DNA of 64,000 nt from Kineococcus mangrovi (GTDB lineage Bacteria; Actinomycetota; Actinomycetes; Actinomycetales; Kineococcaceae): NCBI RefSeq assembly GCF_041320705.1, contig NZ_JBGGTQ010000012.1, positions 1-64,000 on the forward strand, written 5' to 3'. This document shows, one piece after another, positions 1 to 64,000 of this stretch. Below the pieces are notes generated by a model, which searched no databases, was not told the origin of the DNA, and worked only from the letters and a program-made list of their open reading frames with translations. The position numbers were made by a program, and so were the translations under genes. How positions within the stretch are numbered: the first letter of the stretch is position 1; each line of letters opens with the position of its first letter.

Positions 1-163
1 GTTCACCGGCCGCGCGGGGCCCGACGACGACCACCCCCGTCGGTGGTCGGCCGTGGGGTTGCGACGCGGCCCCGCTCGACGCCCCCACGGCCCCGCGCCA
101 GAGTGGTCCTGCACGGTCGGTCACGACGGGCAGGCCGACAGTGACGTCGGTCGAGGTCGGGGT
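1..163. other. Leading region without a recognisable gene
   Basis: No open frame here has convincing domain content or a plausible ribosome-binding site. It is best read as the upstream region of the chemotaxis operon, perhaps with the tail of an unseen gene. Confidence 0.4.
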
Positions 164-190
164 TCAAGGTTGCGGGCCAGACGCCGATGA
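164..190 (+). promoter_or_regulatory. Sigma-28 (FliA/WhiG-type) promoter of the chemotaxis operon
   Basis: TCAAGGTT (164-171) is followed by exactly 11 bases and then GCCGATGA (183-190). This fits the flagellar sigma factor consensus TAAAGTTT-N11-GCCGATAA, with the full GCCGAT core and correct spacing. Transcription would begin near 197, about 65 bases before the cheB start. A flagellar sigma promoter is expected for chemotaxis genes, so context supports the call. Confidence 0.7.
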
Positions 191-262
191 ACAGGGAGTC
201 ACCCGCTCCCGGGTGGTGCCCCACGGCGCGGCGCGCCGGCAGCGAGGAAGGTCAGGTGCGAC

Positions 263-1477
263 GTGGGCCCACGCATCAAGGTGCTCACGGTGGACGACTC
301 CGTGGTCGTCCGCCGGATCGTCACCGACGTGCTGGCCTCCGACCCGGCCATCGAGGTCGTCGGAACGGCTCCCAACGGCAAGATCGCGCTCGAGAAGATC
401 GTCCAGCTCAAGCCCGACGTGGTGACGCTGGACATCGAGATGCCCGTCATGGACGGGCTGGAGGCGATCAAGGAGATCCGCAGGATCGACCGGAAGCTGC
501 CGGTCATCATGTTCTCCACGCTCACCGAGCGCGGCGCCACCGCGACCCTGGAGGCCCTGTCCTCGGGTGCCTCCGACTACGTGACGAAACCGGCGAACGT
601 CGGGTCGGTCCAGGAGTCCATGGACTCCGTGCGCGAGCAGCTCATCCCCAAGATCAAGGCGCTCGTGCCGGGTCTGGCCGCCGCGGCCGCCCCCGCGGCA
701 CCCCTGGTCCCGGCGCGAGCCGCGACCCCCGTCACGACCCGCGCCCGCACCTCGGCCGCCAAGTCCCCCCGCGCCCTCGTCATCGGCTCCTCCACCGGAG
801 GGCCCGAGGCCCTGTCGGCGGTGCTGGCCAAGCTGCCGGCCGGGCTCGGCGTCCCCGTGCTCGTCACCCAGCACATGCCGCCGGTGTTCACCCGGCTCTA
901 CGCCCAGCGCCTGGACAAGTCCTCCGCCCTGCGCGTCGTCGAGGCCGCCGACGGTGACGCCGTCGTCGCGGGCACCGTCTACGTCGCGCCGGGCGACTTC
1001 CACATGCAGGTCGTCCGCCGCGGGCCGCAGATGGTGATCGCGTTGAACCAGGGACCTGCCGAGAACTTCTGCCGACCCGCCGTCGACGTGATGGTGCGTT
1101 CGGCGGTCGCCGCCTACGGCGGTGAACTGCTGGCCGTGATCCTCACGGGCATGGGGTCGGACGGCAAGCTCGGCTGCAAGGCCGTGGCCACCGCCGGTGG
1201 GCAGGTCCTGGCCCAGGACGAAGCCACCTCGGTCGTCTGGGGCATGCCTGGCGCCGTGGCCCGTGAGGGGATCGCCGACGAGGTCCTGCCCCTGGGGTCC
1301 ATCGCCGAGGCGATCCAGCGCCGGCTCGGCCCTGCCCGGTCGGTGTCCGCACCACCGGCGGCGCCGAGAGCCACCACCAGCACCACCAGTACCCGCACCA
1401 GTTCCCTCCCGCCGGCTCGACCGCCGGCGTTCCGTCCGGCCGCCCCCGCGGCCCGTCCCTCCCAAGGCAGGTGGTGA
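263..1477 (+). CDS. cheB: Chemotaxis protein-glutamate methylesterase CheB
   Basis: CheB removes methyl groups from (and deamidates) chemoreceptors in the adaptation arm of chemotaxis. The 404 residues hold an N-terminal receiver (acidic DD at 11-12, phospho-acceptor Asp57 in the LDIEMP motif) and a C-terminal methylesterase domain. The triad is visible as Ser177 (GSSTGG), His204 (TQHMPP) and Asp300 (GMGSDG). An Ala/Pro-rich linker separates the domains, and a Pro/Ser/Thr-rich tail of about 45 residues is longer than usual. The start is a GTG with an AGGAAGG stretch about a dozen bases upstream. The stop lies one base before the cheR ATG, so the pair is probably translationally coupled. Confidence 0.96.
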   Translation: MGPRIKVLTVDDSVVVRRIVTDVLASDPAIEVVGTAPNGKIALEKIVQLKPDVVTLDIEMPVMDGLEAIKEIRRIDRKLPVIMFSTLTERGATATLEALSSGASDYVTKPANVGSVQESMDSVREQLIPKIKALVPGLAAAAAPAAPLVPARAATPVTTRARTSAAKSPRALVIGSSTGGPEALSAVLAKLPAGLGVPVLVTQHMPPVFTRLYAQRLDKSSALRVVEAADGDAVVAGTVYVAPGDFHMQVVRRGPQMVIALNQGPAENFCRPAVDVMVRSAVAAYGGELLAVILTGMGSDGKLGCKAVATAGGQVLAQDEATSVVWGMPGAVAREGIADEVLPLGSIAEAIQRRLGPARSVSAPPAAPRATTSTTSTRTSSLPPARPPAFRPAAPAARPSQGRW

Positions 1478-1478
1478 C

Positions 1479-2309
1479 ATGGCACTCACGACCACAGCCT
1501 TCGACTGGGTCTGCACCCTCGTGCGCAAGGAGAGTGCGATCGTCCTCGAGAAGGGCAAGGAGTACCTCGTCGAGTCCAGGCTCGTGCCGCTGGCACGAGC
1601 CGCGGGTGCGAGCGACGTCTCGGCCTACGTCGACGGCATCCGCCTGCGCCCGGACCGCCGGGCGCAGACCGCGATCGTCGAGGCGCTGACCACGAACGAG
1701 ACCTCGTGGTTCCGCGACGGCGCCCCGTTCACCGCGTTCTCGACGTCGGTGGTGCCCGCGCTGAAGCAGGCGCGGGCGACGACCCGTTCGCTGCGCATCT
1801 GGTCCGCGGCCAGCTCCACCGGCCAGGAGGCCTACAGCCTGGCGATCTCGCTGCAGGACAGCTTGATCGCCGAAGGGTGGCGGGCTGAGATCATCGGCAC
1901 CGACCTGTCCAGCGAGGTGCTGGAGAAGGCCAAGGCCGGTCGGTACTCGCAGTTGGAGATGAACCGCGGGCTGCCGGCCCCGATGCTCGTGCGCCACTTC
2001 ACGCGCGTCGGGACGCAGTGGCAGGTGAACGACGACATCAAGCGGATGGTGCGCTTCCAGCAGCTGAACCTCACGAGCTCGTACGCGGCCCTGGGCCAGT
2101 TCGACGTGGTGTTCCTGCGGAACGTGCTCATCTACTTCGACCTGGAGACCAAGCGCGACATCCTGTCCCGCGTGCGCAAGGTCCTCAAGCCCGGGGGGTA
2201 CATGTTCCTCGGGGGTGCAGAAACGACGCTGGGCGTCGACGAGAACTGGGACCGCGAACTCATCGGACGGGTTTCGGTCCACCGTCCCAAGAACGGAGGT
2301 CAGGCATGA
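1479..2309 (+). CDS. cheR: Chemotaxis receptor methyltransferase CheR
   Basis: CheR transfers methyl groups from S-adenosylmethionine to receptor glutamates and opposes CheB. The 276-residue length is normal. Visible features are an N-terminal helical domain, NETSWFRD (the NxTxFFR family motif), the SAM-binding AASSTGQEAYS, the acidic GTDLS that contacts SAM, and FLRNVLIYFD near the C-terminus. The ATG is one base after the cheB stop, with AAGGCAGG as ribosome-binding site. Its last codons overlap the next gene by four bases (ATGA). No TPR or other extra domain is present. Confidence 0.96.
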   Translation: MALTTTAFDWVCTLVRKESAIVLEKGKEYLVESRLVPLARAAGASDVSAYVDGIRLRPDRRAQTAIVEALTTNETSWFRDGAPFTAFSTSVVPALKQARATTRSLRIWSAASSTGQEAYSLAISLQDSLIAEGWRAEIIGTDLSSEVLEKAKAGRYSQLEMNRGLPAPMLVRHFTRVGTQWQVNDDIKRMVRFQQLNLTSSYAALGQFDVVFLRNVLIYFDLETKRDILSRVRKVLKPGGYMFLGGAETTLGVDENWDRELIGRVSVHRPKNGGQA

Positions 2310-2689
2310 AGGCTCTGGTGGTGGATGACTCCCGCGCCATGCGGAAGATCATCGCTGGTGCGCTGCGCAAGCTCGGGTACGAGACGATCGAGGCGGCCGA
2401 CGGCGCCGAGGCGTTGAAGGCCCTCGAGTCGGGCCCGCTGCCCGACCTCGCGACGGTCGACTGGAACATGCCGGTGATGGACGGTCTGACGTTCGTCACC
2501 CAGGTCCGGGCGAACCGCGACTACCGCGCGCTCACGCTCATGATGGTGACGACGGAGGCCGAGCACGGGCAGATCGTCCGGGCGCTGGCCGCCGGTGCGC
2601 ACGAGTACCTCATCAAGCCGTTCACGGTCGAGTCGCTGGAGGAGAAGCTCTCCCTGCTCGGCCTGCTCCCGGAAGGGGTCCAGGCATGA
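2306..2689 (+). CDS. cheY: Single-domain response regulator, CheY-like
   Basis: A 127-residue stand-alone receiver that would carry the phosphoryl signal from CheA to the flagellar switch. Visible residues are the acidic pair Asp7-Asp8, phospho-acceptor Asp52 in VDWNMPVMDG, the TT switch residues in MMVTTEAE and the Lys of YLIKPF. The ATG overlaps the cheR stop and its own stop overlaps the next gene, so the operon is tightly coupled. No DNA-binding domain is present. Which of the two receivers in this operon binds the flagellar switch cannot be decided from sequence; this one is the simpler CheY. Confidence 0.92.
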   Translation: MKALVVDDSRAMRKIIAGALRKLGYETIEAADGAEALKALESGPLPDLATVDWNMPVMDGLTFVTQVRANRDYRALTLMMVTTEAEHGQIVRALAAGAHEYLIKPFTVESLEEKLSLLGLLPEGVQA

Positions 2690-3192
2690 CCGAACTGGTG
2701 GAGGAGTTCTACGACGAACCCACCGACTACGTCGAGGACGAGGCCCTGGGCCAGATCGTCGACGCGATGTGGGCGTCGTACTTCGCGCACACCGAGTTCC
2801 TGCTGCCGTCGTTCGAGCAGCACGACATCGAGGGCGACATCCTCGCCGCCTCGGTGACGATCTCCGGGGCCCGCCCCGGCATCGTGACCGTCAGCGTCGA
2901 GCGCACCCTCGGCCTGCCGCTGGCCGCCGCCCTCCTGCAGGACGACGGCGAGCTGACCGACGAGGACGTCTACGACTCCCTCGGTGAGGTCGCCAACATC
3001 GTCGGCGGCAACATCAAGGCCCTCGTCCCCGACGCGGGTCCCCTGGGCCTGCCCGTCGTCTCCACCGCCAAGCCGTTGCACGGCGCCTCCGACCGCCTCG
3101 CCGCCCGGCTCGACGCCAACTGGCAGGGTCAGTGGCTGACGTTCGAGGTGTGGCTGGCCGGCGGCAACGGCTCCGAGAACGCGGGGGTGTGA
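2686..3192 (+). CDS. CheX-like chemotaxis phosphatase-domain protein
   Basis: A 168-residue protein with the CheX/CheC-family signature. The helix DSLGEVANIVGGNIKAL (about residues 97-113) carries the ExxN pair used by this family to dephosphorylate CheY-P, followed by the GGN turn. The N-terminal 25 residues are very acidic. It starts within the stop of the upstream receiver gene (ATGA), as expected for a phosphatase acting on that receiver. It has one ExxN helix, like CheX and unlike the two of CheC. Phosphatase activity is inferred from the motif and context. Confidence 0.82.
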   Translation: MTELVEEFYDEPTDYVEDEALGQIVDAMWASYFAHTEFLLPSFEQHDIEGDILAASVTISGARPGIVTVSVERTLGLPLAAALLQDDGELTDEDVYDSLGEVANIVGGNIKALVPDAGPLGLPVVSTAKPLHGASDRLAARLDANWQGQWLTFEVWLAGGNGSENAGV

Positions 3193-3196
3193 GGAC

Positions 3197-4093
3197 GTGA
3201 AGGCCCTGGTGGTCGACGACAGCCGCGTCATGCGGCAGATCGTCATCCGCACGCTTCGTCAGGCCGGGTACGACTGGGTCGAGGTGGTCCAGGCGGAGAA
3301 CGGCAAGGAGGGGTTCGACGCCGTCCGCAAGGAGAACCCGGACATCGTCCTCTCGGACTGGAACATGCCGGAGGCCAGCGGCATCGAGATGCTGCAGAAC
3401 CTGCGCGGTTCGGGTCTCGACGTGCCGTTCGGCTTCGTGACGTCGGAGGGTTCGGAGGAGATGCGGGAGAAGGCGGCGGCTGCCGGCGCCCTGTTCCTCA
3501 TCGCCAAGCCCTTCACCCCCGAGGCGTTCGCGGCGGCCCTGGCCCCGGTCCTCGGTGGTGACGCCGGTTCCGGCGCCGTCGAGACGTCGGTGGCGCAGGG
3601 TGAGGTCAAGTTCGAGGTCAACCCGCTGCCGTCGAACCTGGCGATCCGCAACCTGCTCTCGGACCTGCTCAACCGCGACGTCGACCTCTCCGACGGCCGC
3701 CCGCTGACCGTCGGCGGGAACCCCGGTTCCCTCGTCGGGCTCTACGTCGACGACCACCTGAAGTCCAAGGCCGTCGTGGTCTTCGACTTCGCGCTGGCCG
3801 CGCACGCCGGTGCCGCGATCGGCCTGCTGCCCCCCGGGGCCAGCGAGGCCGCGATCGAGGACAAGGAGCTGCCGGAGAACCTCGCCGTGAACTCGCGCGA
3901 GGTGCTCAACATCATGGCGTCCCTGTTCAACGTGGAGGGTGCAGCCCACCTGAAGCTGTACGCGTCCTACGTGCCCGGCGAGGCCCTGCGCCCCGACGTG
4001 GCCGACTGGGCGACCCGGACGGGCAGCCGCCTGGACCTCGCGGTCTCGGTGGCCCGCTACGGCAAGGGTGCGCTCAGCATCGTCACGTTCTGA
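3197..4093 (+). CDS. Response regulator fused to a CheX/CheC-like domain
   Basis: A 298-residue protein. Residues 1-120 form a receiver closely resembling the CheY encoded just upstream (MKALVVDDSR start, Asp54 in LSDWNMPEASG, Lys in LIAKPF). Residues 135-298 form a second domain with an ExxN helix (NSREVLNIMASLFN) reminiscent of CheC/CheX/FliN-fold phosphatases. A receiver joined to a phosphatase-like domain could be a phosphate sink or an input-controlled phosphatase. The GTG start is five bases after the preceding stop. This is the last gene of the operon. Confidence 0.8.
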   Translation: MKALVVDDSRVMRQIVIRTLRQAGYDWVEVVQAENGKEGFDAVRKENPDIVLSDWNMPEASGIEMLQNLRGSGLDVPFGFVTSEGSEEMREKAAAAGALFLIAKPFTPEAFAAALAPVLGGDAGSGAVETSVAQGEVKFEVNPLPSNLAIRNLLSDLLNRDVDLSDGRPLTVGGNPGSLVGLYVDDHLKSKAVVVFDFALAAHAGAAIGLLPPGASEAAIEDKELPENLAVNSREVLNIMASLFNVEGAAHLKLYASYVPGEALRPDVADWATRTGSRLDLAVSVARYGKGALSIVTF

Positions 4094-4108
4094 CGCGCAC
4101 GACCCCGG

Positions 4109-4136
4109 AACCCCTCGCCCCCGCGGGCGGGGGGTT
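4109..4136. terminator. GC-rich terminator hairpin after the chemotaxis operon
   Basis: The arms AACCCC and GGGGTT enclose a further GC-rich stem with the G/C run. The hairpin lies 16 bases past the last chemotaxis stop and before the convergent EAL gene, so it could serve both strands. There is no long U tract, which is normal for GC-rich actinobacteria. Confidence 0.65.
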
Positions 4137-4158
4137 CTCGTCGTGCCCGGGGTCCGCC

Positions 4159-5274
4159 TCAGCCGGTGACGACGGCCGTCGTCGCCCCCGGACCGCCGCC
4201 CCCGAAGGGGTCCGCGCTCGGCCGGCCCAGCAGGTACCCCTGCCCGCAGCCGACGCCGAGCTCCCCGAGCACGCTCAGCTCGTCGGGCCGCTCGACGCCC
4301 TCGGCCACGATCGTCGACCCCAGTTCGGAGGCGAAACCGACCAGGGCCCGGGCCACGGCCCGGCGGGCGGGGTCGGTGTCGATGCCGCGGACGAACGCGA
4401 TGTCGAGCTTGACGATGTCCGGCGACAGGTGCAGGACGTGCTGCAGGCTGGCGAACCCGGCCCCCGCGTCGTCGACGGCGATGCGCACCCCGTGCCGGCG
4501 CAGCCGCGCGGTCGCCTCGGTGAGCGCGTCGTAGTCCGCGACGGGGTCGTGCTCGGTGATCTCCACGACGAGCCGGTCCGGTGCCCCCACCAGCAGCAGG
4601 TCGTGGGTCGCGGGGTCCAGCAGCGCCTCGGCGGAGGCGTTCACGCTGAGGTACGTCCCGGCCGGCATGACCCCCCGCAGCGGCAGGGCCGAGGCGATGG
4701 CGGCCTGCTCCAGCCGGACGCCGATGCCGCAGGTGCGGGCGTCGGTGAAGACCTGCTCGGGGCAGCGCGGTGAACCTCCCGGCCCGGTGAACCGGCTGAG
4801 CGCCTCCGCGCCCACCGTCGTCCCGGTGCGCAGGTCGACGATCGGCTGCAGGACGGTGGTGCGGCCCGCACCGGCGACGAGCGCGTCCAGGGAGGCCAGG
4901 CGGTCGTCCCGTTCGGCGCGGCGGCGGTCCCGGTGGTGCAGGACCCCGGCCAGCAGCGCCGCCACGACGTGCAGGGCCTCCAGCTGGCGGGAGGCGAGGT
5001 CGTCCTCCGCGGCGGGCCCGACCCCCACCAGCCGTCCGCCGGTGACCCCGTCGGGGCGCACGACGTCGACGGCCAGCGGGGTGCGGGCGAGGTCGGTCTC
5101 GGCCAGCAGCCGGACGGTGGCGCGCGGGTCCAGGACGCTGCTGGTCTGCTCGACGTGGTGCGCGGTGGTGGGGGTGGGTCTCGTGAGGGCCGCGACGGGT
5201 GTCCCGAAGACGTCCCTGGCGAGGTCCAGGAGCTGGGCGACGGCGTCGGCGTCGTCCTGCCCGTCACCTCGCAC
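4159..5274 (-). CDS. EAL-domain c-di-GMP phosphodiesterase with GAF-like N-terminus
   Basis: A 371-residue soluble protein predicted to hydrolyse c-di-GMP. The N-terminal ~120 residues look like a GAF-type sensor; the rest is an EAL domain. Conserved catalytic positions are seen in GAEAL, SVNAS, EITE, KLDIAF, AEGVE and QGYLLGRP. The loop-6 motif is DDAGAGFAS rather than DDFGTGYS, which may reduce activity or dimer control. The GTG at 5274 is chosen because GGGAGGG sits about seven bases upstream; longer frames begin with low-complexity translation. It is convergent with the chemotaxis operon. Confidence 0.85.
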   Translation of the reverse strand: MRGDGQDDADAVAQLLDLARDVFGTPVAALTRPTPTTAHHVEQTSSVLDPRATVRLLAETDLARTPLAVDVVRPDGVTGGRLVGVGPAAEDDLASRQLEALHVVAALLAGVLHHRDRRRAERDDRLASLDALVAGAGRTTVLQPIVDLRTGTTVGAEALSRFTGPGGSPRCPEQVFTDARTCGIGVRLEQAAIASALPLRGVMPAGTYLSVNASAEALLDPATHDLLLVGAPDRLVVEITEHDPVADYDALTEATARLRRHGVRIAVDDAGAGFASLQHVLHLSPDIVKLDIAFVRGIDTDPARRAVARALVGFASELGSTIVAEGVERPDELSVLGELGVGCGQGYLLGRPSADPFGGGGPGATTAVVTG

Positions 5275-5499
5275 CGGTGGCCCTCCCGCGGACGTGCCGT
5301 CTGTCGTTCGTCGAGTCGTGGGTGACCGCACCACCCGACGGGCGCACCGTGCGGGAACGGGGCGCCCTCCTCGTGACCCGCCGTCCGCTCGACCCTCGCA
5401 GAAGGGTGCCGTCCGCACAATCACGACGAGGTCACAGTCACCGTCGGTCACTCCCCGCAGTCGGCGTCGCCGTGCCCCGGTCTGCGCCGCGGCGCTGCG

Positions 5500-6297
5500 T
5501 CAGCGATGCCCGCTCGGGCCGTGCCGGCGCATCCGCAGCACCGCGACCATCGCCTCGCGGATGATCGCCCTCGACATCTTCGACGTCCCGTGCGTGCGCT
5601 CGGTGAACAGGATCGGCACCTCGCGCACGGTCGCGCCCCGCTGCAGCGCGGCCAGCGTCGTCTGGATCTGGAACGCGTACCCCGCGGCCGTCAGCTGCGA
5701 CAGGTCCAGGGAGCGCAGCAGGTCGGCGCGCCACGCCTTGAACCCACCGGTCAGGTCGGCGACGGGCGCCCGCAGCAGGACGCGGGCGTAGACGTTCGCC
5801 CCGCGCGAGAGCGCCTTGCGGTACCAGGGCCAGGCGTCGTCGAGCGCGCCGCCCGGCACGTACCGCGCGCCGAGGACGAGGTCGGCGCCCGCGGCGATCT
5901 CGGCGGTCATCCGCTCCAGCGCCTCCACCGGGTGCGAGCCGTCGGCGTCCATCTGCACGACGACGTCGTGCTCGCCGGCGGCGAGGGCGTGCGCGAAACC
6001 GGCGCGGTAGGCGGCGCCGAGGCCGTCCTTCGTCGTGCGGGTCAGCAACCGCACGCGCCCCTGCGGGTACCGCGCCGCGACCTGCTCCACCAGGGCGCCG
6101 GTGCCGTCGGGGGAGGAGTCGTCGACGACCAGGACGTCCGGGGCGAGCGCGGAACCCAGGATGCGCTCGAGCATGCCGGTGATGTTGTCGGCCTCGTCGT
6201 ACGTGGGCAGGACGACGACGCAGCGCAGGGCTTCGGCCAACGGGAACTCGCTCGGGTGATCGGCGGACGGGTCGCCCGACGCTACCCCACCTCCCAC
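5500..6297 (-). CDS. Polyprenol-phosphate mannosyltransferase-type glycosyltransferase (GT2)
   Basis: A family 2 glycosyltransferase of the dolichol-phosphate-mannose synthase (Ppm1/DPM1) type, which charges polyprenyl phosphate with mannose for use by GT-C membrane enzymes. Diagnostic stretches are VVLPTYDEADN, VVDDSSPDGT, the metal-binding QMDADGSHP, and the late motifs GGFKAW and ERTHGTSKM. No C-terminal membrane segments are present, so it is the short catalytic form. The N-terminus is uncertain: the conserved domain begins about 20 residues after the chosen GTG. A GT-C enzyme at 30597-31949 could be a downstream user. Confidence 0.85.
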   Translation of the reverse strand: MGGGVASGDPSADHPSEFPLAEALRCVVVLPTYDEADNITGMLERILGSALAPDVLVVDDSSPDGTGALVEQVAARYPQGRVRLLTRTTKDGLGAAYRAGFAHALAAGEHDVVVQMDADGSHPVEALERMTAEIAAGADLVLGARYVPGGALDDAWPWYRKALSRGANVYARVLLRAPVADLTGGFKAWRADLLRSLDLSQLTAAGYAFQIQTTLAALQRGATVREVPILFTERTHGTSKMSRAIIREAMVAVLRMRRHGPSGHR

Positions 6298-6565
6298 CCC
6301 CTCCGTCCCGGCCGGACACCGGGTCCGGCGTGTCCGCCCGCCGGTCCCGGGGTCGTGTCGGACCAGTGCGGCACGATCGGCCCCGTGCGGACGACCGGTG
6401 CGCAGGCTGCTGCGGAGGAGGTCGCGTGATCGAGCACCCCGGCTCGGAGCGACGGCCCGCCCCGGTCCCGACCTGTCCACCGGCACCCCGCGCGTCGCGC
6501 AGGAGGTGGTGTCGCCGTCGCCTCGACACCGTGCTCGCGCGGGTCGCCGCACCGCAGGAGGCCTG

Positions 6566-6889
6566 ATGGGGCTGGAGGAGCTGCCGCCCGCCGTGCTCGG
6601 CGAGTGGTTCACCGAGGAGAAGCGGCTCCTCGCCCAGCGCGTGCTGCGCGCGGAGTACGAGCGGGGCCGCAGCCTCGCCCAGATCGCCCTCGACAGCGGC
6701 TACAGCGTCACCCGCGTGCGCAAGCTGCTGCTGCGCGAGGGCGTCGAGCTGCGCTCGCGGGCGGGCAAGCCGGTCCAGGAGCACGGAGCAGCTGGCAGAC
6801 TGTCCCTGCGCCCGGGCCACCCGCAGGAGGCCGGCGCGGCCGGGAGGGCTGGCCGAGTGGTTGAAGGCGGCGGTCTTGAAAACCGCTAG
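6566..6889 (+). CDS. Small helix-turn-helix protein overlapping a tRNA gene
   Basis: A 107-residue basic protein with a helix-turn-helix-like segment (SLAQIALDSGYSVTRVRKLL, about residues 36-55) resembling resolvase- or sigma-4-type HTH units. The ATG has GCAGGAGG a few bases upstream. The frame stays open past 6843, so the last 15 residues are encoded by the 5' half of the tRNA-Ser gene, ending in its anticodon stem at 6889. The regulator role is inferred; no effector domain is visible. The overlap may mean the C-terminus is unimportant or that expression is tied to tRNA transcription. Confidence 0.6.
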   Translation: MGLEELPPAVLGEWFTEEKRLLAQRVLRAEYERGRSLAQIALDSGYSVTRVRKLLLREGVELRSRAGKPVQEHGAAGRLSLRPGHPQEAGAAGRAGRVVEGGGLENR

Positions 6890-6938
6890 GGAGGTACCCA
6901 CTCCTTCCTCATGGGTTCGAATCCCATGCCCTCCGCCA
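6843..6938 (+). tRNA. tRNA-Ser (anticodon TGA)
   Basis: The acceptor arms GGAGGGC (6843-6849) and GCCCTCC (6928-6934) pair fully, followed by discriminator G and encoded CCA. The anticodon loop CTTGAAA gives TGA. A long variable arm, characteristic of serine tRNA, precedes the T loop GGTTCGAATCC. Total length of 96 including CCA fits tRNA-Ser. Its 5' half overlaps the end of the small HTH gene. Confidence 0.97.
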
Positions 6939-6993
6939 CCGCCGGACGCCCGGTCCGGGACGTGAGGACGCAGCGACGGCGAGGAGCAGGACG

Positions 6994-7395
6994 ATGAGCG
7001 CGGTCGTGGGGCCCGAGATGACCCCGCAGCGGCGGGCGACGGCGCTGCGCGCCTTCCAGACGCTGCCCCGGGAGGACCGCCAGGACGCGATCGCCCTGGC
7101 CCGCTGGGGCCGGCGCCACCCCGACGAGCGCGTCGCCGCCGTCGCCTGGTGGTACGCCGCCGCCGTCCTGCAACCGCGCTGGTACAACCGGGTGCCGCTC
7201 CTGGTGCCCGTCCTGGTCGTCCTTGCGCTGCTCGCCGCGGCTCTCCTGGCGAACTCCTGGCCGCTGGCGCTCCTCGGTCTCGTCGTGCTCCTGCTCTCGG
7301 CCGCCCTCGTGCGCCAGCGCCTGACGACCGCGCCGCTGCTCGGCCTCATGCGCCCGCCGAGCGCCGCCGACGTGCCCGCGGACCCCCAGGGCTGA
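6994..7395 (+). CDS. Small two-helix membrane protein of unknown function
   Basis: A 133-residue protein with a soluble, Arg-rich N-terminal part (about 60 residues containing ALPREDRQ-like and WGRRHPDE segments), two hydrophobic helices near residues 68-105 and a short polar tail. The ATG follows a GAGGAGCAGG ribosome-binding site. No catalytic motif is seen and I do not recognise the family. It follows the tRNA and precedes a membrane diguanylate cyclase; no functional link is evident. Confidence 0.7.
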   Translation: MSAVVGPEMTPQRRATALRAFQTLPREDRQDAIALARWGRRHPDERVAAVAWWYAAAVLQPRWYNRVPLLVPVLVVLALLAAALLANSWPLALLGLVVLLLSAALVRQRLTTAPLLGLMRPPSAADVPADPQG

Positions 7396-7498
7396 GACCG
7401 GCAGCGACGGCCTGCGCTCACCGCCGGACGGGTGACTGCGCGCTGTTGCACCCTCGTGGCCGATCCAGTCCCGGTGCCCGCGGGACGATCCACAGCAG

Positions 7499-9052
7499 GT
7501 GCGTACCTGGTCCAACCGAGGGCGGGACGCGCTGAGCGGCACTGGCCGCCTCGGCGCGGACCTCGGCGTCCTCGCGGGCGTCCTCCTCGCGCTGGCCCTG
7601 GTTCAGTCCCTCCTGGGGCGCGGGTCGACGCCGGCGCTGCTGCTGCTCGGGTCCGGTGAGGCGGCCGCCGCGTTCCTCGCCGCCGGTCTGCTGACCCGGG
7701 CGGTCCGGCGGCGGGCGCCGTCGCCGTGGCAGCGGCGCAGCTGGGCCCTGCTGGCCCTGGCGTGCTGGTCCTGGGGGACCGGCCAGCTCGTCTACGTCGT
7801 GGAGGACGTCCTGGGGCTCGCCGGGGGCGCGACGACCTGGGCCGACGGCCCGTTCCTCCTCTTCTCCTTCTCGCTCGTGGCCAGCGGTCTCAGCTGGTTG
7901 CGCGGTCAGACCCGCGCCCACCTCGGCGTCGGGGCGCTGCTCGACGGGGTGCTGCTGGGGACCTCGCTGCTGATGGTCGTCTGGGTCGGCTGGCTGGCCG
8001 AGGCGGTCCACGCCTCGCCCCTCCGGCTGACCGACCTCGTCGTGCCGTTGACCTACCCCCTCCTGGACCTGGTCTTCCTGACGATGGTGCTCGTCCAGGT
8101 CACGCTGTCCGGCCCCACCCGCACCGGGGTGTTCTGCCTCGCCGCCGTGAGCGCCCTCGCCTTCGCCGACGCCGCCTACCTGTGCGGCGTCCTGGCCCCG
8201 GGGGGTTTCCGGACGGGCGGTCCACCCGACTTCGCCTGGATCGCCGCCTTCGGGGTCGTGGCCGTCAACGCCCGGCACCACCCGGCCGCCCCGGTGCAGT
8301 CCTCACCGGCGACCGAGGGGTCGACGGGCTGGGTGGTGTCGTACCTGGTGATGTTCCCCGCCTGCCTGTGCGGGGTGGTCAGGCTGTGGACGGTGACCGA
8401 CCACGTCGTCCTGGTCCTCCTCGTGACCATGGCCGCGACCGTCATGACCCGGCAGTTCCTGGCCCTCGACGACCACCGCCGTCTGCTGTCCACGGCCGAG
8501 CGGCAACGTCGTCAGCTCGACGTCCTCGCCCACGTCGACCCCCTCACCGGTCTGGAGAACCGGCGCCGGTTCTCCGACCGGACGGCGGAGGCGGTCCGCG
8601 ACGCCCTCGGCACCGGTGACGCCGTCGTCGTCGCCTTCGTCGACCTCGACCGGTTCAAAGCCGTCAACGACACCCTCGGGCACGCGGCCGGCGACGACCT
8701 GCTCCGGGGGGTCGCGGCCCGGTTGCGCTCGAGCGTGCGCGAGGAGGACTGCGCCGCCCGGTGGGGCGGGGACGAGTTCGCCGTCCTGGTCACCGACCCG
8801 CAGGCGCGCGCGGACGACGTCGTCGAACGCCTGCGCGCCGCGCTGACGGAACCGTTCCGCATCCAGGGGACCGTCGTCCAGGCCTCCGCCAGCATCGGCG
8901 CGGTCCGGGAGGACGTGCGGGCCCTGGCCGCGGGCAGGGCGGACGACGGGGACCTCGTGCCCGGGGTCGTCGAGGCGCTGCTGGCCGCGGCCGACGCCCG
9001 CATGTACGTCGTGAAGCGGGCCCACCGCGATCCCGTGGCGCTCGAGCGGTGA
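7499..9052 (+). CDS. Membrane diguanylate cyclase (GGDEF)
   Basis: A 517-residue c-di-GMP synthase. Residues 20-320 form an N-terminal membrane sensor of about eight to ten hydrophobic helices. Residues 345-510 form a GGDEF domain with the catalytic RWGGDEF motif and the substrate-binding region FVDLDRFKAVNDTLGHAAGD. An inhibitory-site RxxD (REED) sits five residues before GGDEF, so product inhibition is expected. The GTG start lacks a strong ribosome-binding site, so the exact N-terminus is uncertain. The sensor ligand cannot be told from sequence. Confidence 0.9.
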   Translation: MRTWSNRGRDALSGTGRLGADLGVLAGVLLALALVQSLLGRGSTPALLLLGSGEAAAAFLAAGLLTRAVRRRAPSPWQRRSWALLALACWSWGTGQLVYVVEDVLGLAGGATTWADGPFLLFSFSLVASGLSWLRGQTRAHLGVGALLDGVLLGTSLLMVVWVGWLAEAVHASPLRLTDLVVPLTYPLLDLVFLTMVLVQVTLSGPTRTGVFCLAAVSALAFADAAYLCGVLAPGGFRTGGPPDFAWIAAFGVVAVNARHHPAAPVQSSPATEGSTGWVVSYLVMFPACLCGVVRLWTVTDHVVLVLLVTMAATVMTRQFLALDDHRRLLSTAERQRRQLDVLAHVDPLTGLENRRRFSDRTAEAVRDALGTGDAVVVAFVDLDRFKAVNDTLGHAAGDDLLRGVAARLRSSVREEDCAARWGGDEFAVLVTDPQARADDVVERLRAALTEPFRIQGTVVQASASIGAVREDVRALAAGRADDGDLVPGVVEALLAAADARMYVVKRAHRDPVALER

Positions 9053-9072
9053 CCCGGGGGTAGGTTCGGGCG

Positions 9073-9876
9073 GTGCCGGCCGAGCGCCTCCTCGTGCCCG
9101 TCGACCCCGCCGGGGCGGACGGGCCCGTCCAGGTGGCCGCCGACGTGACCGGCACCGGCCCCACCCTGCTGCTCCTGCAGGGGCAGAGCCTGGGCCCGGA
9201 GACCGCCGCCGGCCTGGCCGAGGACCTGTCCGGCGCGTTCCGCGTCGTCGTCGTCCACACCCGGGGGACCGGTGCGAGCACGGGCGGTCCCGGACCGGGC
9301 GGCTGGAGCACCGCGACGTTCGCCGCCGACGCCGTCGCCGTCCTCGACGCCCTCGGCGTGGACCAGGCCCACGTCCACGGCTTCTCGATGGGCGGCCGCG
9401 TCGCCCAGGTGCTCGCGGTCCGTCACCCCGGGCGCACCGGCCGTCTCGTCCTCGGGGCGACCGGTCCCGGCGGGGTGCGGGAGGTCCCGTGCGACGACGC
9501 CGTCACCCGCACGCTGCGGCACGCCGCCTCCACCGCCGGGCGGCAGGAGCTGGCCGACCTGTTCTTCACCCCGGGATTCTCGACGGCCCACCCCGAGGTC
9601 GCGGCGCGGTTCGCCCCGACCGGGACCCCCCGCGCGCAGCGCGCCCACCACGGGGCGAGCAGGGGCCACGACGGGTGGGGACTGCTGCCGCGCATCCGGG
9701 CCCGCACCCTCGTCGTGCACGGCGACGGCGACCGGCTCACCCCGCCGGCGAACGCGCGGCTGCTCGCCGACCGGGTCCCCGACGCGCGGCTGGTCCTGCT
9801 CGACGGCGCCCGCCACGGCTACCCCGAGGAGTTCCGCGCGCAGGTCGCCGAGACCCTCGGGGGTTTCCTCACCTGA
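9073..9876 (+). CDS. Alpha/beta hydrolase
   Basis: A 267-residue alpha/beta-hydrolase-fold protein. The nucleophile elbow GFSMGG (Ser), the acid in HGDGDRLTPP (Asp) and the His of GARHGY near the C-terminus form the expected triad. The RGTG motif before the cap suggests an oxyanion region. No signal peptide is present, so it is cytoplasmic. The substrate is unknown. The GTG start is 20 bases after the diguanylate cyclase stop, so the two may be cotranscribed. Confidence 0.85.
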   Translation: MPAERLLVPVDPAGADGPVQVAADVTGTGPTLLLLQGQSLGPETAAGLAEDLSGAFRVVVVHTRGTGASTGGPGPGGWSTATFAADAVAVLDALGVDQAHVHGFSMGGRVAQVLAVRHPGRTGRLVLGATGPGGVREVPCDDAVTRTLRHAASTAGRQELADLFFTPGFSTAHPEVAARFAPTGTPRAQRAHHGASRGHDGWGLLPRIRARTLVVHGDGDRLTPPANARLLADRVPDARLVLLDGARHGYPEEFRAQVAETLGGFLT

Positions 9877-9909
9877 CGCCGCGGGCGACGCCTCCCGGCG
9901 GGCGTCAGG
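9872..9909. terminator. Bidirectional terminator hairpin containing both stop codons
   Basis: CCTGACGCC (9872-9880) and GGCGTCAGG (9901-9909) are perfect inverted arms. A further GCGGG/CCCGG pairing lies inside. The arms contain the stop codons of the convergent hydrolase and lipid-kinase genes, so one hairpin appears to end both transcripts. Confidence 0.65.
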
Positions 9910-10858
9910 ACTCCGCGGGGACCTGGATCGTGACGGCGCCGGGGAGGACGCGCACGTGGAGGCCCGTCGCCTCGCCGAGGGTGTCGCCGTCGAGTTCCAC
10001 CTGCCGGGCTGCCGGCAGGGCCAGGCTCATGGCGGCTGCTGTGACGTAGTTGAGGGCGGTGATCTCCCGCCGGCCGATGACGTGCCTCAGCGGGGTGCGC
10101 CGGACGATCCCGTTCTCGATGAACACCTTGCCGAGCACCTGCAACCAGTGCCCGAGGCCCTCGGGGCTCATCAGGAGCACGTCGAACCGGCCGTCGTCCA
10201 GGGCCGCGTCGGGGAGCAGGAGGATGTTGCCGGTCAGCGTTCCGCAATTGCCGACGATGACGGTGTGGGTGCGCAGCCGTTGCAGCGGCCCGTCGTCCAG
10301 TCGGTACTGCAGGCGGAAGGTGTTGGTCTGGCGCAGGGCTGCCACGATCGCCTTGACGTACGCCAGCCAGCCGACCTTGGCCTTGAGGTCCTCGTCGGTG
10401 GCGGCCAGCATCGTCGCGTCGATGCCCAGGCCGGCCATGACGAGGAAGGCGTGCTGGTCGACGCTGCCGTCGGGGCGGCGGATCTCGACGTGGCCGAGGT
10501 CGATGGGGCGGCCCCGCCCGGTGAACGCGGTGCGCACGGAGTGCTCGACGTCGTCGAGGGTGAGGTCCATGTTGCGGGCCAGCAGGTTGCCCGTGCCCGA
10601 GGGCAGCAGGGCCAGCGGGAGGCCGTGTTCGGCGAGGGCTTCGGCGACCAGTCGCACGGTACCGTCCCCGCCGGCGGCGATGACCAGGTCGACACCGGCG
10701 GCGACCGCTTCCAGGGTGGGGCCGCGGCCGGGGTCCTCCTTCGACGTCTCGAACCACAGCGTCGGGTCCCAGCCGGCGCGGGCCTGCTCGCGGTCGACGA
10801 CCGCGCGGACGGCGTCGAGGTCGATCTTGACGGGGTTGTAGACGACAGCGGCGCGCAT
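9905..10858 (-). CDS. Diacylglycerol kinase-family lipid kinase
   Basis: A 317-residue DAGK-catalytic-domain protein, which phosphorylates a lipid alcohol such as diacylglycerol or a related long-chain substrate. The N-terminus AAVVYNPVKID, the nucleotide-binding IAAGGDGTVRLVAEAL and the downstream LPLALLPSGTGNLLARN are the hallmark motifs. The C-terminal beta sandwich ends in VELDGDTLGEATGLHVRVLPG, also typical. The ATG at 10858 has a TTGGAG ribosome-binding site and begins exactly at the conserved domain; longer frames upstream are not protein-like. Confidence 0.9.
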   Translation of the reverse strand: MRAAVVYNPVKIDLDAVRAVVDREQARAGWDPTLWFETSKEDPGRGPTLEAVAAGVDLVIAAGGDGTVRLVAEALAEHGLPLALLPSGTGNLLARNMDLTLDDVEHSVRTAFTGRGRPIDLGHVEIRRPDGSVDQHAFLVMAGLGIDATMLAATDEDLKAKVGWLAYVKAIVAALRQTNTFRLQYRLDDGPLQRLRTHTVIVGNCGTLTGNILLLPDAALDDGRFDVLLMSPEGLGHWLQVLGKVFIENGIVRRTPLRHVIGRREITALNYVTAAAMSLALPAARQVELDGDTLGEATGLHVRVLPGAVTIQVPAES

Positions 10859-10973
10859 GGGGCGGCTCCAAGGACGGTGCGTGCGGGGAACGGTCCGGTG
10901 CGCAGGTGGGCCGGGGGTGCCTCCCGCAGGGGTCGCGGCGCCGAGATCGACACGTCCTGCGGGAGGCTCGACC

Positions 10974-11645
10974 TCAGGCGCGGAACTCCGCGGGCCGTTC
11001 GGCCGGGGCGTCCGCGAGGGCCCGGGTGATTCCCTCGACGCCGGCCTCGGCACCGTAGACGGGGGTGCCCGGCTGCTGGCGCCACGACTGCGCCAGGGAA
11101 CCGGCGTCCACGACGTCGAAACCCATCTCGCGCACCAGGCCCGCCACCACGTCCTTCGCCGCGGGGTCGTCGCCGGCGATCGGCAGGGCGCGTCGTTCCA
11201 GGTCGCCCTCCGGCCGGCCCGCGGTGATGAGGTGGTCGGCCGTGATGCCGTTGAAGGCCTTGACCCAGTGCAGCCGTCCGCGCGGGTCGAGGTGCCGCGC
11301 GGTCCACACCGTCTCCGGGGTCCCGTCCTCGATCTCGTCGAGGCGACCGTCGCGCTGCTGCGGGTAGTAGTTGCCGGTGTCGACGACGACCGCGCCGTCG
11401 GGCAGGGGGTCCAGCAGGGTCGCGGGGAGGTCGGGAACCCTGCCCTGCGGGATCGTCACGACGGCCAGGTCCACCCCGCGCGGGGCGTCCTGCGCGGTGA
11501 CCGCGCTCGCGCCCGTCTCCTGCGCGAGATCGGCCAGCGTCTCGGGCCCGCGGGAGTTCGCGACCTTCACGGTGTGGCCGAGGCGCGTGAACGCGCGGGT
11601 GAGGTTTCCGCCGATGTTGCCGGCGCCGATGATGCCGATGTCCAT
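10974..11645 (-). CDS. F420- or NADP-dependent oxidoreductase (FNO-like)
   Basis: A 223-residue Rossmann protein of the NADP:F420 oxidoreductase-like (F420_oxidored) group. The GIIGAGNIGGNLTRAF dinucleotide-binding motif is at the very N-terminus, followed by VKVANSRGPE, where the Arg suggests a 2'-phosphate (NADP) preference. VVDTGNYYP and VKAFNGI match the family core. Whether it uses F420 is uncertain, as this fold also includes F420-independent reductases. It is separated from the upstream dehydrogenase by a strong hairpin, so it likely has its own transcript. Confidence 0.82.
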   Translation of the reverse strand: MDIGIIGAGNIGGNLTRAFTRLGHTVKVANSRGPETLADLAQETGASAVTAQDAPRGVDLAVVTIPQGRVPDLPATLLDPLPDGAVVVDTGNYYPQQRDGRLDEIEDGTPETVWTARHLDPRGRLHWVKAFNGITADHLITAGRPEGDLERRALPIAGDDPAAKDVVAGLVREMGFDVVDAGSLAQSWRQQPGTPVYGAEAGVEGITRALADAPAERPAEFRA

Positions 11646-11717
11646 GGCCGCGACGCTACGTCCGCGGGCCGGCGTGCGCCCTCCGGGGCGACCCGGCACC
11701 CGTGCGGGGAAGCGAGT

Positions 11718-11760
11718 CGTCGACGCACCCGGCTCGCCGGGGGAGCCGGGTGCGTCGACG
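11718..11760 (-). terminator. Perfect 18-bp terminator stem
   Basis: Positions 11718-11735 and 11743-11760 are perfect inverted repeats (CGTCGACGCACCC... and ...GGGTGCGTCGACG) around a seven-base loop. It lies between the stop of the zinc dehydrogenase at 11796 and the start of the reductase at 11645, so it should terminate the dehydrogenase transcript. Confidence 0.75.
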
Positions 11761-11795
11761 GGCCCGGACCCACCGGGGGCCGGGGAGGTGTCAGG

Positions 11796-12839
11796 TCAGA
11801 GGGTCGCGGTGTCGATGACGAACCGGTACCGCACGTCGGAGGCCAGCACGCGCTCGTACGCCTCGTTCACCTGGTCGGCGGCGATGACCTCGACCTCGGA
11901 CCCGATGCCGTGCTCGGCGCAGAAGTCGAGCATCTCCTGGGTCTCGGCGATGCCGCCGATGTTCGAACCGGCGAAGCTCTTGTTGCCCATGACGACGGAG
12001 AACATCTGCAGGGACAGCGGCTTCTCGGGCAGACCCACGTTCACCATCGCGCCGTGCACGTCGAGCAGCGAGAGGTAGGCGTCGAAGTCGAGCATCGCGC
12101 TGACCGTGTTGATGATGATGTCGAACTGCCCGCGCAGCGCCGTGAAGGTGTCCGGGTCGGACGTGGCGTAGTAGTGGTCGGCGCCCAGGCGCAGGCCGTC
12201 CTCCTGCTTCTTCAGCGACTGCGACAGCACGGTCACCTCCGCGCCCATGGCGTGCGCGAGCTTGACGGCCATGTGGCCCAGGCCGCCGAGACCGACGACC
12301 GCGACCTTCTTGCCGGGGCCGGCGCCCCACTGCTTCAGCGGGGAGTAGGTGGTGATGCCGGCGCACAGCAGCGGGGCGGCGACGTCGAGGTCGATGCCCT
12401 CGGGGATGCTGCAGACGAAACCCTCGGTGACGACGATGGCCTGGGAGTACCCGCCGTGGGTGGGCTGCCCGTCCTTGCCGACGCTGTTGTAGGTGCCGGT
12501 CATGCCCTTGAGGCAGAAGTGCTCGTCACCGGCGAGGCAGTTCTTGCACTCGCCGCAGGAGTCGACCATGCAGCCGACGCCCACGCGGTCGCCGACGGAG
12601 AACTTCGTGACCTCCGAGCCGACCGCGGTGACGGTCCCGGCGATCTCGTGGCCGACGACGACGGGGTACGTCGCCGGGCCCCACTCGCTGCGGGCGGTGT
12701 GGATGTCGGAGTGGCAGATGCCGGCGAACTTGATGTCGATCGCGACGTCCTTCGGTCCGACGTCGCGGCGCTCGACCTCGAACGGCGTCAGCGGTTCGGT
12801 GGCGGACGTGGCGGCGTAGGCCTTGACGGTGGTGGGCAC
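11796..12839 (-). CDS. Zinc-dependent NAD(P) alcohol/aldehyde dehydrogenase (Ahr/YahK-like)
   Basis: A 347-residue medium-chain dehydrogenase that interconverts alcohols and aldehydes. The catalytic zinc ligands are in GICHSDIH and VGHEIAG. The structural zinc loop has four cysteines ([15 protein letters not shown]), and the nucleotide-binding motif is [11 protein letters not shown]. The sequence resembles the broad-substrate CAD-like aldehyde reductases. The GTG at 12839 has GGGAGAAG as ribosome-binding site. It is monocistronic, with a strong terminator downstream. Confidence 0.92.
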
Positions 12840-12982
12840 GACTTCTCCCTGGATCGGACGGGTGGGGACACGCGCTCCGTTGCGGCTCCTCCACGTTAAC
12901 GCGGGGCGACCGCCCCCGCCGTCCGGGGTCGTTGCACTCTCTACCAGAAGCGGGGACGGCGTGGAGACCGCACGATGCTCGT

Positions 12983-13363
12983 GTGTGCGAAGCGACCCCG
13001 GACGCCGTCCTGGACCTGCCCGCGGACCTCGGCGCGGCACGCCTGGCCCGCGCGTTCGTCCGCGAGCGGGCGTGCCCGGACCACTGCGGCGACGTCCTGG
13101 ACCGCGCGCTCCTGGCCGTCTCGGAGCTGACCGTGAACGCCGTCGAGCACGGCGCTCCGCCGGTGCGCGCGCACCTGGACTGCCGCGACGGCGTCCTGCA
13201 CCTGGAGGTCAGCGACGGCGGTTCCTCGCTGCCGCGGCACACCTCGCCGGGCACGTCGGCCGAGTCCGGCCGCGGGGTGGGGCTGGTGGCGGCGGTCTGC
13301 GCCGACTGGGGGGTGCGCCGGGAGGGTCCCGGCAAGACGGTCTGGTGCGACCTGGCCGGGTGA
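12983..13363 (+). CDS. RsbW-like ATP-binding anti-sigma-type kinase domain
   Basis: A 126-residue HATPase_c_2 protein. [10 protein letters not shown] is the N box, DGGSSLP the G1 region and [10 protein letters not shown] the G2 region. Such stand-alone domains in actinobacteria act as anti-sigma factors or as serine kinases of STAS antagonists in partner-switching circuits. It is convergent with the LOV-GAF-SpoIIE phosphatase, 19 bases apart, which suggests a shared pathway. The GTG start is uncertain (GGAG is 14 bases upstream). No STAS protein or sigma factor is visible nearby. Confidence 0.82.
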
Positions 13364-13382
13364 GGGGTCCCGGCGGGCCGGG

Positions 13383-15497
13383 TCAGCCCACCCGCACCGC
13401 GACGATCGCGACGTCGTCGTCGCTGCCGTCGGGCAGCATCCGTTCCAGCAGGGCGTCGCAGACGGCGTCGACCTCGAGGTCGGCGAGGTCGCGGACGACG
13501 GAGCGCAGCTCGGCCAGGCGATCCTCCATGGGCTGGTCGCGGCGTTCCACCAGGCCGTCGGTGTAGAGCAGCAGGAGGGTGCCGGGTGCGAGGGTGCCCT
13601 CCTGCTGGTCGCGCTGCTGACCCGAGCCCAGGCCCAGCACGATGCCCTCGCCCTCGAGCAGCCGGACCTCGCCGTCGGGCGCGGCGACCACGGGCGGCAG
13701 GTGACCCGCGGTGCACCAGCGGACGCGACGCGCCCCCGGACCGGCCTCGAGCTGCATCACGACACCCGTCGCGAGCGTCGTCACGCCCAGGCCCTCGAGC
13801 AGTTCGTCGAGGCGGCGGACGACCTCGCCGGGTTGGGCGGAGCGGTCGTAGGCCAGGGCCCGCACGAGGGTGCGCAGCTGACCCATGGCGGCGGCGGCGA
13901 GGACGTCGTGGCCCATGACGTCGCCGATCACGACGACGGTGGACCCGTCCGGCTGGGTGAACGCGTCGTACCAGTCCCCGCCGACCTGCGCGGCCTCCGC
14001 CGCCGGGTGGTAGCGCGTGGCGATCGACAGCCCGGGGGAGGGGGTCGGCGGTGTCAGCAGACTGCGCTGCAGCGTCTCCGAGGACGTGCGCTGCTGCGCG
14101 TAGAGACGGGCGTTCTCCAGGGCGACCCCGGCGCGGGCGCCGAGGTCGGTGGCGGTCGCCAGGTCGTCGGTGGTGAACGGGGGGCGGTCCGGGCCCGACA
14201 GCAGCGTCAGGGAGCCCGTCACGGCCCCCCGGGCGCGCAGCGGCACGACGACGGCGCTGCCGAGGCCGAGGCGGCGCAGCACGTCGGCGGTCTCGCGCGT
14301 GGTGGTCACGGCGTCGGCGTGGTCGTCGTCGATCGAGACGAGGGTCGGGCCGAGGTCGCCGTGCAGGACGCGCATCGAGATGGAGTTGTCGCCCAGGTCG
14401 GCGTGCAGCTCCTGGAACCGCGCGGCCACCTCGGTCAGGTCGGGGTCGGCGTGCGAGGCGCGGATGTGGCGGGTGCGCCCGGAGGTGTCCAGCAGCGTCG
14501 CGAACGCCCACTCGGCGAACTCGGGCACCACGAGGGAGGGCAGGAGGTCCTGGGCCGCGTCGGGGTCCAGCACCTCGGACAGCTGGTCGGTGACCTGGGA
14601 CAGGAACTCCAGCCGGCGGCGGGCGTCGCGCGCGGCGGCGAGCGCCTCGTCGCGCTCGCGCTCGGCCTGCACCCGCAGCGTCACGTCCGACTGGACGCCG
14701 ACGAAGTGGGTGACCCGGCCCGCGGAGTCGCGGACGGGGGAGATGACGACCTCGTTCCAGAAGGCGGTGCCGTCCTTGCGGTAGTTCAGGAGCAGCTCGG
14801 TGACCGTGTCGCCGGTCTCCAGCGCCGTGCGGATGCGCCGGACCGCCTCCCGGTCGGTCTCCGGACCCTGCAGGAAGCGGCAGTTGCGCCCCAGCACGTC
14901 GCGGCCGTACCCGGTGACCTTCTCGAAGGCGGGGTTGACCCACACGAGCGGGTTGTCGGGCTGGGTGGGGTCGGAGATCGTGAACGACAGGTCGCTGGCC
15001 AGGACCGCGCGGGAGTGCAGCCGTTCGGCGGACTGCTGGGCGTCGCGCACCATGCCGGCCTCGCGCAGCGGCAGCAGGGCCACGAGGGCCAGGCTCGTGA
15101 GGGTGTCGACGGGGGCGTCGGTGAGCGGCAGCCCGATGACCCACAGCGCCTCGCGCTCGTCGGACATGTCCGAGGACCTCGCCGCGGTGACCCGTTCGCC
15201 GTGCACCGGTTCGCCGTGGACGATGCGCGACAGGGGGGAGGCGTCGTTGGTCGGGTCGTCGATGTCGTCGCCGTCCGAGCTCTGCAGACCGGCGCGGCGC
15301 GACCACTCGTCGACCGGGCAGGGGAGCCGGACCCCGGGGGCGAGCTGCTCGGCCAGGGGGTTGGCGAACAGGACGGTGCCGTCCTCGACCCGCACGAGGA
15401 GTACCGCCCCGGGTTGGCCGTGCAGGACCCGGGGCAGGTCGCTGCTCAGTGCGCCACCGGCCACGGCCGCGCTCGTCCCGTCCATCTCCTCGACCAT
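13383..15497 (-). CDS. LOV-GAF-SpoIIE blue-light-responsive serine phosphatase
   Basis: A 704-residue multidomain sensor. Residues 1-130 form a PAS-like domain. Residues about 165-275 form a full LOV domain with the flavin-adduct motif GRNCRFLQG (Cys206), NYRKDG and FVGVQSDVT. Residues about 300-460 are GAF-like, and about 480-700 form a SpoIIE/PP2C phosphatase with metal-binding QVGGDWYD, IGDVMGHD, YTDGLVE and SDDDVAIV. Blue light would form a Cys-FMN adduct and change phosphatase output, probably on a STAS anti-anti-sigma factor. It is convergent with the RsbW-like gene. The ATG at 15497 is chosen; a second at 15485 is possible. Confidence 0.9.
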   Translation of the reverse strand: MVEEMDGTSAAVAGGALSSDLPRVLHGQPGAVLLVRVEDGTVLFANPLAEQLAPGVRLPCPVDEWSRRAGLQSSDGDDIDDPTNDASPLSRIVHGEPVHGERVTAARSSDMSDEREALWVIGLPLTDAPVDTLTSLALVALLPLREAGMVRDAQQSAERLHSRAVLASDLSFTISDPTQPDNPLVWVNPAFEKVTGYGRDVLGRNCRFLQGPETDREAVRRIRTALETGDTVTELLLNYRKDGTAFWNEVVISPVRDSAGRVTHFVGVQSDVTLRVQAERERDEALAAARDARRRLEFLSQVTDQLSEVLDPDAAQDLLPSLVVPEFAEWAFATLLDTSGRTRHIRASHADPDLTEVAARFQELHADLGDNSISMRVLHGDLGPTLVSIDDDHADAVTTTRETADVLRRLGLGSAVVVPLRARGAVTGSLTLLSGPDRPPFTTDDLATATDLGARAGVALENARLYAQQRTSSETLQRSLLTPPTPSPGLSIATRYHPAAEAAQVGGDWYDAFTQPDGSTVVVIGDVMGHDVLAAAAMGQLRTLVRALAYDRSAQPGEVVRRLDELLEGLGVTTLATGVVMQLEAGPGARRVRWCTAGHLPPVVAAPDGEVRLLEGEGIVLGLGSGQQRDQQEGTLAPGTLLLLYTDGLVERRDQPMEDRLAELRSVVRDLADLEVDAVCDALLERMLPDGSDDDVAIVAVRVG

Positions 15498-15638
15498 AGC
15501 CGCGCGCGGGACCCCCCGCGAGTGCCGTCGGGCACGGGCGCTCCACCGACCCCGACACCGTCCGCGTGACGTCACAGGTACGCCCGGTGACCGTTCCGGG
15601 AGGGAGTCCGACGGGTGTCGTCCGCGTGAACGGAGGCG

Positions 15639-15911
15639 GTGCACACTGTTCGCGTGATCGCCTCGCACGACGAGTGGCTCGAGGGTCTCGACGACACCCT
15701 CCGTGCCGAAGCCCTGCACTGCCTGCTGGCCGGCACCTACTCGCGGCGGCTCCTGGAGTCCCTGCGCCGCGACGGCCCGGCGATCTCGCGCCGGGAGCGC
15801 GGCCTGGACGACCCGGAGAAGGCGCAGCCGGGTGACCCGCTCGGCGCGAACCTGCAGACGTTCCTGCGCGAACGGCTCGTCACGCAGACCCCCGAGGCCG
15901 TCAGGCTCTGA
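15639..15911 (+). CDS. Hypothetical 90-residue protein
   Basis: A small soluble protein with no domain I recognise. It is rich in Arg, Glu and Leu, mostly predicted helical, and contains SRRLLESLRRDGPAISRRERG. CGGAGG precedes a GTG at 15639 but very closely; a GTG at 15654 is an alternative. Its last codons overlap the end of the convergent GGDEF gene by 11 bases. Codon usage matches its neighbours, so it is probably a real gene. Confidence 0.55.
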   Translation: MHTVRVIASHDEWLEGLDDTLRAEALHCLLAGTYSRRLLESLRRDGPAISRRERGLDDPEKAQPGDPLGANLQTFLRERLVTQTPEAVRL

Positions 15912-18297
15912 CGCCCACCGGCCCGGCGGTGCCCACGACGGTCGCGTCCCGGGTCCCCTTCCCCGCGTACAGCGCCCGGTCGGCGGCCGCGACGACCGTG
16001 AGCGCGTCCAGGCCAGGTGCCCACTCGCACACGCCGACGGTGCACGTCTGCCCGTCCGGGACCGCGGCGCGGATGCGGTCGACGACGGCCACGGCGTCCG
16101 CGGCCGTGCAGTCCGGCAGCAGCAGGGCGAACTCCTCCCCGCCCCAGCGGGCCAGCGTGTCCGCCTCCCGCAGCTGGGCCGTGGCGGCCGCCGTGAAGGC
16201 GCGCAGCAGCTCGTCCCCGGCCAGGTGGCCGCGGGTGTCGTTGTAGCGCTTGAAGTGGTCCAGGTCGAGCAGGGCGAAGGTCAGCGGCGTGCCGGAGCGG
16301 GTGGCCCGGGCGATCTCCTGGCGGGCCAGCACGTCCCAGCGGCGGCGGTTCACCGCGCCCGTCAGCGGGTCGTGCTCGGCGGCCTGCGCGAGCCGGGCGA
16401 GGAGGTCGGCGCGGCTGAACGCGTGCGCCGCCTCCGCCGCCAGACCGGCCAGGACCGCCGCGGTCGTCGGGTCCGGGCCGGCCACGCGCTCGCGCCAGGC
16501 GACGCACAGGACGCCGAGCACCAGGCCGTCGCCGTCCACGACGGGTTGCCACGCCCCCGAGACCAGGTGGCCCTCGGCCACGAGGCGGGTGTCGGCCTGC
16601 GGGTGCAGCGCCACGTCGGCGACGAACAGCGTCTCGCGGGACAGGTAGCTCGACAGGGTCAGGCTCGTGTCCCGCCGCACGTCCAGGTCGAGCCGGAACC
16701 CCTCCGGCATCCCGGTGGAGGCGGTCACCACGAGCCGGCCGTCGTCGGGCTGGGCCAGGAACGCGGCGTGGGCGTCGGCGATCTCCACGGCGGCCTCGCA
16801 GACGGCCCGACGGGGGTCCTCGGCGGTCAGGACGGCGCGGGAGGCGACGGCGAGCCGTTCGACCCGGGCGGCGTGCAGCCCGAGCTGCGCGTTGGCGCGG
16901 GCGAGCTGGGCCTCGCGCGAGCGGACCTCGGTCGTGTCGTGCATGGCGACGACCGCGCCGAGCACGGTGCCCGTCCCGTCGGTGACGGTGCGACCGGTGC
17001 ACACGACCGGCACCGACCCCACCCCGGGCCGGTCGATGACCATCTCGGCGCCGCTGACGGCGCCCTCGGCGAGGGTGCGCAGCAACGGGATCTGCGCCGC
17101 CGTCAGCGGGGTCGTGCCGTCGGGACCGTAGAGGTGGTAGTTGTCGGCGTGCTGGGTCGGGTCGAGGCTGTCGTCGGCGTCCAGGCCGTGCCAGGCGCGC
17201 GCGGTGTCGTTGAACAGCAGGAGGCGCCCGTCGGGGTCGGCGACGACGATGCCGGCGCCGACGCTGGTGAGGACGGCGTCGGAGAACCGGGCGCTGCGCT
17301 CGGCGTCGGCGCGCGCCCGCTGGGCCTGGGTGGTGGCGGCCGAGAGCCGGGCCAGGAGTCCGGCGCGTTCGTCCCGGCCCACCGCGAGGGCCATCCCGAG
17401 GGCGGCGACGAAACCGACGTGGACCTGCACGACGAGGGCGCGGGCGGCGTCGTCGTGGATGCCGGCGAAGGGGCCGGCCCCCTGGAACGTCCCGACCACC
17501 GTGATCGTGGCGACGGCCACGCTCGTGACGACGACGAGCGTGGTGTCGAACCGCAGGGCCAGCCAGATCGTCGCCGCCAGGGGCAGGAACGCCAGCGGGA
17601 TCCCCGGGGGGCCCCAGAACACCCCGGCGTAGGTGACGCAGGAGACGGTCACGGCCGCGACGAGTTCCAGCCGCCCGGGGCGGGTCCGGGGCCAGGCCAC
17701 GGCGACACCGGTCTCCAGGCGCAGGACGACGGGGGTGAGCAGGGCGATGCCCGTGAGGTTCCGGGTGAACCACACGGCCACGCCGAGCCAGCTCGCTCCC
17801 CCGCCCGCGGCCGCGACGGTGAGGGTCCCCCCCAGGGCGCCGGCGGCGCAGGCGATCGCGGTGGCGCCGAGCAGGACCGCCAGGTGCCGGGTGCTGTGCG
17901 CCACCGTCGAGGAGGACCACCGGCGCCGCAACCTCGCGTAGAGCAGGGCCTGACCGAGGTTCGTCACGACGAAACCGGCCAGCAGCACCGGACCGGCGCC
18001 CGTGAGGGCGTTGAGGGTGACCGTCACGACGGCGAGCAGGGCGGCGTCGAGCCAGCGGTGGCGCGTCCGGCAGAACCAGGCGGCCGCGACGCCGGCGGCG
18101 GGCCACACGAGGCTCAGGCTGGTGCCGTCGAGGACCGTCAGCCGGCCCAGGTACACCGTCACGGCGAACAGGGCCGTGAACACCAGGCTCCGGACCGGCA
18201 GGACCGCCAGGGCCCTGGCGACGGCGGGAGGAGGGTTCACGAGGTGTGTGTCGGCAGTTCCGGACCTCGGGAACAGCCCGGGAGCGCGGGTGTTCAC
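15901..18297 (-). CDS. MASE1-PAS-GAF-GGDEF diguanylate cyclase
   Basis: A 798-residue c-di-GMP synthase. An N-terminal MASE1-like membrane domain (about ten helices, residues 35-310; WPAAGVAAA and WFTRNLTGIALLTP motifs) is followed by PAS (about 335-460), GAF (about 475-620) and GGDEF (about 640-785) domains. The active site is RWGGEEF and an inhibitory-site READ lies five residues earlier, so it should be active and product-inhibited. The GTG start overlaps the stop of the upstream GGDEF-EAL gene in a GTGA, showing cotranslation of a cyclase with a predicted phosphodiesterase. Confidence 0.9.
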   Translation of the reverse strand: MNTRAPGLFPRSGTADTHLVNPPPAVARALAVLPVRSLVFTALFAVTVYLGRLTVLDGTSLSLVWPAAGVAAAWFCRTRHRWLDAALLAVVTVTLNALTGAGPVLLAGFVVTNLGQALLYARLRRRWSSSTVAHSTRHLAVLLGATAIACAAGALGGTLTVAAAGGGASWLGVAVWFTRNLTGIALLTPVVLRLETGVAVAWPRTRPGRLELVAAVTVSCVTYAGVFWGPPGIPLAFLPLAATIWLALRFDTTLVVVTSVAVATITVVGTFQGAGPFAGIHDDAARALVVQVHVGFVAALGMALAVGRDERAGLLARLSAATTQAQRARADAERSARFSDAVLTSVGAGIVVADPDGRLLLFNDTARAWHGLDADDSLDPTQHADNYHLYGPDGTTPLTAAQIPLLRTLAEGAVSGAEMVIDRPGVGSVPVVCTGRTVTDGTGTVLGAVVAMHDTTEVRSREAQLARANAQLGLHAARVERLAVASRAVLTAEDPRRAVCEAAVEIADAHAAFLAQPDDGRLVVTASTGMPEGFRLDLDVRRDTSLTLSSYLSRETLFVADVALHPQADTRLVAEGHLVSGAWQPVVDGDGLVLGVLCVAWRERVAGPDPTTAAVLAGLAAEAAHAFSRADLLARLAQAAEHDPLTGAVNRRRWDVLARQEIARATRSGTPLTFALLDLDHFKRYNDTRGHLAGDELLRAFTAAATAQLREADTLARWGGEEFALLLPDCTAADAVAVVDRIRAAVPDGQTCTVGVCEWAPGLDALTVVAAADRALYAGKGTRDATVVGTAGPVGVRA

Positions 18298-20579
18298 GCG
18301 GTGTCGACGGTGAGGGCGTCCGGCACGGGGTGGACGCGGGACAGCTGCTCGCCCAGGAGTTCTCGCGGCACGGCCCGGGAGTACAGCCAGCCCTGGCCCA
18401 GGGGGGCGGAGATGAACCGGCAGATCGCGGCCTGCTGCTCGGTCTCGACGCCCTCGACGACGACCGTCAGCCCGAGGCGGGTGGCGAGGTCCACGACGCA
18501 CGTGACGACCGACTGGCCGTTGACGTCGTCGGTGAGGGACCGCGTCAGCGACCGGTCGATCTTCAGGACGTGCACCGGCAGCCGGCCCAGGTACCCGAAG
18601 GCAGAGTACCCCGTCCCGAAGTCGTCGATGGCGATGCTGCACCCCAGGGCGGCGAGGTCGGTGACGACGCGCTCGGCGGGGGAGTCGGAGTCCAGGAATA
18701 CCGACTCGGTGAGTTCCAGCGTCAGCAGCCGCGGCGGGACGCGGTACCGGTCGAGGAGTTCGACGACGACGTCGGTGAACCCCGGTGACTGCAGCTGGAC
18801 CACCGAGACGTTGACGGCCAGGCCGACGCCGGCGGAGAACACCCCGGCCTCGTGGGCCGTGCGGACGGCGGTGCGCAGGACGTGCTCGCCGAGGGCCACG
18901 ACGAGGTTGCACTCCTCGGCGACGGCGATGAACTCCACGGGGGAGACCGGGCCCAGGACGGGGTCGTCCCAGCGGGCGAGGGCCTCGAACTTGTCGACGC
19001 GGCCCGTCGTGAACGAGACGACCGGCTGGTAGTGCACGTCGACGACCCCGTCGCGGACGGCCTGCGTGAGCCGGTCGCGCAGCAGGCTGCGGCGGGCGTG
19101 CTCGGCGGCCACCGACCCCGAGTACACCGAGACCGCGCCCGGCCCGTGGCGCTTGGCCTCGCGCAGGGCGATGTCGGCCTGCACGAAGGGTTTCATGACG
19201 TCGGTGCCGTCGTAGTCGTCGCCGAACGGGCAGTTCGCGACCCCGGCGGCGGCCGACAGCGGGAACCGGGCGGCGCCGGGAACCCTCGCGGGGGCCGTCG
19301 TGACGGCGGCCAGGACCCGTTCGGCGTGCCGCAGGACCTGAGCGGGTCCCCCCGGCAGGACGACCGCGATCTCGTCGCCGGCCGTGCGGAAGGCGTCCCC
19401 GCCGAGCTCACCGGCGACGGACCCGACCTCCTGCGCCGCGGCGGCGATGACGGCGTCGCCGGCGCTGACGCCGAGCACGTCGTTGACGTCGTCGAGCCCG
19501 ACGAGTTCGACGAGGACCAGGCAGGAGGCGTGGTCGGGTTCGGTGAGGGCGCGTTCGAGCAGCCCGCGGTTCCCCAGCCCGGTGAGGTTGTCGTGCAGCG
19601 CCTGGAACGTCAGGTGCGTGGTGGTCCGGTCGATCGATCGCGCCGTCGCCGCGTGCCGGATCGTGAACGTCACGAGGACGGCGACGTAGAAGCCGTACAG
19701 GACGGAGTCGGCGCGCGGGTCGACGACGAGCAGCACGAGGTCGACCAGCAGGACGGGGCCGGGCACGAGGGAGGCGACCTGGAGCCTGCGGGCCGCGCGT
19801 CCGGCGGTCTGCCCCCCGTGGCGGACGACGCCGTCGCGGGGCAGGCACAGCAGGCCGACGGCCCCGCCGACCGCCGCGACCGCGCACCCGACGGACGCCA
19901 CGACCGCGTCGTGGTGGTGGCAGACCGCCGCGAGCGCCGTCCCGATCCCGTTGACGGTGAGCCCGGCGGCCGCCAGGCGCAGGCGGGGTTGCTCGATGGC
20001 CAGCGCGATCGACGAGCAGGCCACGACGGAGCTCACGACGAGGACGGCGGCGACCGCGGCCGTCCACCCCGGCGGTCCGTGGTGGCCGGTGCGGGCGAAG
20101 GCGTCCCAGGCGGCGGTGGCCAGGGCGCTGGCGAGCATGAGCGCGTCGACGACGAGCGGGGGGTCGTCGCTGCCGGCGCGGGCCCGCACGAGCAGCTGGA
20201 GCAGGACGACGAGCAGGCCCAGGGACCCCACGGCGAAGGCGAGCGGGGGCAGCGGGGACGTCTCGGCGCCGGTGCCGGGGAGGAGGCCGGCGGTGAGGGC
20301 GCCGATCCCCCACAGCGTCGCGGCCCCGAGGTACTTGCGGGAGTTGCGGCCCCGGTGCAGCACGATCAGCGCGAGGGCCGCCGCGGCGATCGCGGCGATG
20401 CCGGTGACGGCCAGCGGCGTCCGCACGGTCCCCGTCGCCCGCACCACCAGCACCGTCAGCCCGCCGGCGAGCGCCAGCAGCCCGATCCCACCGCCGACGC
20501 GACCCGGGGTCGGGCGCGTCGGGGTGAGCGGGGAGGACACGGTGGAGGTGTCGGACGCCGCCGCCGTGGACTTGACCAC
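18294..20579 (-). CDS. Membrane GGDEF-EAL protein with degenerate GGDEF
   Basis: A 761-residue protein with about ten N-terminal hydrophobic helices, a GGDEF-fold domain in which the active-site motif is changed to TAGDEI (residues about 350-500), and an EAL domain (about 510-750). EAL is well conserved: KFEALARW, VNVSVVQ, LELTESV, DDFGTGYS, KIDRSL, EGVET and GQGWLYS. It most likely acts as a phosphodiesterase, with the degenerate GGDEF as a GTP sensor. It is a paralogue of the gene at 22220-24448 and is translationally coupled to the downstream cyclase. The GTG at 20579 is a best estimate; it diverges from the cold-shock gene. Confidence 0.88.
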   Translation of the reverse strand: MVKSTAAASDTSTVSSPLTPTRPTPGRVGGGIGLLALAGGLTVLVVRATGTVRTPLAVTGIAAIAAAALALIVLHRGRNSRKYLGAATLWGIGALTAGLLPGTGAETSPLPPLAFAVGSLGLLVVLLQLLVRARAGSDDPPLVVDALMLASALATAAWDAFARTGHHGPPGWTAAVAAVLVVSSVVACSSIALAIEQPRLRLAAAGLTVNGIGTALAAVCHHHDAVVASVGCAVAAVGGAVGLLCLPRDGVVRHGGQTAGRAARRLQVASLVPGPVLLVDLVLLVVDPRADSVLYGFYVAVLVTFTIRHAATARSIDRTTTHLTFQALHDNLTGLGNRGLLERALTEPDHASCLVLVELVGLDDVNDVLGVSAGDAVIAAAAQEVGSVAGELGGDAFRTAGDEIAVVLPGGPAQVLRHAERVLAAVTTAPARVPGAARFPLSAAAGVANCPFGDDYDGTDVMKPFVQADIALREAKRHGPGAVSVYSGSVAAEHARRSLLRDRLTQAVRDGVVDVHYQPVVSFTTGRVDKFEALARWDDPVLGPVSPVEFIAVAEECNLVVALGEHVLRTAVRTAHEAGVFSAGVGLAVNVSVVQLQSPGFTDVVVELLDRYRVPPRLLTLELTESVFLDSDSPAERVVTDLAALGCSIAIDDFGTGYSAFGYLGRLPVHVLKIDRSLTRSLTDDVNGQSVVTCVVDLATRLGLTVVVEGVETEQQAAICRFISAPLGQGWLYSRAVPRELLGEQLSRVHPVPDALTVDTA

Positions 20580-20639
20580 TCCCGCGGTGCGCGAGGATGG
20601 AACCCGCACGGTCTCGATCAGCTGGAAGTGGTGGGTGCA

Positions 20640-21047
20640 GTGGCCAAGGGCAAGGTCCGTTCGTACGACGAGGACCGCGGGTTCGGTTTCATCCGGACCC
20701 CCGAGGCGTCCGACGACGTCTTCTTCCACTTCAAGGACGTCGTGGGCGGTGCCGACGACGGCCCCCTCGACGGCGCGGTGGTCGAGTTCACCCTCGGCGA
20801 GGGTGAGCGCGGCCCGAAGGCGTCCGACGTGCGCGTGGAGTCCCGCCGCAGCGGCCCGCCGCCGGAGCAGCGCCGCCCCGCGTCCTCGTCCCAGCGCCCC
20901 GTGTCGCTGCGCGAGTTCCGCCGCGAGGTCACCGAGATCCTGCTGAGCGTCGACGGGATCGGGTCCACCCAGGTCCGCGCCGTGCGCGACTACCTGTCCG
21001 ACTACGGGCTGGACCGCGGGTTCGTGGTGGAGGACACCCGCCGCTGA
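20640..21047 (+). CDS. Cold-shock protein with C-terminal extension
   Basis: A 135-residue protein. Residues 1-65 are a cold-shock domain with RNP motifs GFGFIR and DVFFHF, giving nucleic-acid-binding RNA-chaperone activity. The remaining ~70 residues, including the conserved-looking REFRREVTEILLSVD, form an extension found in the larger actinobacterial Csp group (similar in length to mycobacterial CspB, from memory). The GTG opens directly at the domain (AKGKVRSYDEDRG). It diverges from the GGDEF-EAL gene, and a long palindrome follows its stop. Confidence 0.9.
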   Translation: MAKGKVRSYDEDRGFGFIRTPEASDDVFFHFKDVVGGADDGPLDGAVVEFTLGEGERGPKASDVRVESRRSGPPPEQRRPASSSQRPVSLREFRREVTEILLSVDGIGSTQVRAVRDYLSDYGLDRGFVVEDTRR

Positions 21048-21055
21048 GGGCTGGA

Positions 21056-21106
21056 CCGGTACGTTCCGACCCGCTCGCAGCGCTGCGACGGGTCGGGACG
21101 TACCGG
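21056..21106. repeat. Palindromic element, copy 1
   Basis: A 51-base inverted repeat. Arms of 18 bases beginning CCGGTACGTTCCGACCCG pair with one G-T wobble, and the loop contains the self-complementary TCGCAGCGCTGCGA. It begins nine bases after the cold-shock stop, so it may terminate transcription. The outer arm recurs at 22106-22158. Confidence 0.75.
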
Positions 21107-21147
21107 AAGATCCCTCCTCCACAGGGACGGAGCGTGATCGTGGCCCC

Positions 21148-22287
21148 GTGGGGGACCCTGCCGCGGTGCGCAGCGAGGTCCCGGACGTCCTGGTCGGTGC
21201 GGCCCTGCGCCGAGGTGAGCTCCTCCGCCGTGGCGTGACGGACAGTCGGCTCCGGTCCCAGGCCGTGCGACGGCCCTTCCGCGGGGTCCACGCCGACGCC
21301 GCTGCCCCGCCGGGCGTCCTGCGGCGCATCCGGGACGTCGTCCCCCTCCTGCCGCCCGGTGGTGTCGTCGGCGGCTGGGCCGCGGCCTGGTTGCACGGGG
21401 CCCGCTGCCTCGACGGTCGCGCCGGTGGCACCGAGTTGCCCGTGCTGGTCTGCGTGCCGGGGACGAGGCGGATGCGGCCCCGCCCCGGTGTGCGGGTGCT
21501 GCGCTCGGAGCTGCGGGAGGACGACGTCGCGGAGGTCTCGGGCGTGCCGGTGACGAGCGCGGTGCGCACGGGTTTGGACCTGGCGCGCCTCTCGGAGACC
21601 CCACGCCGTGGGGTCGTCGCCGTCGACGCGCTGTGGGCCGCCGGCGTCACGACCGGTCCCGCCGTGCTCGCCCACCTCGAGGAACGGCCGAGGTTGCACG
21701 GCTCACCTGTGGCCCGTGGGGCGGCGACACTGGCCGTGGCGGGCGTCCGCTCGCCCCAGGAGACTGCGCTCCGGATGCTGTGGCTGCTCGACGCGGGCCT
21801 GCCGGTTCCGCTCGTCAACCACCGCGTCGTGGACCTCGACGGTCACCACCTCGGCCGGCCCGATCTCCTCGACGAGGAGGCGGGCGTCGTCGGCGAGTTC
21901 GACGGGCGGGGCCACCTGGCGCTGGACGTGAGCACCGTGGACCACGTGCGCCAGGAGGGCCTGGAGCGTCACGGGCTGGTCGTGGCCCGCTTCACCTCGC
22001 TCGACGTCCGGCCGGAGCACGCGCGCCGCACGGTGTGGAGGCGCACGACGCTCGGCGACGGGGCCTGGAGCGGCCGGGTCCGCGGACGTGGCGGGTCGTC
22101 CGCTGACCGGTACGTTGCGACCCGTTCGTCGGGAACGGGCGGGTCGGGACGTACCGGTCCCGCCACCTCCCGCACGTCACTGGCGTTCCGGCGACGTCCG
22201 GTGACCGGCCCGGTGCGCCTCAGCGCACGGGTTCGGGGGAGACGGGGTACTCCCGCTCCAGCTCCGCGACGATCCGGTCGGCGGTGA
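21148..22287 (+). CDS. DUF559-like / AbiEi-type winged protein with Vsr-like nuclease fold
   Basis: Resembles the very common actinobacterial proteins that join an N-terminal transcriptional-regulator-like domain (VLVGAALRRGELLRRGVT, then RRPFRGVH) to a C-terminal DUF559 Vsr-like nuclease-fold domain. The latter shows RPDLLDEEAGVVGEFDG and HVRQEGLERHGLVVARF; Asp and Glu in these strands fit a PD-(D/E)XK-like site. The frame is 379 residues, but the conserved part ends near residue 300 and the tail runs through a palindrome and 68 bases into the convergent gene. Function is unknown; partners of such proteins are not established. The GTG start is uncertain. Confidence 0.65.
   Translation: MGDPAAVRSEVPDVLVGAALRRGELLRRGVTDSRLRSQAVRRPFRGVHADAAAPPGVLRRIRDVVPLLPPGGVVGGWAAAWLHGARCLDGRAGGTELPVLVCVPGTRRMRPRPGVRVLRSELREDDVAEVSGVPVTSAVRTGLDLARLSETPRRGVVAVDALWAAGVTTGPAVLAHLEERPRLHGSPVARGAATLAVAGVRSPQETALRMLWLLDAGLPVPLVNHRVVDLDGHHLGRPDLLDEEAGVVGEFDGRGHLALDVSTVDHVRQEGLERHGLVVARFTSLDVRPEHARRTVWRRTTLGDGAWSGRVRGRGGSSADRYVATRSSGTGGSGRTGPATSRTSLAFRRRPVTGPVRLSARVRGRRGTPAPAPRRSGRR
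22106..22158. repeat. Palindromic element, copy 2
   Basis: ACCGGTACGTTGCGACCCG on the left and CGGGTCGGGACGTACCGGT on the right form the same outer stem as the element at 21056. The inner CCCGTTC/GAACGGG stem differs from copy 1. It lies inside the 3' end of the DUF559-like frame, 60 bases before the convergent GGDEF-EAL stop. Confidence 0.75.
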
Positions 22288-24448
22288 CGGCCGCCGAGTA
22301 CAGCCAGCCCTGCCCCAGGCCCGCGCGCATGGACCGGCAGATCGCGGCCTCCTCGTCGGTCTCGACACCCTCGACGACGACCGTGAGGCCGAGGCGGTTG
22401 GCCAGGTCGACGACGGCCGTGACGACGGAGCGCCCGTTGCCCTCCCCGGTCAGCGACTGCGTGAGGGAGCGGTCGATCTTCAGGACGTGCACGGGCAGCC
22501 GGTCCAGGTAGCCGAACGCGGAGTAGCCGGTGCCGAAGTCGTCGATGGCGATCTGGCAGCCCAGGCGGGCCAGGTCGGTGACGACGCGCTCGGCGGGGGA
22601 GTCGGAGTCCAGGAAGACCGACTCGGTGAGCTCCAGGGTCAGCAGGTGCGCCGGGATGCGGTGGTCGGTGAGGATCCCGCGGACGACGTCGGCGAAGCCG
22701 GGCGACTGCAGCTGCACGACGGAGACGTTGACCGCGAGCCGCACGCCCGCGTCGAAGACCCCGGCCGCGTGCGCGGTGCCGACCGCCCGCCGCAGCACGT
22801 GCTCGCCGAGCGCGACGACGAGGTTGGACTCCTCGGCGACGGCGACGAACTCGACGGGGGAGACGCGGCCCAGCTCGCGGTCGTCCCAGCGGGCGAGGGC
22901 CTCGAACTTCACGACCCGGCCGGTGGCGAAGTCGATGATCGGCTGGAAGTGCACGTCGATGCAGCCCTCGGCGACGGCTGAGGCCAGGCGCTCGCGGACG
23001 AGGAGGCGGCGGGCGTGCTGGGCGGCGACGGCGCCGGAGTAGACCGACCAGCCGAGCATCCCGGGGTGGGCGCGGGCGTCGCGCAGCGCGAGGTCGGCGT
23101 GCACGAGCGGCAGGGCCGCGTCCCCGCCCGCGCGGGCTCCGCGGTCGACGCGGGCGATCCCGGCGACGGCCTCGACGGCGAAGCGGCCGGCCCCCGGGAC
23201 CTGCAGCGGCGCGGCGCTGACGGCGCCCAGGAGGTGCGGCAGGTGCCGGACGGCCTCTTCCGGGCTGCCGGGCAGCAGGAGGGCGAACTCGTCGTGGCGG
23301 ACGCGGTAGGTGGAGCCGCCGAGGGGGGTGACGTGCTCGCGCAGGTTCGCGGCGGCGGCGCGCAGGACGTCCTCGCCGACGGGGACGCCGAGGACGTCGC
23401 TGACGTCGTCGAGGCCGCTGACCTCGAGGATGACGAGGGACTGGGTGCGGTCGGGTTCGATGAGCGCTTCGGTGAGGGCCGTCCGGTTCTTCAGGCCGGT
23501 GAGCTGGTCGTGCTGGGCCTGGAAGAACAGGGTGCGGCGGGTGCGGTCGATGGCGCGGGCCGTGGCGGCCTGGCGCACGGCGGCCGCGAGGACCGCGGCG
23601 CCGTAGTAGGCCGACAGCAGGGCGTCGGCGCGGGGTTCGGCGACGTTGACGGCCATGGCGATGAGCACTGCCGCCCCGGGGAGGGAGACGGCCAGGCGGA
23701 GCCGGCGGGCGGCCTGCGCCACCGCCGCGCCGCCGTGCCGGACGAACCCGCCGCGCGGCTGGAAGACCAGCAGGGTGGTCCCGCCCACGACGGCGACGAC
23801 GATGGCGACGTCGGCGACGCGGGGGGACGTGGTCGCCGTGATGGCCGTGACCTGCGTGGCGATGGCACCGAGCCCGAGCCCCAGGCAGGCCAGGCGCAGG
23901 GCGGCGTGCTCGACGGCCAGGACGGCGGCGCAGGCCGCGACGAAGGACGTGAGGAGGACGACCAGGGAGGCGCTGGCCTGCCACCAGCCGTCCCCGGTGT
24001 ACCCGGCGCGGCCGAACCCGTCCCACGCGAGGGTGGCCAGGACGGTGCCGAACACGGCGGCCTCGACGAGCAGGGGCTGGTCGTCGCCGGCCACGCGCGC
24101 GTGCCGGAGCTGCTGGAAGGCGATGTGGGCCAGGCCGGTCAGCGAGACGGCGTGGGCGAGGTGCGGGAACGACAGCGGCCCGATCATCGCTGCCGGGTAG
24201 GCGCCGGCCAGGACCGTCCCGACACCCCAGAGCGTGCCCGCCGCGGTGAAGCGGACGAGGCCGGGGCGGGAGCCCCGCCGCGAGAGGAAGGGCATGAGGA
24301 CGGACACGGCCAGCCAGCCCAGGCCGACGGTCAGCAGCACTGGCCGGCCTTCCTGCCAACGGGCCGCCGCGGCGAGCGCCACCGGCGTGGACACGGCGAG
24401 CACGGCGGTGGACAGCGCCGCGCGCCAGGCGTGCCGGGGGAACGTCAT
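22220..24448 (-). CDS. Membrane GGDEF-EAL protein with degenerate GGDEF (paralogue)
   Basis: A 742-residue protein with the same plan as the gene at 18294: about ten N-terminal helices, a GGDEF fold whose active motif is RHDEF (first two glycines lost), and a canonical EAL domain (KFEALARW, VNVSVVQ, LELTESV, DDFGTGYS, KIDRSL, EGVET, GQGWLYS). It should be a phosphodiesterase without cyclase activity. Long blocks of the EAL domain are identical to the paralogue, indicating recent duplication, whereas the membrane parts differ. The ATG at 24448 is chosen because the hydrophobic segment begins soon after; upstream codons are low complexity. Confidence 0.88.
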   Translation of the reverse strand: MTFPRHAWRAALSTAVLAVSTPVALAAAARWQEGRPVLLTVGLGWLAVSVLMPFLSRRGSRPGLVRFTAAGTLWGVGTVLAGAYPAAMIGPLSFPHLAHAVSLTGLAHIAFQQLRHARVAGDDQPLLVEAAVFGTVLATLAWDGFGRAGYTGDGWWQASASLVVLLTSFVAACAAVLAVEHAALRLACLGLGLGAIATQVTAITATTSPRVADVAIVVAVVGGTTLLVFQPRGGFVRHGGAAVAQAARRLRLAVSLPGAAVLIAMAVNVAEPRADALLSAYYGAAVLAAAVRQAATARAIDRTRRTLFFQAQHDQLTGLKNRTALTEALIEPDRTQSLVILEVSGLDDVSDVLGVPVGEDVLRAAAANLREHVTPLGGSTYRVRHDEFALLLPGSPEEAVRHLPHLLGAVSAAPLQVPGAGRFAVEAVAGIARVDRGARAGGDAALPLVHADLALRDARAHPGMLGWSVYSGAVAAQHARRLLVRERLASAVAEGCIDVHFQPIIDFATGRVVKFEALARWDDRELGRVSPVEFVAVAEESNLVVALGEHVLRRAVGTAHAAGVFDAGVRLAVNVSVVQLQSPGFADVVRGILTDHRIPAHLLTLELTESVFLDSDSPAERVVTDLARLGCQIAIDDFGTGYSAFGYLDRLPVHVLKIDRSLTQSLTGEGNGRSVVTAVVDLANRLGLTVVVEGVETDEEAAICRSMRAGLGQGWLYSAAVTADRIVAELEREYPVSPEPVR

Positions 24449-24964
24449 GGCCACAGCTTCGGACCGGCGCCGTCTGCGCTGGATGGGCCGACCGCGTGAC
24501 GTGGCTCCCGGTGGGGTGGGAGGCGGAGGGAGCCGTCCCGTGATCGTTCCCGTCACAGTCGGCGACGACCGCCCGGAGGAGCTAAGCGCACCCTGGTCCG
24601 ATGGGGGTCACCCACATGAGTCACACGGGGTCATGGCCCGTGCGAAGACGGTGACCCCATCCGGTGTGACTACTCCGTCTGGGTGACCTGGGGCCGTCGA
24701 GGCGGGTGAGGCTGCCCGTTACCAAACTGTGACAATCCTCTGTGGGAGGCAAAACCGCAGGTCACGGTGCGTCTGTCCCTCCCGACACGCCGGGACGGCG
24801 CGAGATCTTCTGTTACTCCCCGTGTTGCTGGTGTGACTCTCGTGTACGTTCATGTCTGTCACCGAGTCACTCCGCTGAGTAGCGGAGCGGATGGTGTCGC
24901 AGGCCCGAGACCGGGCCGGCCCCCACGGGGGGGAACATCACTTTCACATGCCTTGGAGGCAATC
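24449..24964 (+). promoter_or_regulatory. Long regulatory region of the major CWB2 surface-protein gene
   Basis: 516 bases with no credible gene. It holds a nested inverted-repeat block at 24606-24688 (GGTCACCCA/TGGGTGACC outer, GTCACAC/GTGTGAC middle, GGGGTCA/TGACCCC inner), further GTGAC/GTCAC copies, a 54-base element shared with 34523-34576, and a CTCCGCT-GAGT-AGCGGAG hairpin at 24870-24887. A TTGGAGGC ribosome-binding site is at 24953-24960. It suggests strong, multi-input control. Confidence 0.6.
24822..24875 (+). promoter_or_regulatory. Conserved 54-bp upstream element, copy 1
   Basis: Aligned by eye without gaps to 34523-34576, with about 43 of 54 bases identical. The core TGTGACTCTCGTG and the following ACGTTC and TCTGTCA are the same in both. 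It sits about 90 bases before the start of the first CWB2 gene. It could be a promoter with an activator site or a leader element; no standard -35/-10 pair is obvious. Confidence 0.5.
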
Positions 24965-27643
24965 GTGACCGCAGCAACCTCCCGGTTGCGCCGGCGTGGT
25001 ATCGGGGCCGGCGTCGCGGCTCTTGTTGGTCTGTCCGGCCTCGGCTTCGCCGCCATGCCGGCCCAGGCTGCAGCTGGCTTCGATCCTTCTTCCGCTTCTG
25101 CTCGCCTCGCGGGCGTCGACCGCTACGACACGGCCGCCAAGGCCGCGCTGGCCGGCTGGACCACCTCGTCCACCGTCATCGTCGCCAACGGTGAGGTCAC
25201 GGGCATCGACGCCCTCGCCGCCTCGTACCTCGCGGGCGTCAAGGACGCTCCGATCCTGCTGACGCAGCGCGACTCGGTGCCGTCCCAGACGGCCGCCGCC
25301 ATCGCGTCGCTGAACCCCACGACCGTCATCGTCCTCGGTGACACGAACGCGGTCTCGGCCAGCACCTACGCCTCCCTGGTCGGCACCAAGACCGGCCAGC
25401 GCATCGACGGCCCGAACCGCTTCCAGACCGCGGTCGACGTCATGACCGAGGCCGGCGTGACCCCGCCCAAGACGGTCTTCCTCGCCCGCGGTGACCAGTA
25501 CGGCGCCGGCCAGGTCGCCGCCGACGCGCTGGCCGCCGGCCCGGCCGCCTTCAAGAACCGGATCCCGGTCCTGCTCACCAACCAGAACTCGCTGCCCGCC
25601 GAGACGCTGGCTGCGCTGAACACCGCCGGTGTCACCAAGGTGTACGTCCTGGGCAACGCGAACGCCGTCTCGGACTCGGTCTACACCCAGGTCGACAACC
25701 TGGCCAGCGTCACCGACATCGAGCGCATCCAGGGCTCGGACCGCACCGCCACCGCGGCTGCGATCGCCAACGAGACCGACTTCGGTTTCAACCGGACCGG
25801 TGCCGCCCTCGCCAACGGCTTCCGCATCGACGCCCTGGCCGCCGGCCCGGTCGCCGGTCGCGCCGGGTCCCCGATCCTGCTGACTGAGGGCACCGTGGGT
25901 CTGGGTGTCGGTACCGAGGCCTACCTGCGGGCCAACGCGGCTACTCTGACCAAGGCGTGGGTCTTCGGTGACGACAACAGCGTGACGCCGACGATCGCGG
26001 CTGCGGCCACGACCGCCGCCAACGGTGGTTCTGCCCCCACGCTGCAGAACATCGCGGTGGCACCGACTGCTGCGGCCGGCTACGTGATCGCCGACGAGAC
26101 CGACGCGGCCACGCGCGCTTCCGACGACCGTGTCTACACGGTCACCGGCCTCACCGCGGGCACGACCTACCGCATCACGCTCGTCGACGCGAACTCCATC
26201 CGCACGGCGGCCGACGGCTCGGTCACCTTCCTGAGCAGCGCGGACACGGCGTCGGCCAGCGGGTTCTCCGCCGACCCGGGTGCCGACAACGCCGACATCA
26301 CCTCCGTCAACAACGCCAGCCCGACCTTCACCGGTACGGCTGCGGAGATCGCTGCCGCTCGCACGACGACGGTGCAGCCGGTCAACGGCAGCATCACCTT
26401 CACCGTCGACGGCACCGCGCCCGGTTCGGTCGTCCCCGTCGTCTACATCAACGGTGGTGCCGGCCAGGCGGCCAACAACGGTGGCCCCAGCACCCGTCTC
26501 GAGACGAGCGCGACCGTCGCCGGTGCCTACGCGGCGGCGACCGAGAACTACGGGCTCGGTGGTGTGGCCAGCTACACCGCCACGCGAGCAGCAAACGGTT
26601 CGTTCGGTGGTGACAGCAGCGACGCCACCGTGGGCGCGGAAATCACGTCCGTGGACAAGGCTGGCAACACGTTCACCGCGGAGGTGGACCTCAACCCGGC
26701 CGCCGCCATCGGCCTGCAGGCGCGTTCGTTCGCCTTTGACGCGAACGACCGGTTCACGGTGGGTACTGCGTCGGTGGGCCTGGACGCCTTCAAGGCGGCG
26801 CTCAGCTCCGGCGACACCATCACCGGTTCCTACGCGACCGACCCGGGTGGCATCAGCACCTTCAACCTCAACGACAGCAACCCCGCCGCCCCGACCACGG
26901 TGACGTCCGCTCGCGGCACCACGAACGCCACGAGCAACGACATCACGGTCACCGTCACCCCGGCGGCCGGTGACTACGACTCGGTGGTCATCCAGCGCGC
27001 GCTGGTGACCGGTGGCACCGACGGTGCTGCGGACGGCACCGTGGGCACCTACACCACCGTCGGTTCGCCGACCACCGACGCGGACCTGGCCACGGCTGGC
27101 TTCCAGTACGTCGACAACGACGTGCCGGCCGGCACCTACCGTTACCGCGCGGCCGTGGTCAACGACGGTGACCAGGGCGACTACACGGCAGTGACGAACA
27201 ACGTCGCCTCGATCGCCCCGAGCACCGACACCACCGGTCCGCTGGCCGTCGACACCCGCGTGGGCACGAACGGTGCCGGGAGCGCCCTCACCCTCAACCA
27301 GGGTGCGACGTTCACGGTGGCCTACAACGAGGCGGTCAACGCCCCCGCCAACGGCACCACGATCCGCCTCAGCGACGCCGACGGCACGCAGATCGACTTC
27401 ATCGTCGGGACCACCGGCACGTCGGTGGCGCGGAACACCGCGGCGACCACCATCGGTGGCGTCTCCTACCCGGTGAACACCGTCCTGACCTTCACCCTGG
27501 GTACCGGGGTGCAGGTCAACGCCGGGACGGGTGCCGGCCTGAGCCTGCCGACGACGATCATCGCGCAGTCGGGTGTGCAGGACGTCAACGGCAACGCCTG
27601 GAACATCTCCGGCAGCACCGACGCCACGATCGACAACGAGTGA
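24965..27643 (+). CDS. Secreted CWB2-repeat surface protein (S-layer-like)
   Basis: An 892-residue exported protein. A basic N-terminus, a hydrophobic helix and an AQAA-A cleavage region give a signal peptide of about 37 residues. Three cell-wall-binding-repeat-2 (CWB2) modules follow (about residues 45-350; RLAGVDRYDTAA, RIDGPNRFQTAV and RIQGSDRTATAA mark their starts). In other bacteria such modules non-covalently bind anionic wall polymers. The remaining ~540 residues are Thr/Ala/Gly/Asp-rich beta-type sequence without cysteine, like a surface array or adhesin. The GTG has TTGGAGGC upstream. No sortase motif or C-terminal helix is seen. Confidence 0.88.
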   Translation: MTAATSRLRRRGIGAGVAALVGLSGLGFAAMPAQAAAGFDPSSASARLAGVDRYDTAAKAALAGWTTSSTVIVANGEVTGIDALAASYLAGVKDAPILLTQRDSVPSQTAAAIASLNPTTVIVLGDTNAVSASTYASLVGTKTGQRIDGPNRFQTAVDVMTEAGVTPPKTVFLARGDQYGAGQVAADALAAGPAAFKNRIPVLLTNQNSLPAETLAALNTAGVTKVYVLGNANAVSDSVYTQVDNLASVTDIERIQGSDRTATAAAIANETDFGFNRTGAALANGFRIDALAAGPVAGRAGSPILLTEGTVGLGVGTEAYLRANAATLTKAWVFGDDNSVTPTIAAAATTAANGGSAPTLQNIAVAPTAAAGYVIADETDAATRASDDRVYTVTGLTAGTTYRITLVDANSIRTAADGSVTFLSSADTASASGFSADPGADNADITSVNNASPTFTGTAAEIAAARTTTVQPVNGSITFTVDGTAPGSVVPVVYINGGAGQAANNGGPSTRLETSATVAGAYAAATENYGLGGVASYTATRAANGSFGGDSSDATVGAEITSVDKAGNTFTAEVDLNPAAAIGLQARSFAFDANDRFTVGTASVGLDAFKAALSSGDTITGSYATDPGGISTFNLNDSNPAAPTTVTSARGTTNATSNDITVTVTPAAGDYDSVVIQRALVTGGTDGAADGTVGTYTTVGSPTTDADLATAGFQYVDNDVPAGTYRYRAAVVNDGDQGDYTAVTNNVASIAPSTDTTGPLAVDTRVGTNGAGSALTLNQGATFTVAYNEAVNAPANGTTIRLSDADGTQIDFIVGTTGTSVARNTAATTIGGVSYPVNTVLTFTLGTGVQVNAGTGAGLSLPTTIIAQSGVQDVNGNAWNISGSTDATIDNE

Positions 27644-27677
27644 TCTGGCAGCGCGAGTGATCTGATCTCCCGCCAGG

Positions 27678-27714
27678 AAGGGGTCCAGTCGAGTCCGCTC
27701 GGCTGGACCCCTTT
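27678..27714 (+). terminator. Rho-independent terminator of the first CWB2 gene
   Basis: AAGGGGTCCAG (27678-27688) and CTGGACCCCTT (27703-27713) form an 11-bp perfect stem, followed by TTCGTTTCC. It begins 35 bases after the stop codon. A short T-rich tail supports an intrinsic terminator. Confidence 0.85.
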
Positions 27715-27775
27715 CGTTTCCCCTTCGCGGCGCTCGTCGCGACCAGGTTTCGGCTCGAACAGATGAGGAAGTGCG

Positions 27776-30337
27776 ATGGACAAGCGACAGAAGACCCGGC
27801 GCCGCGCAGCCGGTATCGGGGCCGGGGTTGCTCTGCTGGTCGGCCTCGGTGGAATCACCGGAGTTCCCGCACAGGCGGCCGTGGGTTTCAACCCCAGCGC
27901 GGCCGACGCCCGCCTCGGCGGCGCCGACCGCTACCAGACGGCTGCCCTGATCGCGCAGAAGTACTGGACGGCCTCGTCGACGGTCATCGTTGCCAACGGT
28001 GAGACGAACGGCATCGACGCATTGAGCGCGTCCTACCTGGCGGGTGTCAAGCAGGCTCCGATCCTCCTCACCTCTGCGAACTCCGTCCCCGCTGCCACGG
28101 CCGCCGCGATCGAGGCGCTCAACCCTTCCGAGGTGATCGTCATCGGCGGGGAGCCCTCCGTGTCCACTGCGACGTTCGCTGAACTCACTGCGGGCCGTAC
28201 CACCGGGAAGCGCATCTCCGGGATCGACCGGTTCGACACCGCAGCCAAGATCATCGCCGAGGCGCGTGCTGCGCTGCCTGCGAACGCCCCGGCGCCCGCG
28301 GCAATCCTGGCTCGCGGGGACGTCTACGGCACCACCATCGCCGCTGATGCCCTTTCTGCTTCACCGTTGGGCTACCGCGGAATTCCCATCGTCCTGACGG
28401 CCCAGGGATCCCTGCCAGGCGTCTCGGCGTCGGCACTGGCATCCCTCAAGCCGACCTCGCTCACCGCGCTGGGAAGCACCCAATCCATCAGCGCGGCGAC
28501 CGCGTCTGCCGCGGCGAGCGCGGCGGGCGTCCCCACCGCGTCCCGGCTGGAAGGTACCGACCGCAGTGCCACTGCCGTCGCCATCGCGACGTCGGACCTC
28601 GCGACGTCCGTCGGACTCGGCAAGACGGCGGTCGGGCTGGCGAACGGCTTCCGCGTCGATGCCCTGGCCGCCGGACCGGCAGCCGGCAAGGCGGGGTACC
28701 CCCTGCTCCTCACAGAGTCGGCGCAAAGCCTCGGCAGCGCCACGGAGGCGTACCTGCGGGCCAATTCCGGGAACCTCATCAGTGGCCAGATCTTCGGTGA
28801 CGCCTCCGCCGTCTCGACCAGCGTCACCGACGCCGCCGTCACCTCGGGAGGTGGGGTACCCAGCTCGGGTCAGGTCGCACCCGTCTCCAACCCCGTTGCC
28901 GGCCTCCCGGCCAACCTCGACAACCAGGGCGATCAGCCCGACGTCCGCGTGAGCTTCGGCCTGAGCGCAGCACCCGTCACGAGTTTCACCGTCCAGCGCG
29001 TGTCGAGCAGCAACGCCGCCGTGTCCTCCCCGGTGAACCTCACCGGTCAGGACGTGACATCCGGATCGTTCATCGACTACGACGTCCCCCTGGGGTCGTG
29101 GGTCTACCGGATCACCGTGACATCGGGTGGTGCGACGTCGACCGTCGTGACCCAGACGCCTGTCAGCATCGCCGGCGCTCCAGTGGTGAACGGCCAGCCG
29201 ACGGGTCTGACCCCGGGTTCCAACTCCGTCACCCTGACCTTCGACCAGCCGGTCTCCGGGCTCTCGCTTGGAGAGGTGACCTCCAGCAACGGCTCTCTCA
29301 GCTTCACGCCCACCGCAGTCGCTCCCAGCGGCGGCAGGTCGGCCACGTGGACGCTTGCCGTGGCCGGGGGGACTTTGCAGGCAGGAAACACCGTCACGTT
29401 GGCCGCCGGGTCGGTCGTGAACGCTCAGGGTGTCAACGGCCCTGCCACCGGGTTCACGTCGGCTCCGGTCGTCGCAGCGCCGACAGTCTCGGTGGCCGGC
29501 CTCCAGCCAGGGTCTTCGTCGTTGACCTACACGTTCGACCAGCCGGTCAGCGGCTTCACCGCAGCAGACCTCACGAGCAACAACGGAGTATTGACCTTCA
29601 CCCCCTCCGCGACCCTCGACGCCAACGGCCGTGCTTCGGTGTGGACGGTGGCGATTGGAGGCGGGACCTTGGCCGCCTCCAACACCGTCACCCTGAGCGC
29701 CAACGCCGTTGTGAACGGGCAGGGGGGGACGGGACCGTCCAGCCCGAACGTCCAGACCGTCCTCGCCGCCCCGGTTGCGTCTTTCAGCAACTTCTTCGTC
29801 GGCGCGTCGTACATCCACGTCGACTTCAACGTCGGCGTGACGGGCCTCGAGGCCAGCGATTTCACCCTCCCTGGCGGGCAGAGCATCCTGGGAGTCAGCT
29901 CCCACAGTCCGCAGCAGTGGCACGTCGACCTGGCATCGCCAGTGGCTGCTGGTGAGACGTACACGTTGGCCGCGAACAGCGTGGTGAACAGCCAGGGCAC
30001 CACCGGGCCGGTCACTGCCTTCACCGCGTCGATCGCCGCAGCGCCGAGCGTGTCGGCAGTGAGTGGTTGGTCGCCGAACACCACGAGCTTCACGATCACC
30101 TTCGACCAGGCGGTCTCGGGGTTCACCGACAGTGAGGTGACCTCCTCCGGGGCAGGGAACCCGGTCTTCTCGGTGGCGCCGCAGACCGCGGGGGCAACTT
30201 CCGACACGACGTGGGTCGTGACCGTCAGCAGCGGGACCGTGAGCAGCAACGACACGTTCACCGTCTCGGCGAACGCGGTGCAGAACGCCGACGGCACCAG
30301 CGGTCCGACGACTGCCTACACCTCAAGCGCCGCCTGA
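27776..30337 (+). CDS. Secreted CWB2-repeat protein with four tandem Ig-like modules
   Basis: An 853-residue exported protein and paralogue of the gene upstream. It has a signal peptide ending in PAQA-A near residue 36, then three CWB2 modules (about 40-350; RLGGADRYQTAA, RISGIDRFDTAA, RLEGTDRSATAV). Residues about 467-853 hold four repeats of 90-100 residues, each with TFDQPVSG- or TFDQAVSG-like and TVSANAV- or TLAAGSV-like segments; the third is the most divergent. These resemble bacterial Ig-like or surface-layer repeats. The ATG follows a GAGG sequence. A terminator separates it from the first CWB2 gene, so it is expressed separately. Confidence 0.88.
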   Translation: MDKRQKTRRRAAGIGAGVALLVGLGGITGVPAQAAVGFNPSAADARLGGADRYQTAALIAQKYWTASSTVIVANGETNGIDALSASYLAGVKQAPILLTSANSVPAATAAAIEALNPSEVIVIGGEPSVSTATFAELTAGRTTGKRISGIDRFDTAAKIIAEARAALPANAPAPAAILARGDVYGTTIAADALSASPLGYRGIPIVLTAQGSLPGVSASALASLKPTSLTALGSTQSISAATASAAASAAGVPTASRLEGTDRSATAVAIATSDLATSVGLGKTAVGLANGFRVDALAAGPAAGKAGYPLLLTESAQSLGSATEAYLRANSGNLISGQIFGDASAVSTSVTDAAVTSGGGVPSSGQVAPVSNPVAGLPANLDNQGDQPDVRVSFGLSAAPVTSFTVQRVSSSNAAVSSPVNLTGQDVTSGSFIDYDVPLGSWVYRITVTSGGATSTVVTQTPVSIAGAPVVNGQPTGLTPGSNSVTLTFDQPVSGLSLGEVTSSNGSLSFTPTAVAPSGGRSATWTLAVAGGTLQAGNTVTLAAGSVVNAQGVNGPATGFTSAPVVAAPTVSVAGLQPGSSSLTYTFDQPVSGFTAADLTSNNGVLTFTPSATLDANGRASVWTVAIGGGTLAASNTVTLSANAVVNGQGGTGPSSPNVQTVLAAPVASFSNFFVGASYIHVDFNVGVTGLEASDFTLPGGQSILGVSSHSPQQWHVDLASPVAAGETYTLAANSVVNSQGTTGPVTAFTASIAAAPSVSAVSGWSPNTTSFTITFDQAVSGFTDSEVTSSGAGNPVFSVAPQTAGATSDTTWVVTVSSGTVSSNDTFTVSANAVQNADGTSGPTTAYTSSAA

Positions 30338-30352
30338 GCACTGGGGGCCGAC

Positions 30353-30389
30353 AGGTCAGCACCCCGACCGGATGTCGGGGTGCTGACCT
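30353..30389 (+). terminator. Terminator with perfect 16-bp stem after the second CWB2 gene
   Basis: AGGTCAGCACCCCGAC (30353-30368) and GTCGGGGTGCTGACCT (30374-30389) pair perfectly around a five-base loop, 15 bases after the stop codon. The rest of the 259-base gap to the convergent glycosyltransferase gene shows no gene. Confidence 0.88.
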
Positions 30390-30596
30390 GGTGAGAGGGA
30401 ACTGTTCCCCGTTCTGCGGTGAGTCTCTTCCAGCGCCGTGACGGGCGGGCTTCGTCCTTCACCGGTGCACAGGCGGCGAGTCCGTTCGGTCGCGTCGACT
30501 CCGTGGCGGTCGAGCAGTCTCTTCACAACGCGCCCCCGAGTCCTGTCCTGGGCAGGGGAACGCGCCGTCGCCCGCTTCGAGGATGGGCGGGCTGTG

Positions 30597-31949
30597 TCAG
30601 CGGCTGACGGGTCGTACGAGACTGAGGCGGTCGAACCGCTCGACGGTCCCACCGCACTGCCGCAGCCACTGATCGAGGTCGGCGCCCGGGATGCGGTTCG
30701 CGATGGTGGGGTCCACGACGAGGGCCGCGGAGCACTCCACCGCCCCTGGACCGATCACCGTCACCTGCGGCGCAGCGCGTTGCAGGGTGCCGGTGTCGGC
30801 CCAGGACACCACGGTCGTCCCGGGGGGAAGGGCCCGCAGTTGCGGGGCCAGCAGGGCGTAGTCGGCGGTGCGGGTGGTGGCGACCGTGGCGAGCTGCCCG
30901 ACCCCGGCGACGAGCAGCGGGACGGCGAGGACCGCGGCCACGGGCCAGGCCCGGGACGCGGCCAATCGCGTCAACCCCACGGTGGCCAGCACCACGAGCG
31001 GGGGAGCGAGGACGTCGTGGTACTGCGGCAGTTTCAACGGTGAGGCGACGACCGCGACGGTGAACCCGACGACGGCGGTCGCGACGACCGCGGTGGACAC
31101 CCGCCGCACCAGCGCGGCCCCGAGCAGCGCCCCGAGCCACAGCGCCGCCAATGCCGCCCACCCGAGGTAGCGGGACTGGAACCACCACGCCGACCACCAC
31201 GGTGGGAAGGCGTAGTTCTGCCCGGCGACGTGCTGCACGGCACCGCGGCCGGCGTGGTCGAGCTGCCACTGCACCACGGTCCGCACCGCCTCCGGCGCCT
31301 CGGTGTCGAACGGCAGGTACGTGGCGAGGAACACCGCGACGGCGCTCACCCCGGCGAGCAGGACCCTGCCGACCCTCCGAGGGTGCGCGGCCCAGGTCGC
31401 GAGCACCACGACCGCGACGCTCGCCCCCGTGAGCTTCGTCGCGGTCGCCGCACCGACGGCCGCGCCGAACACCGCCCACCGCCACCACACCGGGCGGGCG
31501 GCGACGACCTGCGCGGCCCAGACCGCGCAGGACGTGAAGAACAGCAGCGGCATCTCCAACGTCGCCTGCCGGCCCACGTGGGCCTCGACCACACCGGGGT
31601 GCAGGGGCAGGACGTACCAGAGGAGCATCGCGACCAGCCCAGCCCGGGGGCCCGCGATGCGCCGGGCGATGCAGAACAGCACCCCGCCGGTGGCCAGGCC
31701 CATCAGCGCGGACGGCAACCGGTCCGCGGTGAGGGACCCGCCGAACGCGAGGTGCCCGAGGCCGATGAGGAACTTCGCCAGCGGCGGGTGCTCCAGGTTC
31801 GCCTGGAAGTTGCCGTGGACGTAGGCGGTGCCCGCGTCGCGGTAGACGAGTTCGTCGCCGGTGGACGACTCCACGCCCAGGCGCCAGAGGAAGACGAAGG
31901 CTCCGACGAGCACGACGAGGAGGGTCAGCAGTCGTCGGGTCCGTGTCAT
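30597..31949 (-). CDS. GT-C family membrane glycosyltransferase (PMT/ArnT-like, GT39/83)
   Basis: A 450-residue protein with about eleven transmembrane helices that would transfer a sugar from a polyprenyl-phosphate donor to an extracytoplasmic acceptor. The first external loop carries the acidic motif TGDELVYRD (Asp-Glu pair) and EHPPLAKFLIG follows, both typical of ArnT/PMT-type enzymes. It lies between CWB2 genes, so surface protein or wall-polymer glycosylation is plausible. The mannosyltransferase at 5500-6297 could supply its donor. The ATG is at the conserved N-terminal helix. Confidence 0.85.
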   Translation of the reverse strand: MTRTRRLLTLLVVLVGAFVFLWRLGVESSTGDELVYRDAGTAYVHGNFQANLEHPPLAKFLIGLGHLAFGGSLTADRLPSALMGLATGGVLFCIARRIAGPRAGLVAMLLWYVLPLHPGVVEAHVGRQATLEMPLLFFTSCAVWAAQVVAARPVWWRWAVFGAAVGAATATKLTGASVAVVVLATWAAHPRRVGRVLLAGVSAVAVFLATYLPFDTEAPEAVRTVVQWQLDHAGRGAVQHVAGQNYAFPPWWSAWWFQSRYLGWAALAALWLGALLGAALVRRVSTAVVATAVVGFTVAVVASPLKLPQYHDVLAPPLVVLATVGLTRLAASRAWPVAAVLAVPLLVAGVGQLATVATTRTADYALLAPQLRALPPGTTVVSWADTGTLQRAAPQVTVIGPGAVECSAALVVDPTIANRIPGADLDQWLRQCGGTVERFDRLSLVRPVSR

Positions 31950-32098
31950 GGCCCGGTCACGCTACCGGGGACCGATGGCCGACCCCGCCCCTCGCGCAGG
32001 GGTGTCGCGGCCGGCTCGCCGAGCCCGTGCCACCTCGACTCCCGGTGCCTCCTGTCGTTGGTCACCGGAGCAGCAGTCGACGGAGGGACCCCGGGTCC

Positions 32099-32650
32099 AC
32101 CACTCCCAGGCGCCTCGGTGCCGGCCTGGCCGCCCTCGTCGGCCTGTCCCTCCTCGCCACCGGAGCGGCGCAGACCTCGCCCGTCGACGACGGCGGCGGC
32201 CGACTCGGCGGGGCCACCCGCTACGGCACGGCGGCCCTCGTCCGTGGCGGCCTGTACGGGTCCGCGGTCGCCGCCGACGCCCTCACCGCCTCCCCGGTCG
32301 CCTTCCGCGCGAAGGTCCCCGTCCTGCCCGTCGAACCCGGCACGCTCCCCGCCCCCACCGCGCAGGTCCTGTCGATGGTCGGCGCCCCCTCGTCCACGAG
32401 CTGGGTTCGGCCGGCTCGGTCGGCGCGACCGTCGCCGGTTCCGGCCTCGCCGCGCCCGCCGGGTTCTCCACGATCTCCATCGGCCCGGCCAACGGCTGCT
32501 CCACCGATGCCCTCGCCGCCGGGACCGAGGAGTTCCTGCGCCGCCACGGCGCCGGGCTCACCGACACCGACGTCATCGGGGAGCCGGTCTCGGTGTCCTC
32601 GGCGGCGACGGCCTTCGGGGCAGCAGGTGCCGTGGCGGGGGAGGCTGGTG
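32099..32650 (+). pseudogene. Decayed CWB2 surface-protein gene
   Basis: Remnants of a CWB2 gene like those at 24965 and 27776. One frame encodes a signal-peptide-like RRLGAGLAALVGLSLLATG, then GGGRLGGATRYGTAA joined directly to a mid-module segment (LYGSAVAADALTASPVAFRAKVPVL), so a large part of modules 1-2 is deleted. From about 32400 similarity moves to another frame (ISIGPANGCSTDALAAG, EEFLRRHG, SVSSAATA), matching the third module of the intact genes. No start or full-length frame remains. It shows at least one deletion and one frameshift. Confidence 0.75.
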
Positions 32651-32765
32651 GTTCCGTCGATCCACCACTGCACGTCCCCCGGTCGAACACGTCCACCTTC
32701 GACTGCGGGTGCAGGCTGACACCGTCGACGATCGACGCCAGGACGTGCACCGGCTCAGCGGTGGT

Positions 32766-34280
32766 TCACGACCTGCCGTCGTACAACTCGGCCAGGTCGA
32801 TCAGGTGGACGTCCGCGCGGTGCGCTGACGCCTGCACCAGGTTGACCTCGAAACCGGACCTGCTGAACAGGGCCAGCTGCGTCCGCTCGACGTTCCGACC
32901 CGACCGGGCCAGCAGACCACGCAGGGCGTCCAGACGGTCCAGGTCGGCGCTCGTGCGGGGCCGCCGGGTCGCCTTCGCCTCTCCCAGGGCGATGACGGGC
33001 GCGTTCGGGTCCTGGCGCCGGTGTCCGCGGGCGAGGGCGAGGACGTCGATCTCGTGCCGGGTCCGCCCGGCGGGGTCGTTCAGGACCGCGGGGCCGACCT
33101 CCCCAACCGGTGTGCCCCAACGGTCTGCGGAGTACCGGGCCGTCCACGTCCGGGCCAGGTGTTCGAAGTGGGGCCCGAGCACCTGTGCGGAGTACCCGGG
33201 GGCGGCGGCGGCCCAGGCTGTCGTGGTGTCGCCCTCTTCCAGGAGGGCGCGGTGGGGTTCGACGACGACCTGGGTGAAACGCACGACGGGGTCGGCGAGG
33301 GAGAAGGTCGGGCGTCGGGCCGTGAGGACGTCGTCGGTGCGGACGAGGAACCCCGCGTTCTCCAGGACGGTCAACGGGTGCCGCAGCGTGTTGAGGTCCC
33401 GGCCCACCGCAGCACCGATCGCGGTGGGCGATCGGCGTCCGTCGGCCACCGCCTGCACGAGTGAGGTGTAGGGCGTGCGGTCGAGGTTGCGCGGATCCTC
33501 GCGCAGGAGGAACGCCTTCTCGTTGAACAGGGCCGACGCCGGGTTCAGCACCGTGCGGCCCAGCCAGGCCGCCCAGCCGTCGAGGTGGGGTGGCGGTGGT
33601 TCGGTCACCAGCGCGCGGTACCCGGGCGTGCCACCGAGGACGGCGTCGAGTTCGAAGGCGACCTGCGGGTCCTCGATCTCCCAGTAGGCGCGGGAGTCCC
33701 GGAAGTCGAACGGGGGAGTCGTCAGCTCCAGCTGTGCGCGCCCGCGCAGTGGCTGCGAGCCGGTGAGCAGGGTGTTCATGACCGACAGCGCAGACCCGCA
33801 GACGATGACGGTGGGGGTCGGGGCCTGGGGGTCGTCGGCGACCTCGTCGTGCAGGAGCTGCAGCACGGAGGGGATCTCGGGGGAGTGGGCCAGGAGGTAA
33901 GGCAGTTCGTCGATGATGAGGACGTCGGCGCCCGGGCGTCGACGTCCCCGTGCGTCGGGGCGCGACAGGCCCAGGGCCACCCGCAGGGCTGTCTCCCAGG
34001 AGTCGAACCGCACGGCTGCGGGGTCGTAGCCGAGGTGGTCGGCCACGTCCCGGGCGAAGACGTCCAGCGCAGGAGCTTTGTCCAGTTCCCGAGCCTGGTG
34101 GTAAAGCCCGCCGGCGGCGGCGACCAGGCGGCGCAGGAGGTAGCTCTTTCCGTGCCGACGACGGCCGGAGACGATGCCGAGGCGCAGCCCGGTCCGGTGT
34201 CGCGGCGGGCCGACGAGGGTGGAGAGCGCCTCCCACTGCGGCACCCGGTCGAACAGGTCGTCGGGGCGGGGCAGCGACAC
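32766..34280 (-). CDS. AAA ATPase with C-terminal DUF234-type nuclease-like domain
   Basis: A 504-residue ATPase of the archaeal-type ATPase family (PF01637-like). Walker A is GRRRHGKS (39-46) and Walker B is DVLIIDELPYLL (about 118-129). The middle holds a winged-helix-like region (SPTAIGAAVGRDLNTLRHPLTVLENAGFL). The C-terminus has EIDVLAL then VIALGEAK, the spacing of a PD-(D/E)XK nuclease core as in DUF234. The biological role of this family is poorly known; a defence or mobile role is possible. The GTG has an ideal AGGAGG upstream and an AT-rich palindromic operator just before it. Confidence 0.85.
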   Translation of the reverse strand: MSLPRPDDLFDRVPQWEALSTLVGPPRHRTGLRLGIVSGRRRHGKSYLLRRLVAAAGGLYHQARELDKAPALDVFARDVADHLGYDPAAVRFDSWETALRVALGLSRPDARGRRRPGADVLIIDELPYLLAHSPEIPSVLQLLHDEVADDPQAPTPTVIVCGSALSVMNTLLTGSQPLRGRAQLELTTPPFDFRDSRAYWEIEDPQVAFELDAVLGGTPGYRALVTEPPPPHLDGWAAWLGRTVLNPASALFNEKAFLLREDPRNLDRTPYTSLVQAVADGRRSPTAIGAAVGRDLNTLRHPLTVLENAGFLVRTDDVLTARRPTFSLADPVVRFTQVVVEPHRALLEEGDTTTAWAAAAPGYSAQVLGPHFEHLARTWTARYSADRWGTPVGEVGPAVLNDPAGRTRHEIDVLALARGHRRQDPNAPVIALGEAKATRRPRTSADLDRLDALRGLLARSGRNVERTQLALFSRSGFEVNLVQASAHRADVHLIDLAELYDGRS

Positions 34281-34301
34281 CGGTCCTCCTGGGTATAAAC
34301 G

Positions 34302-34316
34302 GATTTACAGTAAATC
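34302..34316 (-). promoter_or_regulatory. Palindromic operator overlapping the ATPase gene promoter
   Basis: GATTTAC-A-GTAAATC is a perfect inverted repeat with 7-base arms, AT-rich in otherwise very GC-rich DNA. On the minus strand it is followed by TTTATA, a good -10 hexamer, then AGGAGG and the GTG start. A repressor bound here would cover the promoter spacer of the ATPase gene. Confidence 0.6.
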
Positions 34317-34522
34317 GCGTTGCACTCGGAGCGTAACGGCTGGTCTGCCCCTGGGGCAACGCGCTGACCACTCGCTCCACGGGAGTCGTCCGATGGCTCG
34401 CACGGGCCGCCCATCCGGTCTGACGAGGCGCCCTGGTGATCCGCGGACTGCGTGCGGACGAACCGGTCCCGACCAGGTGAGACCGCTGATCACCGGCGAT
34501 GAAGGTGGCCCGGAGACGACAG

Positions 34523-34576
34523 GTGTGGCTGCTGTGACTCTCGTGGACGTTCTGCTCTGTCATCAAGTCGTTGCGC
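34523..34576 (+). promoter_or_regulatory. Conserved 54-bp upstream element, copy 2
   Basis: The second copy of the element at 24822-24875, with the same TGTGACTCTCGTG core. It ends just before the truncated membrane-protein reading frame. Its presence suggests that this site once drove a gene related to the first CWB2 gene, or that both genes share a regulator. Confidence 0.5.
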
Positions 34577-34592
34577 AGTGTCGGAGGAGGCA

Positions 34593-35180
34593 GTGCCCGT
34601 CGTCGGCCACGTGCCGGGACGAACGGGGCGGCCCCCGATGCTCCCGCGGTCGAGGAGAGGTCAACGCGCCCCGTCGACGACCTGCCGCGCCGCGTTCGGG
34701 TTCACCTGGGTGTTCCGCTGGTTCATCGGCGCGCTCGGCCAGGGGCTGTCGGTGTTCTCCCGCGTGCAGGAGGTCAGCCAGTTCCGCCTCGACGGGGGTG
34801 ACGTGTCGCACGCGTTCGGTGCGGGCGTGGCCGCGAACTGGACGTACTGGACCGAGCACTCCGTCACGGCCGTCCCCGTCGTGGTCGCCTCGGCCGCGCT
34901 GCTCGTCGTCCTCCTCGGTCTCACCGTGGTCCGGCACGGGGCGAGCGGTCTCGCGGCGTTCGCGGCGTTCGCGGCGATCGGCCTGCCCGCGCTCGTCGTG
35001 CCGGCCTGGTACTGCGTGCTGAGCAACCACTCCCAGATCCACGCCTTCTTCGTGTACCGCAGCCTGCCCGCGGCGGTCGGGGTGCTGCTGCTGGCGGGGG
35101 TCGTCGTGAGCGGCCGGAGGTCACCGGTGCGGGCGTCCGAGGACCCGCGGACGGCAGGAGACCTCCTGCGGCACGGGTGA
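34593..35180 (+). pseudogene. C-terminal fragment of a multi-pass membrane protein
   Basis: A frame of 195 residues whose first 35 are low-complexity. The rest looks like the C-terminal part of a larger actinobacterial membrane protein: a segment FTWVFRWFIGALGQG, a soluble loop, two to four hydrophobic helices and the SNHSQIHAFFVYRSLP motif. The expected earlier helices are absent and no start has proper ribosome-binding-site spacing (GGAGGAGG is only two bases from the GTG). I read it as an N-terminally truncated remnant; a short real membrane protein is possible. Confidence 0.5.
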
Positions 35181-35286
35181 ACCCCGGGGCGGTGCGAGCC
35201 GCCCGGGCCGTGGGACCCCTCGTTCCTCACGCGCGGCGCACAGGTCCGTGCCAGGCTGCAACCCGCCGCCGACCCGAGGAGACCAC

Positions 35287-36243
35287 GTGCACCACCGCCG
35301 CCTGCTCACCGCCCTCGCCGCGGCCACCGTCCTGGCCCTGGCCGCCGCCCCGGCCGCCCAGGCCGCCGACGGGCGCCTCGCCGGCGCCGACCGCTACGAG
35401 ACGGCCGTGGCCGTCTCCCGCGCCTTCGAGGGCTCGCGGTACGCGCCCGTCTTCCTGGCCACGGGGGAGAACTTCCCCGACGCGCTCGCCGCCGCGGCGG
35501 CCGCGGGCGCCGACCAGAGCCGGGTCCTGCTCACCGGCCGGTACGCGCTGCCGCAGTCCACCCTCGACGAGCTCGCGGCCCGCCAGCCGTTCGGCGTCTA
35601 CATCGTCGGCGGTACCCCCTCGGTCAGCACCGAGGTCGAGACGGCCCTGGAGCGGCTGGGGTACTCAGTCCTGCGCCTGGACGGGGAGGACCGCTACGAC
35701 ACCTCGGCCGTCGTCGCGCAGATCCTCTTCGACGACCCCGACACCGTCTTCCTCGCCACCGGCGAGAACTTCCCCGATGCCCTGTCCGGGGCGGCGGCCG
35801 CCGGGAGCGTCGGCGCGCCCGTGCTGCTCGTGCGCCCCGACGGCCTGCCCGACCCGATCCGCTCCGCCCTCACCGACGACTTCCTGCCCCTGGAGCCGAG
35901 CCGCTTCATCGTCCTCGGCGACGAGAGGGCCGTCTCGAACGTCGTCCTCGACCAGATCAGGGCGCTCGGGTTCCAGGGGGCGACGTTCGAGCGGCTCGCC
36001 GGCGCGGACCGCTACGCGACGTCGGTGGCGGTGGGGCGCCGGTTCTTCCCCACCAGCACGCACGTCGTGCTCGCCGTCGGCGACGACTTCCCCGACGCCC
36101 TCGCCGCGGGCCCCTTCGCCGCCGCGACCGGGGCGCCGCTGCTGCTGACGCAGCGGACGACGACGCCCGCGGCGACGCAGGTCGAGCTGGACCGGCGGCA
36201 GCCGTCCGACCGCTTCTTCGTGGGGGCGGCGCAGCCGAACTGA
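35287..36243 (+). CDS. Compact secreted three-module CWB2 protein
   Basis: A 318-residue exported protein with a signal peptide ending AAQA-A at about residue 27, then three CWB2 modules and nothing else (RLAGADRYETAV, RLDGEDRYDTSA and RLAGADRYATSV starts; repeated ATGENFPDAL). It lacks the long beta-rich extensions of the two large CWB2 proteins, so it may be a wall-bound competitor, anchor or enzyme partner. It is more divergent from those two than they are from each other. The GTG follows CCGAGGAG with good spacing. Confidence 0.88.
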   Translation: MHHRRLLTALAAATVLALAAAPAAQAADGRLAGADRYETAVAVSRAFEGSRYAPVFLATGENFPDALAAAAAAGADQSRVLLTGRYALPQSTLDELAARQPFGVYIVGGTPSVSTEVETALERLGYSVLRLDGEDRYDTSAVVAQILFDDPDTVFLATGENFPDALSGAAAAGSVGAPVLLVRPDGLPDPIRSALTDDFLPLEPSRFIVLGDERAVSNVVLDQIRALGFQGATFERLAGADRYATSVAVGRRFFPTSTHVVLAVGDDFPDALAAGPFAAATGAPLLLTQRTTTPAATQVELDRRQPSDRFFVGAAQPN

Positions 36244-36334
36244 CTCCTCGCCAGGGTCGGCGCGCCAGGCAGCACGAGTGGAAGTGCGGTCCCCGCCCCG
36301 CCCCGCCTCGGCGTCCAGCGGGTTTCGAGGCCGC

Positions 36335-37765
36335 TCAGGCGACCGGCGGCCCCGGTACGGCCCGCCGGACCACCCGCGCCACGAGACGTTCCAGCGGTCC
36401 CCGCCCCAGCACCCGCGCCCAGACGGTGCACAGCACCAGCGCGACCGCGGCGAACACGTACCACTCCGTCCACGACACCCCGGTCGACACCCCGGTCCCG
36501 CTGCCGGGCCACCCGGAGGGGGCGAACTCCTCCCCGGCGCCGACGACCCCGAGGACGGCGAGCGCGACGAGGTGCCCGCAGTACGCGGTGAGCGGCATCG
36601 ACCCCACGGCCGTCAGCGGGCGCACGATCCAGTGCAGTCGACCGAGCGACCGGACCAGGCCCAGGCAGGCGGCGACCACCGTCAGGGCCACGCCCCCGGA
36701 ACCCACGACCTCGAACGTCGTGCTGGTGTGCGGGGAACTGGTGGTGAACGTCCACAGGTCCAGGTCGCCGCGCACCGCTGCCCAGTCGGCGGCCCACAGG
36801 TCCCCGGACGTCAGGCCAGCGGGGGTCAGGTCCTCGGGCGCCACGACGGAGGGGTCCTCACCCGGTGCGAGACCGGGAAGCGATCCGTAGCAGGACCAGC
36901 CGATCGACGGAGCGCCCGAGCACGCCACGCCGTCCGGATCGACCCGGTCCCCGGGGAGTTCCGTGGACCCGTCCCCGGAACCGAGGTACAGGCTCGACTC
37001 GTAGGGTCCCGACCCGGACCCGCCGGTGCCGGGTGTCCCCGCCGCCGGGGCGAGGAGCCAGGACCCACCGTACCCGGCCACCGCCAGCAGGACCCCGCTC
37101 AGCGCCAGTCCCGTCCTGACGCGGGCACGGGTCAGGTCCAGCCGGCCCACGCCGAGACCGGCGACGACGAACGCCGACCACACCAGCGCCGGGTAGGTCC
37201 CGGACACGGTGAGCTGACCGAGCACCCCGCCGCTGCCCAGCAACCCCTCCGACTGCAGGGCCACCAGCACCGCGCGGGCCGGCGGCGTGAGCACGGCCAG
37301 GCCGGCGGCCAGCAGGAACAGCCGCCGCGCCCGCCAGTGCAGCACCACCACCGAGGCGGCCAGGAGGAGGCCGTAGAACTCCAGGATCACCGCGACGTCC
37401 GTCACGAGGAACTGCACGAGCCCGCCCAGGACGAGCAGGCAGGCGGCGCGGACCAGGACACGCCGGCGGGCCGTCGCCAGCGCCGCACCCCGCGGCGGGG
37501 TGGTGCGCCCGCTCACCAGGGCGAGGGAGACCCCGGCCAGGGTGGCGAACAGGATCGCCGAACGCCCGTTGACGACACCGGCCCAGGTGGTGGGGTCGCC
37601 GAGGGTGAGGTCCGGGGGCATCGCCGTGTGGGCGGCGAACATGCCCAGCACCGCGAGGCCCCGGGCGAGGTCGACGCCGTGCAGGCGTGGGGCCCGGGGG
37701 TGGAGGGCGGTGCGGGACGCGGGGTCGGCGTCGGGGGCCGGCGCAGCGTCGGTTCTCTCGAGCAC
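36335..37765 (-). CDS. Polytopic membrane protein, DUF1624/heparan N-acetyltransferase-like
   Basis: A 476-residue protein with about ten transmembrane helices. The N-terminal GVDLARGLAVLGMFAAHTA resembles the DUF1624/DUF418 and HGSNAT-type acyltransferase families, in which a conserved Asp-Arg near the first helix and a His in an early helix are typical. A large polar loop of about 100 residues (including SCYGSLPG) lies between helices 7 and 8 and is probably extracytoplasmic. It may acylate a cell-envelope sugar, but the substrate is unknown. The GTG start has a weak ribosome-binding site. Confidence 0.75.
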   Translation of the reverse strand: MLERTDAAPAPDADPASRTALHPRAPRLHGVDLARGLAVLGMFAAHTAMPPDLTLGDPTTWAGVVNGRSAILFATLAGVSLALVSGRTTPPRGAALATARRRVLVRAACLLVLGGLVQFLVTDVAVILEFYGLLLAASVVVLHWRARRLFLLAAGLAVLTPPARAVLVALQSEGLLGSGGVLGQLTVSGTYPALVWSAFVVAGLGVGRLDLTRARVRTGLALSGVLLAVAGYGGSWLLAPAAGTPGTGGSGSGPYESSLYLGSGDGSTELPGDRVDPDGVACSGAPSIGWSCYGSLPGLAPGEDPSVVAPEDLTPAGLTSGDLWAADWAAVRGDLDLWTFTTSSPHTSTTFEVVGSGGVALTVVAACLGLVRSLGRLHWIVRPLTAVGSMPLTAYCGHLVALAVLGVVGAGEEFAPSGWPGSGTGVSTGVSWTEWYVFAAVALVLCTVWARVLGRGPLERLVARVVRRAVPGPPVA

Positions 37766-37896
37766 CCCACGACGTTACGGACCTCCGGGCCCCGTCCGCG
37801 TCCGCCGCCCGGGGGGTGTGCGACCGGTCCGGCCCCGTCGCACGGCGGGGGCGACCCGTCACGCGGACGGGCGAGCACCACCCTGGCCCGCAGACG

Positions 37897-38955
37897 TCAG
37901 GGCTGCACGAGCACCCGCACCGGGTTCCCGTCCCGTTCGTGCAGCTGGCGGATCCCCTCCTGCACGTCCTCCAGCGGCACGACGGCGCTGACGGACCGGG
38001 ACAGGTCGAGCCGGCCGGCCGCGAGCAGCCGCGCGAGGGTCCCGATGTCGGAGTTCTCGTACCCGAGGTGGCCCAGGGCCTGCTTGCGGGACAGGTTGAA
38101 CGCCAGCGACGTGCCGAGCGAGATCTCCTGCCCGGACAGCCCGACGCCGACGACGCGACCGCGCGGGGCGAGCATCGCCAGCCCCTGCTCGAACGTGGCC
38201 TTCAGCCCGACGGCGTCGAACGCGACGTCGAGGAGGTGCCCCTCGGTGGCCGCGGTGATCTTCTCGCGCAGCTCGGGGTCGGCCGGGTCGAGGGCGAGGT
38301 CGGCGCCGACGGCGAGGGCGCGCTCGCGCACCGCGGGGTCGAGGTCGACGGCGATGACCGGCACCGCGCCGACGAGCCGGGCCAGCTGCACGAGGTGCGT
38401 CCCGACCCCGCCGACGCCCCAGACGCCCACGGCCTCACCGGGGCGGACGGCCGCGGTGTGGACGACGGCGCCGAAGGGGGTGGAGACGGCGTCGGCGAGC
38501 AGGGCGGCCTGGTCCAGCGGGACCCCGTCGGGCACGCGGGTCAGCCCGCCGGCCTGGGCGATCGTGTACTCCGCCCACGCGCCGTCGTAGGCGAAGGCCA
38601 TGAGCATCACGTCGTCGCAGTGCACGAGGTCACCGCGGCGGCAGCGTTCGCACCGCAGGCAGGGGCGCCCGGCGGCCGGGACGACGCGGTCCCCGACGGC
38701 CCAGCCGGTGACGCCCGCACCGAGCGCGGCGATCGTCCCGGACGCCTCGTGCCCCTGGGTGATGGTCTCCGGGCCGCGGGGGTCGGTGAAGCTGCCGTCG
38801 AGCAGGCCGAGGTCGGAGTGGCAGATCCCGCAGTAGGCGACGTCGATGAGGACCTCACCCGGGCCCGGCCGGGGGACGGGGACCTCCTCGACCGTCATCG
38901 TCCTCGTCGGGACGTGCAGGCGCTGGGCGCGCATCGTCGTGGGCACAGTGGTCAC
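37897..38955 (-). CDS. Zinc-dependent alcohol dehydrogenase
   Basis: A 352-residue medium-chain alcohol dehydrogenase. Catalytic zinc ligands are in YCGICHSD and QGHEASG, structural zinc cysteines in CLRCERCRRGDLVHC and the coenzyme motif in GVGGVGTHLVQLA. Asp in VIAVDLDP suggests NAD preference. The GTG overlaps the TGA of the hydrolase gene upstream (GTGA) and has GGAGG at ideal distance. As the third gene of the monooxygenase operon it would oxidise the alcohol released by ester hydrolysis. Confidence 0.92.
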   Translation of the reverse strand: MTTVPTTMRAQRLHVPTRTMTVEEVPVPRPGPGEVLIDVAYCGICHSDLGLLDGSFTDPRGPETITQGHEASGTIAALGAGVTGWAVGDRVVPAAGRPCLRCERCRRGDLVHCDDVMLMAFAYDGAWAEYTIAQAGGLTRVPDGVPLDQAALLADAVSTPFGAVVHTAAVRPGEAVGVWGVGGVGTHLVQLARLVGAVPVIAVDLDPAVRERALAVGADLALDPADPELREKITAATEGHLLDVAFDAVGLKATFEQGLAMLAPRGRVVGVGLSGQEISLGTSLAFNLSRKQALGHLGYENSDIGTLARLLAAGRLDLSRSVSAVVPLEDVQEGIRQLHERDGNPVRVLVQP

Positions 38956-39806
38956 GGGTTTCCTCCAACGGTGGTCCAGAACTCCTGGAGCAGCTCCGCG
39001 AACTCGGCGGGCCGCTCGATCTGCGGCATGTGGCCGGTGGCGGGGAACAGGTGGGTCCGCGCGTGCGGGAGTTCCCGGCGGGCGGCGTCGAGGTGGGTGG
39101 CGGGCAGGATCCGGTCCTGCGCACCCCACACGACGAGGGTGGGGACGGGGGTGGCGCGGGCTGCGCGCAGCAGGTCGCGCCGCCAGCGCCGCCGCACCCC
39201 GAGCGGGGTCCCGAGCGAGCGGGCGGTCTGGCGCATGACGCGGGCACCGTGCGGGCGCCGGCTCAGCGCCTCGGCCCGCGCGACCCGTTCGGCGGTGACG
39301 AGGCCGGCGTCGTGGAACACGGCCCGCAGCGTGCGCCGGGAGGCCTCCGTGCCGGGTTCCAGCAGGCGCCGGGACAGCAGCGGCACGGTGATCGCGCGCA
39401 GCGCCACGGTCACGTCGCGGCCGAAACCCGCCGGGTCGGCGAGGGTGAGGCTGCGCACGCGCCCGGGGTGGTCGACCGCGAACCGCAGGGCGACGGCCCC
39501 GCCGAGGGAGTTCCCGACGACGTGCGCGGGTTCGGTGATCCCCACCGCGTCGGCGAAGGCCGCGACGAAGGCGCCCAGCCGCGCGACGGTGGCCGGGACC
39601 GGCATCGGGTCGCTGCCGCCGAACCCGGCGAGGTCGACGGCCCAGCAGCGGTACCGCCCGGACAGCAGTTCCACCTGCTCGTCGAAGTCCTCCAGGCTGC
39701 AGCCGATCCCGTGCAGGAGCAGGACCGGGTCGCCCTCGCCACGGGTGCGGTACCGGACGCGCATCCCGTTGCCCAGCAGGGTGGTCCGCGGTGCGGTGAG
39801 GGTCAC
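38952..39806 (-). CDS. Alpha/beta hydrolase (esterase) of the monooxygenase operon
   Basis: A 284-residue alpha/beta-hydrolase. HGIGCSLEDF gives the oxyanion region, GNSLGG the nucleophile Ser, VVWGAQDRILP the Asp and ATGHMPQ the His. The GTG start overlaps the stop of the monooxygenase gene, and its stop overlaps the dehydrogenase start, so the three are translationally coupled. In that context it most likely hydrolyses the ester or lactone formed by the Baeyer-Villiger enzyme. Confidence 0.9.
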   Translation of the reverse strand: MTLTAPRTTLLGNGMRVRYRTRGEGDPVLLLHGIGCSLEDFDEQVELLSGRYRCWAVDLAGFGGSDPMPVPATVARLGAFVAAFADAVGITEPAHVVGNSLGGAVALRFAVDHPGRVRSLTLADPAGFGRDVTVALRAITVPLLSRRLLEPGTEASRRTLRAVFHDAGLVTAERVARAEALSRRPHGARVMRQTARSLGTPLGVRRRWRRDLLRAARATPVPTLVVWGAQDRILPATHLDAARRELPHARTHLFPATGHMPQIERPAEFAELLQEFWTTVGGNP

Positions 39807-41290
39807 GAGAACTCCAGGGCGCGGTCGTCGACGCGGCGGTGCTTCAGCGTCCACCGGTCGGCCGGGTAGTTCTGCCGCAACCGCCACGGGCTCGCGGCGC
39901 CCTGCTGCGGGAGGCGCCCCGCGGCCCGTCGGACGTACCCGGAGTCGAGGTCGATGAGCGGGCGGCGGGCGGGGTCGGTGGGGGTGCCCGGTCGCACGAC
40001 GCGGTGGCCGCGGCGGTCCATGAGGTCCAGCAACCGGCACACGTGCTCGGTCACGAGGTCGACCTTCAGCGTCCACGACGCGTTCGTGTACCCGAGGGCG
40101 AAGGCGAAGTTCGGCACCCGGGACAGCATCATCCCCCGGTACACCACCGACTGCGCGGGGTCGATCCGCTCCCCGTCGACCGCGAGGTCCATCCCGCCGA
40201 GGAACAGCAGGTCCAGACCGGTGGCGGTGACGACGACGTCGGCGTCCAGTTCCGCGCCGGACGTCAGCCGGATCCCGCGGGGGGTGAACGTGTCGATCCC
40301 GTCGGTGACCACCGAGGCCGTCCCCGAGCGCAGCGCGCGGAACAGGTCGCCGTCGGGGACGAAGCAGACGCGCTGGTCCCACGGGTCGTAGCGCGGGGTG
40401 AAGTGGCGGTCGACGTCGAAGTCCGCCGGCAGCTTCTCGGCCACCTTCCCGCGCAACCAGGCGCGGGCGGCCCGCGGGCGGCGCCGGCTGAACTGGTAGC
40501 TGGCGGTGGCCAGGGCGACGTGCTTGGCCCGCACGAGCGGGTAGGCGATCCTCTCGGGGACCTTCCCGCGCAACCGGTCCGCGAGGTGGTCGCGGGAGGA
40601 CAGGCCCAGCACCCAGGTGGGGGAGCGCTGCAGCATCGTCACGTGGGCGGCGTCGCGGGCGAGGTTCGGGACGAGGGTGACGGCGGTGGCGCCGCTGCCG
40701 ATGACGACGACCCGCTGCCCGCTCGTGTCGAGGTCGGCGGGCCAGTGCTGCGGGTGGACGACGCGGCCCCCGGCGGCGGTGAACTCCCCGACCCCGGCGA
40801 ACTCGGGGGTGAAACCGCGGTCGTAGCGGTAGTACCCGGTGCAGCTCAGGAGGAACCCGCAGGTGAGGGTGGCCCGTTCGGTGCCGCCGCCCGCGGCGGG
40901 GCGCTCGACGACGACCGTCCAGCGGGCCGTCGCGGTCGAGAACCGCGCGGAGACGACGCGGTGGTGGAACCGGGTGCGCTCGTCCACGCCGAACTCGCGC
41001 GCGGTGTCCCGCACGTACCGCCGGATCGAGGCGCCGTCGGCGATGGCCTCGCCGCCGCGCCAGGGCCGGAACGAGTAGCCCAGGGTGAACATGTCCGAGT
41101 CCGAGCGGACGCCGGGGTAGCGGAACAGGTCCCACGTGCCGCCGGTGGCGCCGCGGGCCTCCAGGACGGCGAACGTCGTCCCGGGCCGGCGCCGCACGAG
41201 CTGGCACGCGGCGCCGACGCCGGACAGGCCGGCTCCCACCACGAGGACGTCGAGGTGCTCGGTCGTCGTGTCGCTGTCCACGACGACCAC
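39803..41290 (-). CDS. ethA: EthA-like Baeyer-Villiger flavin monooxygenase
   Basis: A 495-residue flavoprotein that inserts oxygen next to a ketone using FAD, NADPH and O2. The FAD motif VVGAGLSGVG, GGTWDLFRYPGVRSDSDM, the HPQHWP part of the BVMO fingerprint (with a three-residue insertion before it), and NADPH-binding VIGSGATAVTL are present. Similarity to mycobacterial EthA, the activator of ethionamide, runs along the whole length, including YTNASWTLK and PWRLRQNY. It diverges from an EthR-like gene exactly as in mycobacteria. The GTG start at 41290 could instead be the fourth codon. Confidence 0.93.
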   Translation of the reverse strand: MVVVDSDTTTEHLDVLVVGAGLSGVGAACQLVRRRPGTTFAVLEARGATGGTWDLFRYPGVRSDSDMFTLGYSFRPWRGGEAIADGASIRRYVRDTAREFGVDERTRFHHRVVSARFSTATARWTVVVERPAAGGGTERATLTCGFLLSCTGYYRYDRGFTPEFAGVGEFTAAGGRVVHPQHWPADLDTSGQRVVVIGSGATAVTLVPNLARDAAHVTMLQRSPTWVLGLSSRDHLADRLRGKVPERIAYPLVRAKHVALATASYQFSRRRPRAARAWLRGKVAEKLPADFDVDRHFTPRYDPWDQRVCFVPDGDLFRALRSGTASVVTDGIDTFTPRGIRLTSGAELDADVVVTATGLDLLFLGGMDLAVDGERIDPAQSVVYRGMMLSRVPNFAFALGYTNASWTLKVDLVTEHVCRLLDLMDRRGHRVVRPGTPTDPARRPLIDLDSGYVRRAAGRLPQQGAASPWRLRQNYPADRWTLKHRRVDDRALEFS

Positions 41291-41328
41291 TGTTCAACGC
41301 GGTGTCGACTCTGTCAACAGGGTGTCGA
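41291..41328. promoter_or_regulatory. Divergent ethA/ethR promoter-operator with direct repeats
   Basis: Two direct repeats, TGTTCAACGCGGTGTCGA (41291-41308) and TGTCAACAGGGTGTCGA (41312-41328), lie between the divergent genes. The second contains the reverse of TTGACA, a -35 hexamer reading toward ethA; the -10 is not clear. Tandem repeats are known for EthR, which binds its operator as several dimers, so this is the likely binding region. Confidence 0.6.
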
Positions 41329-41358
41329 GAGACGCGTCCCCGCACTACAGTCGACCCG

Positions 41359-41997
41359 GTGAGCGAGTCGACCGCCGCCGCCCGGGGGCGCCGCGCGTCC
41401 CGTCCCCGCGGGGACGACCGCGAGCGCGCGATCCTCGACACCGCCGAGCGCCTGCTGGGCGAGCGGTCCTACGCCGACACCTCCGTCGACGACCTCGCCC
41501 GCGGCGCCGGCCTGTCCCGCCCCGCGTTCTACTTCTACTTCCCGTCCAAGGAGGCGGTCCTGCTCGCCCTGCTGGACCGCGTCGTCGCCGAGGCCCGCAC
41601 CCGGCGCGACGAGGCCGTGCACGCCTCCCCGGCCGGTGCCGAGGACCGCTGGCGCCAGGTCATCGGCGCCATCGCGCAACCCTTCCGCTCGCACCTGGCC
41701 GTGACGCTCGCCGCCGCCGAGGCCGGTGCGACCAGCGCCGCCGTGCGCGAGGTGTGGAACGGGGTCATGGAGCGGTTCGTCTCCGAGACCGCCGCCGAGA
41801 TCGAGGCCGAGCGCGCCCGCGGCAGCGCCCCCGACGGACCACCGGCCCGGGACCTGGCCGTGGCGCTGAACTGGATGAACGAGCGCGTCCTGCACTCGGC
41901 CTTCGCCGGGCAGCGGCCCGGGATCGCGGCCGACGACGCGGTCGAGGTGCTGCTGACGGTGTGGTTGCGGACGATCTACGGCGGGTCCGCCCCCTGA
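41359..41997 (+). CDS. ethR: EthR-like TetR-family repressor
   Basis: A 212-residue TetR repressor expected to control the divergent monooxygenase operon. The N-terminal HTH (GDDRERAILDTAERLL, SVDDLARGAGLSRPAFYFYF, PSKEAVLLALLDRVV) and the ligand domain (MNERVLHSAFAGQ, ending WLRTIYG) match mycobacterial EthR closely from memory, including length. Ligands of EthR-type proteins bind a hydrophobic tunnel; the natural ligand here is unknown. The GTG at 41359 is chosen because it starts near the usual EthR N-terminus. Confidence 0.92.
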   Translation: MSESTAAARGRRASRPRGDDRERAILDTAERLLGERSYADTSVDDLARGAGLSRPAFYFYFPSKEAVLLALLDRVVAEARTRRDEAVHASPAGAEDRWRQVIGAIAQPFRSHLAVTLAAAEAGATSAAVREVWNGVMERFVSETAAEIEAERARGSAPDGPPARDLAVALNWMNERVLHSAFAGQRPGIAADDAVEVLLTVWLRTIYGGSAP

Positions 41998-42133
41998 CGC
42001 CCCACCGCGGTGGTGCACCGGGCGGCGTGCTGGACTAGCGTTGGCCCATGGACGCCGAACGCCGCTTGTCCTGCGAGCCCCCGGCTCCGGAGGGCACCGT
42101 CCCGTCGACCGCCCCGCACGTGGGGGTGGGCCG

Positions 42134-42427
42134 GTGAGCGGACCCACGACCGAGGACGCCACCGCGGCCGACATCGCCGCCGAGTACGCCGAGGCCCGCG
42201 AGCGCGTCGCCGAGTTCCGGCGCGACGCCCAGGAGGACCCGGCCTCGGCCATCTACCCCCACGCCGACGAGACCGACGTCGACCTGACCGCCGTCGTCGA
42301 CGGTGTCCTGCGCAAACCCCTCGTGGTGACGCGGGGAGGTGAGGAGGCCGCGGTGATCGTCTCGGTGGACTTCTTCAACCGCGCCCACGCGGCGGTGGAA
42401 CTCCTCGAGGACGACGCGACGGAGTAG
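42134..42427 (+). CDS. Small acidic protein with Phd/YefM-like segment
   Basis: A 97-residue acidic protein. The C-terminal half (AVVDGVLRKPLVVTRGGEEAAVIVSVDFF) resembles the beta-strand part of Phd/YefM antitoxins, but the N-terminal half is an Ala/Glu-rich helix and no toxin gene follows. It could be a solitary antitoxin relative or an unrelated small protein. The GTG at 42134 follows a G-rich stretch; an upstream in-frame start would add low-complexity sequence. A hairpin terminator follows. Confidence 0.55.
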   Translation: MSGPTTEDATAADIAAEYAEARERVAEFRRDAQEDPASAIYPHADETDVDLTAVVDGVLRKPLVVTRGGEEAAVIVSVDFFNRAHAAVELLEDDATE

Positions 42428-42441
42428 CGGCCCCGGCCGCC

Positions 42442-42465
42442 CGGCGGAGGTGCGGTCCTCCGCCG
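42442..42465 (+). terminator. Terminator hairpin after the Phd-like gene
   Basis: CGGCGGAGG (42442-42450) and CCTCCGCCG (42457-42465) pair perfectly around a six-base loop, 14 bases after the stop. A smaller CTGATT...AATCAG inverted repeat follows at 42469-42487 and may be an operator for the next gene. Confidence 0.65.
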
Positions 42466-42525
42466 CGCCTGATTGAGTGTGAAATCAGCAGGTCGGCGCC
42501 CGTCCGGCCGCGGGGGGGAGCAGGG

Positions 42526-43566
42526 GTGTCCAGCACGGGAGGCAGCGGAGGCGGCAAGGGGTACGTCAACCCGACGGGGGACTTCCGCCGGGACCAGCGC
42601 TACCTGGAGACCCGCATCACCGCCGACGGCCGGGACGGCTACCCCGTCGAGGCGGGCCGGTACCGCCTGGTCGTGAGCCGCGCCTGCCCCTGGGCGAACC
42701 GGGCGATCGTCGTGCGCCGCCTGCTCGGCCTCGAGGACGCGCTGTCGATGGGGATCTGCGGTCCGACCCACGACGAGCGGTCCTGGACGTTCGACCTCGA
42801 CCCCGACGGCCGGGACCCGGTGCTCGGCATCGAGCGGTTGCAGGAGGCCTTCTTCGCTCGCGTCCCCGACTACGACCGCGGCATCACCGTCCCCGCGATC
42901 GTCGACGTCCCGACGGGTCGGGTCGTCACCAACGACTTCGCGCAGATGACGATCGACCTGTCGCTGGAGTGGACGGCGTTCCACCGCGAGGGGGCTCCGC
43001 AGCTGTACCCCGAGCACCTGCGCGAGGAGATCGACGCGGTGAACCGCGACGTGTTCCGGGACGTCAACAACGGCGTCTACCGCGCGGGTTTCGCCGGGAC
43101 GCAGGACGCGTACGAGAAGGCGTTCGACCGGTTGTTCGGCCGCCTCGACGCGCTGTCGGAGCGGTTGTCCACCCAGCGCTACCTGGTGGGGGACACCATC
43201 ACCGAGGCCGACGTCCGGTTGTTCACCACCCTGGCGCGGTTCGACCCCGTCTACCACGGGCACTTCAAGTGCAACCGCCAGGAGCTGGCGGAGATGCCGG
43301 TGCTGTCGGCCTACTTCCGCGACCTGTACCAAACCCCGGGGTTCGGGGACACGATCGACGTCGAGCACATCAAGGCGCACTACTACGTCGTGCACCGCGA
43401 CATCAACCCCACCGGCATCGTGCCCGCCGGCCCGGACCTGTCCGGCTGGCTGGAACCGCACGGGCGCGAGGAGCTCGGCGGCCGGCCGTTCGGCGACGGG
43501 ACCCCGCCGCCCCCGCCGGTCCCCGCCGAGGTGGTGCCCGCCGACCACGCGCCGCGGGCGGCCTGA
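42526..43566 (+). CDS. Glutathionyl-hydroquinone reductase-like / Xi-class GST-fold protein
   Basis: A 346-residue protein of the YqjG/GS-HQR (Xi-class) group. The thioredoxin-fold domain carries the catalytic Cys in SRACPWANRAIVVRRLLGL, and the C-terminal all-helical domain ends with YYVVHRDINPTGIVP, both characteristic. Related enzymes reduce glutathionyl-hydroquinones. Actinobacteria use mycothiol, so a mycothiol-linked role in quinone detoxification is likely. It has a Pro-rich tail of about 30 residues. The GTG follows GGGGGGGAG. Downstream an IS982-type element interrupts the intergenic region. Confidence 0.9.
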   Translation: MSSTGGSGGGKGYVNPTGDFRRDQRYLETRITADGRDGYPVEAGRYRLVVSRACPWANRAIVVRRLLGLEDALSMGICGPTHDERSWTFDLDPDGRDPVLGIERLQEAFFARVPDYDRGITVPAIVDVPTGRVVTNDFAQMTIDLSLEWTAFHREGAPQLYPEHLREEIDAVNRDVFRDVNNGVYRAGFAGTQDAYEKAFDRLFGRLDALSERLSTQRYLVGDTITEADVRLFTTLARFDPVYHGHFKCNRQELAEMPVLSAYFRDLYQTPGFGDTIDVEHIKAHYYVVHRDINPTGIVPAGPDLSGWLEPHGREELGGRPFGDGTPPPPPVPAEVVPADHAPRAA

Positions 43567-43603
43567 CCCGGGGGCGGGGCGCCGCGCCCCTCAGGCGCGT
43601 TAT

Positions 43604-43636
43604 GCGGGTTCAGCTCACGTGGTGAGCTGAACCCGC
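43604..43636. terminator. Perfect 15-bp hairpin at the left end of the IS element
   Basis: Positions 43604-43618 and 43622-43636 are perfectly complementary (GCGGGTTCAGCTCAC / GTGAGCTGAACCCGC) around GTG. It begins within the terminal inverted repeat and contains the transposase stop codon. It may terminate the transposase message, block read-through into the element, or be recognised by the transposase. Confidence 0.65.
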
Positions 43637-44490
43637 AGCAGCGTGTGCGCTGCGATCGTGGCCGCAGTCCGGGCCAACAGCCCCCAGAAGGTGTGCGCCC
43701 CGTGACGGGCCAAGTCCATCACCTGCGTGATCTCCCCGAAGGTCGTCTCCACCCGGTTACGCCACTGCGCGATGACCTTCAACAGACCCGACGGCATCGA
43801 CCGGCGGGCAGTCTTGCCCGGCGGGACGATCACCACGGTGCCCACCGAAGCCAGATCAGCAGCGAACGCTCGACCCGCAAACCCCTTATCGCACAGCAGA
43901 TACCGCCGAGCCGGCCCGTCAGCGAGCAGGTCGAGGGCGACCTGACGTTCGTTGACGGCCGCCGGCACGATGCTCCAAGCCCGCACCAGGCGTGAGCCCA
44001 GATCGGTCAGCACCGCTAACCGGAAACCGTAGAACCACTCCCCGTGGGCCCCATCACGCCCGAACCGGGCGCACAAGCCCGCTGGCCCGACCCAGCTGTC
44101 GGGGCCGCGGACCCGGGAGGGGTGCTTGACCGGCAAGGCGCTGGTGTCGACCTGGTCTCGATGGCAGGCGGCGTCATCGGTGGGCAAGGTCGCGGCCAGC
44201 AGGGCGCGCAGCTGCTCGAAAGCCCCCCACAGCCAGCGGGTGCGCCGGTTCAGCTGCGACTGCCCCGGCAGGTGGGGGAACAGGCCGGGGTGGTCGTGGA
44301 TCAGCTCGGCGCGGAAGGCGGCCTCGCTGCGCCGGTGCAGCAGGTGCCGGACCACGGAGATGGTGAGGATCTCAGCATCGCTGCAGGTCGGGGGCGGTCC
44401 GGGGCGGGCCGGGATGTGCACGGCGCCGGTGATGAGGGCGTCGTCGATGAGGACGTAGGTGTGGACGAGGAGGTCTTCGGTGGGCAGCAT
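43615..44490 (-). CDS. IS982-family transposase
   Basis: A 291-residue DDE transposase. The first catalytic Asp is in QVDTSALP, the second in LLCDKGFAG and the Glu in RVETTFGEITQV, in the order and spacing of IS982 enzymes. The N-terminus LLVHTYVLIDDAL and the PTCSDAEILTI motif also match the family. The ATG at 44490 gives the usual length; an upstream GTG would add 14 residues. The frame is intact, so the element may still be active. Confidence 0.9.
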   Translation of the reverse strand: MLPTEDLLVHTYVLIDDALITGAVHIPARPGPPPTCSDAEILTISVVRHLLHRRSEAAFRAELIHDHPGLFPHLPGQSQLNRRTRWLWGAFEQLRALLAATLPTDDAACHRDQVDTSALPVKHPSRVRGPDSWVGPAGLCARFGRDGAHGEWFYGFRLAVLTDLGSRLVRAWSIVPAAVNERQVALDLLADGPARRYLLCDKGFAGRAFAADLASVGTVVIVPPGKTARRSMPSGLLKVIAQWRNRVETTFGEITQVMDLARHGAHTFWGLLARTAATIAAHTLLRVQLTT

Positions 44491-44594
44491 CGTGGGTGCC
44501 TCTGCGGTGGGAGGAGGGGCTTCGAGAACCACTTGCCTGCCGCAGAGGCCCCACGGGCGTCAAGACCTGGGCACCTCAACCCGCATAACGCCCC

Positions 44595-46421
44595 TCAGGT
44601 CCCCAGGACCACCGGGTCGCCGGGGGTCAGGGCCCGCACCAGGGCGGCGACCGGCTGCGGGCGCTGGTACCAGTACCCCTGGGCCAGCGGGCACCCCAGC
44701 GCGACGAGTTCGCGTTCCTGCTCACCGGTCTCGACGCCCTCGGCGATGACGACGAGGCCGAGGTCGCCGGACATCCGCAGCAGGCCCGCCAGCAGCGCGC
44801 GCCGACGGTCGCTGACGGTGAGCTGCGCGGTGAAGTGGGCGTCGAGCTTGAGGAAGTCGGCCGGCATCGTGTCGAGCTGGCTGAGCGCGGAGTAGCCCGT
44901 CCCGAAGTCGTCGATCGCGACCCGCACGCCGACGGCCCGCAGCTCCTCCAGGGTGTCGCGCGTCGCGTCCGAGGCCGATTCCACGGTGCTCTCGGTGACC
45001 TCCACGACGAGCGCGGACAACGGCCAGCCCGTGGCGGTGGCGGTGCCCAGCAGGTCCTGCACGAAGTCGGGGTCGACGAGGTGGCGCCCGGAGGCGTTGG
45101 TGGTGAGGAAGAAGTCCTGCCCGGTCGCCTCCCGCAGCACGACCGCGTCCGCGCACGCCCGGCGGGTGACGGCCCGGTCCAGGTCGGTGATGAGGTCGTT
45201 GGCCTCGGCCAGCGGGACGAACACGGCGGGGGAGACCGGACCGTGGACGGGGTGCGTCCAGCGGGCCAGGGCCTCCACGCCCACCAGGCGCGTCGCGTCC
45301 GGGCCCGCGCCGGGGACCACGACCGGTTGCAGGACGACGTCGAGGCCGTCCTCGGCCAGCGCCGTGCGCAGGTCGTCCAGCAGGCCCTCGTCCGCCCCGC
45401 CGGCGACGGCGACCCGCCCCCGGCCGGCGGCCTTCGCCTCGTACAGCGCGGTGTCGGAGCGCCGCAGCAACGTCCCGGGGTCCTCCTCGGCCCGCAGCTG
45501 CGCGACGCCGACCGACAGCCCGGTAGGGGCGGCCTCGGCGCGCAGCGCCTGCGCGACCTCCTCCGCCCCGGCGAGGTCGGTGCCCGGCAGCACCACGGCG
45601 AACTCGTCACCGCCGTGCCGGGCGAACCCGGCGGTCGGGGCCAGGGCGTGCAGGCGCCGGGACAGCCGCTCGGCGAGGGCGACCAGCAGCTCGTCACCGG
45701 CCGCGTGGCCGCCGAGGTCGTTGACCTGCTTGAAGTGGTCGACGTCGACGAGGACGACCGACAGCGGCGCCCCCGTCCGGCGCGCGGTGCCGACGCTCTC
45801 CTCGAGCCGTTCGTCGAAACCGCGGCGGTTCAGCAGGTCGGTGAGGCCGTCGCGCGAGCCGTGGGCGGCGCGCTGGACGAGCCGGCCGATGACGACGACG
45901 ACCGCGACCTGGACCGTCATGACGGCCCCCACCACGCCGGGGTCGACCTGCCGCCACAGCAGGCTGCCCGCGACCGCGGCGAGCAGCAGCCCGGTGTGCA
46001 CCAGGGCGGCCCGGCGCGCGAAGAAGTAGAGGTTGTCCACGGCGCAGAAGACGAAGACGCAGGCCACGCCCAGAGCGGTCACGTCGTCGCGGCTCAGGAG
46101 GGTGGCGGCCGCCACGAAGCACGTCCCCTGGCCGACGACCAGGTGGAACGCCTCGCGCGGCAGGGCCCTGCCCCACCGCAGCAGGGCGGCGCCGAGCACC
46201 ACGGCGAGACCGGCCACGGCGAGCAGGCCCACCGTGCGCGGGTCCGGGTCCGCCCAGGCACCCGTCGTCGTGAGGATCCCCGCCGTCCCGCCGGCGACGT
46301 AGAACGCCCCCGTGGTGTACGCCATGAGCCGTGGTGTCGCCACCTCGGGAACCCCGCGGGAGAGCACGTCCACGCCAGACCATCGGCGTGCGCGCCCCGG
46401 TGCTTGACCGTCTGCAGCCAT
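44595..46421 (-). CDS. Membrane GGDEF-EAL protein with both sites intact
   Basis: A 608-residue protein with about seven N-terminal hydrophobic helices (residues 30-195), GGDEF (about 205-340) and EAL (about 355-600) domains. RHGGDEF is canonical but the inhibitory RxxD is missing. EAL shows GVEALARW, TTNASGR, EVTESTV, DDFGTGYS, KLDAHF, EGVET and QGYWYQRP. It could both make and degrade c-di-GMP. The ATG is three bases after the stop of the SpoIIE-type phosphatase gene and lacks its own ribosome-binding site, so the two are coupled. Its stop lies in the target duplication of the IS. Confidence 0.9.
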   Translation of the reverse strand: MAADGQAPGRARRWSGVDVLSRGVPEVATPRLMAYTTGAFYVAGGTAGILTTTGAWADPDPRTVGLLAVAGLAVVLGAALLRWGRALPREAFHLVVGQGTCFVAAATLLSRDDVTALGVACVFVFCAVDNLYFFARRAALVHTGLLLAAVAGSLLWRQVDPGVVGAVMTVQVAVVVVIGRLVQRAAHGSRDGLTDLLNRRGFDERLEESVGTARRTGAPLSVVLVDVDHFKQVNDLGGHAAGDELLVALAERLSRRLHALAPTAGFARHGGDEFAVVLPGTDLAGAEEVAQALRAEAAPTGLSVGVAQLRAEEDPGTLLRRSDTALYEAKAAGRGRVAVAGGADEGLLDDLRTALAEDGLDVVLQPVVVPGAGPDATRLVGVEALARWTHPVHGPVSPAVFVPLAEANDLITDLDRAVTRRACADAVVLREATGQDFFLTTNASGRHLVDPDFVQDLLGTATATGWPLSALVVEVTESTVESASDATRDTLEELRAVGVRVAIDDFGTGYSALSQLDTMPADFLKLDAHFTAQLTVSDRRRALLAGLLRMSGDLGLVVIAEGVETGEQERELVALGCPLAQGYWYQRPQPVAALVRALTPGDPVVLGT

Positions 46422-46424
46422 CGG

Positions 46425-48149
46425 TCAGGGGCGCGGGGCCGCACGGTCCAGCGTGAACCACACGACCTTCCCCGTCCCCTCCGGCCCCTCGCCCGGGCGG
46501 CACCCCCAGGCGGAGGCGGCGAGGTCGACGAGCTGCAGGCCCCGGCCCGAGAGGGCGTCGGGGTCGGCCGGCAGCACCTCGGGCACCCGGTCGTTGTCGT
46601 CGGAGACCTCCACGAGGAGCCGGTCGGCCGAGCTCGCGACCTGCAGCCCGACGTCGCTGCGCCCGTGCAGGACCGCGTTGGTGACCAGTTCGCTGACGAG
46701 CAGCGCGGCGACCTCCACGGTGTCCTCGTCCCAGCCGTCGTCCAGGGCGAGACGGCGCACGGCGCGGCGGGCGGCCCCCGAGGACTCCGGGGCGCAGGGG
46801 AGCAGGACGACGCGCGAGCTGGCCACCGCCTCGGCCCGGGCGGGGAGGGGCGGGTGGGCGGCCCCGGCCGCGGTGGTGCGGTGACCGACGCCGACCAGCA
46901 GGATCGTGCGGTCGTCGTCGAGGACGTCCCCGCGGCCGGGCTCCGCACGCACCTCGGCCAGCCGGTCGCAGAGGTCCTGCACGCCGGTGCGGTGGGGGTC
47001 CTCGAGCGCGCGCCCGAAGGTGACCAGCGCCTGCTCCAGGTCCCTCTCGCGGTCCTCGACCACCCCGTCGGTCACGAGGGCGAGCAGGCTGCCGGGCGGC
47101 AGCACGCGGCGGTGCTCGGTGCGTGCCTGGGAGGCGTCCACCCCGAGCAGGAGGTCGTCCCCGGCGCCGTCGCGCAGCACCTCGAGGCGGCCCCCGGGGT
47201 GGCGCACGAGCGGGGGCGGGTGACCGGCGTTGGCCCACCGCACCTCCAGCGCCCCGTCCGCCTCGACGCGCGCGGTCGCGAGCACGGCGGTGGCCAGGGT
47301 GCCGGGCTCCAGCGCCGTGGCCACGGCGTCCAGCCGGTCCAGCAGCCGTGCCGGGCCGTCGTCGCTGTCCCACGCCAGCCCGCGCAGCATGGTGCGCAAC
47401 CGGGTCATGGCGGCCGCGGCCCGCGCGTCGTGGCCCGCGACGTCACCGATGGCGAGCAGCAGGTCCCCGCGCGCCCGGGTCAGGACGTCGTACCAGTCGC
47501 CGCCGATGGAGGCGCCGGCCCGCACGGGCCGGTAGCTGACCCCGAGGTCGAGACCGGCCACGGCGGGCAGGCGGGACACCACCCCGCGCTGCAGCTCCCG
47601 GGCGAGGCCCACGACCAGCGCGGTCGCCCGGTCCTGGCGGTCCTGGGACAGCACCCGGTGCAGCGAGGGCGCGCAGTGCGCCGCGAACACCCCGAGCAGG
47701 GTCTCCTCGTCCGGCCCGAACGGGGCGGGCGCCTCCCACGACACGGCCAGCGAGCCGTAGGTCTCCTCCCCCGCGGTCAGGGGCAGCAGGGCCCACCGGG
47801 CGCGGCCGGTGACGTCGACGACGTCGGCCATCCGCGGGTGGACGGCGCGGGCCGCGGGCCGGTCCGGGACGAGGAAGGTGCGTCCCTCGCGCGCGGCTCG
47901 GCAGGCCGGCAGGGGGCTGTCGTGGGCTTCGTAGGCGAACCGGGAGCGCAACTCGTCCCCGAAGGAGGTGGCCAGCACCAGTTCCCAGCCGCCGTCCTCG
48001 GCGCGGGTCACCAGACCGCACCCGGCGGAGCCGAGGATCCGCAGCCCGTGGTCGGTGAGGGCGCGCAGGACGTCCTCGACGGTGGCGGCGCCGCTCAACC
48101 GGACGGCGAAGTCCGCCAGGTCCTCCCAGACCGACCGCGCACCGTCCAT
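46425..48149 (-). CDS. GAF-SpoIIE phosphatase-HATPase fusion
   Basis: A 574-residue regulator: a GAF-like sensor (about 15-180), a SpoIIE/PP2C phosphatase (about 200-400; SIGGDWYD, IGDVAGHD, VTDGVVE, DDDRTILLV) and a C-terminal RsbW-like ATPase (about 440-570; ELVTNAVLHG, SDDNDRVP, GRGLQLVDLA). It thus combines the phosphatase and kinase/anti-sigma roles of a partner-switching circuit in one chain. It is cotranscribed with the dual GGDEF-EAL protein downstream, linking the switch to c-di-GMP. The ATG at 48149 has GGGAG upstream. Confidence 0.9.
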   Translation of the reverse strand: MDGARSVWEDLADFAVRLSGAATVEDVLRALTDHGLRILGSAGCGLVTRAEDGGWELVLATSFGDELRSRFAYEAHDSPLPACRAAREGRTFLVPDRPAARAVHPRMADVVDVTGRARWALLPLTAGEETYGSLAVSWEAPAPFGPDEETLLGVFAAHCAPSLHRVLSQDRQDRATALVVGLARELQRGVVSRLPAVAGLDLGVSYRPVRAGASIGGDWYDVLTRARGDLLLAIGDVAGHDARAAAAMTRLRTMLRGLAWDSDDGPARLLDRLDAVATALEPGTLATAVLATARVEADGALEVRWANAGHPPPLVRHPGGRLEVLRDGAGDDLLLGVDASQARTEHRRVLPPGSLLALVTDGVVEDRERDLEQALVTFGRALEDPHRTGVQDLCDRLAEVRAEPGRGDVLDDDRTILLVGVGHRTTAAGAAHPPLPARAEAVASSRVVLLPCAPESSGAARRAVRRLALDDGWDEDTVEVAALLVSELVTNAVLHGRSDVGLQVASSADRLLVEVSDDNDRVPEVLPADPDALSGRGLQLVDLAASAWGCRPGEGPEGTGKVVWFTLDRAAPRP

Positions 48150-48281
48150 CCCGATCTCCCGGTCCTGATCGCGTTCCTGCTGGCAGTGCGTCGCGAGCAC
48201 ACCACACCGAGTGCTCGGTGCCCGCGGGGCACGGTCGGTCGAATCGTCTCACGGGAGCCCCCGGAACGTCGCCCGGGACCT

Positions 48282-48312
48282 GCCCCGTGAGCAGTCCGGC
48301 TGCTCACGGGGC
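48282..48312 (-). terminator. Perfect 13-bp terminator hairpin
   Basis: GCCCCGTGAGCAG (48282-48294) and CTGCTCACGGGGC (48300-48312) pair perfectly around TCCGG. It lies 25 bases beyond the stop of the oxidoreductase gene at 48337 on the minus strand and separates it from the phosphatase operon. Confidence 0.78.
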
Positions 48313-48336
48313 GGCGCCGTCGCGCGGTGGTGCGCT

Positions 48337-49341
48337 TCAGACGCGGACGACCATCTTGCCGGTGTTCGCGCCGCGCATCATCGACAGGAACGCCTCCACG
48401 GAGTTCTCGATCCCGTCGACGACGGTCTCGTCGAAGACGATCTCGCCCTCGGCGAACCAGCCGGTCACGCGCTCGCGGAACTCACCCGCCAGGTGGGCGT
48501 GGTCGCCGACGATGAACCCGCGCAGCGTCAGCTTCTTGGCGACGAGCTGGAACAGGTTCTCCGGGCCGGCGGCGCGCTCGGTGCTGTTGTAGGCCGAGAT
48601 CGCCCCGCACAGCGCGGCGCGGCCGTGCGGGTTGAAGGTGTCGATCGCCGCGGCCAGGTGGTCGCCGCCGACGTTGTCGAAGAACACGTCGACACCGCCC
48701 GGGACGACGGTCGGGAGCTGCTCGCGGATCGGGGCGTCCTTGTAGTTCACGGCCGCGTCGTAACCGTACTTCGACGTGAGCAGCTCGACCTTCTCGGCCG
48801 AACCCGCCGAGCCGACGACGCGGCCCGCACCGAGGAGGCGGGCGATCTGCCCGACCGCGGTGCCGACGGCACCGGCTGCGCCGGAGACGAAGACGGTGTC
48901 ACCCTCCTGCAGGTGGGCGACGTCGACGAGACCGGCGTAGGCGGTCAGGCCCGTCATGCCGAGGATGCCCAGGTGCACCGAGTTCGGGGCGCCGGGGACC
49001 TCGGGGACGGCGCGGAACTCCGCAGCCGGGCCCTGGGCGACGTCGCGCCAGCCGAGGTTGTGCACGACGAGGGTCCCCTCGGGCAGGTCGGCGGTGCCGG
49101 AGGCGACGACGCGGCCGACGGCGCCGCCGGTCATGGTCTCGCCCAGCGCGTACGGCGGGACGTAGCTCTTGGCGTCGTTCATGCGGCCACGCATGTACGG
49201 GTCCACGGAGACGAACTCGTTCTGCACGCGCACCTCGCCGTCGGCGAGGTCGGGCAGGTCGACCTGCGCGGTGCGGAAGTTCTCCGGGGTCGGCCAGCCC
49301 GTCGGGCGGGAGGCGAGCTGGACCTGGGTGCTGGTGGGCAC
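48337..49341 (-). CDS. NADP-dependent enone/prostaglandin reductase-like oxidoreductase
   Basis: A 334-residue zinc-independent medium-chain reductase of the leukotriene B4 dehydrogenase/CurA group. VSVDPYMRGRMND near the N-terminus, GMTGLTAYAGL and the NADP motif SGAAGAVGTAVGQIA are diagnostic, and DVFFDNVGG follows. Such enzymes reduce alpha,beta-unsaturated carbonyls. It is divergent from a TetR-family regulator that probably controls it. The GTG is preceded by AGAGGAA. Confidence 0.92.
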   Translation of the reverse strand: MPTSTQVQLASRPTGWPTPENFRTAQVDLPDLADGEVRVQNEFVSVDPYMRGRMNDAKSYVPPYALGETMTGGAVGRVVASGTADLPEGTLVVHNLGWRDVAQGPAAEFRAVPEVPGAPNSVHLGILGMTGLTAYAGLVDVAHLQEGDTVFVSGAAGAVGTAVGQIARLLGAGRVVGSAGSAEKVELLTSKYGYDAAVNYKDAPIREQLPTVVPGGVDVFFDNVGGDHLAAAIDTFNPHGRAALCGAISAYNSTERAAGPENLFQLVAKKLTLRGFIVGDHAHLAGEFRERVTGWFAEGEIVFDETVVDGIENSVEAFLSMMRGANTGKMVVRV

Positions 49342-49490
49342 GGGGGATTCCTCTCGGTTCTGCGGGGTGTCGTCGGAGTGCTTCGCCACGGGCCGGGACG
49401 ATCGCCGGTCGCGGGGCGCTGAGCGCGGACGCCCGGCCCCTGCGGCCGGGGTCCCCCGCCGGACGGCCCGTTGTGTGATGACCGTTCCAC

Positions 49491-49503
49491 TATACTCTCG
49501 TCC
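49491..49503 (+). promoter_or_regulatory. -10 region of a probably leaderless TetR gene
   Basis: TATACT (49491-49496) is seven bases before the ATG at 49504, the usual distance to a transcription start. No Shine-Dalgarno sequence precedes the ATG, so the message is probably leaderless. TTGTGT at 49471 is a possible -35, though the spacer is short. Confidence 0.5.
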
Positions 49504-50094
49504 ATGGGCCGGTCGCAGACCTTCGACACCGCCACCGTCGTCCGGGCGGCGCGCACCCTCTTCTGGCAGCGCGGGTACGAGGACGTCTCCGTGCCCGACC
49601 TCGAGGAGGTCACCGGGATCAAGCGGTCGAGCCTCTACCACGCCTTCGGCAGCAAGCGGGGGGTGTTCGACGCGGCCGTCGACAGCTACCTCGAGGACGT
49701 CGTCCGCCCGCGGCTGCGTCCCCTCCAGGGGCCCGACGTCGCCCCCGAGGCCCTCGTGACGACGTACCTCGGCGGGCTGCGCGCCGCCCTCGCCGACGGC
49801 CGGCCCGCCGCGCTGCAGACCGGTTGCCTCCTGGTGAACTCCGCCACCGCCCCCGTCGGCCGGGACGAGGCGGTGGCCCAGGTCGTGCACGACTACCGCG
49901 CCGAGCTGCACGCCGCCTTCCGGCGGGGGGCGCTCGCGGCGGGGGTCGCGGCGCCGGAGCAGGTGGCGACGCTGTGCACGTCGGCCGTCGTCAGCGCGTT
50001 CGTGCTCGCGCGGATCGACCCGGCCGAGGCGGTCGCGACGCTGGACGCGGTGCTCGACGTCGTGACGCGGGAGGGCGGGGTCCTCAGACGGTGA
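49504..50094 (+). CDS. TetR-family transcriptional regulator
   Basis: A 196-residue repressor. The N-terminal HTH region reads FDTATVVRAARTLFWQRGYEDVSVPDLEE (given here only as a span), then GIKRSSLYHAFGSKRGVFDAAV; LYHAFGSK is the family signature. The C-terminal domain, with GCLLVNSA, resembles the TetR_C group often paired with reductases. It likely represses the divergent NADP-dependent reductase gene. Its last 11 bases overlap the 3' end of the convergent LOV photoreceptor gene. Confidence 0.9.
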   Translation: MGRSQTFDTATVVRAARTLFWQRGYEDVSVPDLEEVTGIKRSSLYHAFGSKRGVFDAAVDSYLEDVVRPRLRPLQGPDVAPEALVTTYLGGLRAALADGRPAALQTGCLLVNSATAPVGRDEAVAQVVHDYRAELHAAFRRGALAAGVAAPEQVATLCTSAVVSAFVLARIDPAEAVATLDAVLDVVTREGGVLRR

Positions 50095-52327
50095 CCCGCC
50101 CGCGCTTGACCCGGTACATCGCGTGGTCGGCGTTCCGCAGCAGGTCCTCGAACGTCGTGCCGTGCCGGCCGGACACCGCGACACCGGTGCTGATGCCCAG
50201 GGACAGCTGGACCCCGTGCAGGTCCACGGGATCGGCGACGCGGGCGGCCACGCCGGCCACCGCGCGGGCGGCGACGTCCTCGGCGTCGTCGGGGGCCAGG
50301 CCGGTGAGCGCGACGATGAACTCGTCGCCACCCAGGCGCGCCAGGACCGCCCCGGCCGGGGTGGCCTCGCGCAGCCGCCGCGCCACCTCCACCAGCAGGT
50401 CGTCCCCGGCCGCGTGGCCGAGTTCGTCGTTGACGACCTTGAAGTCGTCGAGGTCGCAGAACAGCAGCGCGGTGCGCGCGTCGGTGCGGCGCAGCGCCTC
50501 CTCGACGAGGGGTTCGACGCGCCGCCGGTTCGCCAGCCCGGTCAGCGGGTCGGTGTAGGCGAACTCCTCGATGCGCCGCAGGTGCTCGCGGGACCGCTCG
50601 CGTTCGACCTCCAGCTCCTGCTGGGCCCGGACGCGGGCGGTCACGTCGTTCTGGACGCCGATGTACTGCACGACGCGGCCGGTCGCGTCGGCCACGGGTG
50701 CGAGGTAGACCTCGTTCCACCACGGTTCGCGCTGCGGGCCGCGGTGGTTCAGCAGCACCCCGCGCCACTCCTGGCCGGACTGCAGGGCCGACCGGATCTC
50801 GTTCAGCGTGCCCCGGTCGGTGTCCGGCCCCTGCAGCAGACGGCAGTTGCGGCCCAGGACGTCCTCGGACCGGAACCCGGACAGTTCCTCGAACGCGGAG
50901 TTCACGTAGACCAGCGGGTGGTCCGGGCGCAGCATGTCGGCGATCGAGATGCCGCTGCTCGTCGCGCCGAGGGCGCGCTGCAGCAACGCCTCCGCGGTGC
51001 CCGCGGCGACGGCCCCGGTGGGGCGCGCGGCGGTGCGCGGGGGGACCGCGTCGCGCGGGGCCGCGGCGGGGACCTCCGTCGCGGCGGCGGTGCGCGGGGC
51101 GACCCGGGACAGCAGCGACTGCGCGGCCGCCGCCACGGTGGCGCGCTCGTAGGTCAGCGCGTACTCGAACGTCCGCTCCCGCTCGGGAGCGTCGTCGCCG
51201 AGGTCGCGGGCCAGCAGGGCCGCGGCGAAGTGCGGGGCCAGCACGACGACGTCCCACTCCCCGCGCACCGGGTCCTGCGGGCTCAGGGAGGCCCCGCGGA
51301 CACCGGGCAGGGGCGTCTCCGGCAGGTCCTCACCGAGAGCGCAGACGAAACCCACGCGGTCGGCGAGGTCGCGGTACCGGCTGCGGGTGGCCGGGGTGAA
51401 GTGCCGGGCGTACTGGAACGTCGAGGCGACGACGCACGTCTCGCCCAGGCGCATCGCCTCGCGCTCGAGCTGCTTGCTGAGCTCGATGAGCAGCGCCTTG
51501 GGGGCGCGGCGCAGCGGGGTCCCGGCGGGCAGCAGCGCGAACGGCGAGGACGGTTCGGTGCCCGCGACCGCCACCGGCGCCGGCAGGACGAGCTCGGCGA
51601 CGGCGGGCGCCGGCGACGGCGGAGCCGCGGGCCGGCCGAACAACCAGCCCTGACCCAGCTGGGCGCCCAGCGCCCGGGCGGTCAGCAGGTGCCGCTCGTC
51701 CTCGATGCCCTCGGCCAGGACCAGCGCCCCGGACTCCTGCGCGTACGCGTTGACGGCGTTCATGATCTGCGCGACGGCCGGGCCGGGCCGGTCCTGCACC
51801 AGGCGCAGGTCGAGCTTGACGACGTCCGGGCGCAGCAGCGGCATGAACGCCAGGGACATCGCGTCCGCGCCGACGTCGTCCAGGGCGATGGCCCAGCCGA
51901 GCTCGCGCACGCGGGTCACGGTCCGCAGCAGCTCGGCGGGCCGGGCCGCGAGGGCGCGCTCGGTGATCTCCACGACGACGCGCAGCCCGGTCGGGGCGCC
52001 GTCGGCCAGGGCCATGAGCTCGGTCAGCGGCGCCGCGTCGAGGATCTCCGGTTCGACGTTGACGAAGAGCGTCAGCGGTGCGACCACGCCGTGCTCCAGC
52101 GCGCCGCGCAGGGCGGCGGCGCGGCAGGCGTGGTCGAGCTCGGACAGCACGTCCTCGGCGCGGGCCGCGGCGAACAGCTGGTCGGGGCGCTGCAGCGGGC
52201 CGACCGGGCCGCGCGCGAGCGCCTCGTAGGCGACGACGGCACCGGTGTCGAGGTCCACGATCGGCTGGAAGACGCTGTGGACGGCCCGCTCGCGCAGGAC
52301 CTCGTGGATCGTCGCACCGTTCGTCAC
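50084..52327 (-). CDS. EAL-DICT-LOV-GGDEF blue-light c-di-GMP enzyme
   Basis: A 747-residue soluble protein with an unusual order. An EAL domain comes first (about 1-235; AYEALARG, FVNVEP, EITERA, KLDLRL, AEGIED, GQGWLFGRP; the loop-6 motif is DDVGADAMS). A DICT sensory domain follows (about 258-410; KALLIELSKQLE, ASTFQYARHF). Next is a LOV domain (about 450-555) with the flavin-adduct Cys495 in GRNCRLLQG, then a GGDEF domain (about 575-745; RLGGDEF intact, no inhibitory RxxD). Light could shift the balance of synthesis and breakdown. The GTG has AAGGA upstream. Confidence 0.9.
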   Translation of the reverse strand: MTNGATIHEVLRERAVHSVFQPIVDLDTGAVVAYEALARGPVGPLQRPDQLFAAARAEDVLSELDHACRAAALRGALEHGVVAPLTLFVNVEPEILDAAPLTELMALADGAPTGLRVVVEITERALAARPAELLRTVTRVRELGWAIALDDVGADAMSLAFMPLLRPDVVKLDLRLVQDRPGPAVAQIMNAVNAYAQESGALVLAEGIEDERHLLTARALGAQLGQGWLFGRPAAPPSPAPAVAELVLPAPVAVAGTEPSSPFALLPAGTPLRRAPKALLIELSKQLEREAMRLGETCVVASTFQYARHFTPATRSRYRDLADRVGFVCALGEDLPETPLPGVRGASLSPQDPVRGEWDVVVLAPHFAAALLARDLGDDAPERERTFEYALTYERATVAAAAQSLLSRVAPRTAAATEVPAAAPRDAVPPRTAARPTGAVAAGTAEALLQRALGATSSGISIADMLRPDHPLVYVNSAFEELSGFRSEDVLGRNCRLLQGPDTDRGTLNEIRSALQSGQEWRGVLLNHRGPQREPWWNEVYLAPVADATGRVVQYIGVQNDVTARVRAQQELEVERERSREHLRRIEEFAYTDPLTGLANRRRVEPLVEEALRRTDARTALLFCDLDDFKVVNDELGHAAGDDLLVEVARRLREATPAGAVLARLGGDEFIVALTGLAPDDAEDVAARAVAGVAARVADPVDLHGVQLSLGISTGVAVSGRHGTTFEDLLRNADHAMYRVKRGRVTV

Positions 52328-52417
52328 CTCGTGTCCTTCGGCAACCGGCGCCGGGTCCTGGGGAGGTCGTCACCCGGACGGCGCAGCGTGGACCGGGGCG
52401 CGTGGGAGGGTCGCCCC

Positions 52418-53329
52418 ATGAGCGTCGTGCTGGCCGTGGACGTCGGCGGAACCGGGTTGAAGGGGGCCGTCGTCGACGACCGCGGACGCACCCTCGCCCG
52501 CCGCGACCGGCCCACCCGCCTCGACGGACGCGGCCCGGCCGACAACCTGCTGGCCCTCGTCGCCGACCTGACGGCGCTGGCCGGTGCCGAGGAGCCCGTG
52601 GCCGTCGGCGTCGGCACCCCCGGAATCGTCGACGAGGCGACCGGCACCGTCGTCTACGCCTCGAACCTCGGCTGGCGCGACGTCGGCCTGCGGGCGCTGC
52701 TGGAGGACGCGACGGGCCTGCCCGTCGGGGTGGGCCACGACGCGCGGGCGGCGGGCCGGGCCGAGCAGCTGGCCTCGGGCACGCACGGCAGCTTCGTCTT
52801 CGTGCCCATCGGGACGGGGATCGCGGCCGCCCTCGTCGTGGAGGGGACCGCCGTCAGCGGCGTCTCGGGGGCGGCGGGGGAGTTCGGGCACGTCGTCGTC
52901 CACCCCGGCGGGGAGGTCTGCCCGTGCGGGCAGCACGGGTGCGTCGAGGCGTACGCGGCCGGCGGGGCGGTCGTGCGGCGCTTCCGCGCGCGCGGTGGTG
53001 AGGCGGCCTCGACCGCGGAGGTGGTGGCCCTCCTCGGCTGGGACCCGCGCGCCGACGAGGTCTGGGCGGACGCGGTGCGCGCCCTGGCGCTGGGTCTGCA
53101 GGGGCTGACGATGCTGCTGGACCCGGCCGAGATCGTCCTCGGCGGCGGGGTGTCCGGCGCGGGCGCGGTCCTGCTGGACCCCCTGGGCGCCGAGCTGGCC
53201 TCCCTGCTGACCTGGCGGTCGCCGCCCCCGCTGCGGACGGCCCGCTGGGGGGCCCAGGCCGGGCGCGTCGGGGCCGCCCTGCTGGGGTTCGAGCGGGCCG
53301 GGGTGACGCCGGACTTCCAGCTCGGCTGA
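52418..53329 (+). CDS. ROK-family sugar kinase
   Basis: A 303-residue ROK kinase that phosphorylates glucose or a related hexose. DVGGTGLKGAVVD is the phosphate-binding start, followed by GVGTPGIVD, IGTGIAAALVVEG and GEFGHVVV. The zinc motif CPCGQHGCVE, specific to ROK proteins, is complete. No N-terminal HTH is present, so it is an enzyme and not a NagC/Mlc-type repressor. The ATG follows GGGAGGG. It is divergent from the LOV photoreceptor and convergent with the sugar locus, so it may serve that pathway. Confidence 0.9.
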   Translation: MSVVLAVDVGGTGLKGAVVDDRGRTLARRDRPTRLDGRGPADNLLALVADLTALAGAEEPVAVGVGTPGIVDEATGTVVYASNLGWRDVGLRALLEDATGLPVGVGHDARAAGRAEQLASGTHGSFVFVPIGTGIAAALVVEGTAVSGVSGAAGEFGHVVVHPGGEVCPCGQHGCVEAYAAGGAVVRRFRARGGEAASTAEVVALLGWDPRADEVWADAVRALALGLQGLTMLLDPAEIVLGGGVSGAGAVLLDPLGAELASLLTWRSPPPLRTARWGAQAGRVGAALLGFERAGVTPDFQLG

Positions 53330-53354
53330 GGCCAGCCCGGGAGCGGCGGCCGGG

Positions 53355-54302
53355 TCACGCCACCCGGCACCGCAGCGGTCGGCCCTGCAGGGCTCGAGCC
53401 ACCTCGTCGGCCGCCAGACGCTGCAGCGCGGCGAGGGAGCCCAGCGAGTAGAAGGCCGCGTGAGGTGTCAGGAGGATCTCCGGACGGTCGCGCAGGACGC
53501 TGTCCGGGGGCAGGGGTTCGGTGTCGAAGACGTCGAGCGCGGCCGCGGCGATCGTGCCGGACGCGATGGCGTCCACCAGTGCCCCCGTGTCCACCAGCGC
53601 GCCGCGCGAGGTGTTCACCAGCACCGTCCCCGGGCGCATCACGGCGAAGGCGTCCGGCCCGATCAGCCTCTCGGTGGCCGGCGTCGAGGGGCAGTGCAGC
53701 GAGATGGCGTCGGCGCGTGCGAGCAGCTCGGGCAGCGCCACCAGCTGCGGGCCGTCCCCATCCGGGTCCCCGGCGTAGGGGTCGTGGGCGAGGACCTGCA
53801 GGCCGAGCGCGCTCAACCGGGCGGCCACGACCCGGCCCACGCCGCCGATGCCGATCAGGCCGACGGTCGTGTCGGCGAACCGCTGGAGGGGCCCGATCTC
53901 GGTGGCGCGACACCAGCCCCGGTCGCGGACGGTGCGGTCGAACGCCGGCAGGCGCCGCAGCAGGCACAGCAGGGAGGCGACGGCGTGGTCGGCGACGGTG
54001 TCGCCGCCGTAGTCCGGCACGTTGGCGACGGCCACCCCCAGGTGCCGGGCGGCCTCGACGTCGACGTTGTCGTAGCCGATCCCGTACCGCACGACCGTGG
54101 CTCCCGGGGCCATGACGGCCAGGACCCGGCCCGTGACGGGGGCGAGGTTCACCAGCGCCACGTCGGCACCTCGCACGGCCGCCAGGGTCTGCTGCTCGTC
54201 CCTGCAGTCGTGCTCGGCGAAATCGGCCCCGAGCCCGGTGACCGTCGCACGTTCCCGGTCCACCCCGCCGAAGGCCTGGTCGGTGACCACCACGCGCTTC
54301 AC
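53355..54302 (-). CDS. D-isomer 2-hydroxyacid dehydrogenase (C-terminal-binding-protein type)
   Basis: A 315-residue NAD-dependent dehydrogenase of the phosphoglycerate/hydroxypyruvate group, closest in style to the CtBP-like branch (LTPHAAFYSLGSL). GIGGVGRVVAARL binds NAD, with Asp in AHDPYAG. The catalytic Arg is in NTSRGALVD, the Glu in DVFDTEPLP and the His in TPHAAF. It reduces a 2-oxo acid or oxidises a 2-hydroxy acid. As the last gene of the minus-strand sugar locus it could act on a sugar-acid product. The GTG follows GGGGGGAGAG. Confidence 0.9.
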   Translation of the reverse strand: MKRVVVTDQAFGGVDRERATVTGLGADFAEHDCRDEQQTLAAVRGADVALVNLAPVTGRVLAVMAPGATVVRYGIGYDNVDVEAARHLGVAVANVPDYGGDTVADHAVASLLCLLRRLPAFDRTVRDRGWCRATEIGPLQRFADTTVGLIGIGGVGRVVAARLSALGLQVLAHDPYAGDPDGDGPQLVALPELLARADAISLHCPSTPATERLIGPDAFAVMRPGTVLVNTSRGALVDTGALVDAIASGTIAAAALDVFDTEPLPPDSVLRDRPEILLTPHAAFYSLGSLAALQRLAADEVARALQGRPLRCRVA

Positions 54303-54451
54303 GCCGACTCTCCCCCCCTCGGACCGGACCACGACCTCCGGTGCAGGCGGGACTGCCCGGGGACCGGGGGGTTGTTCCTCAGGACGATCATGATCGGCTC
54401 CGCTTCGCAGCAGTGGTGGGTTCCGGGAGAGCTCGATGGGCTCGGAGGTCC

Positions 54452-55483
54452 TCAGCGGGGTGGTGCGAACTCGTTGAAGGCCTCGTGCCCCGCTCGCAGG
54501 GAACCGTCGGCCTCGATGAAGTGCAGCCACTCGGGCCGGCCGACAGGGCCGTACTCGTCGCGGTGGAGGTCGGCCACGAGGCTGTGGTGCAGCGCGTGCA
54601 CGGTGAACCCGATGTCGCGCGCGACCAGCTGACCGAGGGTGTACCGCATGACGTCCACGTGCTTCGCGTCGTCCCGCGCCCCCCACACCGTCTCGTTGCC
54701 CACCAGGTCCTTGCCGGCGTCCCTGGCGATCGCCACGCACTCGTCCAGGAACGCCTCGAACCCCTCTTCGGTCTTCGTGTGCGGCTGGTTCCCGCTGCCG
54801 TTCCACATGAAGTAGGGGTGGAAGCTGATGATGTCGCTCATCGGTTCCGTGAGCCGGATCGCGGTGGTGTTGGGGTAGTTCCCGATCGTCAACGGCTGCT
54901 GGGCACCGATGTCCTTGCACACCTCGTAGCACCACGTCAGCCAGCGCAGTTCGGCCGACCGGATGTTGCTGGAGGGGTCCTCCACGTAGGGACCCATCAG
55001 CGGCTCGTTGCACAGGTCCCAGGAGTGGATCCGCTCGTCGCGGGTGTGGTCGCCGACCACGGCGTCGAGGTAGCGCCGGAAGAGGACCTGGACCTCGGCC
55101 GCCCCGTCGCCCGCGCGGGCGTCCCGGAAGAGGTCCTCGCCCAGGCTCCAGGAGCTCAGGTCGGGGACGATGTGGTCGAGGGGCACACCGCCGAAGTCGC
55201 AGACCGCGTCCCGCCAACGGTTGAACAGCACCGGGACGACGAGGATGTCGTGCTCGGCGAACAGGCCGAGACCGGCGTCGAAGTTCGCCAGGAACCTCTC
55301 CGGGTCCCGCTGGAAGGCCTCGTGCGACAGCCACCACCGCGCGACGTTCCACCCCGGGAAGTACTCCTTCCCGCGGGCGACCTCGACCGCCATCCGTCCG
55401 TGGTCGTGGTGCTGCCACAGGTCCAGGCCGCTGGTTCCCCAGGAGCCGTCGTAGTTGAACCCTCGGACGTCCCTGCCCTGCAT
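54452..55483 (-). CDS. Cytoplasmic clan GH-A glycoside hydrolase (cellulase-like)
   Basis: A 343-residue TIM-barrel glycosidase. The start RGFNYDGSWGTSGLDLW and MAVEVARGKEYFPGWNVARWWLS are typical of a GH5/GH42-like cellulase-superfamily group. The acid/base Glu is in SWDLCNEP and the nucleophile Glu in VGNETVWGA. No signal peptide is present, so it would cleave an imported oligosaccharide or glycoside inside the cell. Substrate specificity is not evident. It lies downstream of the ABC importer. The ATG at 55483 is close to the conserved domain start. Confidence 0.85.
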   Translation of the reverse strand: MQGRDVRGFNYDGSWGTSGLDLWQHHDHGRMAVEVARGKEYFPGWNVARWWLSHEAFQRDPERFLANFDAGLGLFAEHDILVVPVLFNRWRDAVCDFGGVPLDHIVPDLSSWSLGEDLFRDARAGDGAAEVQVLFRRYLDAVVGDHTRDERIHSWDLCNEPLMGPYVEDPSSNIRSAELRWLTWCYEVCKDIGAQQPLTIGNYPNTTAIRLTEPMSDIISFHPYFMWNGSGNQPHTKTEEGFEAFLDECVAIARDAGKDLVGNETVWGARDDAKHVDVMRYTLGQLVARDIGFTVHALHHSLVADLHRDEYGPVGRPEWLHFIEADGSLRAGHEAFNEFAPPR

Positions 55484-55586
55484 GTCCCACCATCCGTTCG
55501 TCGACGTCGTCGAACTCCGCGCGGGGACGTTCCCCGCGCGGACGTGCGTCTCGTGCTCCGGGCTCGTACCACGATCCCGTCGCACG

Positions 55587-56657
55587 TCAGCCCTGGTCGG
55601 GCTCCTGCGGTGCGACCACGACCTTGCCGAGGCCCGGAGCGCGCGCACGCAGCAGCTGCAGGGCCTCCGGTGCGCGCCCGAGGGGGAACCTGTGGGTGAT
55701 GAGCGCCGAGGGTCTGACCCGTCCCCGTCCGAGCAGTCCCAGGGCCTGCGGCCAGACCCCTGGGCTGCCCAGGGAGCCGAGGAGCACCTGGTCGTCCACG
55801 ACGAGCCGGTCGACGTCCACGGGGGTCGGTTCACCTCCGCTGAGCCCGATGACCACGCAGCGTCCCCTCGGGGCCAGCCTCGCGAGCCCCGAGGTGAGGC
55901 CGGCGGGGTTGCCGCTGGCCTCGACGACCACGTCGAAGCGTTCCCCGTCGGAACTCCCGCGCACCCCCAGACGACGGAGCCGGTCCATCCGGTCGGCGTC
56001 GGGTTCCAACGCGGCGACGTCGGCGTGCACGAGATCCATGAGGATGGCCGAGACCAGCCAGCCCACCGTGCCACCGCCGACGACGAGGGCGCTGCCCCCG
56101 GGGCGGCACGACGACCGCAGGACCGCCCTGAGCGCGACGGCGGTCGGCTCGGCGAAGACGGCGTCCTCGACGGAGGTGCCGGCCGGCACCGCGTGGGCGC
56201 TGCGGGCGGGGAACACCATGGTCTCCGCGAGGGCGCCGTCGAGGCCCACGACACCGGTCTCCCGCCTCCGGGCGCACTGGTGGTAGGCGCCCGACGCGCA
56301 GGCCGCGCACCGCGCGCACCCGATGCTGCACTCGCCGACCACGACGTCCCCCGGAGAGGGACCCCGGGTGTCCGCGGGGGCGTCCAAGACCCGGGCCACC
56401 CACTCGTGGCCGGGAACCAGGGGCAACCGGCTCTTCCCGGTGCGCAGGTACACCATCGTCCCTTCGAGCAGCTCGACGTCCGTCGCGCACAGCCCGACGG
56501 CCAGGGGTGCCAGCAGCAGTTCCCCGGGCCCGGCGCGTGACCGCGGGCGGACGGCGATCTCGCAGTGACCGGGGCCGTCGAGCACGAGGGCGCGTTCTCC
56601 CCGCTCCGGCCCGTCGCCGGCAGGTCCGCTGTCCCCGGTCAGGGCGTTGCTGGTCAC
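55587..56657 (-). CDS. Zinc-binding sugar/polyol dehydrogenase-like protein
   Basis: A 356-residue medium-chain dehydrogenase of the threonine/sorbitol/glucose dehydrogenase group. Catalytic zinc ligands are in GLCATDVELL and VPGHEWV, the structural zinc cysteines in CARCAACASGAYHQC, and GGGTVGWLVS replaces the usual GxGxxG nucleotide loop. VVVEASGNPAG is a typical strand. It probably oxidises a hydroxyl of the imported sugar. The GTG at 56657 has GAGGGGG upstream; it begins 43 bases after the permease stop. Confidence 0.88.
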   Translation of the reverse strand: MTSNALTGDSGPAGDGPERGERALVLDGPGHCEIAVRPRSRAGPGELLLAPLAVGLCATDVELLEGTMVYLRTGKSRLPLVPGHEWVARVLDAPADTRGPSPGDVVVGECSIGCARCAACASGAYHQCARRRETGVVGLDGALAETMVFPARSAHAVPAGTSVEDAVFAEPTAVALRAVLRSSCRPGGSALVVGGGTVGWLVSAILMDLVHADVAALEPDADRMDRLRRLGVRGSSDGERFDVVVEASGNPAGLTSGLARLAPRGRCVVIGLSGGEPTPVDVDRLVVDDQVLLGSLGSPGVWPQALGLLGRGRVRPSALITHRFPLGRAPEALQLLRARAPGLGKVVVAPQEPDQG

Positions 56658-56700
56658 GGTGTGCCCCCTCGCGTCGTGGTCGGACGGCCTGCGGTGGCGG

Positions 56701-57585
56701 TCATCGACCCGCGAGGGAGCCACCGATGCCCCCGATGCTGAAGTAGCGGTTCAGGAGGGCGAAGATGAGCACGGGCGGCAGGATCATGATGACCGAGACC
56801 GCCATGACCGGCCCCCAGTCGGTGGCGTTCTGCTGGAAGAACGTCTGCAGCCCCACGGGCAAGGTGTACGTGTCGCTCGAGCGCAGGAAAACGATGGCCA
56901 CGAGGTAGTCGTTCCAGGCGACGAGGAAGCTGAAGATGGCCGTCGACAGGATCCCCGGCAGTGAGTTCCGCAGCACGATGCGGCGAAAGCTGCCGAACAG
57001 CGAACAGCCGTCCACCCACGCTGCTTCTTCCAGCTGGACCGGGATGGAGTCGAAGTAGGCAGCCATCATCCACACCGCCACGGCCAGGGCGCCCCCGACG
57101 TAGATGATGACCAGCCCGTTGAGGGAGTCGACGAGCCCCAGGCCGGCGAAGAGGATGAACAGCGGGATGACCGCCACGATGACGGGCAGGCTCTGCACGA
57201 CGAAGAGCAGCAGCGAGTACGTCGACACCAGCTTGCTCCGGCCCCGGGAGACGACGTACCCCGCCGGGGCCGCGACGACGACCGCGGCCACCACGGTCAC
57301 CGTCGTGACCCAGAGGCTGTTCCCCAGCCACTGGAGCGCGTCGGTGCGGGTGAGGACGAAGCGGAACGACTCCAGGCCCGTCCCGGCGCCCACGGCGGAC
57401 GACGGTGGTTGCAGCGCGAGGACGAAGACGGCGAAGACGGGCACCAGGACGACGCCGAGGACGACGACCAGGACCGAGAAGCGCAGCCAGTCCCCACGGT
57501 CGACGGTGGACGTCCGGCGCACCGGTGCCGCGGGGTCGCGGGAGCGTGTCGCGGTGGTTCCTGGGGTTTCTCCACGGGTGGACAT
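56701..57585 (-). CDS. Carbohydrate ABC transporter permease (MalG type)
   Basis: A 294-residue inner-membrane permease with six helices. The EAA loop reads EEAAWVDGCSLFGSFRRIVLP-like (about residues 195-215), where the ATPase docks. The N-terminal ~30 residues are polar and cytoplasmic. It pairs with the MalF-type permease 33 bases upstream and the binding protein before it. No ATPase gene is present in the locus, so a shared MsiK-type ATPase is probably used. The ATG follows AGAGAGGA. Confidence 0.93.
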   Translation of the reverse strand: MSTRGETPGTTATRSRDPAAPVRRTSTVDRGDWLRFSVLVVVLGVVLVPVFAVFVLALQPPSSAVGAGTGLESFRFVLTRTDALQWLGNSLWVTTVTVVAAVVVAAPAGYVVSRGRSKLVSTYSLLLFVVQSLPVIVAVIPLFILFAGLGLVDSLNGLVIIYVGGALAVAVWMMAAYFDSIPVQLEEAAWVDGCSLFGSFRRIVLRNSLPGILSTAIFSFLVAWNDYLVAIVFLRSSDTYTLPVGLQTFFQQNATDWGPVMAVSVIMILPPVLIFALLNRYFSIGGIGGSLAGR

Positions 57586-57618
57586 GGGTGTCCTCTCTCG
57601 GGGCGAGCAGTCACCCGG

Positions 57619-58569
57619 TCAGACGGTTGCTCGGCGGATGGAGCGGTAGAGCCAGACCGACGCGACGACCAGCACCGCTGTCATGAGGAAGGCGATCGCG
57701 ACCCCGTACCCGGTCTGGAAGTCCTGGAACACGACGCGGTAGGCGAGAACCACGAGCGAGGTCGTCTCCCCGACGGGTCCACCTCCCGTGAGCAGGTAGA
57801 TCGTCGGGAAATCGTTGACGCAGAAGATCGTCATCAGGATCCAGCTGATGTAGGTCGACGGGGCGATCAACGGGAGGGTGATGCGCGTGAACTGCTGGAT
57901 CGAGGAGGCCCCGTCGACACGGGCGGCTTCGTACACCGTCGAGTCCACGCCCGTGAGGGCGGCACTCGACATGAGCATCATGAACGGGAAGCTGATCCAC
58001 ACCTTGAACACGCAGACGGTGATGGCGGCCATGGTGGGGTCGGCGAGGAAGAGCACGTTCTCGAAACCCAGGGCGGACGCCAGGACCGGGACGGGGCTGG
58101 ACGAGGTCGCCACCAGCCAGTTCCACGAGGTGGACGAGACCACGACCGGGACGACCCAGGGGAGCAGCAACAGCACTTTGAAGACCCTCGCGCCCGGGAC
58201 GCTGCCGCGCAGGAGGAGCGCGATGCCCAGGCCGATGGCCCAGCTGCCGAAGACGCCGACCGCTGTGAACAGCAGGGTGAACCGGGCGGCCCGCCAGAAA
58301 ACCGGATCCTGGAACGCTCGCGCGAAGTTGTCCAGACCGACGTAGGGACCGGCCTGCAGGAGGTTGCCGTCCCGCAGGGACTGCACGGCGGCGTACACCA
58401 GGGGAAAGCCGTTCAGCAGCAGCAGCAGGACCACGGACGGGGCCACGAGTGCCACCATCGTGGACCGTCCCCGCGAGCGTGGTCGGCGGTTCAGGCTACC
58501 GGTGTCGCGTTCCCGTCGGGCTGCGCTGCGCACGGCCGGCGCGGGTTCGGGTGACGGTCGAGTCGTCAT
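57619..58569 (-). CDS. Carbohydrate ABC transporter permease (MalF type)
   Basis: A 316-residue inner-membrane permease with six helices and the EAA loop YEAARVDGASSIQQFTRI, followed by LPLIAPS. A polar N-terminal region of about 38 residues precedes the first helix. It forms a heterodimer with the MalG-type partner. The ATG follows AGGAAGG with ideal spacing and is 43 bases after the binding-protein stop. Confidence 0.93.
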   Translation of the reverse strand: MTTRPSPEPAPAVRSAARRERDTGSLNRRPRSRGRSTMVALVAPSVVLLLLLNGFPLVYAAVQSLRDGNLLQAGPYVGLDNFARAFQDPVFWRAARFTLLFTAVGVFGSWAIGLGIALLLRGSVPGARVFKVLLLLPWVVPVVVSSTSWNWLVATSSSPVPVLASALGFENVLFLADPTMAAITVCVFKVWISFPFMMLMSSAALTGVDSTVYEAARVDGASSIQQFTRITLPLIAPSTYISWILMTIFCVNDFPTIYLLTGGGPVGETTSLVVLAYRVVFQDFQTGYGVAIAFLMTAVLVVASVWLYRSIRRATV

Positions 58570-58612
58570 GGCGTTGGCCTTCCTGGGGTGCGGGCGCCTG
58601 CGCGGACGGACG

Positions 58613-59920
58613 TCACACGACCGATTCGATGGCCGCCTGCATGGCCTCGAGGTTGGCCCGGGGATCTGTCTGTCCCTGGATCGCCCTCTGGGCGAACGTG
58701 ATGAGGTCCTGCCCGCCGTCCACGGCGTTCAACTCGGCGAAGACCTCCTCCCCACGGGCGGCGAGGGTCTTGCCCACCGGTTGCCACTCGTTCGCGGCCC
58801 TGACCTTGTTGGCGTCGCTCTGGTACTCGGGTGTGTCGACGATGCTCTGCCGGACCGGGATCGACTCGATCACCCCTTCCGTCCAGTACGTCGACATGTT
58901 GTCCAGGTACCACCGCAGGAACGCCTCCGACGCTTCTTCGGACGGCGTGTTCTGGTACATCATCAGGTTGTTGATGTAGTAGAGGGTTCCCTTGTCGCCG
59001 TTCGGGCTGGCCAGAGGGCTGATGACCTGCAGGTCGTCGCCGGACTCACCCAGACCGGACGCCAGGCTGGGGACGGTGATGCCCATGCCGACCCGCCGGT
59101 TCTGCCAGTCGTCGTCCAGGTTCCCGGTGGTGTAGGCGACCGCTCTGGGGTTGATGATGCCCTCGGCCGCCATCTGGTTGAAGAACTCCAGGCTCTCGAT
59201 GTTCCGGTCGGTGACGCAATCGGGTTCCCCCTGCTCGTTGAAGAAGCCCCCACCGTTGTTGATCATGAAGCTGACGACGCCCTGACTGCCGATGTTGGCC
59301 CCGGCCCCGGTGGCGGTCCCGTAACCGGCCACCCCGATCCGCTGCAGTGCCCGGCCGGCTTCGAGGAAGCTCGCCCAGTCGGTGGGGACCTCCGTCCCGG
59401 CCTCTTCCAGGAGCGAGCGGCGGACGGTGAGCACCCGGATGTCGATCTGCCAGGGGACGGCGGCGTACCCGGAGCCGGTCTGCATCGCGTCCATCGTGCC
59501 CGGGAGGAAGTCGTCGTACGTCCCGTTCTCCCGCAGGGTGCCGATCAGGTCGTCGGCGTAGTGGATGGCTCCCTGCTGGGCGAACTGGAACGCCTGGAAA
59601 CCTCCCCCCGAACTCACGGCGGGCCCGGTGTCGGACGCGATGGCCGACGAGAACGTCTGGTAGTAGTTCGCCCACTGGAGGCCCTGGTACTGCGCGCCGG
59701 CGAGGCCGGACGGCGCGGGGTAGCTGTTCACCAGGTCCTCGGCGGTCCGGGTGTACTGCGTGCCGCCCCACGGCATGTCCCAGAACGTGAGGTCCTCCGT
59801 CGAGCCGGCCTCCGAGCTGCTGGAGCTGCAGGCGGACAGGACGGGTACGGAGGCTGCGGCGGCGAGTCCGAAGACGTCACGACGACGGAGGCCGGGGCGG
59901 TGGTCGGTACGTGGGTTCAC
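58613..59920 (-). CDS. Extracellular sugar-binding lipoprotein of the ABC importer
   Basis: A 435-residue family 1 solute-binding protein. A twin-arginine-like LRRRDVFGL precedes the hydrophobic helix and the lipobox LSAC, so it is a membrane-anchored lipoprotein, possibly exported by Tat. The mature part starts with a Ser-rich linker and has the two-lobe pattern (LTFWDMPWGG, AAVPWQIDIRVL, NNGGGFFNEQGEP). The ligand is not predictable beyond a sugar or oligosaccharide. The GTG follows GAGGAG. The 3' end of the preceding gene overlaps its first 44 bases. Confidence 0.92.
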   Translation of the reverse strand: MNPRTDHRPGLRRRDVFGLAAAASVPVLSACSSSSSEAGSTEDLTFWDMPWGGTQYTRTAEDLVNSYPAPSGLAGAQYQGLQWANYYQTFSSAIASDTGPAVSSGGGFQAFQFAQQGAIHYADDLIGTLRENGTYDDFLPGTMDAMQTGSGYAAVPWQIDIRVLTVRRSLLEEAGTEVPTDWASFLEAGRALQRIGVAGYGTATGAGANIGSQGVVSFMINNGGGFFNEQGEPDCVTDRNIESLEFFNQMAAEGIINPRAVAYTTGNLDDDWQNRRVGMGITVPSLASGLGESGDDLQVISPLASPNGDKGTLYYINNLMMYQNTPSEEASEAFLRWYLDNMSTYWTEGVIESIPVRQSIVDTPEYQSDANKVRAANEWQPVGKTLAARGEEVFAELNAVDGGQDLITFAQRAIQGQTDPRANLEAMQAAIESVV

Positions 59921-60866
59921 GGTGTTCTCCTCGATGTCGGGACCGGCGCGATCCGCTGGTGGCCGCCGCAGCGCGTGCTGGGCGCTCGCCCATCGAGAGC
60001 GGGCGACTCGAACGGCGGTGTTCGGAGTTCGGTGTTCTGGTGTCGGAGTTCAGGGTTCGTGTCGTGGGACCGTCACGGAGCCGGGGGACGAGGCGCGAAT
60101 CCTCCGCGAAGCCGGCCAGGTCGGTCGACCTCCCACCGGTCCGGACGAGGTCGTGCAGGTGCCTCCACGCCGCGCGGTGGGACGTCTCGTAGCGGGTGGG
60201 CAGTCGCGTGGCCCCTGCTGGACCGGAGACGACCACCTCACCCGGTGCGGCGGTGGTGGGCCAGGGGAGTGCGAGGACGACGGCCGTGGTGCGTCCGAGG
60301 ATCCTCAACCGGGTCCCGGGGCGGATCGAGCGCGTGGTGATGGCCGTCAGGGCCGCGTGCGCTCCGCTGACCAGGCGAGCAGTTCCATCGTATCCGTGGT
60401 CGTTCCACCTGACGACCCCCAGTTCGACCGCGGGGCCCACGGCTGCGCGCACCAGGGCCAGTTGTCCCAGCAGGACCTGGGCGAGGTCGACACCGACCGG
60501 CACGTCGACTCGTGCCTCCAGCAGGCTGTCCGCGTCGTCGTGGGTGGCGAACGCAGGTGCGGCGAGGGCGACCGCGGGGTTGTAGGTCCAGGTCGAGTCG
60601 AGCACGACGGGGACGCCGGTCGCGTCCGCCCGCCGGCGCAGGGACGAGACGTCGGCCGGTGCGGGGTCGACCACGAGGAGTCCACGTGCGCCGGACCCGA
60701 CGGCCCGTTCGGCGTGCTCGGTCCAGCCCGGTCTCCCGGCGACAGCCACGAGGTCCCCCGCGTCCGGGACCCGGTGCAGCGACAGGGGCAGGGAGGCGAC
60801 GACGTGGGCGATCTCTCCGGCGGTGTCGTCCGCGGGGGACCAGGACACGGTCAGCGGGCCGGTCAC
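59877..60866 (-). CDS. Unrecognised protein coupled to a Gfo/Idh oxidoreductase
   Basis: A 329-residue protein I cannot assign. Residues 1-235 look globular (alternating strands and helices, with VSWSPADDTAGEIAHVV at the start and LRILGRTTAVVLALPWP later), whereas the last ~80 residues are Arg/Ser/Pro-rich and run into the binding-protein gene. The GTG overlaps the TGA of the Gfo/Idh gene (GTGA), so it is translated with it and may act with it on the same sugar. The C-terminal low-complexity tail may not be functional, or the stop may have been lost. Confidence 0.6.
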   Translation of the reverse strand: MTGPLTVSWSPADDTAGEIAHVVASLPLSLHRVPDAGDLVAVAGRPGWTEHAERAVGSGARGLLVVDPAPADVSSLRRRADATGVPVVLDSTWTYNPAVALAAPAFATHDDADSLLEARVDVPVGVDLAQVLLGQLALVRAAVGPAVELGVVRWNDHGYDGTARLVSGAHAALTAITTRSIRPGTRLRILGRTTAVVLALPWPTTAAPGEVVVSGPAGATRLPTRYETSHRAAWRHLHDLVRTGGRSTDLAGFAEDSRLVPRLRDGPTTRTLNSDTRTPNSEHRRSSRPLSMGERPARAAAATSGSRRSRHRGEHREPTYRPPPRPPSS

Positions 60867-61927
60867 GCCGGTGCTCCGGCGCGCGATCCGGTCGATCCGT
60901 CGACGAGCGCCGCGGCGCGGTCCGCGATGTCGAGGGCGAAGGCGAGGTCGTCGATCAGACCCCTCACGTCCAGCGGGTCGGCAGTGCCGCGGACCAGGTC
61001 GGCCACGAAGCGCCACTCCGCTTCGTACCCGTTGGCGGGGTGGGGGCCCAGGACCTCGGAGCGGTCGGCGGACCGCAGGACGGCGGTGGCCGAACCGGCC
61101 GGGACGTATGAGGGGGTGAAGTCCACGCGCAAGGAGAGGTCGTCCCCGATGGCTTCGAAGGTCCACCCCGGTTCCCAGCTGTCGGTGTGGGAGCCGTGGA
61201 GCTGGATGTCGCGACCCCCGACCCGCAGGTCGATCAGGTACCCGTGCGGGGCCGGGACGTGGCAGGACAGGACCTCGACGTCCGCCTGGTCGGGGCAGAA
61301 GGCCCGGACCAGGGGCAGGTCGTGGACGGCCAGGCCCATGACCTCCCCGCGCACGATCTCCGCGGCGACCTCGGGGTCGTGGCGGTCGCGGGCGACCCGG
61401 GCCGGTCGGGAGGCCACCTCGGTGGAGAAGTCCTCGAAACGGGGGTTGGGCGGGAGCACGATGCTGCTGCGGATGGTGTGGGCCGTCTCGACGAGGTCCC
61501 CCCACCGGGCGGTGGCCGCCAGCCACCCCGGGTCGAAGGTGTGCATGGCGCCGACGACGATCGGGACCCCGGTCTCGGCCGATGCCGCCGTGATGTCCCC
61601 GGCCTGGCCCAGGTCCACGGCGAGGGGTTTCTCGCACAGCACGGCGCGCTTGCCCGCTCGGCAGGCGGCGACCACCTGCTCGGCGTGGAACCGGTGGGGA
61701 CTGCAGACCAGGACCACCTCGGCGCGTTCGTCCGCCAGCACGGCCTCGACGCTGGTGGTCCACGCCGCGCCGACGCGGCGGGCGACGGACTCGGCGAGCC
61801 GGGCGTCGACGTCCATCACGTGGACGACCTCGAAGGTGTCGCCCAGCGCGGCCAGGGTCGGCAGGTGGATGGCCTGGGTCACGGGTCCGGCCCCCAGGAT
61901 CCCCACGCCGTGGGTCGGTGGGCTCAC
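60863..61927 (-). CDS. Gfo/Idh/MocA-family oxidoreductase
   Basis: A 354-residue NAD(P)-dependent oxidoreductase that acts on sugars, inositols or sugar derivatives. The N-terminal Rossmann domain has GVGILGAGPVTQAIHLPTL, and the CEKPLAVD motif supplies the catalytic Lys. The C-terminal alpha/beta domain follows, with GEVMGLAVHDLPLVRAF. It is the first gene of the minus-strand sugar locus. The GTG has GGGAGGAA at good distance. The divergent region holds promoters for this gene and the PfkB/LacI pair. Confidence 0.9.
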   Translation of the reverse strand: MSPPTHGVGILGAGPVTQAIHLPTLAALGDTFEVVHVMDVDARLAESVARRVGAAWTTSVEAVLADERAEVVLVCSPHRFHAEQVVAACRAGKRAVLCEKPLAVDLGQAGDITAASAETGVPIVVGAMHTFDPGWLAATARWGDLVETAHTIRSSIVLPPNPRFEDFSTEVASRPARVARDRHDPEVAAEIVRGEVMGLAVHDLPLVRAFCPDQADVEVLSCHVPAPHGYLIDLRVGGRDIQLHGSHTDSWEPGWTFEAIGDDLSLRVDFTPSYVPAGSATAVLRSADRSEVLGPHPANGYEAEWRFVADLVRGTADPLDVRGLIDDLAFALDIADRAAALVDGSTGSRAGAPA

Positions 61928-62274
61928 GGGTTCCTCCCGGGGGGGCCGGTCGTCGCGCGGGGCCGGAGCGCCGGGTCCGCGAGGTCGGGTCGGTGTCGGG
62001 CCGTTGAGGTCTGCGGGGTGCTGAGCACTGGTGAACCTCCCGTTCCACTCGTGTTGCTTAACGGTGACACGTGTTGAAGAAACCGGCAACCCCCTTCCCC
62101 GACCGATCGGCCGGCGGCCGGGGTGAGACCACCGCTGTCGGGTCGACGCCCTCGCCCGAGAGCTCGGCCGGCCCTGTCCAGGCCACCGTCGGCGCGCAGT
62201 GGCATCATCGATCCGGCCCGGCCGTGGAACGCGGTGCGGCGCACGACGGACCAGCCCAGGGGGAGCGGAGCGGT
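61928..62274. promoter_or_regulatory. Divergent control region of the sugar locus
   Basis: 347 bases without a convincing gene between the Gfo/Idh and PfkB-like genes. It contains the palindrome ACACGTGT (62067-62074) with the central CG typical of LacI-family operators, set in the least GC-rich part of the region and flanked by two CGTGTTG direct copies. It is a plausible operator for the LacI regulator; promoter hexamers are not clear. Confidence 0.45.
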
Positions 62275-63213
62275 GTGAGCGGTCACTCCTCTGTCGCACC
62301 GCTGGTCGTGGTCGGGGCCGTCCACCGGGAGTACGTGCTGACGGTGCCCACCGCACCCGCACCGGGGGAGACGGTCCTGGCGAACGGGATGCGTCAGCAC
62401 CCCGGCGGTGGCGGGGTGCGCCAGGCGGTGGCGGCCTCCCGCGTGCTCGGGGGAGGCGTCGTCCTCCTTGGGTGCGTCGGGGACGACGCCTCCGGTGAGC
62501 TGCTGCTGCAGGAACTGCGCGCCGAAGGCGTCGACACCTCCGAGATCGAGATCGTTGGCTGGATGGCGACCGGGGTCGTCGTCGTGCAGGCCGTCGCCGG
62601 TGGTGGGAACGCGACCACCGTCGTCCCCGGAGCCAACTCCGAGGTGCCCGCCGCGCGGGTGGGGTCCGCCCTGGGGCGTCGTTGCGACGCCGCGTCCGTC
62701 GTCGTCGTGCAGGCCGACCTGCGTGCCGAGGTCGTGAGCGAGGCCCTGAGGGCCGCCGTGGCGGTGGGGGCGCGGTGCGTCCTGGACCTGGGGTCCCGGC
62801 TGCAGCTCGACCCGGACGAGCTGGCGTGCGGTGACCCACTGGTGGTGGACGAGGGAGGAGCCGCCTCGGTCCTCGGGCGCCCGGTCTCCGGGGTGGTCCA
62901 GGCGATGGACGCGGCCCGTGAGCTGCAGCGGTTCGCCCGGTCGTCGGTGGTGAGCGTCCAGGGGTACGGCGCCTGCTGGGCCGGCGGGGACGGCGAGGGG
63001 CGCGTGCCCGTCACCGGGGAACCGTCCACCCGGACCGGTGCGGGCACCGGCGCCTTGGCCGGAGTCCTGGCAGCGCGTCTGGCGGGCGGGGCCTCACTAG
63101 GATCAGCGGTCCAGGACGGGGTTCGAGCCGACGTCCTGCCGTCAGGGAGCACGGAGGAGCAGTCCCCCGTCCCGTGGCGGTCGAGGCGGGGGATGACGCG
63201 CCCGGAGGGGTGA
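62275..63213 (+). CDS. Ribokinase/PfkB-like protein with altered active site
   Basis: A 312-residue member of the ribokinase fold. The N-terminal VVVGAVHREYVLTVPTAPAPGETV and GCVGDDASGELLLQELRAEGVDTS are clear family features. However, the sugar-binding GGKGANQA motif reads GGGGVRQA, and the catalytic (D/N)TxGAGD motif reads RTGAGTGA, with Thr in place of the catalytic Asp. It is therefore likely an inactive or regulatory relative. The C-terminal ~30 residues are low-complexity. The GTG is preceded by GGGGGAGCGGAG. The LacI gene starts 34 bases downstream. Confidence 0.78.
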   Translation: MSGHSSVAPLVVVGAVHREYVLTVPTAPAPGETVLANGMRQHPGGGGVRQAVAASRVLGGGVVLLGCVGDDASGELLLQELRAEGVDTSEIEIVGWMATGVVVVQAVAGGGNATTVVPGANSEVPAARVGSALGRRCDAASVVVVQADLRAEVVSEALRAAVAVGARCVLDLGSRLQLDPDELACGDPLVVDEGGAASVLGRPVSGVVQAMDAARELQRFARSSVVSVQGYGACWAGGDGEGRVPVTGEPSTRTGAGTGALAGVLAARLAGGASLGSAVQDGVRADVLPSGSTEEQSPVPWRSRRGMTRPEG

Positions 63214-63247
63214 TCCTCCCCGGGTCCAGGTCTGATCGGAGTTCGAG

Positions 63248-64000
63248 GTGGCAGTCACCCGTGCTGACGTGGCACGACGGGCGGGGGTCTCACCGGCCGT
63301 CGTCAGCTACGTCGTCAACGGTGGACCGCGATCGGTGTCGGCCACGACCCGTTCCCGTGTCGAGGAAGCGATCGCGACCCTCGACTACCGGCCGAACGCG
63401 GTGGCCTCCGCCCTGCGGGGAGGCACGACGAAGTCGGTGGGCCTGCTCCTGCCCGGTCTGGTGAATCCGTACTTCACGGAACTGGCGCACGAGGTGGAGC
63501 GGGAGCTGTTCGTCCGCGGGAACACCTTGTCGATCGGGATGACCGACGACGACCCCGTCCGGGAGCGCGCCTACATCCGCTCGTTCGTCAGCCGGCGTTT
63601 CGACGGCCTGCTGGTGGTGTCCCCGCGGGGGGTCGGCGCGGTGACCGAGAGCCAGCTCGGGTCGACTCCGGTGGTCCTGCTGGACCCCAGCGCGGAGCAA
63701 CCGGGGTGTTCGTCCGTGCACGTGAACCACACGGAGGGCACGGCGCGCGCCACCGAGCACCTGCAGGGTCACGGCCACACCTCGATCGGCGTCGTGGCCG
63801 GGCCGCCGGCGACGCAGGTGACGGACCAGCGCATCGCCGGCTGGCGCCGGCAGCAGCAGAGCGCGGGTCTGGAGCACGGCTTCGACCTCCTCGCCCACGC
63901 GGACTTCTCGTCCTGGGGAGGGCTGACGGCGGCCCGGAACCTGCTGGGACACCACGGACGGCGAGATTCCCGCGATCGTCGCCCACCGACCGCCCTGGTC
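63248..64000 (+). CDS. LacI-family transcriptional regulator (partial, cut by window end)
   Basis: 251 residues visible of an expected ~335. The N-terminal HTH is RADVARRAGVSPAVVSYVVNG, followed by the hinge-helix region NAVASALRGG. The periplasmic-binding-protein-like effector domain starts with VGLLLPGLVNPYF and continues to RPPTALV at the window edge, in frame. It would repress the adjacent sugar locus until its sugar binds. The GTG at 63248 gives the normal HTH position but has no clear ribosome-binding site. Confidence 0.9.
   Translation, partial: MAVTRADVARRAGVSPAVVSYVVNGGPRSVSATTRSRVEEAIATLDYRPNAVASALRGGTTKSVGLLLPGLVNPYFTELAHEVERELFVRGNTLSIGMTDDDPVRERAYIRSFVSRRFDGLLVVSPRGVGAVTESQLGSTPVVLLDPSAEQPGCSSVHVNHTEGTARATEHLQGHGHTSIGVVAGPPATQVTDQRIAGWRRQQQSAGLEHGFDLLAHADFSSWGGLTAARNLLGHHGRRDSRDRRPPTALV

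Follow-up and report, generated by a model that had tools for sequence, protein, structure and literature searches.

According to the available passages of PMC4844311, about 18% of bacterial LOV proteins bear GGDEF or GGDEF together with EAL, and the accessible text of a 2022 review (PMC8846402) names few LOV proteins with both GGDEF and EAL in which it has been established which enzyme light controls. SL2 from Synechococcus elongatus (Cao 2010) is one of them; it shows blue-light phosphodiesterase activity, and the accessible parts of PMC10396304 and PMC8846402 describe two short-linker LOV-GGDEF constructs of that work, one of them devoid of the GGDEF residues, in which synthesis was not light-regulated. 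LadC proteins form subfamilies with LOV-GGDEF linkers of 35 and 21 residues, and the four characterised members are, in the available portion of PMC10396304, all up-regulated by light. The same portion reports that AoLadC is still light-regulated without the RxxD site, which the LadC authors tie to tight dark inhibition (PMC12805367, available excerpt). The DICT domain was tied to light as a prediction (PMC8612252) and given no discernible purpose in the 2022 review (PMC8846402), as far as the available passages of both sources go.

The window considered here is the whole stretch of 64,000 nucleotides of Kineococcus mangrovi that was analysed, and it encodes a protein of 747 residues. The preliminary description placed EAL, DICT, LOV and GGDEF in this order along the gene; the open reading frame and the Pfam matches confirm it, and the sequence positions that we checked show the catalytic sites of both enzymes to be intact. 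The features are as follows.

50084..52327, minus strand: whole gene, an open reading frame with a GTG start, 747 aa, order EAL-DICT-LOV-GGDEF
51629..52297, minus strand: EAL phosphodiesterase domain, residues 11-233 (Pfam, E 3.3e-39)
51092..51565, minus strand: DICT as modelled, residues 255-412 (structure model and Pfam)
51203-51508, minus strand: DICT Pfam core (PF10069), residues 274-375 (Pfam, E 3.9e-11)
50999..51085, minus strand: Ala/Pro-rich tether, residues 415-443, probably disordered (the stretch with pLDDT under 50 in AlphaFold2)
50639..50992, minus strand: LOV domain, residues 446-563 (Pfam PAS_9, structure match and motif)
50843..50845, minus strand: codon of the photo-adduct cysteine C495 (LOV motif)
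50555..50641, minus strand: continuous LOV-to-GGDEF helix, residues 563-591 (AlphaFold2 model; length as in MsLadC, 8c05)
50102..50560, minus strand: GGDEF diguanylate cyclase domain, residues 590-742 (Pfam, E 9.2e-40)
50318..50332, minus strand: GGDEF active-site motif, residues 666-670, intact (sequence motif)

All four domains exceed the curated Pfam cut-offs in a profile search of the protein, and the single-chain AlphaFold2 model contains four confident domains (mean pLDDT 88.9, pTM 0.58). On sequence grounds, and with about even confidence, we suggest that this may be a blue-light receptor with two outputs, in which an EAL-DICT phosphodiesterase module is joined to a LadC-like LOV-GGDEF module.

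The EAL-DICT-LOV-GGDEF proteins are a widespread actinobacterial family. A copy is present in 11 of the 11 Kineococcus genomes examined, and 102 distinct four-domain relatives were collected, mostly from Kineosporiaceae and Geodermatophilaceae; the domain order, which had been called unusual, is the usual one in a family that numbers at least 102 distinct proteins. No description of it was found in the literature searched, which comprised titles, beginnings of abstracts and passages; a single paper there contained the names of all four domains, and its passage on DICT goes no further than calling the domain's purpose unknown. The collection joins 47 proteins found through DICT with 55 from named genomes, the named set being the best 80 of 569 loci found with patterns that include EAL motifs, from which 15 duplicate frames were dropped before the count of 102. 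On the DICT side 87 loci were examined, 20 of them selected because their open frames exceed 600 aa, which inflates the proportion of four-domain proteins; 53 further DICT matches, all with frames under 600 aa, lay outside the 87, and 6 of them were used for neighbours only.

The sensor was matched by PAS_9 (E 1.1e-14, residues 467-564), and this PAS domain is identified as LOV by GRNCRLLQ at 492-499, an instance of the GXNCRXXQ motif of LOV photoreceptors, which places a cysteine at 495 and thereby bears out the earlier proposal of Cys495 as the adduct residue. N494, R496, Q499, N527, N538 and Q559, which we take from the LOV literature to be the flavin-contact positions, are all present. Among solved structures the LOV-activated diguanylate cyclase 8c05 matches best (E 1.3e-40, residues 445-741). 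In the cyclase domain GGDEF 666-670 is accompanied by D625, N633, D634, D642 and K741, presumably the metal and substrate residues. The product-inhibition site RxxD, which precedes the motif and is not obligatory, is absent, with PAGA in its place, and the dark state may therefore differ from that of LadC; RxxD is present in 94 of the 102 four-domain proteins.

The EAL catalytic set (E35, N90, E120, E123, D150, D151, K171, E206, E209, Q226) is present, its roles being assumed by us from RocR and others. All 12 positions checked are intact, and they are identical in 102/102 proteins, a count partly biased because the 55 named-genome proteins were found with patterns holding EAL catalytic residues, and unbiased only for the 47 found through DICT, i.e. 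not via EAL motifs, where EAL is intact in 47/47. Loop 6, commonly DDFG(T/A)G in EAL domains, reads DDVGADAMSL at 150-159 and does not follow the DDFGTGYSS-like consensus; D150, D151, V152, G153 and A154 stand in 47/47 rows of the family alignment, and with DDVGAD in place of the common sequence EAL activity is not assured. EAL-DICT also exists without LOV and GGDEF; 14 of 17 such proteins retain the EAL sites, and no characterisation of them was found in our literature search. The EAL residues are lost in a distant EAL-DICT protein (L063), G replaces R of EALxR in a protein from the same genome as the window (L002), one EAL-DICT locus is readable only in part (L073), one has no EAL match in its frame (L075), and one is DICT-GGDEF without EAL (L035); these five count against the statement that EAL never decays.

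The connection of LOV to GGDEF has exactly the length seen in MsLadC. The two proteins align without gaps between LOV and GGDEF, the G of GVQ/GIQ and the D of DxLTGL are 36 residues apart in both, and of the two LadC linker classes (35 or 21 residues) ours belongs to the long one, as does that of MsLadC. Across the family the distance from Q559 to D593 is 34 in 93/102, 20 in 8/102 and 32 in 1/102 proteins, which gives two main linker lengths, two heptads apart. The helix 563-591 is unbroken in the AlphaFold2 model, and the hydrophobic periodicity of the linker (highest power at 3.6, next at 3.5) is helical, fitting a coiled coil or a single amphipathic helix alike. Such a LadC-like linker argues for a light-activated cyclase, and it would be logical to ask whether light governs the cyclase alone, with EAL-DICT as an independent, DICT-controlled phosphodiesterase on a flexible tether that keeps a local balance, and blue light just raising c-di-GMP. 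The fixed linker, equal to that of MsLadC, favours this, as do the low-confidence DICT-LOV tether, which varies from 29 to 78 residues between domain edges among relatives, and the existence of EAL-DICT proteins without LOV; a long and variable tether makes direct coupling of light to EAL less obvious. We nevertheless consider this alternative possible rather than likely, in view of what has happened to the cyclase in a part of the family.

The GGDEF motif and D625 are kept in 87/102 four-domain proteins (GGDEF being unaltered in 42 of the 47 found through DICT), and one or the other is altered in 15/102, 13 of which retain the LOV cysteine; L118 (GGEEF) and L004 (GGDEF) were counted as altered for D625, their motif letters being intact. 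Four Modestobacter loci lack GGDEF yet have LOV and the following helix, and there a sensor serving the cyclase alone would be idle. Among 9 Blastococcus proteins whose GGDEF is altered, the median dN/dS of pairs amounts to 0.487 (GGDEF) and 0.213 (LOV), against 0.288 and 0.249, respectively, among 16 whose GGDEF is intact (four-domain frames from 16 of 18 loci), the pairs sharing ancestry and so not being independent. In this genus the LOV domain remains under constraint where the GGDEF domain is decaying. The retention of LOV in relatives with decayed GGDEF suggests a role of light for the EAL half as well. The idea that a floppy tether blocks light from EAL was considered as well and is weakened by the altered or missing GGDEF with LOV kept. 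Where GGDEF is intact, the proteins give no hint as to which of the two outputs is under light control.

One could go further and propose that light governs mainly the phosphodiesterase, as in SL2 (PMC8846402, available text), while GGDEF has a regulatory (GTP-binding) or dimerising role even with its motif intact. The invariance of the EAL sites, set against the alterations of GGDEF, agrees with that, although the EAL count carries the search bias noted above, and so does the repeated decay of GGDEF: its label, intact or not, changes at least 7 times on a tree of 107 rows, 6 of the changes being forced by starred branches, the tree being a quick one, made without a mixture model and having long branches. 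Five rows were labelled 'none' for GGDEF; L030, one of them, may be a frameshift, because similar proteins have GGDEF. We find this proposal doubtful, since the motif and D625 persist in most of the family, GGDEF is under purifying selection in the 16 intact Blastococcus proteins, and the linker lengths match those of light-activated cyclases. That the protein does not function as a photoreceptor and that LOV is a PAS domain for redox sensing or dimerisation, a view for which flavin redox sensing by the LOV-like domain of RmcA (PMC8846402, available text) and the loss of the cysteine from two relatives (L003, L004) might be cited, is very improbable with the cysteine conserved in 100/102 four-domain proteins (45 of the 47 found through DICT) and N527, N538 and Q559 each in 100/102.

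DICT scores 43.4 bits against a Pfam cut-off of 23.8 bits and is modelled with pLDDT 93.7. Among the families that it listed, VIA-align relates its predicted fold to TrmB (Z 11.0, rmsd 3.5, 122 aligned) and to NucT (Z 10.3), a likeness that by itself says nothing about function; Foldseek gives E 7.6e-4 for NucT and 8.6e-4 for TrmB. HxKxxxxD, the catalytic motif of the phospholipase-D superfamily, occurs in 0/81 DICT sequences, and the modelled fold may resemble that of TrmB and phospholipase-D proteins, the HKD motif being absent. In the surroundings of short DICT genes from the class, 155 genes from 20 loci include 18 DICT and 18 MerR_1 matches, apparently the same genes, and, by raw counts among the matches listed, five amine-oxidase, two lycopene-cyclase and two photolyase genes, three amine-oxidase genes and one photolyase standing directly beside a DICT gene; the scan covered 155 of 159 called genes, and its tables list the 25 most frequent families out of 78 and 86. 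The amine-oxidase Pfam family includes carotenoid desaturases. The link of DICT to light, mentioned in the preliminary description, is a published prediction (PMC8612252, available passages) with some support from these neighbours. DICT probably senses a further signal, a chemical one, on behalf of the EAL half.

In the window the gene has as neighbours a TetR regulator (11 bases of overlap with its 3' end), a divergent ROK gene and an ADH-type oxidoreductase, none of which is an operon partner. Around 19 relatives, 106 called genes include most commonly SpoU methylase (8), ribosomal protein L20 (6) and IF-3 (5), so that some members of the family sit at a housekeeping locus; among the 25 commonest of 73 families GGDEF occurs in 3 genes and EAL in 2, with no light-related or c-di-GMP-related partner recurring consistently. 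All neighbour counts are rough, as the simple gene caller missed known window genes. No sigma-70-like promoter was found for the gene, a single match resembling a terminator falls within the gene itself, and Rfam gave one tRNA, elsewhere in the window.

Coming back to the receptor with two outputs, we propose that blue light would form the Cys495-flavin adduct, upon which the LOV dimer would shift the coiled coil 563-591 in register and bring the GGDEF pair into an active state, raising c-di-GMP synthesis as in MsLadC. The short-linker constructs of the SL2 work, in which light did not regulate synthesis, tell against this. The LOV dimer may also act on the EAL-DICT half, because cyclase-decayed relatives keep the light sensor; it would do so through the arrangement of the dimer and not as a rigid rod, in one direction or the other. 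Light probably serves both halves, and a toggle, with opposite effects of light on the two enzymes, is plausible. Quite tentatively, and with more doubt than belief, we may even suggest that the central LOV dimer is a shared switch, driving the cyclase up by way of the rigid coiled coil and, by way of the dimer, the phosphodiesterase down (or up); blue light would then flip the sign of the c-di-GMP output of one and the same polypeptide, the cyclase-decayed lineages would have become light-controlled phosphodiesterases, and DICT, as a TrmB/PLD-like ligand domain, would provide a chemical veto.

The family offers natural versions in which the cyclase is intact, altered (15/102) or absent (the four loci), and which enzyme light controls can consequently be tested by comparing relatives. 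DICT gains a concrete structural hypothesis from its predicted fold, and a toggle, if true, would amount to an optogenetic switch for c-di-GMP contained in one protein.

Among the known systems LadC (MsLadC, PDB 8c05) is similar in having LOV directly before GGDEF, the same long linker and an intact cysteine and GGDEF motif, and the two main linker lengths of the family mirror its 35- and 21-residue subfamilies; AoLadC shares with our protein the missing RxxD. LadC, however, is one LOV and one GGDEF with no other domains, whereas here Pfam places EAL and DICT in front. The actinobacterial EAL-DICT proteins have the same front half but neither LOV nor GGDEF. SL2 also unites LOV, GGDEF and EAL on one polypeptide, but in the order LOV-GGDEF-EAL, with EAL last instead of first, and the available passages on it do not mention DICT; the constructs of that work have a short linker of 21 residues, ours is long. 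BlrP1 of Klebsiella pneumoniae (BLUF-EAL) is likewise an EAL phosphodiesterase under blue light, but its sensor is BLUF with FAD, and it has neither GGDEF nor DICT in the accessible text of PMC8846402. In the Microcystis DICT-HD-GYP protein, finally, DICT is paired with a c-di-GMP phosphodiesterase too, with HD-GYP replacing EAL and a light domain absent, according to the available part of PMC7063779.

The gene is a single open reading frame of 747 residues with a GTG start codon, running from 52327 to 50084 on the minus strand exactly as the preliminary description had placed it, and its product carries the four domains in the order proposed there, all above their curated Pfam cut-offs:

First domain: EAL, Pfam 3.3e-39
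Second domain: DICT, 51092-51565, minus strand, Pfam 3.9e-11; predicted TrmB/phospholipase-D-like fold, catalytic motif absent
Third domain: PAS_9, a PAS domain, Pfam 1.1e-14
Fourth domain: GGDEF, Pfam 9.2e-40

Judging by its sequence the PAS domain is a LOV domain, because GRNCRLLQ at residues 492-499 puts the LOV cysteine at the predicted residue 495 and because the top match among solved structures, spanning the LOV-GGDEF half, is the LOV-activated diguanylate cyclase 8c05. The term bifunctional photoreceptor is well supported, on sequence alone.

The same description had called this domain order unusual, which a domain-architecture search did not bear out. DICT matches were found in 11/11 genomes of the genus, 60/396 of the order and 47/394 of the class (overlapping sets), and EAL-DICT-LOV-GGDEF accounts for 16 of the 18 DICT loci in the genus, with at least one such locus in each of its 11 genomes. 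Among 87 DICT loci examined, a sample biased towards long frames, 47 carry the full set of four domains, and in 44 of these the motif (G/A)xNCRxxQ is present; 13 are EAL-DICT, 22 have DICT without the other three and 5 are others. When named genomes were scanned and the best 80 loci kept, these came from Blastococcus, Geodermatophilus, Modestobacter, Klenkia, Kineococcus, Pseudokineococcus, Quadrisphaera, Cellulomonas, Motilibacter and a small number of others, and gave 70 four-domain frames, 15 of them duplicates. With 102 distinct proteins in the two sets combined, the order is the normal arrangement of a family and not a one-time fusion. A search of openly accessible papers, by title, abstract start and selected passages, found no description of it. 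One contig titled Candidatus Melainabacteria (L165) carries a four-domain protein with 62% identity, and is perhaps misbinned actinobacterial DNA.

In the AlphaFold2 model of the whole protein, built on a 47-sequence alignment (mean pLDDT 88.9, pTM 0.58), the individual domains are predicted with confidence and their relative placement is not; the DICT-LOV segment 415-443 has pLDDT below 50, a single helix, residues 563-591, links LOV to GGDEF, and the first Foldseek match of the whole model is again 8c05. This structure, MsLadC, aligns with our protein without gaps from LOV to GGDEF, and in each of the two the G of G(V/I)Q and the D of DxLTGL stand 36 residues apart. Across the family the distance from Q559 to D593 is 34 in 93/102 proteins, 20 in 8 and 32 in one, so that the two main lengths differ by exactly 14 residues, or two heptads, while the DICT-LOV spacer, by contrast, ranges from 29 to 78 residues. 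According to PMC10396304, LadC enzymes form two subfamilies with linkers of 35 and 21 residues, and 4/4 characterised members are up-regulated by blue light, about 15-fold with short linkers and more than 10,000-fold with long ones. These length patterns support, without proving, a light-driven cyclase activity transmitted through helical register. The RxxD site, which the LadC authors connect with dark inhibition (PMC12805367), is present in 94/102 proteins and missing from ours; AoLadC likewise lacks it and is light-regulated all the same (PMC10396304).

On the phosphodiesterase side, 12 EAL positions, including those that are catalytic in RocR-type enzymes, are identical in 102/102 proteins; EAL motifs had served to find the named set, so the unbiased figure is 47/47, from the DICT-found proteins only. 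In EAL-DICT proteins without LOV or GGDEF all twelve are kept in 14/17, the exceptions being L063 (most lost), L002 (one differs) and L073 (partly readable). L002 (G000:C2:252784-253899) is the second DICT protein of the same genome, and its EALxR has G in place of R. The genome has 39 EAL matches, which could mask the effect of a knock-out.

In 15/102 proteins GGDEF carries a change, either in the motif or at D625, and 13 of these 15 retain the LOV cysteine. Four Modestobacter loci stop after the LOV helix without a GGDEF, with which Pfam agrees for L134, the one on which it was run. A quickly built tree, with 107 proteins, requires at least 7 changes of the intact-or-not label, 6 of them forced by starred branches. 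Median pairwise dN/dS in Blastococcus with altered GGDEF (n=9) is 0.487 for GGDEF, 0.213 for LOV, 0.134 for EAL and 0.124 for DICT, and with intact GGDEF (n=16) 0.288, 0.249, 0.128 and 0.172, respectively. The light sensor stays constrained while the cyclase decays, and the simplest reading of this constraint is that LOV serves the EAL-DICT half too. The LadC authors consider light aimed at the EAL domain plausible in such multidomain proteins (PMC10396304).

At seven Blastococcus loci (L099, L103, L126, L138, L158, L161, L167) there is an EAL-DICT-GGDEF frame that lacks LOV and whose GGDEF motif is degenerate. At five of these, L138 and L158 excepted, the frame is found downstream of the four-domain gene that was matched, which suggests tandem duplication. 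In the paralogues L003 (Kineococcus rubinsiae) and L004 (K. siccus) the LOV cysteine is gone (NC to SA), as are flavin contacts, and their GGDEF is altered too, at the motif and at the D625 position, respectively.

TrmB and phospholipase D have a common fold. The DICT model (residues 255-412, from 81 sequences) is confident (pLDDT 93.7, pTM 0.89), and its best structural neighbours are TrmB, an archaeal regulator whose sugar-binding domain is the part matched (Z 11.0, rmsd 3.5, 122 aligned), and phospholipase-D-type proteins such as NucT (Z 10.3); the Foldseek E-values are modest (7.6e-4, 8.6e-4). The HKD motif is absent from 81/81 DICT sequences, so that ligand binding without catalysis is the likelier role. 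A link of DICT to light, also mentioned in the preliminary description, is a published guess (PMC8612252), and the domain is named in the legend to a figure about putative cobalamin photoreceptors (PMC11796333). Around DICT genes without EAL and LOV, at 20 loci of the class search, 155 scanned genes included 18 matches to DICT, 18 to MerR_1, 5 to amine-oxidase, 2 to lycopene cyclase and 2 to photolyase, as raw counts with no control loci; photolyase and amine oxidase lie directly beside DICT in L175, and such adjacency recurs in L180 and L182. These neighbours fit both the guess and the legend.

Other genes of note in the window are:

13383-15719, minus strand: a second LOV protein, 778 residues, LOV-GAF-SpoIIE (PP2C-type phosphatase), carrying GRNCRFLQ; may act in the stress response as a phosphatase under light control
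46425-48200, minus strand: GAF-SpoIIE-HATPase_c_2 protein
44595-46421, minus strand: GGDEF-EAL protein, three bases from the preceding gene on one strand; the two possibly share one transcript

Light had been proposed as a possible toggle between c-di-GMP synthesis and degradation, which is plausible. Our own reading, to which we give about an even chance, is of a two-output receptor, in which a light-activated cyclase would be combined with a light-influenced, DICT-tuned phosphodiesterase. A precedent for LOV serving an EAL half is SL2, a LOV-GGDEF-EAL protein with blue-light phosphodiesterase activity (PMC8846402, PMC10396304); our protein, with its reversed domain order, is not of SL2 type. 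Its back half would work as LadC does, but it is not a stand-alone LadC.
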